Source of the DNA: Echinarachnius parma
Taxonomy: Eukaryota > Echinodermata > Echinoidea > Clypeasteroida > Echinarachniidae
Direction of reading: 5' to 3'
Assembly (NCBI GenBank): GCA_037951105.1
Contig: JBAMJV010002937.1
Coordinates: 62,001-126,000 of the forward strand
DNA length: 64,000 nucleotides
In this document: positions 1 to 64,000 of the stretch, piece after piece
Numbering within the stretch: position 1 is the first letter of the stretch
How the letters are laid out: every line of letters starts with the position of its first letter
Position numbers and translations under genes: made by a program
The notes under the pieces: model-generated
What the model was told of the DNA's origin: nothing
The model's database searches: none
What the model saw: only the letters and a program-made list of their open reading frames with translations

Positions 1-14
1 GTATAATCAATGGT

Positions 15-44
15 AAAGTTATAATACATATGTATTATAACTTT
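15..44. repeat. 30-bp perfect AT-rich palindrome
   Basis: Positions 15-29 are the exact reverse complement of 30-44, with no loop, and the match stops at 14/45. The arm begins AAAGTTATAATACAT. It could extrude as a cruciform, or be the tip of a TIR element cut by the window edge. No function can be assigned. Confidence 0.85.
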
Positions 45-291
45 TCAGTATGTACAAACTGACCATAGAGAGCCAAACGAGCTGCGCAGGGGATTGCCTT
101 GGAGTGCGTAATGTGCTCTTGTGCGCTTGTTCTTGAATGGGGAAAATGCGCAGAGCGCGCAATTATTTCTAATACGCGCTGGCACTTAACACAGTACGCA
201 GGGCCGACAATGGCTGGAGAGAACACTCACAATTTGAGCAAGGTCAATTTGGGTTTATCAACATGATAACCATATCAGTTCCTCAAAATAA

Positions 292-500
292 TCATATTAT
301 ATAACAAATAGTACATGCTTCTTGTCGTTAAATATTCCACAATAGACACCTCTACATTTTTAATTTCTCTCGTGCGATTATATTGCACTCGGCCTGCGGC
401 CTCGATGCAATATAATCGCTCTCGAGAAATTAAAAATGTATCGTTGTCTATTCTGGTATATTCAACTCCAAACCATGCACTATTTGTATAATAGGGCCAT
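292..500. repeat. ~200-bp imperfect inverted repeat (MITE-like palindrome)
   Basis: The two halves are complementary around a GC-rich centre near 392-400 (GGCCTGCGGC). The inner arms pair best: GCGATTATATTGCA near 374-387 with TGCAATATAATCGC near 406-419, and ACATTTTTAATTTCTC with GAGAAATTAAAAATGT. Pairing continues with mismatches out to about 295 and 497. No transposase is present. The structure fits a MITE or foldback element, but no target duplication was identified, so the edges are approximate. Confidence 0.7.
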
Positions 501-505
501 TCTTG

Positions 506-933
506 GTCACGTGTGTGACCCAAAATAGGAAAAATTCTGAAATAAGATGCTTATATTTTAGTAAGTATAGGAGGTATGGTGATGTGAACTTCGTATATGA
601 CTTGCATATGTTGAAGTCTTTCATGTGTAACACAAAAGATTTTATTAGGATTACGTTGCCCAAGGACAGAGGTCAAATGGCATCGGTCACGTGTGTGACT
701 TCGCACGGGAGCACTTTTGAAGAAAAAAAATTTAACTCAATTTCATTTTGGAAATCCTGTGAAATATGAAAAGCTAAAATGTTCATATTAGTATCAGACA
801 ACTGATATATATCTGTAAGTAAGAAAATGGTGAAAGATTAAAATTGTCTCAAACGGTTGTTTTTTAATGCACGTTATTATGTGGGGATGTCTGGGTCACG
901 TGTGTGACATTTTGGGGTGGTCACGTGTGTGAC
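506..933. repeat. Four copies of the box GTCACGTGTGTGAC
   Basis: The same 14-mer occurs at 506-519, 686-699, 895-908 and 920-933. It is an interrupted palindrome (GTCAC, 4-nt loop, GTGAC) and contains the E-box CACGTG. The intervening DNA is AT-rich and otherwise unlike. Exact conservation within 430 bp of noisy sequence suggests a remnant of a tandem unit or a cluster of binding sites. Nothing nearby shows which. Confidence 0.7.
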
Positions 934-1239
934 ATGTACAATGTGAATGGAAATATGAATTTTACAAATATTAAGTTTAGATAGTAAAATGAAGTTCAAT
1001 TGTCACAAAGTTGGTATCATCATGTACAGGAGAATAAAAGGACTGGGCTAGCTTGATTATTTCTTGAGTTATGATTTTTATTTGAATATTGAAATATGAA
1101 AATTTATGAATTTTTCTAAGAAATTTTATAAATAAAAAAAAATATATATATTTCATGAACCCTTGGACACTGATCTTTCCAATAATGAAATAAAACTACT
1201 GAAAAAACAAACTTCATTTTTTCCAAAAAAGTATCACTT

Positions 1240-1318
1240 TTCAAAGAATGGCCCAATAATGTTATACTGTCCAGGTTTGGTTACTAAAGTTCAGCCTTAC
1301 CAAAGCTGTACTACCGCT
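1240..1318 (+). mobile_element. 3' fragment of the TTAA-flanked MITE family
   Basis: The stretch ending GTACTACCGCT, followed by TTAA at 1319-1322, matches the end of the complete elements at 11138-11673 and 11736-12270, including the internal words CCAGGTTTGGTTACTAAAG and TTCAGCCTTACCAAA. I do not see the other end upstream, so it is probably truncated. Confidence 0.65.
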
Positions 1319-1610
1319 TTAAGCTGGTTCCTTGATGCCGTTTCTATGTTGTTCACTGTTTGTACAGATCGTATTAAAACGGGGCATAGTTTACATACGT
1401 TATTGAATTAAACAATGACATTGTTATATTATGAGGTATGAGCAAGCCAACATGGAACTAATTTGCATAGCGCTGTTGTTTGGGTATAAGGTCACAAATT
1501 ACTTTTGAGAATATTTTAATGTAATGATCTGGTGTTGTTTCGGTATAAGGTGACATATCAATTATGACATCTGAGCGTAATGTTCATGTGTACAATTAGT
1601 GTGTATCATG

Positions 1611-1718
1611 TGTGTGTGGGGGGGGGAGGGGGAGGGGAGGGGGGAGGGGAGGGGGAGGGGAGGGGGAGGGGAGGGTTGAGGGGAGGGGAGGGGGGGGGGG
1701 GAGGGGAGGGGGGGGGGT
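1611..1718 (+). repeat. G-rich purine tract, (GGGGA)n-like
   Basis: About 100 nt of almost pure G/A, made of G runs of 3-12 separated by single A. It has strong G-quadruplex or triplex potential on the plus strand. Frames that stay open through it are low-complexity artefacts. Confidence 0.9.
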
Positions 1719-3735
1719 GCAAGTCTACACCCCGATACTCACCTTCAATGCCCCCGACTTCTTCTTCTGTAGGCACCCCTGTCGGTAGATCTCTCCCTCT
1801 GCTTCCGAGCCTCCCTCCATCTTGTCTCTAATATACCATGTAATAGAACTACTCGATTCAGTTATAGTCTCATGCAGCAGCAGGAGACACCTCAAGCTCC
1901 TGGTAGCACGGACGAGGATGAGTGGGAGAGAGGGAGTATAGCTCCAGAACAGGGAGTTGTCCCGACTAAAACTCAGATGATTCAAGATGACGTCCTGACT
2001 TTGCATCTGGCCTCGTTTACATCGTCATCACATTTGGCACTCCTGTTAATATATTGTTTGGAAAAAAAGGTTGAAATCACGTTTTTTCTTCACACAATAA
2101 TAATTTTCTTCCCCATCTAATACAGCAAGTATTTCCTTGATAAAAGTATCTTCTTATTTATTATCCTGAACAGGAAGCTTTCCTCACTGTTTCTCATTTT
2201 TTCAAGATGGCAAGATGTCCAACGCTAGAATGCTAGAGAAACTGTCTCTTGCCTATTCAACATCTTCACCAACATTTGCACTCCTTTGAATATATCGTTT
2301 TGAAAAGGGGTGTAAATAATCATATTATTCACAACATTCTTGACACAATCAGACATTTCAATTGAAACATGAATAATAGACTGATTCCGGATTCTAATTC
2401 TGCATAACCATCCGCGTAGGCATTATTGTCGATGCATTGTATGAAACAGAATAGAAGGAAACGAATAGCAGAATATCTCCACACTCTTTGACAAAATCAG
2501 GCTAATTAGCAGGTTCACGTATAATGCGTTTTTTTATACTGTCCCAGAACACTCTTCTGTTGCTTTAACTAAAACCAATACCCATGATATGAACAATTTA
2601 AAATGCCAATTTCACTGCACGAGGTAACGATGAACCCAAGAAAATTGTCCATTATGTTGAACGAATACATGAAAAGTTGAATCTTGAATATTCACAATAA
2701 TATCATGCTGATATTAGCCGGTGGTATACGCATGTAAACATGATGACTCCCTTTAAATCTTAGAATGAAGGTGTTAGGAGTACATGCATGCACTGACTAT
2801 TATGAAGAGTTTCGATATCTCCGATAAACTATTGCAGACCTCGCTGCGGTTGTGTTGTGATCTGATATAATCAGAGAAAATAATCCACTAAATGGAATGT
2901 AAAATAAAAGAAATGTACACGGTTTAATAAGCGTGTTTATCACATCACAAGTAGTCATTTGATCCTAACACTCATAATATTGTTGTTATTCAGCTGTGTG
3001 TTTTGGCAGTGGTGTATGTATATATGATACATTAAGCAGAGCGCATAATTCTAATCCACTAAATAAATATTAGTCGAAAGAAATTTACGAAGTGCGACCA
3101 CTAGAAATGAAGGGGGGGGGGGGGCATGGGGCTTCAGTCCCACCCCCTTCCCCCAAAAATGTAACAAAACTATACAATGTGGTATAATGGCTTCAAATAT
3201 TATCGACAGCATTTTCATGCAATTTTAATGAAACCCCGTTGTGCAGCACCGAGGTAAAGAGAAAGAAAAATAGTGGTCACTGTACGGAAGAGGAAGAATA
3301 ATAATTTCAAAGAGTCCCTACGTGGGAGAGTAATGCACCCCTCTCCCACACCCTCCCCAAGTCCCCATAATTATAGCTCGTTCGCTTTTAGGTTCCCTTG
3401 AAATACCCCCCCCCCCTCTTATTCCCAATGTTTTTGCCCATTACACCACCAATCAAATGGCTCACTGCATCGGCCTCGTAATTCATTTTTATGTGAACAA
3501 TGATTTATATTTTCATAAGTACAGTCTTAGTAGTTTCGACCTTTAGACTTTTTAACCCAGGCCCCTTTTTATCGCGTATATACATGTACATTATATACTA
3601 TCTAAAGTTAATCATTTAATTATTCTTTCTGTGTGTTCGGGTCAGACGTACGTAAATACAGGTGTAAGATTATATAGGGAATATATACACTATTATTTCA
3701 AGGGAGAAGATGTAATTGTGCATGATAAACAATAA
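1719..3735. other. Non-coding stretch, no gene seen
   Basis: AT-rich, with short open frames only. A G13 tract lies at 3112-3124 and a C run near 3406-3416. The frame at 1872-2120 has a plausible-looking acidic start but no recognisable domain or splice context, so it is not called. Confidence 0.5.
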
Positions 3736-3737
3736 TA

Positions 3738-3951
3738 CAGTCAAACCTGCCTAGCGACCACTTGTATATAAAGACCCCCTGACTATATTCAGAGTGATGC
3801 CAAATATATGGTTTTAATTTGATTAAATATGAAGTATAGTTCTGAAGAAAATAAATAAAGAAGAATAGAAAAAAGAAGAAAAGAAAACTAAAGAGAATTT
3901 AAATTGGCAACAATAGTCAAGTTTGACTGATTGCCATAAAATAATAACAAT

Positions 3952-4006
<55 letters not shown>

Positions 4007-4142
4007 GAGAACCCTGATTTTAGCTCCTCCAAAATAATGCAGTTTACACGCAAATGAACTTGTCTATAGAGACCACCTGCTGATAACGACCACCTTTTCT
4101 GTCTCCCTTGGGTGGACTACTCTATATAGACTGGTTTGACTG
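3738..4142. mobile_element. MITE with TA target site and CAGTCAAACC termini
   Basis: The element opens with CAGTCAAACCTG after TA (3736-3737) and closes with GGTTTGACTG before TA (4143-4144). The ~10-bp inverted termini and TA duplication are what is known of Tc1/mariner-type non-autonomous elements. The interior repeats GACCACCTG-like words near both ends and holds a (CAA)n microsatellite around 3950-4005. There is no transposase frame. Lone termini of the same family appear near 59577 and 61563. Confidence 0.75.
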
Positions 4143-4144
4143 TA

Positions 4145-5691
4145 TAACAGGTGTATTAGTGCGATTTCCATTGAGCAGTGTAAAAGGAAATGAACATTCA
4201 TTTGTAACGTTTAAAACCAAGAGAAGAGAATCCTAGAATGATGTATAGTGTGTTATTCTACGCCCATTCATGATGAGTAAACATACTTCCAATACAAAAT
4301 ATATTTTAAGAACCGGTTTCCTTATCATTGTTAGTATCCATTTGAACCACTGCAGGTAGTGTAATTATATATAGCATATAAATATTAATGTGATCATTAA
4401 GTAAGAAACATGTCATATTAATTACTTAATTACAAATCACAACTATCTCGTACCTCGAACTGACGCTGTATATAACATGCACGCGATTATTCGCGGACAA
4501 CTTACCTTAGACGATATCTCTGACGAGATTATAATGTAAGTAGTATCCAAAATGAATTTAGAATAGTTTTTCCATAAAGAAATTGAAGCTTTTTCACCAG
4601 GTTGACGAGGAACTTATGAATCCAAACGTTACAAAATGACTCCTCGGCTGTATTCAACTAAACGACTCGCCGCTTGTAAACACAATCAACAGTTGATTAA
4701 AAAAATACTTCGTGAATGGGTAAAGTAAGGTATATGAATACAAATGTACACAAACTATATACCGCTTCAACAATTCACACGCCGATGTTTGTTACTCGCT
4801 CGATCCACAGATGATAACACAGGGCTCGGCTTCGCGAATGATAAGTCATAATATCTTTTGTATAATAATACTCATGGATATAAGTAAAGCGGGAACAACG
4901 GAATAACAGGGACAGCTATGTGTCGTGTCAAAGTTACTCACGACCTTAATACGCACAGCTGCACTTCTGTCAATCATACCTCGAATAACGTGCCAATGCA
5001 ATTGCGGTAGTCAATATCGCATCGGAATATAATAACTACTAGTCTAGCTAGCTAGGGAGGTCCAACCCCCCTGAAGAAAAGTTGACGAGTAAATATTATT
5101 AGCTGCAATATATTATTTTGGTGCGTATGGGGTTAAAGTCGGTCTCGAGTGCGGTTGATAGCTTAGGCTATGTCGCCAATGGGGGAGCCAGGTTAATCCA
5201 TTATGGGGGGAGGAAAGGGGCAGAGAAATGATTCCCATGAAATTATTTCAATCAATTCATTTAAATTTATAATATATTTCAGCCAGTATAACACAATCAC
5301 ATACACACACAAAAGTACAAAACATACAATATACAAGTAGTTGAAGTGCCCCAAGTAAGTAAGGCTGTAAGCTGTAAGCGGGGCACGCTGTAATCAGCCG
5401 ATACTAATCAGATTAAATAAACACAATTTATTTACGTATACAATTCAAGTGTTCATATAGGGGAAACACCTATTACGTCAAATACACACCTTTATGGAGG
5501 AGCAGATAAGGAAATGGGAATCAGACGATAAGGGAGAGAATAATAGGGTCAAAGAGCAGAGCGAAAATAGAATGAGAAAGAGGAAGAGGGATTGGATAAA
5601 AGTGAGTTCTATTGTAAGAGAGGTGTCCTTTGTTCGATTCAATAATAATACGAGGAACCAATAATAATGTTGTCTATTTTTAGAACGCATC
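4145..5691. other. Non-coding stretch, nothing recognised
   Basis: AT-rich intergenic DNA. No long frame, RNA gene or clear repeat beyond a short CA-rich patch near 5295-5315. Confidence 0.5.
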
Positions 5692-6030
5692 GGCCCGGAT
5701 TCACAAAGCAGGTTTGCAGGAGGTTTGTACAAACCATGGTGCATCCATGGTTTACATCTATATATGGAGTCCTGCTCGTATACAAGTAAAACAACTTAGA
5801 ATTTCGAATGATATGACTGTTAGTGCTTGCTAACCAGCAAATTTCACCATGTGAGAAGACAAACATTTATTTGGTGCATTTTGTAAATATGTACTATCAA
5901 CATTGTTAACAAGTAAGGAGTTTACATTCTTTCTCCATCAGTTTACAAATGGCACTCCATAGATGTATAGACCATGGATAAACCATGGTTTGTACAAACC
6001 TCCTACACACCTGCTTTCTGGATCCGGGCC
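5692..6030. mobile_element. 339-bp element with ~77-bp terminal inverted repeats
   Basis: 5692-5770 and 5951-6030 are inverted copies, close to 90% identical by eye. They start GGCCCGGAT and share GGAGGTTTGTACAAACC and ACCATGG words. The inner part of each arm holds the perfect palindrome GGTTTGTACAAACC, so each arm can also fold on itself. No coding capacity, so this is a non-autonomous TIR element. I could not settle its target duplication. Confidence 0.75.
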
Positions 6031-6380
6031 ATTGTGTTTATGATTGAAATACGTACATATGCGTTTTACATTTATTATCCCGGTCATCGGACACACTCAC
6101 AATACGGCTCGCACATGATGTGCTCTTTCTACTCCCTTGGGAGCATTGCGTGTATTTCTGTACTCGTTTTCCGACAGAATGAAGGGGCTAGGAATTTAAT
6201 TTAATCTCATTTCAGTTTATTCAATCATAGGGAGCTAGTAGCGCTATGGTTTTACACAAACGTTGGCCGATAAAGGGGCATGCTCATTACAATAAGGAGG
6301 TTTTGATAGTAATTATTGCTTGCAAAAATACAACGGCACTAATTTTGTCCACAGTAATATTTTCCTCCCACGGGAGTGAT

Positions 6381-6605
6381 AGACCAGCGATGGGGCAATG
6401 AAATTACGCCCCTCTTGCCCCCTTTTCGCCACCAAACCAAGGCTAAACGGGGGTCTCATAGGGATCTAGACACAGATCATACACAGTCTAGCGATGGGGG
6501 TAAAACATTAAAAAAGGGGGGAGTAATTGCCCCCCTCTCGCCCCCTTTCGCCACTAAACCACCGCTAAACGGGGGTCTCAGAGGGGATACAGACACAGGA
6601 AGTGT
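6381..6605 (+). repeat. Two-copy tandem duplication (~110 bp)
   Basis: The blocks near 6381-6475 and 6486-6600 share CAGCGATGGGG/TAGCGATGGGG, ATTACGCCCCTC/ATTGCCCCCCTC, CGCCACCAAACCA/CGCCACTAAACCA and GCTAAACGGGGGTCTCA, then both run into an ACACAG word. The open frame across them is incidental. Confidence 0.75.
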
Positions 6606-7145
6606 TGTGACAGGGGGCAGGCGCGCGCCGTTATGTTCTTCAATACGTGCATGACTAGATGTAATGATGAGTCAAAGCGTTACCATGGTAACATTATCCC
6701 ATGCCAAATGGACAGGCACGTAATACATACTACGTAATACACACGCCCCTACCATAAGCCTTGTACTATCACTAATTTTGAATAGAGCATAGTCATACTA
6801 TATTAACGCGACCTATATTTTCTACACTTCTCGGCCGTTGTGAAGCAAGATGGGGTGCAAGCGCTGACCTCAATCAATGCAAGGGAGCAAAGTGTTCAGT
6901 CTACACCTTGGGGTAATCTAACCACCTCAGCCCCTCGACCGCTTATTACTGTTTCATATGAGGGTACATACATGAATAAATATATACAATTTAAACAATA
7001 ATGATAATGTGTCTGAGTGTGTAACTTTAATTCACCAGTTGACTAACGAACTAACATAACTAAATAAATACACTAGCTAACAAAATAACTAACTTACCAA
7101 CTAACCAACCAGCTATAAGTAGATATCTAACGAACTCATTACCTA

Positions 7146-7192
7146 ACGAACGAACGAACGAACGAACGAACGAACGAACGAACGAACGAACG

Positions 7193-7246
<54 letters not shown>

Positions 7247-7247
7247 A
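7146..7247 (+). repeat. Compound tetranucleotide microsatellite (CGAA)n-(CTAA)n
   Basis: About 12 perfect CGAA repeats switch directly to about 13 CTAA repeats. The flanks carry looser ACTAAC words, so the array probably grew from a longer degenerate block. Confidence 0.95.
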
Positions 7248-7599
7248 ATTACTTAAAAACTAGTTATTTAACTTTACAACTAACAAAATAACGAACCTGC
7301 TAACTTATTAAATATATACATAATAAGAGTTTAGCGTATATTTCTTACCCCCCCCCCCCCCTATCCCTTATGGGAGTAAGGGAGCGATTATCCCCATTTG
7401 GGTCAAACAAATAATTACAGGATCAATGTTCAATTCAACTCAATTCAGAAAACTAAGATGATTCTTCTTTAAATAAAACAAGACAAAATATAAATACAAA
7501 GTAATAACAACGCAGCCTATAAATTAATTCAATCTTTTTAAATTGAAAAATGCTATGAGCTCTTTAGGCTAAGAAGTTTCACAATGTTCAACATTTAAA

Positions 7600-8100
7600 C
7601 AAAAGTACATTCAACACTCTTAACAGGCGAGGTTTGATTCCAGGAAATATTTCGATTATTCTAAAAGAAGAGACACAAAAATCAAACGATGTTGGCTAAA
7701 TCTACACAGAAGTCTTTTATGAGTAACCCCCTCTACGGGGTGATCCTTTGTAAATATTATGCATTCAACAACAGTGTAACAATATTTGGCAGCCACAATT
7801 TTGTTGAAATTGGACTTGAAACATGACATTGTGTCACTTAAACAAAAATACATTCAAAACTCTTACCAGGTAAGGTTTGATTCCAAGAAATATTTATATT
7901 ATTCTAGAAGAAGAGACACAACAATCAAACGATGTTTGCTAAATCTACCCAGAAGTCTTTTATGAATAACCCCCTCTACGTTATTGTCAAGATATGTTTC
8001 GTTGTTCATCTTTTTTTTCTTCCAGTTTTATACGGGTGATCCTTTGTAAATATTATGCAATTGAAAATTGGACTTGCAACACGACATTGTGTCAAAAGTC
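7600..8100 (+). repeat. Two-copy tandem duplication (~245 bp)
   Basis: 7600-7842 and 7843-8100 align in order: CATTCAACACTCTTAACAGG with CATTCAAAACTCTTACCAGG, GAAGAGACACAA, TCAAACGATGTT, CAGAAGTCTTTTATGA, AACCCCCTCTACG, GATCCTTTGTAAATATTATG, and a closing GACATTGTGTCA. The second copy has a pyrimidine-rich insertion near 8000-8030. No coding potential. Confidence 0.8.
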
Positions 8101-8529
8101 GACTTAAAACTAAAAATCCCTCACCCAAATTGCCAATCATTGCATCATTTTACTCGGCATAAGATTCCCTATCCAATGAATACAGCCGTTTTCCCCCACC
8201 TTTAAGAGAAGTATTCCTTTCTGTTTTTCTGTTTTGTTCCTTTTAAAATGAAGCATAGGCCTATATGTGATTTTAATTTAAATTAAATAATATTTCATCA
8301 TATTGAATTGTCTAATAAACACAGGTATTTCATTACTAAAAATGAATTACACTAGTCGAATGTAAGAGGTCATCAATACATTTAATCGTCCCCCCAATTT
8401 GTTAGATTTTCTCACAATCGCCAAACGAGGGAGCTATTCATAATATCGTGACTGAATCATTTGTCTATAGATGTACGCCTCGATCTACTGTATACTTATG
8501 GAGATAGAGCAGCATACAATACTGCTCAC

Positions 8530-8730
8530 GTTGTGGTCAGAGCTCTGCTTTCCGCACTAATCGGCCCGAGTTCGAACCAGAGCTGCGTCTCTCGGATGGT
8601 GACGAGGATTGAACTCGATCGTCTGTAAAATCAAATAACTAACCAACCAACCAACCAACCAACCAACCAACCAACCAACCAACCAACCAACCAACCAACC
8701 AACCAACCAACCAACCAACCAATCAACCAA
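8530..8730 (+). mobile_element. tRNA-derived SINE-like sequence with (AACC)n tail
   Basis: Near 8533-8575 there is an A-box-like TGGTCAGAGCTCTG followed ~30 nt later by a B-box-like GAGTTCGAACC, the layout of a pol III internal promoter. About 60 nt on, the sequence runs into some 21 perfect AACC repeats (about 8642-8725). A tRNA-like head plus a short-repeat tail is how SINEs look. A full tRNA cloverleaf is not formed. Confidence 0.55.
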
Positions 8731-8936
8731 CGGCTATGTATCGAGGCACTGGTCCAGTCCCATAATCGGGTTTGGCGGCGGCTTTGAACCTTCAATCCTC
8801 CATCTGCAGCGGTCATGAACTAGGCTACATGTAATAATATGAATAATATGGTAATTTAAATGATTGTAATACAAAAGAAAAGAAGAAAAGCAATATTTAT
8901 AAAGCTTGATTTACTTTAATAGCATTTTTTGGTTAA

Positions 8937-9474
8937 AGGTACACTTGAGTATTAGTACTTCCCGAAATGCCCCTTGACACTAAATTGGTTAATTGTATTT
9001 CCACTTGAAAGTTCATCGAATAAAACAGGTGAAATGAGAATCATTCCCTTTCGAATGATCTCATAGTTGTCAAATTTGATTTCAAAATAGTTTATTTATA
9101 TATCGTCTGGCCAGGCGATATCTTAAAAAAAAAAAATAAAATAAAAAGAAAATACATAAAATGCTTATACACTTCAATCAACAAATTTCAAAAGAAGTTT
9201 TTAAATAGTCATTGATGATATTTCTATTGAATCATTATTTTAACTAAACATCACATGCACAATTTTGTATGAAAAATGGTTGAAACCAATGAGTTTTTAG
9301 AAAGCGCCCTCTTGAGTTGTAACGGATCTTTTTGAATGATAACCGGGTTTTTACTTAGTCGTTTGTAATTGTGTATACCTTTCAAGCATGGTGGAGTTAT
9401 AACTATTAATTTGTACTGTAATGGAGCAGGTTTCGGTTACTAAAATTCAGTTTGACCAAAACTCAACTGTCCCT
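8937..9474 (+). mobile_element. TTAA-flanked MITE, diverged copy
   Basis: Bounded by TTAA at 8933-8936 and 9475-9478, 538 bp long, the same size as the two copies near 11-12 kb. Its 3' half matches them well (GAAAAATGGTTGAAACCAAT, GAAAGCGCCCTCTTG, GAATGATAAC). Its 5' terminus (AGGTACACTTGAGTATTAGTA) is a decayed version of the 3' terminus (ACTCAACTGTCCCT, read inverted). It is the most diverged of the complete copies seen. Confidence 0.75.
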
Positions 9475-9478
9475 TTAA

Positions 9479-11133
9479 GTACAAAAAGCAACAACAGAAA
9501 AATGTTAATTGATAAGTTCTCATTTAATAAAATCACATGATTCGTTATTAAAACATATTAAGTTGTATACAATCATCACCAAGAAAGTGTTATTGAAACA
9601 ATAAAAGAAAATAAATATATCATTTAAACTTTAGATTAATTCTATCTTCCACCGGCAACGATTAAGTTCAATACATAAAGCTTTTAACACTCTTCATCGA
9701 AATATCACGAATTATTGAGTTGCGCTTATCACTTTATTTAAACGGTTAAGCCACAATAATTTAACTCTTTAGTTGATATTCTCTCAAGTGATTCGAGCAT
9801 TTAAGCCAATCTCATAAAGATTTCTTTATTTGCATTTGCCATTTTATTTCCACATCAAAGCCGCACTTATCTGACATCTCTAGTTGAAATTATCGAGTTA
9901 TTCAAACATTTAAGTCACACTTTTGTCTTCCCTGCGGTGTGCATCGGCTTGGCGCGTAGAAACACTCAAATTTAAGTCATCGGTATCAATATTGACTGTC
10001 TTTTACCGTTTAATTTGCAGCGCCTCGAGCCACAAAAGTGCAAATGCGCAATTCTATATCTCTCCGGACCGCGAAAATTGTTCGATAATCGTCTTATCAC
10101 TTTATTAGGCGTTTTATTTTATTTTATTTCCCTTTGTTTAGTTACTCCATCATCCACATATACTCTCCCACCTATTTTTCTCGCTGTATAAAATACAATG
10201 TAGAAGTGTAGGGCCTGGGGGTTAGCCGCTTGAACGGGGAAGAACACGAGAATGCTTCCACACTCGAGCTGAACTGTTTAAACAGAGATGACATTTTGCA
10301 AATGTAAACATGGCTGGCGGCCACTCTTGGGGCTTCTCGGTTCATTCGCGGCGAACGTCTTGAGAAACAGCTATACGAATCTGTGTCAAATAGCAATACT
10401 CAAGTCTTCATGTATACCCCCATCACTTGAGGGGCGTAGTGTTGGCTAGCTGAGATAAAGGGGAGGGGGGCAACGATGTAGATGGAGGGGCATTGTTTAC
10501 AATATACGGGCAAATGTGATGGGAGGACAATTTATAAGTCTGAAATTAAATGTGGAACGTGTCTTTAATTATGTTCACCAACCGTGAAGGGGGATGGGGT
10601 TATGGAGCATACATACCATACTCTCTCGTCTTTTAATCTAATTATTTCCCCCAATTTACGGAGGGGCATTTAGGAAGGTAACATTTTTGGAGGAGGGGGG
10701 GGGGGGGGGGAGGGGCTATGGGGCTCATTTAACCATCTTAGATACACCACTGTTTAGTTTTTTCTCTAAGGTTGCCTTTTGATAGTAATTAGACGTAGGT
10801 GTAAGAATATTTGATGACGTGATCAAAGAAAATTTCCATCTATATTCATTCTCTCTGTTTAATATCACGTGAATTAATATTAAATTCAAACAGACAGGCC
10901 GAAAATAATACATATATGTTATGTTCAATATAAGGGTATCTGTACTTCGAGTACCTCTCGTATTGATGATTTTTACCAAAGATAATTATGCTATAGAAAC
11001 GAAATTAATTGCATGTTTGATACACCTGTAGCCCGCTTACCAGTGAAATCTAGCGTACGGAACCTTGCTCATGAGCGCGCAGTGTCCCTCCATTCCCGCC
11101 CATGTTACGCTGCCATATTTATGTGTAGATTGC
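9479..11133. other. Non-coding stretch, nothing firm
   Basis: No gene recognised. A G16 tract at 10695-10710 is followed by CTATGGGGCTC and, near 10740, ATACACCACTG. This resembles the AGTGGCGTATC end of the element at 58413-58585, so a decayed relative of that family may sit here. Confidence 0.45.
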
Positions 11134-11137
11134 TTAA

Positions 11138-11673
11138 AGGGGTAGTACAGTTTTGGTAAGGCTGAACTTTAGTAACCAAACCTGGACAGTAACATTATAA
11201 ACTAATAGTTATAACTCTACCATGCTCGAAAGGTATAACAAATTACGAACGACTAAGTAAAAAGCCTGTTATCATTAAAAAAGAACCATTAAAACACAAG
11301 AGGGCGCTTTCTAATAAGGCATTGGTTTCAACCATTTTTCATACAAAATTATGCATGTGATGTTTTATTGAAATAATGATTAAATAGAGAGATCATCAAC
11401 AACTATTAAACAAAACGCTTTTGAAAATTTTTGAAAAAGTGCAAGCATTTTTTTTATTTTTTGAAAAAATCATCAAATTATTTGGGCCCCAAATAATTAT
11501 AAGATGAGATATATTTATTGATATTTCAGCCGTTTCTGGGTCGATTTTGACCAAATAAAGTTTATTCTGCCATCAAAATTGCATGTTCTCTCAAATTCGA
11601 CACTCAGTTTTTCATTACCTCACAAAAAAATTGTGATGTGCAGCGCCCTCTCTACCAAAACTGAACTACCCCT
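11138..11673 (+). mobile_element. TTAA-flanked MITE, copy 1 of an inverted pair
   Basis: Begins AGGGGTAGTACAGTTTTGG and ends with CCAAAACTGAACTACCCCT, giving ~20-bp terminal inverted repeats. Both sides are flanked by TTAA (11134-11137, 11674-11677), the target duplication known for piggyBac-type elements. Length 536 bp, no transposase. Only 58 bp separate it from a second copy in the opposite orientation. Confidence 0.85.
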
Positions 11674-11735
11674 TTAACCCTCTGAGTGCCAGTTATAAAG
11701 CGCAAAGTGATTCTGGTTGAATTCAGCAAAGTTAA

Positions 11736-12270
11736 AGGGGTAGTTTAGTTTTGGTATAGAGGGCGCTGCACATCACAATTTTTTTGTGAGATAATGAAAA
11801 ACTGAGTGTCGAATTTGAGAGAACATGCAATTTTAATGGCAGAATAAACTTTATTTGGTCAAAATCGGTCCAGAAACGGCTGAAATATCAATAAATATAT
11901 TTGATCTTATAATTATTTGGAGCCCAAATAATTAGATGATTTTTTCAAAAAATAAAAAAAATGCTTACACTTTTTCAAAAATTTTCAAAAGCGTTTTTTA
12001 AATAGTTGTTGATGATCTATCTACTTATTCATTATTTCAATAGAACATCACATGCATTATTTTGTATGAAAAATGGTTGAAACCAATGCCTTTTTAGAAA
12101 GCGCCCTCTTGTGTTTTAATGGCTCTTTTTGAATGATAACAGGCTTTTTACTTATTCGTTTGTAATTTTGTATACCTTTCGAGCATGGTGGAGTAATAAC
12201 TATTAGTTTTTAATGTTACTGTCCAGGTTTGGTTACTAAAGTTCAGCCTTACCAAAACTGTACTACCCCT
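11736..12270 (-). mobile_element. TTAA-flanked MITE, copy 2 (inverted)
   Basis: 535 bp between TTAA at 11732-11735 and TTAA at 12271-12274. It is close to the reverse complement of 11138-11673 along its whole length, with scattered substitutions. Together the pair makes a ~1.1-kb palindrome that would fold into a long hairpin if transcribed through. Confidence 0.85.
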
Positions 12271-12314
12271 TTAATGGATCCCTTTAAGTGGATTCGGCAA
12301 TTTTAACATGTTAA

Positions 12315-12535
12315 GCCCGGCGCAGACAGAGCCGACTCGACCCGATCCGACTGGTTTTCAGTCAGGCTAGAGTCAGTTTCGCTCAGTCGGAGCCGATTCC
12401 ACATGTTGAATCGGCTTCGAATGACCTCCTACTGACTTTTGACTGGTAAAACCGGAGTCCTGAGGCAACACATACTGAGTTAATCTGGCTGAAAACCAGT
12501 CGGATCGGATCGAGTCGGCTCTGTCTTCGCCGGGC
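12315..12535. mobile_element. 221-bp TIR element, copy A
   Basis: Starts GCCCGGCGCAGACAGAGCC and ends GGCTCTGTCTTCGCCGGGC. Inverted arms of about 50 bp contain GAGCCGACTCGA and CTGGTTTTCAGTC. The centre carries a second inverted pair, GCCGATTC / GAATCGGC. A copy of the same length is at 56696-56916. No coding capacity. TTAA lies at the left edge and TTTAA at the right, but the target duplication is uncertain. Confidence 0.85.
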
Positions 12536-12539
12536 TTTA

Positions 12540-13600
12540 AATGGCATTCGGGGGGTTAATTCCAAAGTCATCACGAATGACAGAGCAAAGTGAAAGATCG
12601 CATTTAAGCAGATAATGCGGCAATGTACCGTAACAACTTTCGCGAAGTATATACGATTAATAGAATACACCGGGTGGATTAAATATCAGTAAAGTTGTGG
12701 ATCGTTTTAGATTGACCTCCTAATTTAGTAATTGATATAAGGTTAATTAATTAGTATATTGATAATCACAAGAGATTACTTCAATATGTGAAGTTAAGCG
12801 TAATCACCGTATTTTCAATCGCGAAGTAGTATTATCGGGCCTATAGAATGAGTCGCGTGAATTATAGGTATCAATAAGATGTACATTAATTTGGAGTGAC
12901 CTCATATTATGCAGTAATGAATTTAATTATAATTAATTAGCATATTGAGAATCATGTATGATTATTATTTTGAACACGTGGAGTGTATAATATCAAATTG
13001 TGATAACAACTTTGTGAAGTAATTTGGAATGACCTCATGATTAATTGCATTAAAAAATAACTAGCATAATAGTCATCATGTACAATAGTTATTGTAACAG
13101 GTGCATTATAGCGTAATAACCCCCAATTCGAGAACATCGTCGCACAAGACAACAATAATATTTTGTGCAGAAATTGGAGTAAATATTGTCGCCAACACCC
13201 TCCAAATTTAGAGGTGTAACTCTCCCCCGGGCTCTCTCCTCAAATTGTTGGTGGCTACAATTTGTGGTAGTAAAACACAAACTAGATTTATGAATTTCAT
13301 TGTTCTGATGAAATTATGAAATATTCATGTTCGATTAACAACGCACCAGTTAATTTAAGAAAATAATCAGTCCCTGTCTTCCACCCCGATTAACTGTGTG
13401 TTATCGTCAAGGATACGGTAATAATTAGAACTAGAAGTCTGTTAATTACAAAAATGCAAAGCCACGAATGAGCTGTAGATTAGAAATGAAAGGGGGGGGG
13501 GGGGGGGGAGGGGGTGCTATGGGTCCGGGCAGCAATGACGTATACCCTTGTTCATCAAGAGCATTGGAAAGAGTTTCAGGGACGAACAACCACCACAGTC
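12540..13600. other. Non-coding stretch
   Basis: AT-rich. Similar words recur near 12705-12915 and 13015-13060 (GATTGACCTCC, GGAGTGACCTCAT, GGAATGACCTCATGA, TAATTAGCATATTGA), suggesting a very decayed tandem repeat of roughly 150 bp. A G17 tract is at 13492-13508. Confidence 0.4.
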
Positions 13601-13604
13601 ATGA

Positions 13605-13690
13605 GCTTTCTAGCTCAGTAGGAGTAGAGCCCCGGTCTAGCAATCTGGATGTCTCGGATTTTAATCCCGGGGAAGGCTTATTTGCATGCT
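13605..13690 (+). mobile_element. Degenerate tRNA-like (SINE-like) fragment
   Basis: CTAGCTCAGTAGGAGTAGAGC resembles a tRNA D-arm/A box. CGGATTTTAATCCCGGGG about 40 nt on resembles a mutated T-arm/B box (usual GGTTCRANTCC). The acceptor stem does not close, so this is not a functional tRNA gene. A decayed SINE or tRNA pseudogene is the best reading. Confidence 0.45.
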
Positions 13691-13699
13691 TTGCTCATA

Positions 13700-15111
13700 T
13701 TCATTTATAATCCATGATAGTTAGACTACAAAGCAATGGTTTATTTTTTAATCATTTGAATCGTTTCTCACTGTAAACTTACCAATTTTGCAAGCTAGAT
13801 TTACGCAGTATCCGTATGGTACTTGCATGCATGGAATGTTTTACAGAAACTTGAAGATGCCCGCGAAAGGGACATACACTACCTTCAAAATAAGTAAAGA
13901 AACTATTTTATAATTAAAAAGTATTATTCGTGTTTTTTTTTCCTCCCACCCCATCCCACCACATCCCTTGGAGGACTCGCGGCCTTATTCTAAAATATAT
14001 CCGTTTATGAACGTTTCAATGTCAATTATGATAATGTGAGTAAGTCTATAGAGAAGATTCCCTGTAGGGTTACAAGTAGGTAAACACAAAATTATAGATT
14101 TAGAGTGATTATTCTGCTCCGCCCGTAAATTTATTTAAGTATTCCCTCCGCCCCACCCTCGCGAGAACACACGGCCTTTATACGATACGTTGTATTAGTT
14201 TATTGGCAGAGAGTATTATATGAGAACATCAGTATAATACCTGTCATGTCATGTGTATCGCAATTACTCTAATTGGCGCGTGAATTGTGTGTCGCGCGGT
14301 ATACAAGCGTTTGGAGAAAAGGCGGGAAGAATAGAAAAGGCGGGAAAAACAATAATGTCACGTTCTATACGCGCTCGCATCCCTCCGTGGATGACGTTTG
14401 GTGAGAGGAGAGCAGGCATGGGGGATTTCACTGCGATGCTTTCCCATTGTTGCCCGTTCTGATCGGATTAAAGTCTCATCTTTTCTCCCCGTCGTTTGCT
14501 TGTCAAATTTACTGTAATCCGGTAATTGAAGATGAAATGAAAATTCCGCAAATTGTATTGTGCGCGCATCTACCTTTAGAGCAAAGACCAAATATGTTTC
14601 ATTATTATTATTATAAAAGCGAGTGAATTCATTTATTTCCATCGGTGATTTTCTCCCGCTTCAAATCGCATCATGTTGATGAAAGGGGATCCCCTTTTCT
14701 CATGTCTGTCTTTGATTTTCTGTTGCATGCGAGGATTTCATATTAACAATGATTGATTTCTTTCCAAAGTGATGTATTCAAACATCTCATTGAAAAGGAC
14801 GAATAGAATATTAGAGAACGTTTTCATGTAAGCTATTTAAAAGGATGCCTGAACGTTTTCTAGTTAAAAGGCCATGGACGTCTTTATAATTACAGATAAA
14901 TGTTCGTTAGGGCACTTCCGATTTTTAGCCGGAAGTAATCATCCTTTCTTTAGTGCTAGAATAAAAATAGATAAATAAAGGTCTCAGTGGCCGAAGAAAT
15001 AAGGAAAACATATTACTATAAACTTAAAACCAAACCTATATAATATTATAAGGGAACTCAGCGGGGTGCAGGCCCTATAGCCCCATTCACACTCACACAC
15101 TCACATTTTCA

Positions 15112-15115
<4 letters not shown>
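13700..15115. other. Non-coding stretch, partly more complex sequence
   Basis: No gene recognised. The part near 14240-14500 is less AT-rich and less repetitive than its surroundings (GCGCG-containing words, few homopolymers), which could mean a regulatory island. That is inference only. Confidence 0.35.

Positions 15116-15116
<1 letters not shown>

Positions 15117-15181
<65 letters not shown>
15117..15181 (+). repeat. (TTA)n microsatellite
   Basis: About 21 consecutive ATT/TTA repeats. A C17 tract at 15301-15317 follows after a short AT-rich spacer. Confidence 0.95.
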
Positions 15182-15189
15182 CATCATTT

Positions 15190-18100
15190 GTATGATTACT
15201 TTTATTAATATTATTATTATTGTTATTACTAACATTTTTTGTAATTAAATTTGATTGTTTATACGTTACAAACTTTCAAAATTAATTTCAATCCCACCCT
15301 CCCCCCCCCCCCCCCCCTAAAAAAAAAAATCAAAATCATACAAACAATGACATAAAAAGAGCCATTGAGATTGTATCATTTTAAAGATGACTCTAACTTT
15401 GTACGACTGGAAATCAAGTACATAACTATCAGTTTACATAATTTTCACCGCACACTGATATAAACCATTGTATGCGATTGAAAAGTAAAGGTTGTATGAA
15501 AATGATTAAGGAGGCGCAATATCAACTCTTAGATACATGAACAACTCGCAATTTATAATATTCGAGATCGTGACTTTATATCGATTAATTCTTACCGACA
15601 AGTTCCGTGTCTTTATCCAACCAAACGCAACAAACACCAAATAGAGGCAATTTTTATGGCGTGAAATTTGATCAGACGATGATAGTTAGGTAATTTGATT
15701 TCAGGGCACAATGCTTCTAAAGTATACACTACTTCTGGACAATCATTTTCGACACGAGAACTTCAATAATAAAGCAATCTGGTCCGTGTAACTCGCTGAT
15801 AAACGATCTTCGCGCCTTGAATAAATTTCCGAATCAATATTGAGTAAACTCGCGGCATATTGTCGAGATAATAATCGATTGGCAGTTTGCGGAGGGGTTG
15901 AATTGAAAGGCGCGGGTATACCTTGCGCGGACAAGAGCAAACGAAACACGTCATTGGCAATCATTTCGGAACATCTTTTCTCTCTGAAATCTTTCTTCTT
16001 TTATAAAACTGAGATCTTTATTCCTACTCTTGTATTTCGTGGTATTTTATCGAGTCTTATTCCTATCACCACGGCTTTTTGTCCTCGTCTTTCACTCCCG
16101 ACGTCTAACGATTTTATAATTGTATGATGAAATCGATCGTTCTTCTGTAACCTTGCTCTTTACATTCAATAACTCGCAAAAATGTGGAAATTAACACTCA
16201 TATATGTTTACCTTACATAATTTCATTTTGAAAAGGGTTGAAATGTGTCGCAAGAGAAATGATATTGATTAAAATATGCATCAAAGATATGGGGAGTTTA
16301 GAAAATCAACATAGTTCTATATATTTTTTATTCAGAAAAGGTTGTCATAAAGAGTGTAAGAAAATTGTATTGATTTGAACGTATCAAAGAAGCTGAAAAG
16401 TCGTTCGGTTATAGGGTGGTTGCTTGTATATTCGATGGGTTTCTATAAAAACATATATTCCGGATATTAAACACTGTGAAACGTTTATGTATGTACGGCG
16501 TTTCTTGAAAAAGTGTCGATTTCTGCACACAAAGAGAATGTATGAAGATCGTTATTTTAATTAGAAAGAAATTTCATTTCTTGCACCATTATTAGAAACC
16601 AACAGTGAACAATGTAAACGATGATACTATAGGGAAAGTTCAAAGTTCTCCTCTTCTAAATGCCCGTTCTTTTCTTCCCTGTAACTTCTTATGTTTGTTG
16701 CGATGACTTTTAAAAAAGTGTTTTCATCAACAAAATGGAAAACATTTAAGATATTATAGCTACATTATAAAGTCCATAATTAGTATCACGGTCAGTGAAC
16801 ATACATACAAAGGGCACGAGCGTATAACGTACAGCTTGTAAAGGGGATCATTTTGAGGGTGTGGTCGCATGGCGTACCCATGGCGTCACTTTCGTGAATC
16901 TATAGCCTATCCAGCATCTTAATTGAGATCAGTGAGAAGCCGAACGAATATATCTTCTATCCTCGTAGAGGTGTTCCATCCACAATCCTCCTTGCAATCC
17001 CGCTCCCTCTTAGTGAAGCTAATGATGGTGGGCGTGCTGTATGCCCACCGGCTATTTCTCTCTGATCAAATACTCACTTTGCAAGTTGATACTGCTCACG
17101 ATGACTTTTCATTTCCTTCCCCTCCTTAATCGCACCAAACCCTGTTTCATTTTGGCGTCTATTACAACTTGTGAAAATTCATGACCGTTTCCAATTTAAC
17201 TGCATTCTGGTTTCGTCCCTGTTGTGTATGCTGCTGGCATTTGACCCTCTTTCTATTCTTCGTATTTAGTTTCTTACTTTAAGACTTCCTTTGCCGTTGG
17301 AGGATTTGTGCTGTTTCCTGTATACAATATTATGGCTTTATTTACATTGATATTAAAAAGTACTTAAATGAATACGCACACACGAACACACTAACACATC
17401 CCAAACATACGGCCACACGTACACACACAAATAATCTCCTGTAGCTATTACATTTAGCTTTGAAGAGATCTCATTTGTCTAATTTAACATTTCTTTCCAA
17501 CAAATTATTCTCCATTATCCAAGATAGTGTTACTATTGTTTTATAGCACCAATATCATTCTAGAAGCATTATGCGCGATAGTCTGAATAATACGTACAGG
17601 ATAACTGTCTTTGAATGTAAAGGTTTGTTAACGAATACATGAAACGCTGGCCCGGGGTCATAAAGATTTAGCTTCGGGTCACCAAAATTTAATGCTTGAT
17701 TTTTGCTGTCCCGGATGGGCACCAACTATACGTTTATTAATACATTTCTTTGTTTGAGGCAGCCAAATTAAGATTTTTAGCCACTAAAAATTGAAATGTG
17801 TACATTTTACTTGCCCGACTGGGCTAAACAGAAAACATTAAGGACAATAAAGAAACACAGAAAGTGTACCCCGAATCGGCGTGCCCCCTCCCCCATCAAT
17901 TAGTATGTCCACGCTATGCCGCTGCCCACTTTTATCAACACAATTGTTCATTTTAGAAAGTCAATTAAACTATCTATTTCTGATGGTCGGCGAATTGAGT
18001 ATTCAAACCACAACTATATATTTTGGCGTAGCCAGGGGCAATGCAGACTGGGAGAGGGGGAGGGGTTGTGGGGGCGTCACAGTTTCGCAGGAAGAGGGTG

Positions 18101-18422
18101 GGGGCATTGGCTACAACAGCGTTATTTCGAATTTCTCCATTTACTCGCACACGGATAGAGTCAAGGCACTGAAGGGGACCCGGTATCTCACAGGGGGTGG
18201 GACGCGATTGCCACTTCTCCTTTCCTTGCTTTTATTTATTTTTCACCGGACGGCGGGCGAATTGCCTATCTAATCTCAAACAAGTCTTCCCTGTTCGCGG
18301 TATGTATGTATGTATGCCTGCTTTGTATTCAATTGTTAGGTGAGGATATGTCTGGAGGCTACGATTTCCAATTGGCTTTCCCGAGGACGCGCTCTGCATC
18401 GATCATCGGGGGCACGCGCAAG
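15190..18422. other. Non-coding stretch, no gene seen
   Basis: 3.2 kb without a recognisable domain. The open frames at 15840-16127 and 17881-18273 are short and lack family similarity. Near 18026 and 18423 the word TGGCGTAGCC appears, resembling the terminal motif of the element at 58413-58585. Confidence 0.45.
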
Positions 18423-18646
18423 TGGCGTAGCCCGGATGCTACTCCCGGATGGAATGGGTGCACTGTAATCAAACTCAGATAGTGAAGACAATTATACAAT
18501 GCACGATCAAACTCGGATGGTAGAGTGCACTGGAATCAAACCGAGATGGGAGGGGCATACGGGGATCAAACTGGGATGGGAGAGGCGTACCGGGCTCAAA
18601 CTCGGATGGGAACGGCGTACTAATATTAAACGGAAACAGGAGGGGT
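18423..18646 (+). repeat. 30-bp minisatellite, left block (diverged units)
   Basis: Units of about 30 bp built on ATCAAAC-(T/C)-GGATGGGAGGGG-(C)GTACC. Here they are diverged (ACTCGGATGG, CCGAGATGGG, CTGGGATGGG). The block is cut at 18646 by the foldback element and resumes at 20111 in the same orientation. Confidence 0.8.
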
Positions 18647-20110
18647 GTTGCACCACAAATTGTCGTACCTGCACAAATTGTCGTAGGCGACAATTTGTGC
18701 AAAATTTCACGCCACAAATTGTCGCCTCCTGCACAAATTGTCGTTTGCGACAATTTGTGTTGCTCTCGCCGTCCCCATACCCGGCGACAATTTGTGAAAT
18801 CACGTAAAACCTCACACCACAAATTGTCGCATATTGCACAAATTGTCGTCAGTCGCTGTCTTCAAGCTACAAAGATGATGATGATGATAATAATAATAAT
18901 CAGTGTAGGTGGACTCGAGGCCGGCCTCGGCGTCGACACCAGTGGAAGATTTTTACGAAGCAGAGACCGAGATCCGTCAACAAATCTCGAGGCCGAGACT
19001 GAGACTATTTGGTTTTGGGGGCCGAGACCATTAAAGAACACTACAAATTGGCCTCGAGACAACTTAAAAAAACAAGCCATGTGTGAGCATGTGTTAATAT
19101 TCGTTTTTATGTGATTTTCGGTTGTATTTCTGCTTTTCCTTCAGTTTCTAGCTAGGTACCTTTCATGGGTGTTTGTGAGCTGGGGGGGGGGGGGGGCAAT
19201 GATTTGTCCCCTTTTTTGTATTTCTTGTCTTTTTTTGTATTTTCGTTTGTGAATACATGGTTTATTTATTCGTGCTGTCTTTGTAATAATTAAAATGGTT
19301 ATGTTTTTGTATTCGATGTCAAAAGAAATTTGTATTCAACCAGGACTGGGGGGGGGGGGGGGGGGGGGGAGGGGGGGGGGGGGGGGCTCGACCTTTCGCG
19401 TGATAATTCCGCAACGCACGCAGGTATCGCCGCGTGACTTCATGGGGGTTTTGTTTTGTATTGAAGTCTTTTGAGACCAAATTTGCGACGACCGGGTATA
19501 CTATTCCGAAGTCACGCAGTGACCGTTACTTTGTAAGTGAGCGTCGGCCCCAAAATCACTAAATTGTGTGTTTGGTGTACAAATTCTAGATGGAAATGGT
19601 AAATAATTTTTTCCATTGAAAAAAAAAAACATACCGTAAGTCTAAAAAACAAATAATAAGTAATTCCAAAAAACAAAGAAATAGCCTACATAAAGAAAAT
19701 CTGCGCTGTCGCAATTTATAACGTTCGAAACCGGTTAATTTAGGCAAACAAATATATTAATGTTCAGTGATTATTTAGCGATTTACAGACAAAAAGGGGA
19801 TTTCAGCATAAATGTGAATAATCAATTGAAATTGTATTATTTTCAAAAACATAACAATGTAATCTTGTAGATTATGTCGTATGTCAAGAATGATCATTTT
19901 AATCCAAAATGTATGTCATCATGGCTTTGAACAGGACCGTAGGTGTGGCGACGATTTGTGGTGCCAGCTACCAGCACAAATTGTCGCCGTCGCCTCCACA
20001 AATTGTCGCAAACGACAATTTGTGCAGAAAGCGACAATTTGTGGTGTCAATATTTTGCACAAATTGTCACCTACGACAATTTGTGCAGGTACGACAATTT
20101 GTGGTGCAAC
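18647..20110. mobile_element. Foldback-type element with multi-copy CACAAATTGTCG arms
   Basis: The first ~110 bp (18647-18757) and the last ~110 bp (20000-20110) are inverted copies, identical over the outer ~40 bp, beginning GTTGCACCACAAATTGTCG. Each arm is made of the 12-mer CACAAATTGTCG in both orientations: nine exact copies to 18850, and six exact plus two variant copies from 19950. Adjacent copies form local hairpins (for example 18671-18700, 4-nt loop). AGGGGT flanks both ends (18641-18646; 20112-20117, one base displaced), a possible imperfect target duplication. The interior has GAT/AAT repeats, CTCGAGGCCGAGAC-like words and G tracts of 15, 22 and 16, but no transposase. It is non-autonomous, and its superfamily is not recognised. 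Confidence 0.75.
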
Positions 20111-20629
20111 AAGGGGTATACCCGAATCAAACTTAGCATGAGGGCATACCATGATCAAACTAAGATGGGAGGGACATACCGGGATCAAACTTAGATGGGA
20201 GGGGCATACCGGGATCAAACTTAGATGGGAGGGGCATTCCAGTGACTAACTGAAATGGGAGGGGTTTACCGGTCTCAAACTCGGATGGGAGGGGCGTACA
20301 AATATCAAACAGATGTGAGGGACATACCAGAATAAAACTGATATGAGCGGGGCATATACCATGATCAAACTTAGATGGGATGGGCATATCGGGATCAAAA
20401 TGAGATGGAAGGGGCATACCAGAATCAAACTAAGATGGGAGGGGCATACCAGAATCAAACTAAGATGGGAGGGGCATACCAGAATCAAACTAAGATGGGA
20501 GGGGCATACTATAATGAAACTGAGATGGGAGGGGCATACCAGAATCAAACTAAGATGGGAGGGGCATACCAGAATCAAACTAAGATGGGAGGGGCATACC
20601 AGAATCAAACTAAGATGGGAGGGGCATAC
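20111..20629 (+). repeat. 30-bp minisatellite, middle block
   Basis: Tandem units reading GGGGCATACC-AGAATCAAAC-TAAGATGGGA. They are diverged at the left and nearly perfect from 20400 to 20629. Because the unit is a multiple of three, several frames stay open on both strands. The last five bases, CATAC (20625-20629), are the target duplication of the Gypsy element that begins at 20630. Confidence 0.95.
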
Positions 20630-20779
20630 TGTTGGGTTCTTAATCACTCAAAGAACGACCACGGTCACTCACGGTTTACGTTACATGGTGCCATCTTTAA
20701 TCGAAGCTCATAGCAACAACAACTGAGCCTATGGAAGGCCAACAGATACAATATAATTATGGAACGCTAATGGTTAACA
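20630..20779 (-). repeat. 3' LTR of the Gypsy element
   Basis: 150 bp; on the minus strand it starts TGTTAACCATTAGCG and ends CCCAACA, so it has TG...CA ends. It matches the 5' LTR over positions 20630-20774 with one difference (G at the AGCTCATAG site, A in the other copy) and lacks the 20-bp segment found at 39381-39400. Such a short LTR is unusual but is set by the shared borders and the target duplication. Confidence 0.85.
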
Positions 20780-21184
20780 ATACTTCAAGGTTCTGTGTTT
20801 CTCGATAAACTTCTTCAAACACACTGATTCCAAATGTAACATCATAAATCCGCATCTTTAGTAAGGTTTAAAATACCTTCATTGCCTGTCTTATGATTGG
20901 GGTAATGGAAATGTACTTCAAAAACCGGTCTGTCTGTTTACCTTATGTATGCAAAATTACAAATGTGGTTAATCAACAATGTGTTACTACATAATAATGA
21001 GTACTGTGTTAATATGTACATACTATTAAACAAGTAAAACCCTTTCCAAAAGTACCTGTATAATAATTAAAGAAAATCCAATATACCTTACATCAGGATA
21101 TGTTTTGATATCTAACTAGTTATCATTAAATCCTTGAACAAAAACATCTACTAGGATGTGACTTAACATCCTTCACTACTCCTT
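20780..21184. other. Gypsy 3' untranslated region
   Basis: About 400 bp between the pol stop codon and the 3' LTR, AT-rich, with no open frame of note. The polypurine tract expected just inside the LTR is not obvious. Confidence 0.6.
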
Positions 21185-24100
21185 TTACGAAGAAAGTCTA
21201 TCTGGGTTTTTTTTCTTTCTCTGAGACCTTCTCAACTCTGGAGGTCTTGGAGAGTGTGCACGGGTGATTTCTACGTCTCCCTGTACACTGGGGTGACTTT
21301 GAGCATCTGAGGTGCTGAGGTCATAACCTTCCTGTGATGTGCCAGGGGACCTATCTCCCAAATTGGAGTTAGATAGGGGTTCTTCCACTACAGACCTAGG
21401 GGTGGTACGCATGTCCATTAGGACAGGTCTATTAGTCCGTTTGTCAGGGTTTTGGACGGACCTGAACTCCGTTCCTCCTAATTGATCCTGATCTACTTCT
21501 ACTTGTGCTTCTAATCTAGGGAGCATTTGATCTACATGTCTTCGCCAAATGCCTGTTTGCACTTGTATTTTGTACATCAGTGGTCCTTCTCTGTCCACTA
21601 TCACACCTGGAACCCACTTTTGTTTTCCTACGTAGTCCCTAGCAAGAACAGAGTCTCCTACTTCAAACTCGCGCAACTTGTCTGCTTTGCTGCGTTTGTC
21701 CCTAAGAGACGCTTGGTAGTGTAGCTGCTCAGCGTACCTACGTTCCATGTTTGGACGCAAATTGTCCAACCGTATGCGCAGTTGTCTTCTCATGAAGAGT
21801 GCTGCTGGCGATTCCCCTGTGACCGCATGTGCTGCATTGCGATATGCCAGTAGGAATCTGTCTAGTTTGGCTTGTGCAGATCCGGTATCGGATCGGGCAG
21901 CGCGCACAGCTTGTTTGAGTGTTTGTACAAAACGCTCAGCCTGACCGTTCGTACTCGGATGATACGGTGCGCTGCATTTGTGTGTGATTCCGTTCTTGTG
22001 CACAAATTCTTGAAACTCTGCGGAGGTGAACTGACTACCGTTGTCAGTCACTATGAATTGCGGTAATCCATACCTCGCAAACATGGTTCGTAGGGTATCG
22101 ATAGTGCGTTCTGAGGTGATACTCGACATGATGAATACCTCGGGCCATTTAGAGTACGCATCTACCACGACCATGTACGTCAGACCTTCGAATGGTCCCG
22201 CGAAATCAACATGGATTCTTTCCATTGGCTTGGACGCTGGAATCCATGGGTGCAGCAGCGTTTGCGATGGTTGGTTTTGAACAACCTGGCACGTTCCGCA
22301 TCGTTTTGCATTGTCCTGTATGTGTTGGTCTATCTGTGGCCACCACACGTAACTCCTTGCCACTGCCTTCATCTTTACCACACCTAAGTGACCCTCGTGC
22401 AGTTCCGCAAGAACTGATTTTTGCATTTTGTCAGGGATGATGATGCGCATTCCCCACATGAGTATGCCTCGTTCAATCGTAATCTCTGTTCTGCGCTTAA
22501 AGAATGGTTTCAAATCGCTATCTTCAGCAGCTAGCTGCTTCGGCCAGCCATCCAAAGTATGTCTCAATACTCTAGACAGAACAGGATCTTTGCGTGTTGC
22601 GTTTCGCAATTCATTGTGTGTTGTTGGAAGCATTTCCACGTGACACACCGACACGTTTTCAGGCTCGCAACCATCTGGTTTTGCATTTGCGTCTGGAAGT
22701 CTGGAAAAGCAGTCTGCGTTTGCATTTTCCTTCGATGTGCGGTACCGTATTTCGTAGTTGAAGCCTGCAAGGTACATTGCCCATCTTTGCATGCGTTCTG
22801 CCGCTAGCGCAGGCAAGCTCTTGTGTGGGCCTAGCAGTGCAGTGAGTGGCTTATTGTCTGTAATAAGCGTGAATCTACGACCGTAGATGTACATATAGAA
22901 TTTGCGCAAAGCGAACACAATTGCCAATGCTTCTCGCTCAATTTGCGGATACTTCCGTTCCGTTTTGGTGAGAGACCTTGACGCGAACTGTATTGGTCTT
23001 TCTTCACCGTTTGGAAGTATGTGCGACAGCACCGCGCCGATGCCTATGGGACTGGCATCTGTTGCTATGGAGATCGGTATCTCCGGATCATAGTGAACCA
23101 AGAAATCGGAAGCTCGCAGCAATTCTTTCGAATGCTTGAATGCCCGTTCCGCTTCATCGCTCCACACAAACTTGTGATCCGATTTCAACAATTCTGTGAG
23201 CGGCGCTATTTCGTGAGCCAAATTCGGGATGCACTTGCGGTAATAATTCAACATTCCCAAATACGACCGCAACTGTGATACATCTGTGGGACTAGGGAGA
23301 TTTTCGATCTGTTCCACTTTCTCCTCTACTGCGTGTACGCCTTTTGCATCGATCACGTGACCTAGGAATTGTACCGATTCCTGCACGAACTGGCACTTCT
23401 CTTTCTTTAGTGTCAAGTTCCGATCTTCAAGACGTGTGAGCACTTGGTCCAAGTTTGCCAGGTGCTCTTCCGGGGTTCGACCCGTGACGAGAATGTCGTC
23501 CAGATACACTTGTACACCCGGTAGCCCTTGCAACACTTGCTCTATGGTATTCTGCCAAATGGCAGGCGCGCTGGTGATACCGAACACAAGGCGATTCTGC
23601 TGAAACAAACCTTTGTGGGTTGAAACGACCAAGAACTGTTTGGACTCTTCATCCAACTCAATTTGATTGTAGGCGTGTGCCAAATCAAGGGTTGAGAATA
23701 GCATGCCTCCGCTCAGATTAGCCAATATGTCTTCTACATTGATATTGGGGGGCGGTACCTGGTCTAAGACTGGGTTTACTGTGGTCTTATAGTTGCCACA
23801 AATGCGAACTGACTCATCTTTCTTTGGTATAGCTACAATAGCTGTGCTCCACTCACTATGTTCAATGGGTGTAAGGACACCACATTTTTGTAGTCTATCC
23901 AACTCTTGTTCTACTTGGCCTCTCATAGCATATGGAACTTTGTATGGCCTAGTAGTCACTGGTCTAGCTCCCTCTTGGACTGAGATGTGTGCTTTAGCCT
24001 GGGTCATCTTACCTAGCCTATTCTCAAACAATTTTGAATGTTTGTCTAGGACTCTATCAAGCTCATTCGAGTGTAGTACCTGGACCTGGTCCTGGTCTAC

Positions 24101-24229
24101 CTTCGGATCTAGGCCTAAGGCTCTATCTCTATGAAGCCTAGTTTGGACTTGAGACTTCCACTCAAGAGGTATTATCCCTAGCCAATCACGACCCATCAAT
24201 GTGTACTCAGTATGTTCGACTACGAACAT
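21185..24229 (-). CDS. pol: Gypsy Pol: reverse transcriptase, RNase H, integrase
   Basis: A 1014-residue open frame that copies the element's RNA and integrates the cDNA. The start is the end of the protease region (LMGRDWLG near residue 11). RT spans about 85-260 with catalytic YLDD at 242-245. RNase H follows with TDAS (D391) and TDNKPL near 457. Integrase has an HHCC zinc region (H611, H614, C644, C647) and a complete DD35E triad (D675, D729, E765). A GPY/F-like module lies at about 855-905 (REGPLMYKI). A basic, charged tail ends the protein. No stop interrupts it. The frame opens only at 24232, just after a TAG, and is shifted by one base from the protease frame, so the first methionine shown is probably not a true start. 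It resembles the Gypsy group often annotated as K02A2.6-like. Confidence 0.95.
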   Translation of the reverse strand: MFVVEHTEYTLMGRDWLGIIPLEWKSQVQTRLHRDRALGLDPKVDQDQVQVLHSNELDRVLDKHSKLFENRLGKMTQAKAHISVQEGARPVTTRPYKVPYAMRGQVEQELDRLQKCGVLTPIEHSEWSTAIVAIPKKDESVRICGNYKTTVNPVLDQVPPPNINVEDILANLSGGMLFSTLDLAHAYNQIELDEESKQFLVVSTHKGLFQQNRLVFGITSAPAIWQNTIEQVLQGLPGVQVYLDDILVTGRTPEEHLANLDQVLTRLEDRNLTLKKEKCQFVQESVQFLGHVIDAKGVHAVEEKVEQIENLPSPTDVSQLRSYLGMLNYYRKCIPNLAHEIAPLTELLKSDHKFVWSDEAERAFKHSKELLRASDFLVHYDPEIPISIATDASPIGIGAVLSHILPNGEERPIQFASRSLTKTERKYPQIEREALAIVFALRKFYMYIYGRRFTLITDNKPLTALLGPHKSLPALAAERMQRWAMYLAGFNYEIRYRTSKENANADCFSRLPDANAKPDGCEPENVSVCHVEMLPTTHNELRNATRKDPVLSRVLRHTLDGWPKQLAAEDSDLKPFFKRRTEITIERGILMWGMRIIIPDKMQKSVLAELHEGHLGVVKMKAVARSYVWWPQIDQHIQDNAKRCGTCQVVQNQPSQTLLHPWIPASKPMERIHVDFAGPFEGLTYMVVVDAYSKWPEVFIMSSITSERTIDTLRTMFARYGLPQFIVTDNGSQFTSAEFQEFVHKNGITHKCSAPYHPSTNGQAERFVQTLKQAVRAARSDTGSAQAKLDRFLLAYRNAAHAVTGESPAALFMRRQLRIRLDNLRPNMERRYAEQLHYQASLRDKRSKADKLREFEVGDSVLARDYVGKQKWVPGVIVDREGPLMYKIQVQTGIWRRHVDQMLPRLEAQVEVDQDQLGGTEFRSVQNPDKRTNRPVLMDMRTTPRSVVEEPLSNSNLGDRSPGTSQEGYDLSTSDAQSHPSVQGDVEITRAHSPRPPELRRSQRKKKNPDRLSS

Positions 24230-24417
24230 AGTCTACCACTATACGAACCGTACCTTACCTGGACTTGGACTTTACCGACTGGTTTGACCTTTTCACCTGT
24301 GAAACTCGTGAAGGACTTCCCCGTCTCTTCCATCTGTACATGAGACAAGCACTTTTCATAGTATGACAATGGAATCATGCTCACACCAGACCCTGTGTCA
24401 ACTTCCATTTCTACTAT
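24220..24417 (-). pseudogene. pro: Gypsy protease segment, cut upstream by the insertion and frameshifted downstream
   Basis: The frame from 24417 to the stop at 24220 encodes a retropepsin start with the catalytic motif VDTGSGVS and the usual basic/hydrophobic continuation (GEKVKPVGKV). Upstream it meets the insertion border at 24418. Downstream it runs out of frame within about 12 bases of where the RT frame opens. No slippery heptamer is evident in that overlap, so a one-base indel is more likely than programmed frameshifting, though the latter cannot be excluded. In the uninterrupted element this would have been continuous with gag. Confidence 0.85.
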
Positions 24418-24610
24418 TTAGGTGGGCTGTACATCATACAGACCACCTCATAATTTCGTTAGAATTGCCTTTATTTATTTATTAGGTGGGCTGTACATCA
24501 TACAGACCACCTCATAATTTCGTTAGAATTGCCTTTATTTATTTATTTATTAGGTGGGCTGTACATCATACAGACCACCTCATAATTTCGTTAGAATTGC
24601 CTTTATTATT
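24418..24610 (+). repeat. 5' head of the array, three tandem copies
   Basis: Copies begin at 24418, 24482 and 24550 (about 64-68 bp each), every one with TTAGGTGGGCTG, a hairpin formed by GGTGGGCTGT and ACAGACCACC, the word TAGAATTGCC, and a TTTA run. They precede the first body unit. A separate two-copy head lies at 29446-29590. Confidence 0.9.
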
Positions 24611-27600
24611 ATTATTATTATTATTATTCTTTATTTTTCTTATTTCCAATCACTTTTTTGTTACCAAGATAACTTGAAAATGGCTCAATCAAGTGCCTTG
24701 AAATTTGGCACACATATATATAGGCATATGGACAAAGCAAAATAAGGTTTTGAACCCTGACCTTGACTGATGACGTCATCTAGGCGCCATTTTGTAAAAT
24801 TTTCTGAATATCTTCTCATGATCATATCTTCATAACGAAAAGTTGTTTCTCATTCATATTTATCATGATCAAGGTCAATATCCGTCCGGTCAATTTCAGG
24901 TCAAAAAACGCGCGCGCATGCGTACGTGCGCGCGTCAGCGCGCGCGCAAAATTTTAAAATGTTCAAAATCGTCGCAAATTCATTTTGGATACGTTTTAGG
25001 CCATTTTAAGCATTTTACGAAAAAACGCGCACACGCGCATGCGCGCGCGTTTTCGCGCGTACTGGCATTTTGCAACATAGAATCGCCGAATTTTCTCTGT
25101 TATCATATTTAGCCCATCTTTCCAAGCATTTTGATACCTTGTTCACCTTTTTCTGACTAGTAAAAACGCAATGAGCTTCCGTTCAAGAAACATGTCCGTG
25201 CGCGCGAGCTCTTGTAATACATAGCATATATGGGCAAAAACATGCCTATACAAAATTCATTGTAACTCTTCAGAATGGATGGGAACTCCCAAGTTTTTTT
25301 TCATATTTGGATAGATTATGAGTCGGAGATATGATTTCATGTCTCATTTGATCCTCAATTAACTCATGGCGTCATCATAATGGCCTCCGAACTCAAAATT
25401 TCAATTTGCATATTATGACGTCAGCATATTTTTGGAAAATTGATTGTATCTCTGTAAATATTGATCGATTTTCTTCCAAATTTTGATATGTTCTAGCTGA
25501 GACAATTCTCTACAAATGTAATAACCACGATTTTTCATTTGGACAAAGGCATCATGGCGTATTTTTGCGATTTAAGGAGGCATGTCATTTTTTAACATTT
25601 TGCGTGTATTCTCTATGGGACATGACTTTTTTTCAAAACTGGATTCTACATTCCCGTCTTTCGCGACCAATATCTTCTTCGTTTTAGCTTCGTTTACGCT
25701 GAACTTCGAGTATGTTGTAGCTGAGACAATAAGCTATCTCAAATGAGCCCTTGATTATGTCTTTAATTTTAGTTCGACCAGCCCACCTATACTTGTTCTA
25801 AACAAGTATTACAATTCTAGTTATTATTATTATTATTATTCTTTATTTTTCTTATTTCCAATCACTTTTTTGTTACCACGATAACTTGAAAATGGCTCAA
25901 TCAAGTGCCTTGAAATTTGGCACACATATATATAGGCATATGGACAAAGCAAAATAAGGTTTTGAACCCTGACCTTGACTGATGACGTCATCTAGGCGCC
26001 ATTTTGTAAAATTTTCTGAATATCTTCTCATGATCATATCTTCATAACGAAAAGTTGTTTCTCATTCATATTTATCATGATCAAGGTCAATATCCGTCCG
26101 GTCAATTTCAGGTCAAAAAACGCGCGCGCATGCGTACGTGCGCGCGTCAGCGCGCGCGCAAAATTTTAAAATGTTCAAAATCGTCGCAAATTCATTTTGG
26201 ATACGTTTTAGGCCATTTTAAGCATTTTACGAAAAAACGCGCACACGCGCATGCGCGCGCGTTTTCGCGCGTACTGGCATTTTGCAACATAGAATCGCCG
26301 AATTTTCTCTGTTATCATATTTAGCCCATCTTTCCAAGCATTTTGATACCTTGTTCACCTTTTTCTGACTAGTAAAAACGCAATGAGCTTCCGTTCAAGA
26401 AACATGTCCGTGCGCGCGAGCTCTTGTAATACATAGCATATATGGGCAAAAACATGCCTATACAAAATTCATTGTAACTCTTCAGAATGGATGGGAACTC
26501 CCAAGTTTTTTTTCATATTTGGATAGATTATGAGTCGGAGATATGATTTCATGTCTCATTTGACCCTCAATTAACTCATGGCGTCATCATAATGGCCTCC
26601 GAACTCAAAATTTCAATTTGCATATTATGACGTCAGCATATTTTTGGAAAATTGATTGTATCTCTGTAAATGTTGATCGATTTTCTTCCAAATTTTGATA
26701 TGTTCTAGCTGAGACAATTCTCTACAAATGTGATAATCACGATTTTTCATTTTGACAAAGGCATCATGGCGTATTTTTGCGATTTAAGGAGGCATGTCAT
26801 TTTTTAACATTTTGCGTGTATTCTCTATGGGACATGACTTTTTTTCAAAACTGGATTCTACATTCCCGTCTTTCGCGACCAATATCTTCTTCGTTTTAGC
26901 TTCGTTTACGCTGAACTTCGAGTATGTTGTAGCTGAGACAATAAGCTATCTCAAATGAGCCCTTGATTATGTCTTTAATTTTAGTTCGACCAGCCCACCT
27001 ATACTTGTTCTAAACAAGTATTACAATTCTAGTTTATTATTATTATTCTTTATTTTTCTTATTTCCAATCACTTTTTTGTTACCACGATAACTTGAAAAT
27101 GGCTCAATCAAGTGCCTTGAAATTTGGCACACATATATATAGGCATATGGACAAAGCAAAATAAGGTTTTGAACCCTGACCTTGACTGATGACGTCATCT
27201 AGGCGCCATTTTGTAAAATTTTCTGAATATCTTCTCATGATCATATCTTCATAACGAAAAGTTGTTTCTCATTCATATTTATCATGATCAAGGTCAATAT
27301 CCGTCCGGTCAATTTCAGGTCAAAAAACGCGCGCGCATGCGTACGTGCGCGCGTCAGCGCGCGCGCAAAATTTTAAAATGTTCAAAATCGTCGCAAATTC
27401 ATTTTGGATACGTTTTAGGCCATTTTAAGCATTTTACGAAAAAACGCGCACACGCGCATGCGCGCGCGTTTTCGCGCGTTTTCGCGCGTACTGGCATTTT
27501 GCAACATAGAATCGCCGAATTTTCTCTGTTATCATATTTAGCCCATCTTTCCAAGCATTTTGATACCTTGTTCACCTTTTTCTGACTAGTAAAAACGCAA

Positions 27601-29445
27601 TGAGCTTCCGTTCAAGAAACATGTCCGTGCGCGCGAGCTCTTGTAATACATAGCATATATGGGCAAAAACATGCCTATACAAAATTCATTGTAACTCTTC
27701 AGAATGGATGGGAACTCCCAAGTTTTTTTTCATATTTGGATAGATTATGAGTCGGAGATATGATTTCATGTCTCATTTGACCCTCAATTAACTCATGGCG
27801 TCATCATAATGGCCTCCGAACTCAAAATTTCAATTTGCATATTATGACGTCAGCATATTTTTGGAAAATTGATTGTATCTCTGTAAATGTTGATCGATTT
27901 TCTTCCAAATTTTGATATGTTCTAGCTGAGACAATTCTCTACAAATGTGATGATCACGATTTTTCATTTTGACAAAGGCATCATGGCGTATTTTTGCGAT
28001 TTAAGGAGGCATGTCATTTTTTAACATTTTGCGTGTATTCTCTATGGGACATGACTTTTTTTCAAAACTGGATTCTACATTCCCGTCTTTCGCGACCAAT
28101 ATCTTCTTCGTTTTAGCTTCGTTTACGCTGAACTTCGAGTATGTTGTAGCTGAGACAATAAGCTATCTCAAATGAGCCCTTGATTATGTCTTTAATTTTA
28201 GTTCGACCAGCCCACCTATACTTGTTCTAAACAAGTATTACAATTCTAGTTATTCTTTATTTTTCTTATTTCCAATCACTTTTTTGTTAGCAAGATAACT
28301 TGAAAATGGCTCAATCAAGTGCCTTGAAATTTGGCACACATATATATAGGCATATGGACAAAGCAAAATAAGGTTTTGAACCCTGACCTTGACTGATGAC
28401 GTCATCTAGGCGCCATTTTGTAAAATTTTCTGAATATCTTCTCATGATCATATCTTCATAACGAAAAGTTGTTTCTCATTCACATTTATCATGATCAAGG
28501 TCAATATCCGTCCGGTCAATTTCAGGTCAAAAAACGCGCGCGCATGCGTACGTGCGCGCGTCAGCGCGCGCGCAAAATTTTAAAATGTTCAAAATCGTCC
28601 CAAATTCATTTTGGATACGTTTTAGGCCATTTTAAGCATTTTACGAAAAAACGCGCACACGCGCATGCGCGCGCGTTTTCGCGCGTACTGGCATTTTGCA
28701 ACATAGAATCGCCGAATTTTCTCTGTTATCATATTGAGCCCATCTTTCCAAGCATTTTGATACCTTGTTCACCTTTTTCTGACTAGTAAAAACGCAATGA
28801 GCTTCCGTTCAAGAAACATGTCCGTGCGCGCGAGCTCTTATAATACATAGCATATATGGGCAAAAACATGCCTATACAAAATTCATTGTAACTCTTCAGA
28901 ATGGATGGGAACTCCCAATTTTTTTTCATATTTGAATAGATTATGAGTCGGAGATATGATTTCATGTCTCATTTGACCCTCAATTAACACATGGCGTCAT
29001 CATAACGGCCTTCCAACTCAAAATTTCAATTAGCATATTATGACGTCAGCATATTTTTGGAAAATTGATTGTATCTCTGTAAATGTTGATCGATTTTCTT
29101 CCAAATTTTGATATGTTCTAGCTGAGACAATTTTCTACAAATGTAATAACCACGATTTTTCATTTTGACAAAGGCATCATGGCGTATTTTTGCGATTTAA
29201 GGAGGCATGTCATTTTTTAACATTTTGCGTGTATTCTCTATGGGACATGACTTTTTTTCAAAACTGGATTCTACATTCCCGTCTTTCGCGACCAATATCT
29301 TCTTCGTTTTAGCTTCGTTTACGCTGAACTTCGAGTATGTTGTAGCTGAGACAATAAGCTATCTCAAATGAGCCCTTGATTATGTCTTTAATTTTACTTC
29401 GACCAGCCCACCTATACTTGTTCTAAACAAGTATTACAATTCTAG

Positions 29446-29590
29446 TTTATTAGGTGGGCTGTACATCATACAGACCACCTCATAATTTCGTTAGAATTGC
29501 CTTTATTTATTTATTTATTAGGTGGGCTGTACATCATACAGACCACCTCATAATTTCGTTAGAATTGCCTTTATTTATTTATTTATTTAT
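29446..29590 (+). repeat. Second 5' head block inside the array, two copies
   Basis: Directly after unit 4 ends in CTAG (29445), the head sequence reappears twice (near 29449 and 29517) before unit 5. The array is therefore two head-to-tail concatemers: head plus four units, then head plus seven units. Units 2-4 and 6-11 start directly in the TTA microsatellite without a head. Confidence 0.9.
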
Positions 29591-32500
29591 TATTATTATT
29601 CTTTATTTTTCTTATTTCCAATCACTTTTTTGTTACCACGATAACTTGAAAATGGCTCAATCAAGTGCCTTGAAATTTGGCACACATATATATAGGCATA
29701 TGGACAAAGCAAAATAAGGTTTTGAACCCTGACCTTGACTGATGACGTCATCTAGGCGCCATTTTGTAAAATTTTCTGAATATCTTCTCATGATCATATC
29801 TTCATAACGAAAAGTTGTTTCTCATTCATATTTATCATGATCAAGGTCAATATCCGTCCGGTCAATTTCAGGTCAAAAAACGCGCGCGCATGCGTACGTG
29901 CGCGCGTCAGCGCGCGCGCAAAATTTTAAAATGTTCAAAATCGTCGCAAATTCATTTTGGATACGTTTTAGGCCATTTTAAGCATTTTACGAAAAAACGC
30001 GCACACGCGCATGCGCGCGCGTTTTCGCGCGTACTGGCATTTTGCAACATAGAATCGCCGAATTTTCTCTGTTATCATATTTAGCCCATCTTTCCAAGCA
30101 TTTTGATACCTTGTTCACCTTTTTCTGACTAGTAAAAACGCAATGAGCTTCCGTTCAAGAAACATGTCCGTGCGCGCGAGCTCTTGTAATACATAGCATA
30201 TATGGGCAAAAACATGCCTATACAAAATTCATTGTAACTCTTCAGAATGGATGGGAACTCCCAAGTTTTTTTTCATATTTGGATAGATTATGATTCGGAG
30301 ATATGATTTCATGTCTCATTTGACCCTCAATTAACTCATGGCGTCATCATAATGGCCTCCGAACTCAAAATTTCAATTTGCATATTATGACGTCAGCATA
30401 TTTTTGGAAAATTGATTGTATCTCTGTAAATGTTGATCGATTTTCTTCCAAATTTTGATATGTTCTAGCTGAGACAATTCTCTACAAATGTGATAATCAC
30501 AATTTTTCATTTTGACAAAGGCATCATGGCGTATTTTTGCGATTTAAGGAGGCATGTCATTTTTTAACATTTTGCGTGTATTCTCTATGGGACATGACTT
30601 TTTTTCAAAACTGGATTCTACATTCCCGTCTTTCGCGACCAATATCTTCTTCGTTTTAGCTTCGTTTACGCTGAACTTCGAGTATGTTGTAGCTGAGACA
30701 ATAAGCTATCTCAAATGAGCCCTTGATTATGTCTTTAATTTTAGTTCGACCAGCCCACCTATACTTGTTCTAAACAAGTATTACAATTCTAGTTATTCTT
30801 TATTTTTCTTATTTCTAATCACTTTTTTGTTAGCAAGATAACTTGAAAATGGCTCAATCAAGTGCCTTGAAATTTGGCACACATATATATAGGCATATGG
30901 ACAAAGCAAAATAAGGTTTTGAACCCTGACCTTGACTGATGACGTCATCTAGGCGCCATTTTGTAAAATTTTCTGAATATCTTCTCATGATCATATCTTC
31001 ATAACGAAAAGTTGTTTCTCATTCATATTTATCATGATCAAGGTCAATATCCGTCCGGTCAATTTCAGGTCAAAAAACGCGCGCGCATGCGTACGTGCGC
31101 GCGTCAGCGCGCGCGCAAAATTTTAAAATGTTCAAAATCGTCGCAAATTCATTTTGGATACGTTTTAGGCCATTTTAAGCATTTTACGAAAAAACGCGCA
31201 CACGCGCATGCGCGCGCGTTTTCGCGCGTACTGGCATTTTGCAACATAGAATCGCCGAATTTTCTCTGTTATCATATTTAGCCCATCTTTCCAAGCATTT
31301 TGATACCTTGTTCACCTTTTTCTGACTAGTAAAAACGCAATGAGCTTCCGTTCAAGAAACATGTCCGTGCGCGCGAGCTCTTGTAATACATAGCATATAT
31401 GGGCAAAAACATGCCTATACAAAATTCATTGTAACTCTTCAGAATGGATGGGAACTCCCAATTTTTTTTCATATTTAGATAGATTATGAGTCGGAGATAT
31501 GATTTCATGTCTCATTTGACCCTCAATTAACTCATGGCGTCATCATAACGGCCTTCCAACTCAAAATTTCAATTAGCATATTATGACGTCAGCATATTTT
31601 TGGAAAATTGATTGTATCTCTGTAAATGTTGATCGATTTTCTTCCAAATTTTGATATGTTCTAGCTCAGACAATTCTCTACAAATGTGATGATCACGATT
31701 TTTCATTTTGACAAAGGCATCATGGCGTATTTTTGCGATTTAAGGAGGCATGTCATTTTTTAACATTTTGCGTGTATTCTCTATGGGACATGACTTTTTT
31801 TCAAAACTGGATTCTACATTCCCGTCTTTCGCGACCAATATCTTCTTCGTTTTAGCTTCGTTTACGCTGAACTTCGAGTATGTTGTAGCTGAGACAATAA
31901 GCTATCTCAAATGAGCCCTTGATTATGTCTTTAATTTTAGTTCGACCAGCCCACCTATACTTGTTCTAAACAAGTATTACAATTCTAGTTTATTTATTAT
32001 TATTCTTTATTTTTCTTATTTCCAATCACTTTTTTGTTAGCAAGATAACTTGAAAATGGCTCAATCAAGTGCCTTGAAATTTGGCACACATATATATAGG
32101 CATATGGACAAAGCAAAATAAGGTTTTGAACCCTGACCTTGACTGATGACGTCATCTAGGCGCCATTTTGTAAAATTTTCTGAATATCTTCTCATGATCA
32201 TATCTTCATAACGAAAAGTTGTTTCTCATTCATATTTATCATGATCAAGGTCAATATCCGTCCGGTCAATTTCAGGTCAAAAAACGCGCGCGCATGCGTA
32301 CGTGCGCGCGTCAGCGCGCGCGCAAAATTTTAAAATGTTCAAAATCGTCGCAAATTCATTTTGGATACGTTTTAGGCCATTTTAAGCATTTTACGAAAAA
32401 ACGCGCACACGCGCATGCGCGCGCGTTTTCGCGCGTACTGGCATTTTGCAACATAGAATCGCCGAATTTTCTCTGTTATCATATTTAGCCCATCTTTCCA

Positions 32501-35500
32501 AGCATTTTGATACCTTGTTCACCTTTTTCTGACTAGTAAAAACGCAATGAGCTTCCGTTCAAGAAGCATGTCCGTGCGCGCGAGCTCTTGTAATACATAG
32601 CATATATGGGCAAAAACATGCCTATACAAAATTCATTGTAACTCTTCAGAATGGATGGGAACTCCCAAGTTTTTTTTCATATTTGGATAGATTATGAGTC
32701 GGAGATATGATTTCATGTCTCATTTGACTCTCAATTAACTCATGGCGTCATCATAACGGCCTTCCAACTCAAAATTTCAATTAGCATATTATTACGTCAG
32801 CATATTTTTGGAAAATTTATTGTATCTCTGTAAATATTGATCGATTTTCTTCCAAATTTTGATATGTTCTAGCTCAGACAATTTTCTACAAATGTAATAA
32901 CCACGATTTTTCATTTTGACAAAGGCATCATGGCGTATTTTTGCGATTTAAGGAGGCATGTCATTTTTTAACATTTTGCGTGTATTCTCTATGGGACATG
33001 ACTTTTTTTCAAAACTGGATTCTACATTCCCGTCTTTCGCGACCAATATCTTCTTCGTTTTAGCTTCGTTTACGCTGAACTTCGAGTATGTTGTAGCTGA
33101 GACAATAAGCTATCTCAAATGAGCCCTTGATTATGTCTTTAATTTTAGTTCGACCAGCCCACCTATACTTGTTCTAAACAAGTATTACAATTCTAGTTAT
33201 TATTATTATTCTTTATTTTTCTTATTTCCAATCACTTTTTTGTTACCACGATAACTTGAAAATGGCTCAATCAAGTGCCTTGAAATTTGGCACACATATA
33301 TATAGGCATATGGACAAAGCAAAATAAGGTTTTGAACCCTGACCTTGACTGATGACGTCATCTAGGCGCCATTTTGTAAAATTTTCTGAATATCTTCTCA
33401 TGATCATATCTTCATAACGAAAAGTTGTTTCTCATTCATATTTATCATGATCAAGGTCAATATCCGTCCGGTCAATTTCAGGTCAAAAAACGCGCGCGCA
33501 TGCGTACGTGCGCGCGTCAGCGCGCGCGCAAAATTTTAAAATGTTCAAAATCGTCGCAAATTCATTTTGGATACGTTTTAGGCCATTTTAAGCATTTTAC
33601 GAAAAAACGCGCACACGCGCATGCGCGCGCGTTTTCGCGCGTACTGGCATTTTGCAACATAGAATCGCCGAATTTTCTCTGTTATCATATTTAGCCCATC
33701 TTTCCAAGCATTTTGATACCTTGTTCACCTTTTTCTGACTAGTAAAAATGCAATGAGCTTCCGTTCAAGAAACATGTCCGTGCGCGCGAGCTCTTGTAAT
33801 ACATAGCATATATGGGCAAAAACATGCCTATACAAAATTCATTGTAACTCTTCAGAATGGATGGGAACTCCCAAGTTTTTTTTCATATTTGGATAGATTA
33901 TGAGTCGGAGATATGATTTCATGTCTCATTTGACCCTCAATTAACTCATGGCGTCATCATAATGGCCTCCGAACTCAAAATTTCAATTTGCATATTATGA
34001 CGTCAGCATATTTTTGGAAAATTGATTGTATCTCTGTAAATGTTGATCGATTTTCTTCCAAATTTTGATATGTTCTAGCTGAGACAATTCTCTACAAATG
34101 TGATCATCACGATTTTTCATTTTGACAAAGGCATCATGGCGTATTTTTGCGATTTAAGGAGGTATGTCATTTTTTCACATTTTGCGTGTATTCTCTATGG
34201 GACATGACTTTTTTTCAAAACTGGATTCTACATTCCCGTCTTTCGCGACCAATATCTTCTTCGTTTTAGCTTCGTTTACGCTGAACTTCGAGTATGTTTT
34301 AGCTGAGACAATAAGCTATCTCAAATGAGCCCTTGATTATGTCTTTAATTTTAGTTCGACCAGCCCACCTATACTTGTTCTAAACAAGTATTACAATTCT
34401 AGTTATTATTATTCTTTATTTTTCTTATTTCCAATCACTTTTTTGTTACCACGATAACTTGAAAATGGCTCAATCAAGTGCCTTGAAATTTGGCACACAT
34501 ATATATAGGCATATGGACAAAGCAAAATAAGGTTTTGAACCCTGACCTTGACTGATGACGTCATCAAGGCGCCATTTTGTAAAATTTTCTGAATATCTTC
34601 TCATGATCATATCTTCATAACGAAAAGTTGTTTCTCATTCATATTTATCATGATCAAGGTCAATATCCGTCCGGTCAATTTCAGGTCAAAAAACGCGCGC
34701 GCATGCGTACGTGCGCGCGTCAGCGCGCGCGCAAAATTTTAAAATGTTCAAAATCGTCGCAAATTCATTTTGGATACGTTTTAGGCCATTTTAAGCATTT
34801 TACGAAAAAACGCGCACACGCGCATGCGCGCGCGTTTTCGCGCGTACTGGCATTTTGCAACATAGAATCGCCGAATTTTCTCTGTTATCATATTTAGCCC
34901 ATCTTTCCAAGCATTTTGATACCTTGTTCACCTTTTTCTGACTAGTAAAAACGCAATGAGCTTCCGTTCAAGAAACATGTCCGTGCGCGCGAGCTCTTGT
35001 AATACATAGCATATATGGGCAAAAACATGCCTATACAAAATTCATTGTAACTCTTCAGAATGGATGGGAACTCCCAATTTTTTTTCATATTTGGATAGAT
35101 TATGAGTCGGAGATATGATTTCATGTCTCATTTGACCCTCAATTAACACATGGCGTCATCATAACGGCCTTCCAACTCAAAATTTCAATTAGCATATTAT
35201 GACGTCAGCATATTTTTGGAAAATTGATTGTATCTCTGTAAATGTTGATCGATTTTCTTCCAAATTTTGATATGTTCTAGCTCAGACAATTTTCTACAAA
35301 TGTAATAACCACGATTTTTCATTTTGACAAAGGCATCATGGCGTATTTTTGCGATTTAAGGAGGCATGTCATTTTTTAACATTTTGCGTGTATTCTCTAT
35401 GGGACATGAGTTTTTTTCAAAACTGGATTCTACATTCCCGTCTTTCGCGACCAATATCTTCTTCGTTTTAGCTTCGTTTACGCTGAACTTCGAGTATGTT

Positions 35501-38006
35501 GTAGCTGAGACAATAAGCTATCTCAAATGAGCCCTTGATTATGTCTTTAATTTTAGTTCGACCAGCCCACCTATACTTGTTCTAAACAAGTATTACAATT
35601 CTAGTTTATTATTATTATTCTTTATTTTTCTTATTTCCAATCACTTTTTTGTTACCTTAATAACTTGAAAATGGCTCAATCAAGTGCCTTGAAATTTGGC
35701 ACACATATATATAGGCATATGGACAAAGCAAAATAAGGTTTTGAACCCTGACCTTGACTGATGACGTCATCTAGGCGCCATTTTGTAAAATTTTCTGAAT
35801 ATCTTCTCATGATCATATCTTCATAACGAAAAGTTGTTTCTCATTCATATTTATCATGATCAAGGTCAATATCCGTCCGGTCAATTTCAGGTCAAAAAAC
35901 GCGCGCGCATGCGTACGTGCGCGCGTCAGCGCGCGCGCAAAATTTTAAAATGTTCAAAATCGTCGCAAATTCATTTTGGATACGTTTTAGGCCATTTTAA
36001 GCATTTTACGAAAAAACGCGCACACGCGCATGCGCGCGCGTTTTCGCGCGTACTGGCATTTTGCAACATAGAATCGCCGAATTTTCTCTGTTATCATATT
36101 TAGCCCATCTTTCCAAGCATTTTGATACCTTGTTCACCTTTTTCTGACTAGTAAAAACGCAATGAGCTTCCGTTCAAGAAACATGTCCGTGCGCGCGAGC
36201 TCTTGTAATACATAGCATATATGGGCAAAAACATGCCTATACAAAATTCATTGTAACTCTTCAGAATGGATGGGAACTCCCAATTTTTTTTTCATATTTG
36301 GATAGATTATGAGTCGGAGATATGATTTCATGTCTCATTTGACCCTCAATTAACTCATGGCGTCATCATAATGGCCTCCGAACTCAAAATTTCAATTTGC
36401 ATATTATGACGTCAGCATATTTTTGGAAAATTTATTGTATCTCTGTAAATATTGATCGATTTTCTTCCAAATTTTGATATGTTCTATCTGAGACAATTCT
36501 CTACAAATGTGATGATCACGATTTTTCATTTTGACAAAGGCATCATGGCGTATTTTTGCGATTTAAGTAGGCATGTCATTTTTTAACATTTTGCGTGTAT
36601 TCTCTATGGGACATGACTTTTTTTCAAAACTGGATTCTACATTCCCGTCTTTCGCGACCAATATCTTCTTCGTTTTAGCTTCGTTTACGCTGAACTTCGA
36701 GTATGTTGTAGCTGAGACAATAAGCTATCTCAAATGAGCCCTTGATTATGTCTTTAATTTTAGTTCGACCAGCCCACCTATACTTGTTCTAAACAAGTAT
36801 TACAATTCTAGTTATTCTTTATTTTTCTTATTTCCAATCACTTTTTTGTTACCACGATAACTTGAAAATGGCTCAATCAAGTGCCTTGAAATTTGGCACA
36901 CATATATATAGGCATATGGACAAAGCAAAATAAGGTTTTGAACCCTGACCTTGACTGATGACGTCATCTAGGCGCCATTTTGTAAAATTTTCTGAATATC
37001 TTCTCATGATCATATCTTCATAACGAAAAGTTGTTTCTCATTCATATTTATCATGATCAAGGTCAATATCCGTCCGGTCAATTTCAGGTCAAAAAACGCG
37101 CGCGCATGCGTACGTGCGCGCGTCAGCGCGCGCGCAAAATTTTAAAATGTTCAAAATCGTCGCAAATTCATTTTGGATACGTTTTAGGCCATTTTAAGCA
37201 TTTTACGAAAAAACGCGCACACGCGCATGCGCGCGCGTTTTCGCGCGTTTTCGCGCGTACTGGCATTTTGCAACATAGAATCGCCGAATTTTCTCTGTTA
37301 TCATATTTAGCCCATCTTTCCAAGCATTTTGATACCTTGTTCACCTTTTTCTGACTAGTAAAAACGCAATGAGCTTCCGTTCAAGAAACATGTCCGTGCG
37401 CGCGAGCTCTTGTAATACATAGCATATATGGGCAAAAACATGCCTATACAAAATTCATTGTAACTCTTCAGAATGGATGGGAACTCCCAAGTTTTTTTTC
37501 ATATTTGGATAGATTATGAGTCGGAGATATGATTTCATGTCTCATTTGACCCTCAATTAACTCATGGCGTCATCATAATGGCCTCCGAACTCAAAATTTC
37601 AATTTGCATATTATGACGTCAGCATATTTTTGGAAAATTGATTGTATCTCTGTAAATGTTGATCGATTTTCTTCCAAATTTTGATATGTTCTAGCTGAGA
37701 CAATTCTCTACAAATGTGATGATCACGATTTTTCATTTTGACAAAGGCATCATGGCGTATTTTTGCGATTTAAGGAGGCATGTCATTTTTTAACATTTTG
37801 CGTGTATTCTCTATGGGACATGACTTTTTTTCAAAACTGGATTCTACATTCCCGTCTTTCGCGACCAATATCTTCTTCGTTTTAGCTTCGTTTACGCTGA
37901 ACTTCGAGTATGTTGTAGCTGAGACAATAAGCTATCTCAAATGAGCCCTTGATTATGTCTTTAATTTTAGTTCGACCAGCCCACCTATACTTGTTCTAAA
38001 CAAGTA

Positions 38007-39167
38007 TTACAATTCTAGTTTACCTTCAATTTCTACTGGTGCCAGAATGGCTCCATTCTCAGACTTGGACCTAGATGTTGAATTTACTCTAAGCATGAAC
38101 ATTGTGTTATCATACACTACTCTGTCCTTACGTCTATTGTTACCATGGTTACCATTGTTATCACCATGTTCAGATTCATTCTCTACATCACTAGAGTCAG
38201 ATTCAATCTCATCACTACTTATCACTTCACATTTCTTTGTGTGATCTTTTGACTTTGACTTTGCTCTGAACTTAGTGTTTTTACTCTTCTGTTCATTGTT
38301 CTGTTTCTTTACATGTTTGTCTTTGTTTCGACATTTTCTCTCCAAGTGTCCTTTCTTTTGGCAGTTTCTGCATATTGCTGTTTTGTGCCAACAATCCTCT
38401 GGAGCGTGTCTTCCACCACACCGGTAACATTCGGCTTGGTCCTTGTTCCTGTAACCGCTGTTTGACGCTGCATTACTGCGCTGTTTGCCATAGCCATGTC
38501 CATGATGAACCGCATTCACACCGTTGCTGGTCCTGGGCCTGCTACCATCTGTGCGTGAACTCTGTGACCGCATAGCACGGGCTTCCCCTGCTGCTGTTTC
38601 TCGGCTGAGGGCAAAGTCTACAGCCTGTTGAAATGTAAGCTGTGCATTTTCGGAAGCCTTTTCCATCAATTGGAGTGATGTCGATTCAGAGGTGATCCCG
38701 CTTATAAAACGGTCTCTCAATTGCTCATCCAATTTGTCATTGTAACTGCAATTTAGGCTCAAATGTTTTAGTTGCACAACATACTCACTCGTTGATTCAT
38801 CTGGTGCTTGATCCCGGCGAATAAACTTACGCCGTTCTGCCACAACCATGGGGGTACTTTTCAAGTGCTTTCGTAGAATTGCTTTCAGTCCCTGGTATGA
38901 CTTGGTGAGTGGCGAGGCTGGTGCGACCAAATCTCGAACCAATCCATAGTAGTGAGCCCCGATCGAGTGCAAAAACATTGCAGTGACTTGTTTATCGCCC
39001 TGCCCCTCTCCGCTCGCATCCAGTTGTGCGGCTGGTACCGTTAGCCCATTCGCGATCAGGTACAGTTCGAAGCGCTCGACGTAGCAATCAAAATCTTCGT
39101 TGCCGTCATAGCTCGAACTAAACGGTGGCAAAAATGCCCGATTTTGCCCCACATTTGCACTCGTCAT
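38007..39167 (-). pseudogene. gag: Gypsy Gag (capsid/nucleocapsid), separated from pro-pol
   Basis: Structural protein that packages the element RNA. The first ATG in frame is at 39167-39165 (MTSANVGQ); codons upstream to 39233 fall in the likely primer-binding region next to the LTR and begin with TTG. About 380 residues remain. The N-terminal two thirds is a capsid-like region (FDCYVERFELYL, RRDQAPDESTSEYVVQLK). Two zinc knuckles follow, CYRCGGRHAPEDC (CX2CX3HX4C) and CRNCQKKGHLERKC (CX2CX4HX4C), then a lysine-rich and an acidic stretch. The last codons before the stop at 38007 are read from the inserted array, so the natural continuation into protease is lost. Confidence 0.9.
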
Positions 39168-39235
39168 TATGTCAGTACTTGGTTGACTTGTCAAAGATGA
39201 AATTTCACATTTCACTGTCCATCTCGTCGCCAATT

Positions 39236-39405
39236 TGTTGGGTTCTTAATCACTCAAAGAACGACCACGGTCACTCACGGTTTACGTTACATGGTGCCAT
39301 CTTTAATCGAAACTCATAGCAACAACAACTGAGCCTATGGAAGGCCAACAGATACAATATAATTATGGAACGCTAATGGTGTATACAACTTAGTAATACA
39401 TAACA
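39236..39405 (-). repeat. 5' LTR of the Gypsy element
   Basis: 170 bp. On the minus strand it starts TGTTATGTATTACTAAG and ends CCCAACA. It carries a 20-bp segment (39381-39400) absent from the 3' LTR, either inserted here or deleted there. The bases just inside it (ATTGGCGACGAGATGG on the minus strand) sit where the primer-binding site should be; I do not assign the tRNA. Confidence 0.85.
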
Positions 39406-39960
39406 CATACTATAATGAAACTGAGATGGGAGGGGCATACCAGAATCAAACTAAGATGAGAGGGGCATACCAGAATCAAACTAAGATGGGAGGGGCATAC
39501 CAGAATCAAACTGAGATGGGAGGGGCATACTATAATGAAACTGATATGGGAGGGGCATACCATAATCAGACTGAGATGGGAGGAGTATACCATAATCAAA
39601 CTAAGATGGGAGGGGCATACCAGAATCAAACTAAGATGGGAGGGGCATACCAGAATCAAACTAAGATGGGAGGGGCATAAACCGGGATCTAAATTAGATA
39701 GGAGGAGCTTACCGGGATCAAATTGAGATGGGAGGGGCATACCAGAATCAAACTGAGATGGGAGGGGCTTACCAGAATCAAACTGAGATGGGAGGATATA
39801 GCAGGATCAAATTGAGGACGGGCATATTGGTATCATTGGCGTCGGCACGGTCAAGCTCAGATGCACTACCTCCTTGGATGCACGGAATGGCATACCGGGG
39901 CCAGTGGCATAGTTAAGATCAAACTTTAGATGGGAATATGAACTGGCATAATTATGTAAC
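39406..39960 (+). repeat. 30-bp minisatellite, right block
   Basis: Resumes with CATAC (target duplication) and continues with about 13 units of GGGGCATACCAGAATCAAAC-type sequence to about 39800. It then degenerates to 39960, where GCATACCGGGGCCAGTGGCATAG and single units are still visible. It was one array with 18423-18646 and 20111-20629 before the two insertions. Confidence 0.9.
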
Positions 39961-41215
39961 CATAATTATAATGAACCTACCATTTGTTTTGTATATGTTA
40001 GCATACAAGTCCATGTTAAGCTTTTAAGGCGTTGGACAGTATCGGGGACAAATCAAACCTACATGTGTCATATATACAGCTGTGGATGCAGTGGCTCAGA
40101 TGAGTATCGGGGAGGGGGGCATGGTAGACCATGAGGAAATAGCCACCTTACCTACTCACGCTTTTATCCCTTTGGATTTGGGGAAATTAATAAATCAGTG
40201 CCTAGTCTGTTTCTTTTCGTTTTCTTTCAGCAAAGTTAACCAGGGGAGAGTTAATGTTCCCTCAATTGTGGGGAATTTTAGCACCTCATCTTTACCCCCT
40301 TTGGTAGGCGATAAAAAAAGAAATGCATCATCGTCATAGTTTCGGCACAGGTTGTCCCCTACCCTTACCCCCTATGGGAATCTTAACCCCTATTTTACTC
40401 CCCTGTAGTCGTAGATAAATACAGATATTATTATACGTCATCAGTTCGGCACACGTTGCCCACTTGCCCTTATATAGATCTAAAATAGTTTTGCTCCCAT
40501 GTGGTTTATATCCCCAATTAAAATTATTAAAGCCAAATGACAGTACTGGGAAACGCCCCACCCACAAAAATGAAAAATACGCTTTTTCACCAACCATGTG
40601 AAAGAATATATCATAACTTATCTGTTAATGTAAAGATTTGGATACAAACTGCGTTGAAATTGAATATTTGAGCAATAAAATGTTCGAAATTACAACTATC
40701 AGCCGTTGACAGAATTAAACCGCATGATCGCGGCTGCGTGGAATGCCTATGGTAAATCTTAACTTTTGAACATGATGCCCCTTAAATTTCATTGGAATCA
40801 TTTCACCAATCGTCTAGATTCACCCTAAATACACCCTTACTAAAAATAGATGACATAGATTTTGCAGATAATAATGTTGAAGATATCACCCACCGTCTAG
40901 ATTCATTGGCTGCGCCCCTCTAGGGGTCCGGGGGGCGCACACCCTGTGTATTCATCTCGGTCATCAACAGGGTCTTCCGTTGGAATATTGATTGATGACA
41001 TGCCAATTATTGGGGCAAATACCTTTTCTTGTTGTTTTTTCTTCTTCTTTACCCTATGGAATATGTTTTATTGTTTTGGTCTACTTAACGCAGGCACGTG
41101 CCCCCTCTCCCCAAACACTGTCAGTGTCTGTCATGACATTGTGTTGTTGTAAGCATGAAATTTCATATAAACATTATACAGTTTTGAAAACTTAAAAACT
41201 TGTTTTACACTAAGC
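39961..41215. other. Non-coding stretch, nothing recognised
   Basis: Short incidental frames only. TTACCCCCT and TATCGGGGA words recur near 40100-40390, perhaps a decayed repeat. Confidence 0.4.
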
Positions 41216-41223
41216 GAACTTTA

Positions 41224-41375
41224 AAAGCAAAAACAAACAAACAAACAAGCAAAGAAATAAACAAAAAAACAAACAACAAACAAACAAACAAACACACACA
41301 CAAACAAACAAACAAACAAACAAAAAGCAAACAAACGAACGAACAACCAACCAACCAAACAAACAAACAAATACA
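41224..41375 (+). repeat. (CAAA)n imperfect microsatellite
   Basis: Mostly AAAC repeats with short ACAC and AACC patches. It yields lysine/asparagine-type or phenylalanine/valine-type translations in all frames, which are not genes. Confidence 0.9.
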
Positions 41376-41379
41376 AAAG

Positions 41380-43225
41380 AAGGTATAAAATGATGTATGA
41401 CATATCTTGTCCCTGACAAAGAAACATGTTAGAATAACACGTTAGTTTGACACACTTCTCCCTGGATCCCAGTAGCCCAGATTCCTCCGGACCAGCTCTC
41501 AGAGGGTTAAAGGTACTGTACCCTTTTTGCAGGTATCTTCAAGTTCTTCAAAAGTCCATGAACCAAAAGGATATACTTCGTACATCCAATTGGTAAAATG
41601 AAATAAGTTCAAAGTAAAAGCAGATCCAAATGATACAAGTAAAACAAATTACTTGGTGGTACATTATCAAACTCTCTGGACCATTTCCCTTTTGAATGGA
41701 TTATTATTAGTCTCTTACCAAGTTCAAAGAACGTCATCCTGTTAACAACAAATTAGATTGAATCGCTCTGATTGTGATTAACTAAAATAAGTAATTAAGT
41801 ATAATACTTCTTGTGAACATGCAGTTACGAACGCGAGGTACAATAAGACTGCGGTTGCTAGTCTAACTAAAGCGTCTATGAAACCGACAATCATCTAACT
41901 GTCAATATCCACACACTCCCAGATAACCAGGTCTCTTTGTTTTCATCAATATAATTATGGTTTCTTTCATGCAACTTTTTATTTTGAGTTTGCAAAAGAA
42001 ACACATCACCTTTAAGGCAGTTATTGGTAGCAATGTTATGTTTGCAAAGAAAGAGAATTGTTAACTTGAACTTTGGTGGCGTTCATTGTCAAATGCTATG
42101 GTTATTTCAGGCAAATTGGAGCGCTGGTGATATATATATGTTGCTTTTGGGGGTATACAGTCTAAAGTTCCTAGAACCATATAGTGCAAATAAACTGCAT
42201 GCGACAAGATATCGACGGAGATTTTCAATTCGCCAGATAACATGACAAGTGTCTCACTATTACCTCCTATAAATTAAATTCCGCTGAAACTCATCTCCAA
42301 GCGTTCTACACGACCGTATACTTTTTTGTACCCTTCTCCCGAAACGGTGAAACAGTAAAAGTATAAAAGAGCAGTTATCTTATCAACTCGGATGGTTTCT
42401 TTAGTTTAGTCATGAGGGGACGGGGGGCTCGCGAGCGGTCTGCATTATTCATCACATTCACACGTTCCTCGTTGTCACGTCATGGGCCAAACAAGGTGTA
42501 AAAGCTACGGCCCGAGATGGATGATGAGGCAGCGAAAAGAGGAGAGCAGAACCAAAGAGAACGAGGCCAATCGCGGCCGGGATAATTCCCCACCACGTAC
42601 CAAGAAGTATCGCTCGCCGAAAGCGCGCCAAATTTATCACTTTAGACATTCATAAAATGCATAGTCCGCCGAAGTCCTTTTTAATAAATTTTCTCGCCTC
42701 GCCGCCAATTTCAATTCCGGGTGTGTTTGCACAGTGGCACTGGGGCTTACACGATTGTCTTTCATGAATTTCTTCATGAAGACTTGCTTCTTCTTCTATC
42801 TTTCTCGCGCGGAATTGTTTCTGTAATCCCCCGGCGGGTTGTAGTCGACGTGATGTAGTGATGGGTAGCCCCGGGCTACATCAGCCAGATAACGTGTTCC
42901 TGTAAACGATACACTCCAACAATCAGATCCTCTTCTCTCCTCTTACCTCGGCTTCGTTTCCATCATCTTTTGACTTCTGGTTAATTCGTTCAATAATTCA
43001 ATAATATTCTTTGTCCGCGACCACCACGCTGTGTTATCAATATGTAAACTATCTTCCCCCTCTGCACAATAATGAAAACATATTCATCATTTTACAAGAC
43101 GATCACCTCACCACACGAATAAATTGTCAAATGAGAAACAAATATTATTACCTTTCATTGTTTTAACAGCCTGTGAAGGGGTAATAAAAACAAAATCTCA
43201 TTATATTCGTGTCATCGAACAAACT
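41380..43225. other. Non-coding stretch with a complex, low-repeat core
   Basis: No exon recognised. 42380-42900 stands out: little homopolymer, many GCGCG, CGCC and CACGT words, and AATTT/TAAT motifs, unlike the MITE-rich DNA around it. This could be a conserved regulatory element of the nearby homeobox gene, which is inference from texture only. Confidence 0.35.
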
Positions 43226-43229
43226 CATC

Positions 43230-43720
43230 CCTCTTTTATCGATGTGTTTGGATGGGGTTTAACCCGGACACTCCTAGGAATCTTTTCAGTCAGCTCCGTG
43301 TTGATGTCACGTGTTTAATCGGCATATTTTAGCTTGCTACTAGTTAAAGAAGTTGGATGTCTATATGGATGGAGTTCAACCCTTGTGTTGAGTAAGTATA
43401 ATACGAGCTAATTTGCACTCTTAGCATTGTACGGGTTTAATCAAGCCCATATGCTGGATGTGTATAGATGGGGCTTAACCCGCAGTATCATTGGGATTTG
43501 TTCAGCTCCGTTGACTTTGCGCGTTGACTGTACGCGCTTGATGACACTTAACGAAATTCTAAATGGACACGGCACCTGAAGAGTTAATCTAGCTCAGAAG
43601 TTGGATGAGGTTTAACCAATGTGTGGAGTAGACTGCTGATCATTTAGCGTTATAAGGGTTAATTAAGTTCAGAGACTGGATGTGTGTATGGATGGGGTTT
43701 AATCTGGATTGGAGCTCATC
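43230..43720 (+). repeat. Degenerate tandem repeat, ~5 units of 75-150 bp
   Basis: A phrase of the form GGATG-(T)G-TATGGATGGGGTTTAACCC-GG recurs near 43235, 43355, 43455, 43605 and 43680. Each is followed by TCAGCTCCG-like or GTTTAATCAAG-like words and closes with AGA/AGTTGGAT. Spacing and sequence are loose, so this is an old array. Confidence 0.6.
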
Positions 43721-43724
43721 ACCA

Positions 43725-45942
43725 AGCTCTTCAGGAGTCATGAAGGATGACTGTATTATGTGTCGCAGCCACCATGTATCAGATGTCCGCGCCCTCAGGT
43801 GGGACAAGCGAGCGGACCGCATCCCCGACCCGACACGCCACTTTATCAAAAACCACCGGCCGACAAAACTTTGAGTAAATGTCCACCGATCTCATTTCCA
43901 AGCCTCATCATACTCGTCTTCTTGCCCCTCATTAAGAACCTCTGCGCCATCCATTTTGTCTTTGGAATGGTGGAGTAGCCAGGGGTAACACATACGGGGA
44001 GAAAGAGGGGGGCTAAGATGGGGTGGGGGGGGGGGGGGGGGGGGGGCAGGCGGGACAAAAATACATGTACGAGCAAAGCGGGCAAAGGAGGGGGGTTAAG
44101 GTGTTTATTCAAGAGGCGCAGCCGGTGCCCTAAAACAATAATTACGTTTGTATTACATTATCATTTTTCTGTAAGGGAGAAAGAATTATAATGGGGAGGG
44201 ACGCAATTTTCCCCTTTATCCCCTACTGCCTCACGCTTCGTATTTCCTTCCCCTCTTGTTTAAATACCTTGTTTTAATTCGATAACCCCTTCCCCATTCT
44301 GTTTCTGATTTTCTATTAACAATCTTCTTGTTTTTTCTTTTTCGTTGAATTTTACTTTCTAAAAATACATTACATTACATCAATATGTTTTCACATAACA
44401 ATGATACAATAATAATTATAGTCCAATCTTTCCCCCAAATACTTGCTAATTTCATTTTAAATAATATTATGTGATTTTCCAATTTTGAAACAGATGATAT
44501 ATAATCTAAATACAATCGATAGTATTATGTATCATACTTGTGAAGCCTGCGTGAAAGGGGAAGTTTAACGGAAATCATTAAATTGAATTACAAATCTAAA
44601 TGTGATGACGGCTTATTAATGGTTGATTACTGATAACGAGTACCTAGTTAATGAAACAAAATCATGTGGTTAATGTAATTCTGAAATTGGATAACTAATT
44701 AAAATTTGATGGATACATGTTAGCGTCTGAATAATTATGACAAGGTGGTGTTGAAACAAATTGGGTAAACCTAAAAAAAAAAAAAAAAAAAAATCCGAAT
44801 TGAATGACAAAAATAATAAGCAGATTATTATTAGGGGCTGAGTAATGATAGCAAGGTGTTATTGAAACAAATGAGGTAAACGTGACGGAAATCAGAAAGA
44901 TAATTGGATGATAAATTAAAATTGCGATGGCGGCTTCAAGCGACTGAATAATGATAACAATGTAAAACACGTCTAGCGAAACCCACCGTGGTGTGACTAG
45001 TGTCAAACCGAGACAAAGGGGGGCAGGGATCAGAGGAAGGGGGTGGGAGGGGGGGGGGGGGGGGCCAACATGACAAATGGTGTGGTGGAAAGCAGTCTAA
45101 GCAAATTACGTCATGAAAATTATATTCTCCTCAATGTATTATCACTCTACAAGGAGAAGGAGGCGGCAAATATAGGGCAAGCATTCACAAAGAGAGAGGG
45201 GGAGGGGTAAATAACCCCCCCCCCCCTTTGCACCCCGTAGCTACCTAACCATCCACTGGTAACTATGTGATAGTTTATTGCAAAGCATTACTCGTCTAAC
45301 ACCTCTCCACCACCACCACTGCTACCTCGCGCGGCGGCGGAGTCCGTCCGCCGATGTTCGGCGGCTCAATTCCCGAGAGTAGATACCGGAGATGCTCTTA
45401 ATTATGAAATAACACGCTGTACAAGCACAGGACAAATATTTAATCTTTGCGTTATTTGAAAATCAAATTTCAAGCCGCGTCAAATCAAATTATAATAGCA
45501 TTTTGCCGAGAGATCTTCGACGCATTCTTTCAATAATCACCTGGTGATTGTTTTGGTATTATTTTTTTTTAAATAAATGATTTTGCTATTTTTTCAACAT
45601 CATAATTATCAATTATATGGTAATTTTTTCCAAATGTAACGATTCTTAAAAAAAAATTAACAATTTAAAATAAAAAGAATGGATGATATTTCATAAAGCC
45701 ATTTATATATTTTTGTAGTATTCATATAATTAACTATCTATAAGGAAAACATAACAATAACAGGTTAAACCTTAAAATCGTTACTTTTGACGTAAAGTGT
45801 GATTAATTATTTGCACATTAACTAATGAAGACCTATACTGGGAAGTTCCACCGCAGGCTTTTTATTCAGTAAAACAATCTCAAACGTCTAAGTAATTATC
45901 AAACCTCAATTTAGAAACTATAATAACATTTGGCCAACCATC
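43725..45942. other. Non-coding stretch with G/C tracts
   Basis: G22 at 44025-44046, A20 at 44774-44793, G16 at 45049-45064 and C12 at 45215-45226. Two related blocks near 44690-44770 and 44815-44890 share AATAATGA(T/C)A(A/G)CAAGGTG-TTGAAACAAAT and GGTAAAC, a roughly 125-bp duplication. The part at 45330-45560 is compositionally complex and may be regulatory. Confidence 0.45.
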
Positions 45943-45946
45943 TTAA

Positions 45947-46514
45947 AGGGATAGTTGAGTTCTGGTAGAGAGAGTACAGTTTTTAGTAAAACTGAATTTT
46001 AGTAACCAAAATCTGCACCATTACATTACAAACTAATAGTTATAACTCCACCGTGCTCAAAAGGAATTACAAAATTACAAACGACTAAGTTAATGCCTGT
46101 TATCCTTAAAAAAGAGCTGTTTAAACTAAAGAGGGCGCTTTAAAAAAGGGCATTTTGTTTAAACCATTTTAAATAAAATATTGTGCATGCGATGTTTCGT
46201 TGAAATAGTGATTAGATAGAGAGATAATCAACAACTATCTAAAAACCTCTTTTGAAAAAAATTGAAAAGAGGAAGCATTTTAAAACGAATTTTAACGGCT
46301 GGTTAAATATTCTCGAATACTTGTGGGGCCCCACATTTATTACAAACGGACATGTTTATGGATATTTCAGCCGTTTCTGAACCGATTTTGATCAAATAAA
46401 GTTTATTCTGCCATTAAAATGGTATGCTCTTTCAAATTTGACACTCAGTTTTTCATTATCTCACCAAAAAATTATTTTGTGTAGCGCCCTCTCTACCAAA
46501 ACTCAACTATCCTT
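45947..46514 (+). mobile_element. TTAA-flanked MITE, third full-length branch
   Basis: 568 bp between TTAA at 45943-45946 and 46515-46518. It begins AGGGATAGTTGAGTTCTGG and ends CCAAAACTCAACTATCCTT, so the ~19-bp termini are inverted. The interior shows the family words GAGGGCGCTTT, TATTTCAGCCGTTTCTG and AATAAAGTTTATTCTGCCAT. It differs clearly from the 11-12 kb pair. Confidence 0.85.
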
Positions 46515-46939
46515 TTAAACACCTTATATATAAATTTAATTGATATCAACGTGGTTAAAAGTCAAAAGTGAAAGTTTCGATCAAACAGCCTTATTTTGGG
46601 GGCAAAACAGATCAACTGTAAACATAAATGTCAAGTATAACAATGACCTCACTTACAAATTATTCAGTTTTACCAGCATGCACAAGCATGTCGGAGTTAA
46701 ACAAACACAACATCTCAGAAACAATTTACAAATGCTTTTAAATTTGCGAATCCTGTGAATCCGGTGGGTCAAGATTTGTTCAAACCCGTTAGACAAATGG
46801 CATTCATATATCCTTGACAATCTAACGGACTTAAGACATAAATTCAGCCGTAACAATTATGGCCGGGTGTGGTCTTCTTATCAACGTCCGCTTTAGTAAC
46901 CATGCACTGACCACTGACCGTACATGAAAATAAAATAAG

Positions 46940-47010
46940 AGGTTGATAAAGTCCGTCTCATAATCGGGAAGTCGTGGGTTCGAATCCCGACCGGGTCTTA
47001 CAAAAGACCA
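46940..47010 (+). mobile_element. tRNA-like (SINE-like) fragment
   Basis: AAAGTCCGTCTCATAATCGG followed by GTCGTGGGTTCGAATCCC is the anticodon arm plus T arm of a tRNA-Met-like sequence with a perfect B box (GGTTCGAATCC). The D arm is absent. It is therefore a SINE head or tRNA-derived relic, not a working tRNA. The antisense translation containing GRDSNPRLPDYE is a common artefact of such sequences. Confidence 0.6.
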
Positions 47011-47181
47011 TGATAACATCGGTAATCATTACCCATAATAATGTCAAGAATTTCTCAAACGACAGCTGCAATGCTAAAGCTGAGTACCGTTTGGAGGGAC
47101 AGGAACATCTCAATTCTGTTGGTCGCACATCCGGGTATTCCGTGACCCCGAGGTCACTCACGCGCTCTCGATCGTACACTG

Positions 47182-47216
47182 CACTGGAGTGAAAACGCTA
47201 TGTTTTCACTCCAGTG
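47182..47216. repeat. 15-bp perfect hairpin
   Basis: CACTGGAGTGAAAAC and its exact complement flank a 5-nt loop (GCTAT). It lies 3' of the SINE-like fragment, at the end of a non-repetitive 170-bp stretch, and could be the border of a larger element. Confidence 0.8.
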
Positions 47217-47857
47217 AGTTACGTGAACAAAACAATGACCCGGAAGTGACGTGATGCCGACCCAGAGAATTAAATCCAAGATCAGACTCATACCCGCACT
47301 GACAACTTCAATATTTATCTACACGTGCGAGTCCTGAACCCCGATTGCACACTCTTAGAAAGGATGATACAGGCCACTAAGATGAGATGCTTTAGGAAAC
47401 TATTTGGTATTTTTTACAGGGATCACATTACAAATGAGAAAGTAAGACATTCGATTAAGCACCACATCGGTCAGTATTAAAGAGGATATAGTAACGGCTG
47501 TAAAAAAAAAGACGTAAACTGAAATGGTATGGCCACGTTTCGAGATCCTGATCAGGACTTACCAAGACAGTTCTACAGAAATGTGTTAAAGGCGGGAGAA
47601 AGAGAGGCAGACAGAGGAAGAGATGAGAGGACAACATCACGGAGCGGTGCTCTGAGAGAGAGAGAGACAAAAGATGACAGAGACAGAGATGGAGGAAGAT
47701 GGTTGGACAATCACTGGTGGCGCTCCTATGTACGATAAGTTAGGCTTAGGCTGCGGGAAAGGTGAGGTGAGAGAGCCATTGCCACCAGCCAGAATCTCAA
47801 CATACATAGAACGGAGAAATATATACAGGGCCTGTTAAACTGGAAATAATAAAGTAG
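47217..47857. other. Non-coding or decayed LINE-like remnant
   Basis: The stretch near 47320-47740 has coding-like texture in several frames (words such as GATGAGATGCTTTAGGAAAC and TGGTATGGCCACGTTTC resemble 3' ends of some LINE reverse transcriptases). Frames are broken and I cannot confirm it. Confidence 0.3.
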
Positions 47858-48215
47858 CTTATATAATTATGTACTTTAAAAAGATGTTATTAGTTGCATT
47901 ATTACTACAGAATAATGTGTGGTTTGGTACTGTAGAACTTGGCGCCACTTCCAGACCACGTGACACATTGACGATATCGTCCGAGGCGCCACAATTCGAA
48001 AATGCCTTGGCATTTGGCAAAGGTATACAGGGACTGTTTTAATGAAAACAGTCTATAAATAAAGAAGCTTACCTATGTAAAGTTTGAACTATTATTATTT
48101 GCATTTTTACTACAAATATGTGGTTTGGTACTGTAGAACGTGGCGCCACTTCCTTAAAGACCACGTGACACAGTGACGATATCGTCCGAGGCGCCATAAT
48201 TTGAAAATGCCTTGG
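47858..48215 (+). repeat. Direct duplication (~200 bp spacing)
   Basis: 47858-48010 and 48055-48215 align: TGTGGTTTGGTACTGTAGAAC, TGGCGCCACTTCC, GACCACGTGACACA, TGACGATATCGTCCGAGGCG and AAAATGCCTTGGCA occur in the same order in both. Each copy contains GACGATATCGTC, a perfect 12-bp palindrome. The second has a 5-bp insertion after CACTTCC. Confidence 0.85.
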
Positions 48216-48279
48216 CAATATCATCGTGTCGTTTCATTATGCAAGTTAGATCTGCGTGTTTGTTTCTGTGTATGTGTGC

Positions 48280-48403
48280 AGGTGTTTGTATATGTATGTG
48301 TGTGTGTGTGTGTGTGTGCGTTTGTACGTGTGCGCGTTTGTTCGTGTGTGTATGTATGTGTGTGTGAGTGTGTGCGGGCATGTTCGTGTGTGTGTGTGTG
48401 TGC

Positions 48404-48486
<83 letters not shown>

Positions 48487-48600
48487 CGTGTGTGTGTGTG
48501 TGTGTGTGTGTGGGTGTGTCTGTGTGTACGTACACGCGCATATACGTGTGTACGTCTGTGCGTGTGTCGGTGTGTTTGTGTGTGCATGTCGGTGGAGAAG
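48280..48600 (+). repeat. Long (TG)n-type microsatellite
   Basis: About 300 bp of TG dinucleotides broken by occasional C or A, with a pure core from about 48409 to 48481. Long cysteine/valine or histidine/threonine frames on both strands are artefacts of it. Confidence 0.98.
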
Positions 48601-48609
48601 GGGAGGGAA

Positions 48610-50300
48610 ACTGCACCAATATTTAGTTTTAGTACCAAACATTTATGCCTTTTTACCCTCGACTTTTCACTTGTCAGCTTACACATATTCGCCAGCATGA
48701 GTTCTTACGGATGTTCCACTTTCTAAAAACAGGCAATTTAGAAGCAAATTAGTTTCAAAGGTGTATGCTAAGATTTTACTTTGAATGTTTAGCTAGCCTT
48801 GATACTATACTAAAACTTACGATTGTCTATTTTTAGTTGTTCCACCATTAAAAAAAAAAGAGATAAGGAAGCAAGAAAATATAGGTCACTTGCGATTAAG
48901 TTCTAACATTGTTAATATGAAAAACATTTTGCTTTCAAATATCCATCTAGCCGTGATACACCGTTACGTAAATTTACGATTTGATGACATGTTTCTATCA
49001 AATAATCCATCAGTTTGAAAACAATCGATACCTATGGATCTTTCCTCTTTTAGCTTATGTCAAACAAGCAAATACGTTCCAACTTTGTTAATGTATGTTA
49101 ATCTTGCTTACGATGTTCAGGTATATAGCCGCGATACCCCTTTCCGTAAATTTGCGATTTGATAACATAATTTAAATTCAGATTTATTTTCACCACTTTG
49201 AAAACAGACATCGCCACGGCGGATCTACTTTGGCGCTACGGGCTTGATGCGGATGGGTCTTAGCCAAGAGTTTAGCGCGCAATCTCCCTGCCGTGTAATT
49301 CAATCACCGATTCCATTTGGAGGGATCAGCGCGCCAAATCTTTCAAGGTATTCTTCCGCTTTAAACATGAAAATTCACTAACAGCCCGGTAATCTTGCTC
49401 CCGTCCGTGTCAACAGCTAGTTTGATTTCTTTCCCTCAGCTTTCAACTACAAAACAATACTCTAAATCATTTATTTTGTATCTATTATATCATCTGTTTT
49501 AGCTCCCCAAATCAGCATATCTATTACTCTAAAACTTTGTAGTTGTTTTCCTTTATCGATCAACCTATTTTTGCATTTTATGAAGTAAAGCTCGCAGCAC
49601 GCTCAAAGGATTTAGTCGTCACACTTGTTGATGCGAGTATACGGCATCTTGTTGTTTAATTTAGAAGCCGTGAAAGGATTTAATATAGACAAGGATTTCC
49701 ATATTTTCTGGAATCAAAGCAACAAATCAGAACCTGACGAATTAATCTGGATATTGATCACGTTGGTGTATTCATCACGTTTAATAGTGACCGCAATAAT
49801 ACAACATTGTAATAATCATTATTAGTTATCAATTTATGAATTGTCATCAGAATCTCGATATGACCAACATTTATTCATTTAGTTAAATCAATCATAATCA
49901 TCTAGGTATTACAAGTTTTGAAACTGTATAACTTTTGGTCTGGACAAATTCGATATCTTCTTATTAGTTTTGATGTGTAAATTTAAATAAAGGAGACGAA
50001 ATCGCTTACAATAGTATTTAGTTGGCTATATGTTCCACGACCCTCCTCCATTTTATTTCTCCCGTCTATAAATATTTCTAAAAGAGTTCACTAATATTTA
50101 TTTATATGACTTCAGCATATTTAATCAAGTTGTAAAGATTAAAGAAAAATCAAACATTACAGACGCTATTTATTCATATCGATATTATACAACATTGTAC
50201 AGTTGCCTAAAATATGTATGGAAGGACTGGTGGTAAGACTACTACTAGCTCGCCAAACAAGAAGATAGCCTTAGAATTATTAGGTCAGTAGTCGATAAGT
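48610..50300. other. Non-coding stretch upstream of the LINE
   Basis: No ORF1-like frame is visible before the LINE. 49190-49375 is a compositionally complex block (GGCGCTACGGGC, AGCGCGCAATC, CAGCGCGCCAAATC) that may be regulatory. Confidence 0.4.
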
Positions 50301-50321
50301 TATTTTATGCAGTAAAACGAG

Positions 50322-53300
50322 ATGGTGATGATAGGCCTACTTAAATTGATAATGACTGCGCTCCTCATTCTCCAATGGAATGCGCAGGGAATGAACGGCC
50401 ATAGTGGAGAATTAATTAATTATTTAAATTCTCAAGAAAAAGTTGTGCATTTGATTTGTATTCAGGAAACTTGGTATGAGGGGAATACTATAATTGATAT
50501 TCCAAATTATTCATGTTTTAGTAAAAATAGAATTAATAAACGTAGAGGTGGATGTGCTATATATATACATACCTCTATTAATTATGAGTATGTGGAAATT
50601 GAAACAGACATAGAAATGCAATTAGTAAATATACATTATAGAGATACTCACTTAGCAGTCGTTAATTATTATAACCCATGCAATGATATAACTAACGACA
50701 TTTTAGATACATTGGTTAAACATGTTAAAAATATAGACAAATTATTGATAGTGGGAGATTTTAATTCCCATAATAGTTTATGGGGAAGTGAAAAAATTGA
50801 TAAAAATGGACGATTGATAGAAGATTTTTTGTTGAAACAGAATTTGGTTATTTTAAATGATGGATCTGGTACACGTCTTGACCCCATTTCGGGGAGAACG
50901 TCATGTTTAGACTTATCCTTGATCTCATCGCGGATAGCCAGTAAGTGCACCTGGTCGGTCTTTGCAGACAAGTTCGGAAGTGACCACTTCCCAGTCTGCA
51001 TTCAATATAGTGTTAATAATATGGAAAAAGAAAAAAAGGATAATCCATTTTTTAGGTGGTCCTTTAAAAAAATGGATTGGACAGCCTTTCATAGATTGAG
51101 TGAAGAAAGGATGAATATTGAAACATTATATGATGATGATGTAAATGTATTTTATGCAAACTTTATGGAATGTTTATATGATATATTAAATGAGTTATTA
51201 AGTAGAAAGAAAGGAAATGGGTGTAATGCAGCAGTCCCATGGTGGACAGAAGAATGTAATGTAAAAATAAAAGCAAGAAATAAGGAAAAAAATAAATTGA
51301 TGAAATTTTGGAGTGTTGAAAATGTTCAATTATATAAAGATAAGAAAAGAGAAGCTCAGTGGACTATACGGCAAGCAAAACGAACCTTTTGGTTAAATTA
51401 TGCCATGAAATTGAATCGTTTTACATCTGTTTCGGAATTATGGAATTTTATTCGAATGTTAAATGGCAATACAGGTAAGAAAGTCAAACAAATGTCGGTA
51501 ATATATAAAGGAGAACAGGTGATAGTAAATGACCAGGATAAAGCTGACGAGTTTGGAGAGTATTTTACATCCATTGGAAACTCAGTTAGTGGTCATAAGA
51601 CTAAGAAGAGAGAAGTGCTTGAAGCGTTTAAGCAAATTGATGGTGAGAAAAGTTGCAATAATACTTTTGATTTGGTAATAAATGAACCATTCACAATGTT
51701 GGAGTTGGAAAATACTTTGAAGGAGAAAAAAGTATCGACTCCTGGGGAAGATGGCATAACTTATGAAATTTACCAAAAAATGTCCAAAATTGCCAAGATG
51801 GTCTTGTTGAATTTATTTAATAAGATATGGAGTACTGGCTTTGTACCAGAACAATGTAAACATGCGATTTTAATTCCTGTATTGAAGTTGAATAAGAATG
51901 CTACTAGGACGTCATCTTACCGACCTATTTCTTTGTTATCTTGTTTTATGAAAATTATGGAGAGTATGGTAAAAGAAAGATTACAATGGTATTTAGATAA
52001 GAATGAAATATTAAACAATAATCAGAGTGGCTTTAGAAAAAATCGAGGCTCTATAGATAATATTGTGCATTTAGAAAATGAGATACAAAGACATTTACGA
52101 GTTGGTATGAAGACTCTAGCAGTATTTATTGACTTAGAAAAAGCTTACGATACCCTGTGGACGAAGGGACTCATTGTTAAGCTTAGTAATATAGGCCTTA
52201 AAGGAAATATTCTTGTTTTCTTAAGGAATTATTTGTTAGACCGTACATTTCAGGTTCAAGTAGGGGAAAGCAAATCCCAAATTATGCACCCTAAAAATGG
52301 CTTACCTCAAGGTAGCATTCTTAGTCCTTTATTGTTTAATGTGATGTTGAAGGATATACCTACGCCCCCTGACATTCATAATTTAGTTTACGCAGATGAC
52401 TGTGTCATATGGAAATCTGGTTATGATATAAAGACAAATACACAATTGATACAAAATTGTATTAATACATTGGATTCATGGTTTTTGTCATGGGGTTTGA
52501 AAATGTCTCTAGAGAAAACAGTTCCTGTCCTCTTTTCTAATAAATCAAATGACGTTATTAAATTATATTTAAGAGAACATGAATTGCTACCTGAAAATCA
52601 GCATAAGTATCTTGGAGTTATATTTGATAAACGCCTTACTTGGCGGCCTCACATAACAGATGTTGCAAATCGGTGTAAACGTAAATTAAATGTAGTCAAG
52701 AGTTTAGCTCATGCTAAATGGAGTGGGGATGCTAAAGAACTTTTGATGGTATATAAATCTCTGATTTTATCAACTATAGATTACGCTTGCGAAGCTTACG
52801 ATTCAGCGGCACCCAGTATTAAAAATATTTTAAATTCAGTTCAGTACCAAAGTTTATATGTATGTGCCGGCGCACGCAAGGGGACATCTCTCAGAGACTT
52901 ACAAGTGGAATTAGGAGAGATGCCCTTAGACTTACGAAGAGAAATGTCATGTTGTAGACTTAAAAAGCGTATTGAAAGTGTAAAAAATCATCCTTTAAAA
53001 GAGGATATCAAAGATTGTTGGCAATTTCATATATATGGAGGTAATAATTCTAGAACAGCCTTTGGCCAACGATCAATGGAATTGATGACAACAATTGACT
53101 TTGAAGTTGAGGAGATGTGTTGCTCCAGAATCCCTTTTTGGCACTTGAACGTACCCTTGATATCAATGGAATTGCAGGATTATATTTGTAAAAGAGACAA
53201 TCAATTGTTTCAAAGGCAAGCAACAATAGAAATGATAAATACAAAATGGAAAAATTATTTGCAAATATATACTGATGGATCCAAATCACCAGAACAGGAG

Positions 53301-54110
53301 AGTGCAGCCGCCGCCTTCTTTGTCCCTTACTATGATTATTCATTATCTAAGAGACTTTCAAATTATACATCCTCTTATAGGGCAGAGATGGCGGCTATTG
53401 TGCTTGCTTTAGAATGGCTATATAATCATCCCAGTTTGTATACGGGGGCAGTCATTTTTAGCGACTCACTAAGTTCTTTACAAGCCATAAATAGTTGCAA
53501 AGACGAATTTCCTGTATACGAAATTTTATATTTGTGTTCACAATTGAAGAATAAAAGGATGCTTGTATATTTTGAATGGATTCCAAGCCATTGTGGTCTA
53601 AATGGTAATGAGATTGTGGATATAGAAGCGAAACGAGGTTTGAACAAAAAAATAGAAATTGATAATAAATTAGCAAGATATGAAGTTAATAGTGTTATAA
53701 AGAAATGGATGTATGCTAAATGGCAGAAAAGATGGGAAGGAACGGAATCATGTCTTAAAGACGTGCAAAAAAATGTTAAGAGTATATATATATGTAAATT
53801 AAATAATAGAAAAAATGAAAGTATTTTGCATTGTTTAAGAATGGGAAACATTGGTTTAAATGTAAATTTATGTGTATTGAAAAAGCACGATACTGGGTAT
53901 TGCCCTAATTGTGAGGGTATATTTGAAACTATTACACATTTTTTGTGTCAGTGCCCAGAGTACATAGTTCAAAGGGCCATGTTGATGGCTGAAACAGGTT
54001 TATATGAGGAAAATAAAATAATGTCTTTGTTAAATTCTTTAGAGCGACCCATCCAACAAGCTCTTGTTGATTATGTGAAAAGAACCGGGAGATTACCCAT
54101 ACTATTCTAG
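50322..54110 (+). CDS. LINE ORF2-type polyprotein: endonuclease, RT, RNase H
   Basis: A 1262-residue frame without stops that nicks target DNA and copies the element RNA onto it. Apurinic-type endonuclease at about 15-228: LQWNAQGMNG, IQET (E49), GDFNSHNSLWG near 145, SDHFPV near 220. RT at about 470-780: YRPISLLSC near 533, GFRKNRG near 570, FIDLEKAYD near 602, LPQGSILSPLLFN near 661, catalytic YADD at 690-693. RNase H at about 980-1105 keeps D985, E1022, D1048, H1090 and D1100. A CX2CX8HX4C finger is at 1194-1211 (CPNCEGIFETITHFLCQC). All catalytic residues are present, so the protein may be active. ATG at 50322 gives a short leader before the endonuclease; a later in-frame ATG near residue 11 is also possible. 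Confidence 0.95.
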   Translation: MVMIGLLKLIMTALLILQWNAQGMNGHSGELINYLNSQEKVVHLICIQETWYEGNTIIDIPNYSCFSKNRINKRRGGCAIYIHTSINYEYVEIETDIEMQLVNIHYRDTHLAVVNYYNPCNDITNDILDTLVKHVKNIDKLLIVGDFNSHNSLWGSEKIDKNGRLIEDFLLKQNLVILNDGSGTRLDPISGRTSCLDLSLISSRIASKCTWSVFADKFGSDHFPVCIQYSVNNMEKEKKDNPFFRWSFKKMDWTAFHRLSEERMNIETLYDDDVNVFYANFMECLYDILNELLSRKKGNGCNAAVPWWTEECNVKIKARNKEKNKLMKFWSVENVQLYKDKKREAQWTIRQAKRTFWLNYAMKLNRFTSVSELWNFIRMLNGNTGKKVKQMSVIYKGEQVIVNDQDKADEFGEYFTSIGNSVSGHKTKKREVLEAFKQIDGEKSCNNTFDLVINEPFTMLELENTLKEKKVSTPGEDGITYEIYQKMSKIAKMVLLNLFNKIWSTGFVPEQCKHAILIPVLKLNKNATRTSSYRPISLLSCFMKIMESMVKERLQWYLDKNEILNNNQSGFRKNRGSIDNIVHLENEIQRHLRVGMKTLAVFIDLEKAYDTLWTKGLIVKLSNIGLKGNILVFLRNYLLDRTFQVQVGESKSQIMHPKNGLPQGSILSPLLFNVMLKDIPTPPDIHNLVYADDCVIWKSGYDIKTNTQLIQNCINTLDSWFLSWGLKMSLEKTVPVLFSNKSNDVIKLYLREHELLPENQHKYLGVIFDKRLTWRPHITDVANRCKRKLNVVKSLAHAKWSGDAKELLMVYKSLILSTIDYACEAYDSAAPSIKNILNSVQYQSLYVCAGARKGTSLRDLQVELGEMPLDLRREMSCCRLKKRIESVKNHPLKEDIKDCWQFHIYGGNNSRTAFGQRSMELMTTIDFEVEEMCCSRIPFWHLNVPLISMELQDYICKRDNQLFQRQATIEMINTKWKNYLQIYTDGSKSPEQESAAAAFFVPYYDYSLSKRLSNYTSSYRAEMAAIVLALEWLYNHPSLYTGAVIFSDSLSSLQAINSCKDEFPVYEILYLCSQLKNKRMLVYFEWIPSHCGLNGNEIVDIEAKRGLNKKIEIDNKLARYEVNSVIKKWMYAKWQKRWEGTESCLKDVQKNVKSIYICKLNNRKNESILHCLRMGNIGLNVNLCVLKKHDTGYCPNCEGIFETITHFLCQCPEYIVQRAMLMAETGLYEENKIMSLLNSLERPIQQALVDYVKRTGRLPILF

Positions 54111-54118
54111 GCCTAAGA

Positions 54119-54360
54119 ATTTTGTTATCGTTTTATTATTATGATAATAAGACGCCCACTTCCACATATGTGGCGGGAGTCCCGATGTGAGAGGTGGGCT
54201 CTGTTATAAAAAAAAAAAAAAAAGGAAATTGTTTATAATTTTTGTATATTTAAATGCATGAAGTTATTTGATTTATTTTTGGTTTCGTCTTATAATTATA
54301 CCATTAAGAGGCCTACGACCACATATGCGGCGGGAGTCCCGATGTGAGAGGTGGGCCTCG
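54119..54360 (+). repeat. Duplicated hairpin module in the LINE 3' tail
   Basis: 54119-54200 and about 54265-54358 are two copies of a segment ending in a stem-loop: CCACAT and ATGTGA pair inside, with GCCCAC/GTGGGC (copy 1) or GAGGCC/GGCCTC (copy 2) outside, around GGCGGGAGTCCCG. The outer stem bases differ between copies yet still pair. Copy 1 is followed by A16 (54208-54223). Either the LINE carries two 3' modules, or it landed in the tail of an older relative. Such 3' hairpins are known to be recognised by some LINE RTs. Confidence 0.8.
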
Positions 54361-56695
54361 GTGAGATATAAAGGAATGTTTATATTGTTGTAATGTATAT
54401 AATGGTATTAATAAACATTTGTAGTGATTTTGTATAATTTTTGATTAATGATACACGTAAAATTATATGCATGCTCAAGCCGGTACAGAGACTGTTAATA
54501 GGATATCTATGCAGGCAACTGAAGACGGTTTTGATCACCATAATAAATTTTGCTCAAAATTAATGACATACAGTATGAAAATATTTAGTAAATTACACCC
54601 TGCACCTTGCACTTTCACTTACAAAGCCCAAAAATGTTTGCTACCTCTGTATGTTCTTGGTTAATATGATTTGTTTTGATTTTATATATAATTTTGTTTG
54701 TTTTTTGGAATCGGATGCAGGTGCAAAGAAAAACGAAGGCGACCAGAGTGCATCTCCATGCATCGGGGGGCCTAGACTGATTCGTCAGTTGAGAAGCCTG
54801 CTCAACGTACCGAGCCGGGTTGGCCCGATGATGCCTTTAATTTTGGTTTTGTTTATTGATGGTCTGAAAACGTTTATGCACTTCAACAAAATATATACAT
54901 ATGTATATAATAATAATAATAATAAAAATATTAAAATAAAGAAAATAAATGAGAAGAATGAAATAATATTTAGTTTTTGGCGAAAATATTCAAATTGAAT
55001 GAACCGCCAATAAACATCAAACAACAACAACAACAACCAGTATGTAACACTCACCTTAATTATTTTGTTGTTTTCACTCTCTTACTACCCTTTTCAGAGA
55101 AAATAAAAAAATACTTAAACAGCAGACATAATTTGGCTGGTACTATGACTGGCGATAATCTCAATTTGTGTCTGCCGTTTTATCGTTAAAACCCCCCTCA
55201 AATCAAACCGGTTCAATTGATCGAGTAAAGTATCCGTCGATCTTCATAATAGATAATGTTTGTGTTTTATTGCCATTTACACCAAATTGCCGTATTGCCG
55301 CCATCGACGGCGATTGTAAAGTTGTTTATCGGTAACACGTACCGGTAACAGACCACCATCCGCGCGCATTCCACCCCAACGCAAGACTTGTAAACAAGCC
55401 AATTGTACAAATTCAATTTCAAGTGGTCACTGAAGAGGCTCGGACCATGGCGGACAAAGGTCCACTAGTGGTCCTATTTTATTCGCTCATTATTTGTCGC
55501 CAGCGATAATTCAATCAGGGCCCGTACGCGTAGAGCGGCTACAGTCCTATTCTTCTCTTCAAGCCCCTCCCATTATCCGATTCTTCTCCCATTCTTCCCC
55601 CATTCTTGGTGTCCTTTCAAGTCAAATTGAATCATCGTTATTAGAGCAATCAGTGGACGCCACCCCGTGTAATGGCCCCTTTCTATACGCGGAGCTTCGC
55701 GACGGAAAACAGACATAAAACACGTAATGGAGCTGTTTGGGAATAAGAAATAAACAGCTTGGTGGAATCTTGCATATAACTGGACAAATATTTGTGTGTT
55801 TAGAATGCATTTTGTCTGCTTAATCATACATTTGTTAACCGGGATTTTCATAACTAAATGCGAAACAGACATAAAACAGCTAAGTTGTTTTCATGTGACT
55901 GGCTAAGATTTGGTGTTACTTGCGTCAACAAATAATATGTTAGTTTTAAAAGTAATATGGAGTTTAAAACGATTTTGTTTGCAATAGTATTTGTCTTTAG
56001 TACTAAATATGATAATATGGCAATACTTATTATGGTCAACAATCATGAAAGCAGCAACAAGTGTGCTGTATAAATTGTAATAAGTTATATTTTGCTTATG
56101 AATAGTGTAAAATGATTAGTTTTCAACTTCCATTGCAATGCAAATCGTATAAAGTTTGATAAGTTCAAGTTGAATCCATCATAGTATAATTTATATCAAC
56201 TATGATTGATCGTTTTAGTATAATCAAATAGTTATAACTTTATATTTTAATAACTTGATACTGTATATAATTGATATCCCTTTACAATTATGTAAATCAT
56301 GAATATTTGATACTTCTATCACATTAAAAATCGTAATTTAAATCTGATCTAGTTTATTTGTTTGCAGTAAAACAAGAATGGGGTAGTTTTGAAATGAAAT
56401 ATTGGAAATGCGGACATACTTTGCAGTTCGAAATAATTGTGTTTATAAAAACACAATCTTACTTTATTGTGATTGTGTAATCGGTTGTATAATCAGAACA
56501 ACTAAATAGTTCATGATTGTATTGTGGATGGATCGATAGTAAAATGTTGGCATATACATTTGGAAAGGGTATTATGTTGACCAACATATCAATTTTGGGG
56601 GTGGTTTATCTATTATGATAACAGGAGACCCTGTTTATTTAACTGTTTGTAATAATTACAACATACTTAGTTCATGTATAGTTATTGTGGCTAAA
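54361..56695. other. Non-coding stretch
   Basis: AT-rich with no gene recognised. 54705-54850 and 55170-55720 are more complex in sequence (for example GCCATCGACGGCGATTG, GTAACACGTACCGGTAAC, CCGTACGCGTAGAGCGG). The second is a fair candidate for a regulatory island of the flanking homeobox gene. Confidence 0.35.
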
Positions 56696-56916
56696 GCCCT
56701 CCGCAAGCAGAGCCGACTCGACCCGATCCGAATGGTTTTCAGTCAGGCTAGAGTCGGTTTCGCTCAGTCGTAGCCGATTCAACATGTTGAATCGGCCTCG
56801 AATGATCTCCGACTGGCTCTTAACCGGCAAAACGGGAGTCATGAGGCAATGTATACTGAGCTGAACCGACGGAAAACCAGTCGGATCGGGTCTAGTCAGC
56901 TTTGTGTGCGGAGGGC
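56696..56916. mobile_element. 221-bp TIR element, copy B
   Basis: Same length and internal sequence as 12315-12535, but with different outermost bases: it starts GCCCTCCGCAAGCAGAGCC and ends with the matching TGTGCGGAGGGC. It shares GAGCCGACTCGACCCGATCC, GGTTTTCAGTCAGGCTAGAG and GCCGATTCAACATGTTGAATC. No coding capacity. Confidence 0.85.
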
Positions 56917-57044
56917 ATATTAAGTCGTACAGAGCGTCCGAGTAATGATTTGGGGATTCTAATTGGTTAATTAAATATACGGTTCATAACAAATACCAGC
57001 CATGACATTCGGGAAAATCATAACAACAAGCTAACGTCCATATC

Positions 57045-57535
57045 AACATTAACAACACCAACATTATCAACATGAACAGCAACAACATCAGCAACATTAA
57101 CAGCATCATCAGCCACAACACCAACACCAACACCAACAACATCAAAATCAACATAATCAACATCAACATCAGCTATAACACCAACAGCACCAAGGAAAAC
57201 AACATCAACATCAGCAACAGCAACATGAACAATAATATCAACACCATCAACAGCAACATGAACAATAATATCAACACCATCAACATCAACAACAACATGA
57301 ACAGCAACATCAGCCACAACAACCCAACAGTATCATGAACAATAATATCAACACCATCAACATCAACAACATGACCAGCGATATCAGCCACAACATCAAC
57401 ATCACCAACAACAACATGAACAAAAACAACATCAATATTAACATCACCTACAACAACATGAACAGCAACATCAGAGTAAACACCAACAACATCGACACAA
57501 ACATCATCAACATGTTAAAAATAAACAAGCAAAAC
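57045..57535 (+). repeat. AAC/ATC trinucleotide low-complexity block
   Basis: About 490 bp almost entirely of CAACA, ATCAAC, ATGAACAGC and ATCAGC triplets, including two near-identical 55-bp segments (ATGAACAATAATATCAACACC at about 57225, 57260 and 57335). Translations rich in Asn/Ile/Ser or Val/Asp/Ala are artefacts. It probably arose by slippage. Confidence 0.9.
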
Positions 57536-57539
57536 AAAT

Positions 57540-58410
57540 GTAATATTTAAGAATGAACATATCAAACACAATGTCATTGTTGTACAATCATCGTAATATA
57601 ATTTATCATTCGTGATAGTTCACATAAAACGGTTTATAATAACTATGTATATTGTATTAACAATATTATAAAAACAATATATCAATCTATACAGGTTTCT
57701 ACTCATTCTAATTCAGCCTAAACATTGAAACCAATCACTGTATAAAAAAAAACACTTTAAACATTTTTTGGTCATCTTTAAATTGAATAAGACTCATACA
57801 TGACACAATTTAACATTATAGTTCCACTAAATCACTCACTTATTTTAGGGGAACATAATTCAATCAAACTTGTGAGTTGTGTACAAAAGTTGTATTTATA
57901 GATATGCTATTCTGACATTTCATACAATAACACACTCAACCGTATTTCCACAAAGTGTGACCAAATTTACATATAGTTTCTCGCCTTTCCACCAAACTCT
58001 GACCAAACTCTATTACAAATGTCTTCATAATCATCCCATGATGATGCTTTTGACATTTAAGAATACAAATATTTATGTTGAAATATACAACATGCGGTAC
58101 TGCAGTTGCCATAGTATCCAGCGAAAGAAGTAGTAGAATTTTTCAATTTCTAAATACAGGTATAACAAATGCATTGATATATAATATATAATTGTAATAT
58201 TTTGATTTCATGTAAGCTTAATTCTTATTCGTTTTAAACCATTTGATGTTGGGTCTTTTTACCAATATTAAATCGTTCCTGAACGAATTAAGAAAAGATA
58301 ATAAATTACATTGTAGTTCATGATACTAAAAACAAAAATATAGTTAACATGTGACCTCCAGTGCAATCATATTCACAGTTTTTGTCAAAATGTCCTCGAA
58401 ATGCTGTTCA
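57540..58410. other. Non-coding stretch, nothing recognised
   Basis: AT-rich with short frames only. Confidence 0.5.
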
Positions 58411-58412
58411 TA

Positions 58413-58585
58413 AGTGGCGTATCTACGGGTGCCCCCCCAATAATTTGCCCAAAACAATACAACACGTAAGGGGAAATCTGTGTAAAAATAAAGAAATACA
58501 TAAGGTGTGCCCGCAATCATTCGCGTGACCACCCCACCCCCCCCCCCCCCCCCACCTACAATCAGACCGACCATGCTACGCCACT
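58413..58585. mobile_element. Short TIR element with AGTGGCGTA ends
   Basis: Starts AGTGGCGTATC and ends CTACGCCACT (9-bp inverted core). GTTCAT lies just outside both ends (near 58405 and 58589), a possible target duplication. The interior has a C17 run. Similar AGTGGCGTA/TGGCGTAGCC words occur near 18026, 18423 and 10740, several next to G/C tracts, which points to a dispersed family. Confidence 0.5.
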
Positions 58586-58589
58586 GCCG

Positions 58590-60100
58590 TTCATTATGAC
58601 CAAACGTCTAATCTTTGAATAAGTAAATGACAATTAACTTCTCTTAGCTATCAACCTGATAATGTTATGATATTATTGGTGTGTGTTTCATTTGAATTTA
58701 GCTGTAAGTGAAGCCTGACACAACAGGGAGATATTTTATTGGATATTTTGGTGTGATTTTAATTTGTTCATATAATTGTTTTTATATGTAGGCATGATGA
58801 TAACAATCATGTATTTAATTTGTCTGCGTTTTTCTTTGCCCCGCATAGAGCAATTTCAAAGGAGAAGCGGGCAAGGACATGATAGAATGCATAATGAACG
58901 AAGAAGAGCAAGTCGAGAGCCTATATTGAATAAACTGACTGCTCGATCGCTCTCCGATCAGTCAGCCGGCTCCGCGCCCGCTCAACATCGCCCGATTCCC
59001 GCTCGCTCATCCATTGTAGCATTCAAACTCTGAAGTGGGCTACTCGCGAGGAATTTAAATTTTGGTTTCGTCTCACAACTCTCGAGATCGTATCTTACAA
59101 CCACACGAGGTTTCGTGTGGCGTTGCCCAGAGATGGAAGGGGGGGGGGGGGGCAGGGGTGCGTTGCCTGTCACCCCCCCCCCCCCCCCCCCCGTCGATGT
59201 TTGTGCCACGGCTCTGCGCCCCACCTGTGTGCCGAATTTATAATTAAAACAATATACGTAACACAAATGTTAGCTGTTGTGCAGGATGCCCCTTTCTTAG
59301 TATCCTGCTCTCCTTAGCACCCCGTTTTTTACCCGAGGTACACCACCTATAAGACTTGCACAAAAAAGACGACTCGACAACGAATTGGCTTCTTCCGTGA
59401 CGATACATGGCCCACAGTAGACAATGATTTATCCGCGATAAGTTAAGCATCTCAGTAAATTAAAAAACCCGAGAACCGATCATGAAGAAGACGCGTAAAT
59501 GAATTGTGAAAGAAAGTATCAAATAACTCAAACGGTTTTAATTAGTGTCACCCTTATAATAAGCAGGATAGTTAAATACAGTCAAACATGTCTCAAATGC
59601 CACAAAAGGGTGTTCTTTTTAGACTGTGTACAGGTCCCATATTTGTAAGTTATCCAGTGGATTGAAATAATGGCCGTTATTTGTTATTATGAGAAATATT
59701 TAGTGTCACTTTGTTATCTTGAACTGTTCCTGTAAAGTTCATATAATTATGTATTAGAAACGTGTTATTGCTGGGGTGTAACAAATCATTGGCGTAGTTT
59801 ATTTTGTTTGTTGTTGGATGGGGGGGGGGGGGGGGGGGCAGGCAAGGAGGAGGACAATTGTTCACCCATGTCAGACTTCATCCTATCTTATTTCTAATAT
59901 CTTCTCAATTATAAATGAAGTTATAATAAGGTAACAAATATATTTGAAGCAAAATGATACTTTAAATGTCGACCGATATATACATCAAAAGAGTATAATA
60001 TAAATCTCCGACTGGACGCAGGATAATAGTCATTGTTTCAATTCAAGCCTGCTCTTCAGTCCATCATGATGTTTATAAACTTGGTTTTCATACCTTGATG
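58590..60100. other. Non-coding stretch 3' of the homeobox exon
   Basis: No gene seen. G14 at 59139-59152, C20 at 59173-59192 and G19 at 59820-59838. The G14 and C20 tracts are only 20 bp apart and would pair as a hairpin. ACAGTCAAAC near 59577 is a lone terminus of the TA-flanked MITE family. Confidence 0.45.
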
Positions 60101-60105
60101 TCCCA

Positions 60106-60151
60106 TTTATTTCAGAAAATCATTTTCTGTCCTTAATGTCCAGGGTTTATT
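60106..60151 (-). terminator. Candidate polyadenylation signals for the homeobox gene
   Basis: AATAAA on the minus strand at 60151-60146 (21 nt past the stop codon) and at 60111-60106. The first is very close to the stop, so the second or a more distal one may be used. Confidence 0.4.
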
Positions 60152-60171
60152 TTCTTTAAAAACCCGGGTTT

Positions 60172-61116
60172 TCATTCCTTCATTTCCTTGAGGTCCGAGT
60201 GGTGCAGGGCCTCTCTATGCTCCTGCGCCTTTTTCCTCAGTGCTTCCACACTCATTGTCTTCCTCTCCCTCCACGCATCAAGTAGACCCGGATGCTGTCC
60301 GTTCGCTCTGAGGCACCCCGTCAGACGGTCGGCCGTCAGCGCCCACATCCTGGGGAACCCGAACGCCGTCAGTGCCCCCCACGCCAGAGGGTTAGGAGCG
60401 GCCAGGGTGTAACCCGCAGCGCAGAAGTCTGGCCACATGGCAGCAGCAGCCGCAGCAGCGACCACCGCCCCTGGTGACTTCAGCTCGCCCTGCTGGTCTG
60501 GCTGGCGTGACAAGAGCCTATCGATGCTGAAAGAGCTGTGGAAAGCTGACGCCGCGTCGCAGTCTTGGAGTTTCTCTGAATCGTGGAATCGCGGCATCGG
60601 ACCAACGCCTCCAACATGTCCAAGATGGTTAAACAGTGTTCTCGGCGGTAGGTGATATTGCGGCGAATCCGGTAGCTTATGCTCGTCAAGGGTATCGGAA
60701 CTTATTGAATCGACGCACTCCGAGTCGACTTCACTCGGTGCAACGCTAGATCCATCCGTCATGTCTCGATGAGAGAGTGAGAGTTTCCCGTCTGACAGGA
60801 ACGATGGCGGTCCGTCGTGGAACAGAGCTCCCGCAGATGCTGAGGACTCTCTATCCATGTCTAGGCTACCGTCATTGAGGGCGCCCTTGCTGCCGTCTCC
60901 CTTCCTGGAAGCCGGTCGTGGCGAAGGCTTCTCTTTCTTTTCCTGTTGCTTCTTTATCTTCCTCTCGATCTTCGTCCGTTCTCGTCGCTCCAGCTCATCA
61001 GCAGGTATGGGTTCCCCGCTGCAGGACGTCAGGTGAGCATTGTGGGCAGGACGCCCTGGACCCTTGCGTGTGTTCTCCTTCTTACGCCACTTCGCGCGAC
61101 GGTTCTGGAACCAAAC
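60172..61116 (-). CDS. UNCX: UNCX/unc-4-type paired-like homeobox protein, last exon
   Basis: Transcription factor, nuclear; UNCX/unc-4 genes act in neuron and mesoderm patterning. The exon starts at a clear acceptor (pyrimidine-rich run ending CTCACTCAG, minus strand, 61117) and opens directly with VWFQNRRAKWRKKE, the end of homeodomain helix 3. The intron thus falls between homeodomain residues 46 and 47, as in many paired-like genes. The following NTRKGPGRPAHNAH and CSGEP are diagnostic of UNCX. The exon encodes 314 residues to a TGA at 60172. A charged Lys/Arg/Glu linker follows (about 35-75); FSIDRLL at 196-202 fits the Groucho-binding eh1 motif; an alanine run and a Trp/Pro-rich stretch come next; MSVEALRKKAQEH near 288-300 resembles an OAR-type motif. 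The N-terminal half of the homeodomain is not in the window. Intact and GC-richer than its surroundings. Confidence 0.93.
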   Translation of the reverse strand, partial: VWFQNRRAKWRKKENTRKGPGRPAHNAHLTSCSGEPIPADELERRERTKIERKIKKQQEKKEKPSPRPASRKGDGSKGALNDGSLDMDRESSASAGALFHDGPPSFLSDGKLSLSHRDMTDGSSVAPSEVDSECVDSISSDTLDEHKLPDSPQYHLPPRTLFNHLGHVGGVGPMPRFHDSEKLQDCDAASAFHSSFSIDRLLSRQPDQQGELKSPGAVVAAAAAAAMWPDFCAAGYTLAAPNPLAWGALTAFGFPRMWALTADRLTGCLRANGQHPGLLDAWRERKTMSVEALRKKAQEHREALHHSDLKEMKE

Positions 61117-64000
61117 CTGAGTGAGTAGACGAAGAAAAGAAAGACGAACGAAACATTAGTATAATGATAATAATTAATACAAGATTAACTTGACCATGTA
61201 AATCTTACTGAATGATGACAAGCAATGCATGCCGTAACGAACTAAAGATCACTATTCTACACGGATTCCGAGATTTAAAAAGAGGAAGAGGAACGATTAA
61301 AAGGAATTGTAAATAAATATTGTACATCTGTCATTTACCGACAGACAACATAATAACACAAACATCACTTAACCTAAGAAGAGTGCATATATAAAGAGAA
61401 ATTATACATACATAATAATTGATTGGGAAAAAACAAATTTCATTTAAAGACTCTGCATACCAAGCTTTTTCAAGTTGAAAATACACTGTGGATTGAGAGG
61501 ATGGATGGAAGAAAAGGGAACACATTGATTTGAAAGAGAGAAAGACGCAAGAAGGGAGATACAGTCAAACCAGGAGAAGTGGCCACTGTAGACAGATGAC
61601 ATCTATATACACATGTTTCATAATATTGTTTTTCTCTGCAGGGGATCACTTTTTGTTGGCCAGTACAGGCAGTTAAGATGCCAAAGACAAGTGGCCAATA
61701 AGATATATGTAACTTTAAACAGAATTGGAAAATCTGGGAATATACGCGCCAAATCAATGTTGTAAAAAGTGACAATATTCAGAGGGATCATAGGATGAAT
61801 AATGGAAAGAGAGTAGCAATGGTGGAGAAAGGTATACATATAGGCATGATAGGGAGGGGAAAGTGAAAAGAAATCGAGAGTGAAGTGACTGAAAAGAAAA
61901 GGGGGGAGCCATGTCAATATTGTAAACACCACACCACGTCTTGGCGCGGAAGACACTCTAACCACCCTTCACCATACTGTTATTGATTTCCCGCGAAGAA
62001 GTGGGTAGAATCGGTCGCTCAGGCAAAGTGGCCCGTCCTCAATTAACAGGTTAGTTTTGTCATGTTCTTTTGGCGTATTTCCCTTTTTTGTGCCGTATCT
62101 ATCTATCTATCGTGCATTTCACCCAACAAATCACCCCCTTTACCATGTTTACATCGCCAAATCGATTGTTTTTTTCACTTCTAAGCAATCGACTTATTAA
62201 TGTCACTCTAATTATACGCGGGAATTATTATTTTGTTAAAATAAAAATAACACATACTATTGGAAATTCTCTTCAATTCTGCAGAGTACTTTTCTTGTGC
62301 GTGTTTGTTTTTCTAAAATATCTATTTGTGATACAAGATCATTGTATTTCGTACAAAAAGACGTTATATCCAATCAAAATTGAAATGAAAGTACAAACTG
62401 AATCATTGGCAAGGATCGCTATTCTGAAAGCGAATGAATGTGACAAAGAAACGAATCCAGGACACACAAGGACGAGAATTCTGATCAATTAAAATGTTGA
62501 CCGAAATCGCTGGTTAACTTGTTCGGTATATTAGACTAAAATTATACAACCATATTAGGCAACTTCTGACTATAATGATACAAAGAATGCTCGTGTCCTA
62601 CTTTATAGCCCCATCATAGCAAAATAGAGTTACATGTAGCGTGACTGAAAATAAGCTAAAACGAGGCTTATAGCTCATAATTATAGAACCACACACTTAT
62701 ATATCTTAGTTCCATTCTACGTCTATTTTAGATGATAAGGCTAAGTAACCTAAGCAACCCAAAGTTTTCTTTCTATAATATTATGGCGGTTATCTGGCTA
62801 AGCAATTTGGAAACTAAAAGGATGTTGCATACTTAGTCTTATCATCCAAAACAGAAGTAGCAAGACAACTAAGCTAGTGGTATTTTATGAATACGGTTCC
62901 ATGTTTGGCAAACAAAGACTTGATATACGCCCGCTATCGATTTCTCCTCGCGATAAACAAACCAATGACAGAAGCAGGCGAATCAAACACATCACGATGG
63001 TCTCAATTAACCCTTTCATTCCTGGCAATTGTCTTCCATGCTGAGATAACACGAGGTACACACAATCTCAGTAGCCAATGGACTAATCATTGACTTGTTA
63101 TAGCGTGACATCATTGTCTGCTATGGATGTAGACTTGTTTTGTTGCTCTTTATGGATCTGATGAAAAAGCGCGCGCTTTTTTCCTTTTTCCAGACTTGTC
63201 ACACGCCATCTACAAAATGTATAAAGTCGATACTTTTAGCAGTAAAGTTCGCGATCTAGATTCGTATCTCTCGCCTGTAATGTTGGACATGACAAGATAG
63301 ACAGCTTGATTGCTCTAATTGATCGTGGCCGGAAAATGACAACTCAACCTTTAAAATCCTTTCTTGCTTTTTCAATCTGAAATAGTGTACACACGTAATT
63401 TTTCAGCCTATTTGTCCGTTTTCATTATCGATGCCCTATGACAAGCCTGAAAATTGAATGATTTCCTATCATTATTTGATTTGGTCGAGATGCAAACACA
63501 TTTGTTATAAATCAATTTTTTTTAGAATAAAACGACAGTGGCAAAATTACTTAGTATTTTCTATTTCTGTATGTATGTCATGTTACTTGTGTCAATTCAA
63601 ATGTAAATTATATACGACTTTCGTTTCAATTTTGGTTGGCTAACCATGCATTGTTGGAAGATACAAAATGCTGAGCCCGTCTATCTATTAATACAAACAA
63701 TGAGGTAAAATTGAAGATAAGAGATATTTTGTTATAATCCTTATTGGTGCTAATTAACTCGTTTAAACGTGACATCTTTTGTTCGTTGCATTATGCATTT
63801 CATTTAATGATGAAACATGAGCCATGTTGTCAACATGAAAATAACTTGTTGTACACTCTCTTCTTCTTCCTTTTTTTCTCGGAATCACTTGAGTGGTCGA
63901 AATGTTTTCACTAACGATGTAATATTAGTAATAATACTTATAATTTAAGAGGTATCAACTTTTAAGAGGCGCTTTAGAAAACGTCCTTTTCATCATAAGG
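61117..64000 (-). other. Homeobox intron of UNCX (continues beyond the window)
   Basis: At least 2.9 kb upstream of the exon with no sign of the preceding homeodomain exon, so the intron runs past the right edge. It holds a MITE terminus (ACAGTCAAACC near 61563). 62870-63360 is a comparatively complex block that might hold enhancers. Short frames such as 62070-62492 have no family similarity. Confidence 0.6.

Follow-up and report, generated by a model that had tools for sequence, protein, structure and literature searches.

The locus analysed here raises the question of how eleven nearly identical transposon bodies came to lie one behind the other, all in the same direction. It occupies part of the window, that is, the whole stretch of 64,000 nucleotides of Echinarachnius parma DNA, and an earlier note had described it as an eleven-unit array and an intact rolling-circle concatemer with Helentron-type ends. 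Such a concatemer would be the product of a single round of synthesis that overran the 3' terminator, the eleven-unit product being inserted as a whole.

Direct reading bore out the boundaries of the array and its eleven 3' ends. On the forward strand, it extends from 24419, where it opens with TAGG, to 38019, where it closes with CTAGT, and it is framed by a host T at 24418 and another at 38020. It contains eleven bodies of about 1.15 kb, with 0 to 23 differences over about 1,180 aligned positions, each closing with a copy of CAGCCCACCTA, a hairpin and CAATTCTAG. The first 3' end (subterminal inverted repeat, or subTIR, hairpin and CAATTCTAGT) lies at 25779 to 25821. The others, all on the same strand, are found at 26991 to 27033, 28208 to 28250, 29404 to 29446, 30751 to 30793, 31947 to 31989, 33155 to 33197, 34361 to 34403, 35563 to 35605, 36770 to 36812 and 37977 to 38019. 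No open reading frame of at least 180 amino acids lies inside the array, body 1 (24629 to 25778) included; one listed frame overlaps the final 13 bases. A search of Rfam with positions 24000 to 27100 of the window gave no match.

The 5' end, marked by TAGGTGGGCTG, occurs only five times, on the forward strand (24419, 24483, 24551, 29451 and 29519), in one stack of three and one of two. The first copy (24419 to 24467) is composed of the 11-bp subTIR, the 5' hairpin and TAGAATTG; copies 2 (24483 to 24531) and 3 (24551 to 24599) are stacked behind it, and copies 4 (29451 to 29499) and 5 (29519 to 29567) form the internal stack. Between the first three copies lie microsatellite remnants, each to the left of an inserted copy: one at 24468 to 24482, of the form CC(TTTA)n and ending TAT|TAGG, and one at 24532 to 24550. 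An uninterrupted microsatellite (24600 to 24628) leads from copy 3 to body 1. Nine of the 11 bodies open straight into a microsatellite remnant behind CTAG. The array is real, with eleven bodies and their 3' ends, but five 5' ends cannot make it eleven complete units placed head to tail.

The assignment to the Helentrons fared better. HINE anatomy, T|T site, CTAG end and microsatellite were all found, and they support the identification of the element as a non-autonomous Helentron (HINE, Helitron2 type). The 11-bp subTIRs are TAGGTGGGCTG, near the 5' end, and CAGCCCACCTA, upstream of the 3' palindrome. The 5' subTIR pairs with an adjacent inverted repeat to form the 5' hairpin (DNA fold of -11.3 kcal/mol, z -5.76), and the palindrome near the 3' end has a 9-bp stem (-6.0 kcal/mol, z -4.15). 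Directly behind the 5' module comes the (TTTA)n(TTA)m microsatellite. The Rep domain PF14214 has 52 matches in the host genome. An autonomous partner was sought genome-wide with exact patterns: 3' ends with another base three places upstream gave three matches, none on a contig with any of the 52 Rep matches, and 5' ends with another following base gave none, so that these two patterns brought no partner to light. The 3' end had no match in IMG/VR, and a structural scan of the window and of L039 to L058 for other Helentron-type ends gave four candidates, none convincing.

The bodies differ from their consensus by 0.76%, which first suggested that the constant ends had been under selection before insertion. 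A column-wise count showed the differences to be concentrated in alignment columns 0 to 50 and 750 to 1000 (1.4 to 3.3%), with 0.5 to 0.7% in columns 650 to 750 and 1050 to 1100, and 0.06 to 0.42% elsewhere. Over most columns, the rate is low and close to that of the ends, and the idea was therefore abandoned.

The insertion site could be read from uninterrupted occurrences of its flanks. In the whole host genome (1.2 Gb, 14,790 contigs), the joined 36-base flank of the array is found uninterrupted, with ten exact matches and one carrying a single mismatch. These are presumably other copies of the interrupted retroelement, which is most likely the Gypsy-type element whose pol reading frame (RT, RNase H and integrase) lies at 21185 to 24229 on the reverse strand. 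The empty sites read CTATTTTACC, where the window has CTATT, the array, and TTACC. With the ends taken as TAGG and CTAGT, comparison of the empty sites with the window copy places the element between T and T, without target duplication. Target duplications, inconstant ends and a lack of empty T|T sites, which had been named as grounds for giving up the earlier reading, were thus not encountered: the window site has no duplication, and the ends are constant in the copies read.

Flanks were surveyed in 17 sequences, giving 15 left and 15 right flanks of host DNA; the left flank of C379 and the right flank of C831, which lie inside arrays, were excluded. T was the last base of all 15 left flanks and the first base of all 15 right ones, and seven of the 15 left flanks terminate in TAT. 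The host genome holds 276 C(TTA)7 tracts, to be set against the 15 host sites read per side.

The joints between units are informative as to how the arrays grew. In nine arrays, all 36 gaps between 5' ends and all 88 gaps between a 3' end and a body hold remnants of the microsatellite tract alone. The 28 joints between a 3' end and a 5' end are also devoid of other sequence. Eight of these read directly CTAGT|TAGG, as would be expected from a joined circle and hence from a concatemer; the rest are microsatellite remnants. Genome-wide, the direct form was seen in 25 among the 100 matches listed of 310 such joints.

Denoting a 5' end '(', a body start b and a 3' end ')', exact patterns gave genome-wide 802 joints of type '((', 310 ')(', 856 ')b' and 594 '(b', for 1418 five-prime ends (up to 2 mismatches) and 1434 three-prime ends (exact). 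By subtraction, host joints come to about 306 for the left side and 268 for the right, and body starts to about 1,450. These figures are approximate, because search tolerances differ and an array truncated at the end of a contig is tallied as a host joint. Insertion of a whole copy into the microsatellite keeps '((' equal to ')b', so that 802 compared to 856 fits a nesting process. Single arrays, however, are strongly unbalanced. The window has 3 '((' joints for 9 ')b', and the nine arrays together have 36 for 88; the numbers of 5' and 3' ends are 5 and 11 in the window, 27 and 50 in C201, and 13 and 11 in C619. The genome-wide near-equality may therefore be partly luck rather than proof. In the window, six of the 11 bodies are unmatched by a 5' end. 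At the other extreme is C660. It lies within a TTA tract of the host, and its six 5' ends and six 3' ends are fully matched, in the order (((b)b)((b)(b)b)b).

Other features of the joints were also considered. The left and right remnants of matched pairs are negatively correlated (r -0.40, 24 pairs, permutation p 0.026). The order of TTTA before TTA is broken in three of the 33 classifiable pairs, when about four would be expected from zone counts, and does not discriminate. No tail-to-tail joint of 0 to 30 bases was found genome-wide (exact pattern), as expected if the T-rich strand is the only target. The nine arrays contain 127 body starts: 123 reach their own 3' end with no family insertion, one is cut by the end of the sequence read, and three do not reach it; these three, two of them in one repeated block, were counted against nesting. 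Yet a single 1150-base body offers more sites than a typical microsatellite: 15 TATT, its two strands taken together, compared to 6, and 275 TT compared to 12.

If neighbouring units had been copied from one template, one would expect them to resemble each other. Among 130 bodies, adjacent units differ on average at 11.9 positions and units of different loci at 13.1, and the closest relative is the adjacent unit for only seven of the 123 bodies examined in nine arrays. Neighbours are thus mostly unrelated, which argues against a concatemer. The seven arrays lacking long block repeats contribute 57 bodies: 42 have their closest relative outside the array and 7 inside it, and 8 are tied. The two arrays with long block repeats, C201 and C396, behave differently (44 of 66 inside, 18 outside, 4 tied); the duplicated blocks comprise six units in C201 and seven in C396. 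When units of all nine arrays were shuffled across arrays, 0.2% of shuffles were as low as the observed adjacent mean (11.91 compared to 13.05), a weak excess of similarity. There is no such excess in the window, C515, C831, C660 and C382 (78% of shuffles as low), a set of five picked after the data had been seen; the per-array counts of relatedness set apart only C201 and C396.

Members of one array have rare variants in common more often than chance would give (46 of 65 overall), largely owing to the block repeats of C201 and C396. Once these two are removed, 16 of 25 doubletons still fall within an array (chance 0.12), ten of them being columns of one 10-bp insertion. The bodies are also mosaic, with the four gametes present in 105 of 231 site pairs, so that exchange between copies may blur descent; as most differences are moreover confined to a few column ranges, the argument from relatedness rests on limited sites. 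Within these bounds, separate arrival seems to account for the majority of units in the simpler arrays, and the big ones seem to have grown further by duplication in place.

We consider it likely that the arrays were built by repeated insertion of HINE copies into resident ones, the target being the (TTTA)n(TTA)m microsatellite that closely follows the resident's 5' end. The resulting satellite-like structures would mimic rolling-circle concatemers and are probably not such. An incoming whole copy would split the resident order (5' end, microsatellite, body, 3' end) at a TAT|T site, so that 5' ends pile up on the left and bodies with their 3' ends trail on the right. All would point the same way, since T|T is available on the T-rich strand alone. 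The incoming copies would come from elsewhere in the genome, and the microsatellite would present to them, repeated in tandem, the TAT|T target found at seven of the 15 host sites. The enzyme would be a Helentron Rep supplied in trans, and the elements' own microsatellites would be hit as tandem preferred sites adjoining the end that Rep binds. That bodies are rarely struck, despite their more numerous TATT sites, suggests that the place beside the 5' end, perhaps with bound Rep, is part of the attraction. The surplus bodies of the window could have arisen by transposition that began at an inner 5' end and ran beyond the first 3' end (bypass), by loss of a 5' end flanked by microsatellite tracts on both sides, or by block duplication; block duplication and loss would reshape nested arrays later on. 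A stronger version is plausible, falling a little short of probable: the microsatellite would be a built-in landing pad, carrying the element's own target (TTAT|T) in tandem beside the Rep-binding 5' end and drawing in copies from elsewhere, and a transposon would become a satellite by ordered nesting in a single direction.

A different history, of the kind known for satellites, would start from one insertion, after which unequal exchange and slippage would amplify bodies and 5' ends separately while gene conversion mixes loci. The block duplications of C201 and C396 are in keeping with it, as are the mosaic bodies and the rare variants shared by members of one array, and C975 contains a stack of nineteen 5' ends whose spacing is partly periodic. 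We nevertheless regard it as unlikely, since 42 of the 57 bodies of the seven simpler arrays have their closest relative elsewhere, '((' and ')b' are nearly equal genome-wide although two amplifications would be independent, and C660 can be parsed wholly as a nesting of monomers.

A second pair of complementary segments crosses the subTIR pair. The crossed complementarities to which the earlier note had drawn attention are present and exact, over 11 bp and 8 bp: the 8-bp match is between TAGAATTG, at 24460 to 24467, and CAATTCTA, at 38010 to 38017, both on the forward strand. After shuffling of letters, a second pair of at least 8 bp arose with a probability of 0.008 when the search space was narrow and 0.047 when it was widened. 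The 5' arm was identical in all 74 five-prime ends read; the 3' arm had a C to T change inside the 8-mer in two of 124 three-prime ends. In a joined circle, both pairs would form an H-type pseudoknot whose stems lie on either side of the T|T joint. The two pairs might in this way set the joint where two stacked helices meet and guide cleavage. The exactness of the crossed match, its invariance at the 5' end and the shuffle probabilities speak for such a role. On the other side, the copies read are nearly identical and hence display no covariation, two three-prime ends are changed within the motif, and the available part of PMC3627910 names only the ATIR pair, which makes this role for the pseudoknot rather doubtful. 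It is compatible with the nested-insertion explanation.

As to the intact rolling-circle concatemer, it is very improbable: head-to-tail arrays with Helitron-type ends are what it predicts, and Helraiser is documented to show bypass as well as circles (PMC4778049, in the part accessible to us), but the eleven bodies of the window have five 5' ends and cannot all be complete units joined 3' to 5', most joints are microsatellite remnants, and in the window it is contradicted by the divergence of units of mixed lineage.

If insertion into the resident microsatellite is indeed the process at work, it gives a function to the microsatellite that HINE and DINE-1 elements bear beside their 5' end, and it provides a simple route from transposon to a satellite array that imitates rolling-circle concatemers. 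The arrays may then record the order of insertions, as nested brackets do. The combination of joints and unit relatedness is a direct test separating nesting from the concatemer reading in any genome. Self-insertion of Helitron2 elements, tandem Helitron arrays, and site preference leading to dimers of transposable elements are each already in print separately (PMC5148889, PMC12628747, as far as their accessible text goes). No description of HINE arrays that expand through insertions into the microsatellite they carry was found in the PMC literature, most subscription papers being outside its reach.

The elements described here share with HINE and DINE-1 a 5' subTIR with an adjacent complementary inverted repeat, a microsatellite behind it, a 3' subTIR followed by a palindrome, and a TT target (PMC4067079, PMC7492417, PMC2374699). 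They differ from what the available parts of these papers describe in that the central tandem repeats of HINE and DINE-1 lie within one element, whereas the arrays described here consist of whole bodies, apparently brought together by insertion into the microsatellite. With Helitron2 they have in common a 5' ATIR at the end, a 5' hairpin using the ATIR, and a 3' ATIR upstream of the 3' hairpin; neither a role for a microsatellite nor a crossed second pair appears in the accessible text of PMC3627910. The FoHeli elements of Fusarium are also of Helitron2 type, and their repeated 5' ends were attributed to self-insertion; transposition of nested elements with two 5' ends was proposed for them as well. 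In the part of PMC5148889 available, these cases are few, and neither a microsatellite pad nor long arrays rich in 3' ends are mentioned. Tandem arrays derived from Helitrons are known in plants too (Xiong et al. 2016, as summarized in PMC12628747). In that summary, many have several 5' ends but one 3' end and are ascribed to rolling-circle amplification, whereas the arrays described here have many 3' ends and mostly unrelated units. Finally, a preference for certain insertion sites seeds tandem copies of transposable elements in Drosophila (McGurk and Barbash, as reported in PMC12628747). Here, unlike the dimers outlined in that report, the element itself contains the preferred site, repeated in tandem and adjoining its 5' end.

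Along the bodies of HINE, the non-autonomous Helentron of the window, differences from the consensus cluster in alignment columns 750-1000, where they amount to 1.4-3.3% per 50 columns, and a second cluster (1.5% from the consensus) is located in columns 0-50. The common variable sites of the bodies show a mosaic pattern. This mosaicism and the clustered divergence look as if segments had been exchanged with another lineage.

Within the window array, units 3 and 11 show no difference across the compared body, and a 10-bp insertion, CGCGCGTTTT, is common to both (window 27463-27489 and 37232-37258). This likeness is a sign of a duplication within the array, or of a source shared there. Higher-order repeats were found in two other host-genome contigs with HINE arrays, C201 (stretches L039-L046) and C396 (L050-L052): blocks made up of six and seven consecutive units recur, with 0-1 differences per unit. 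These block repeats may stem from assembly error.

In a further contig, C975, 18 joints between 5' ends follow one another at 74257-75334, that is, 19 stacked 5' ends. Their spacings are partly periodic, which suggests a minisatellite-like block duplication of these ends.

The HINE array is flanked by two arrays of a similar 30-bp tandem repeat, one on each side (window 20112-20629 and 39406-39816), close to the Gypsy-type element. The window also holds a LINE-type ORF of 1262 aa (50322-54110); its domains are those of an endonuclease, a reverse transcriptase and an RNase H.

Part of the Rep matches of the host genome sit in open frames reaching 4719 aa, a size that seems large if the product is a Rep-helicase.
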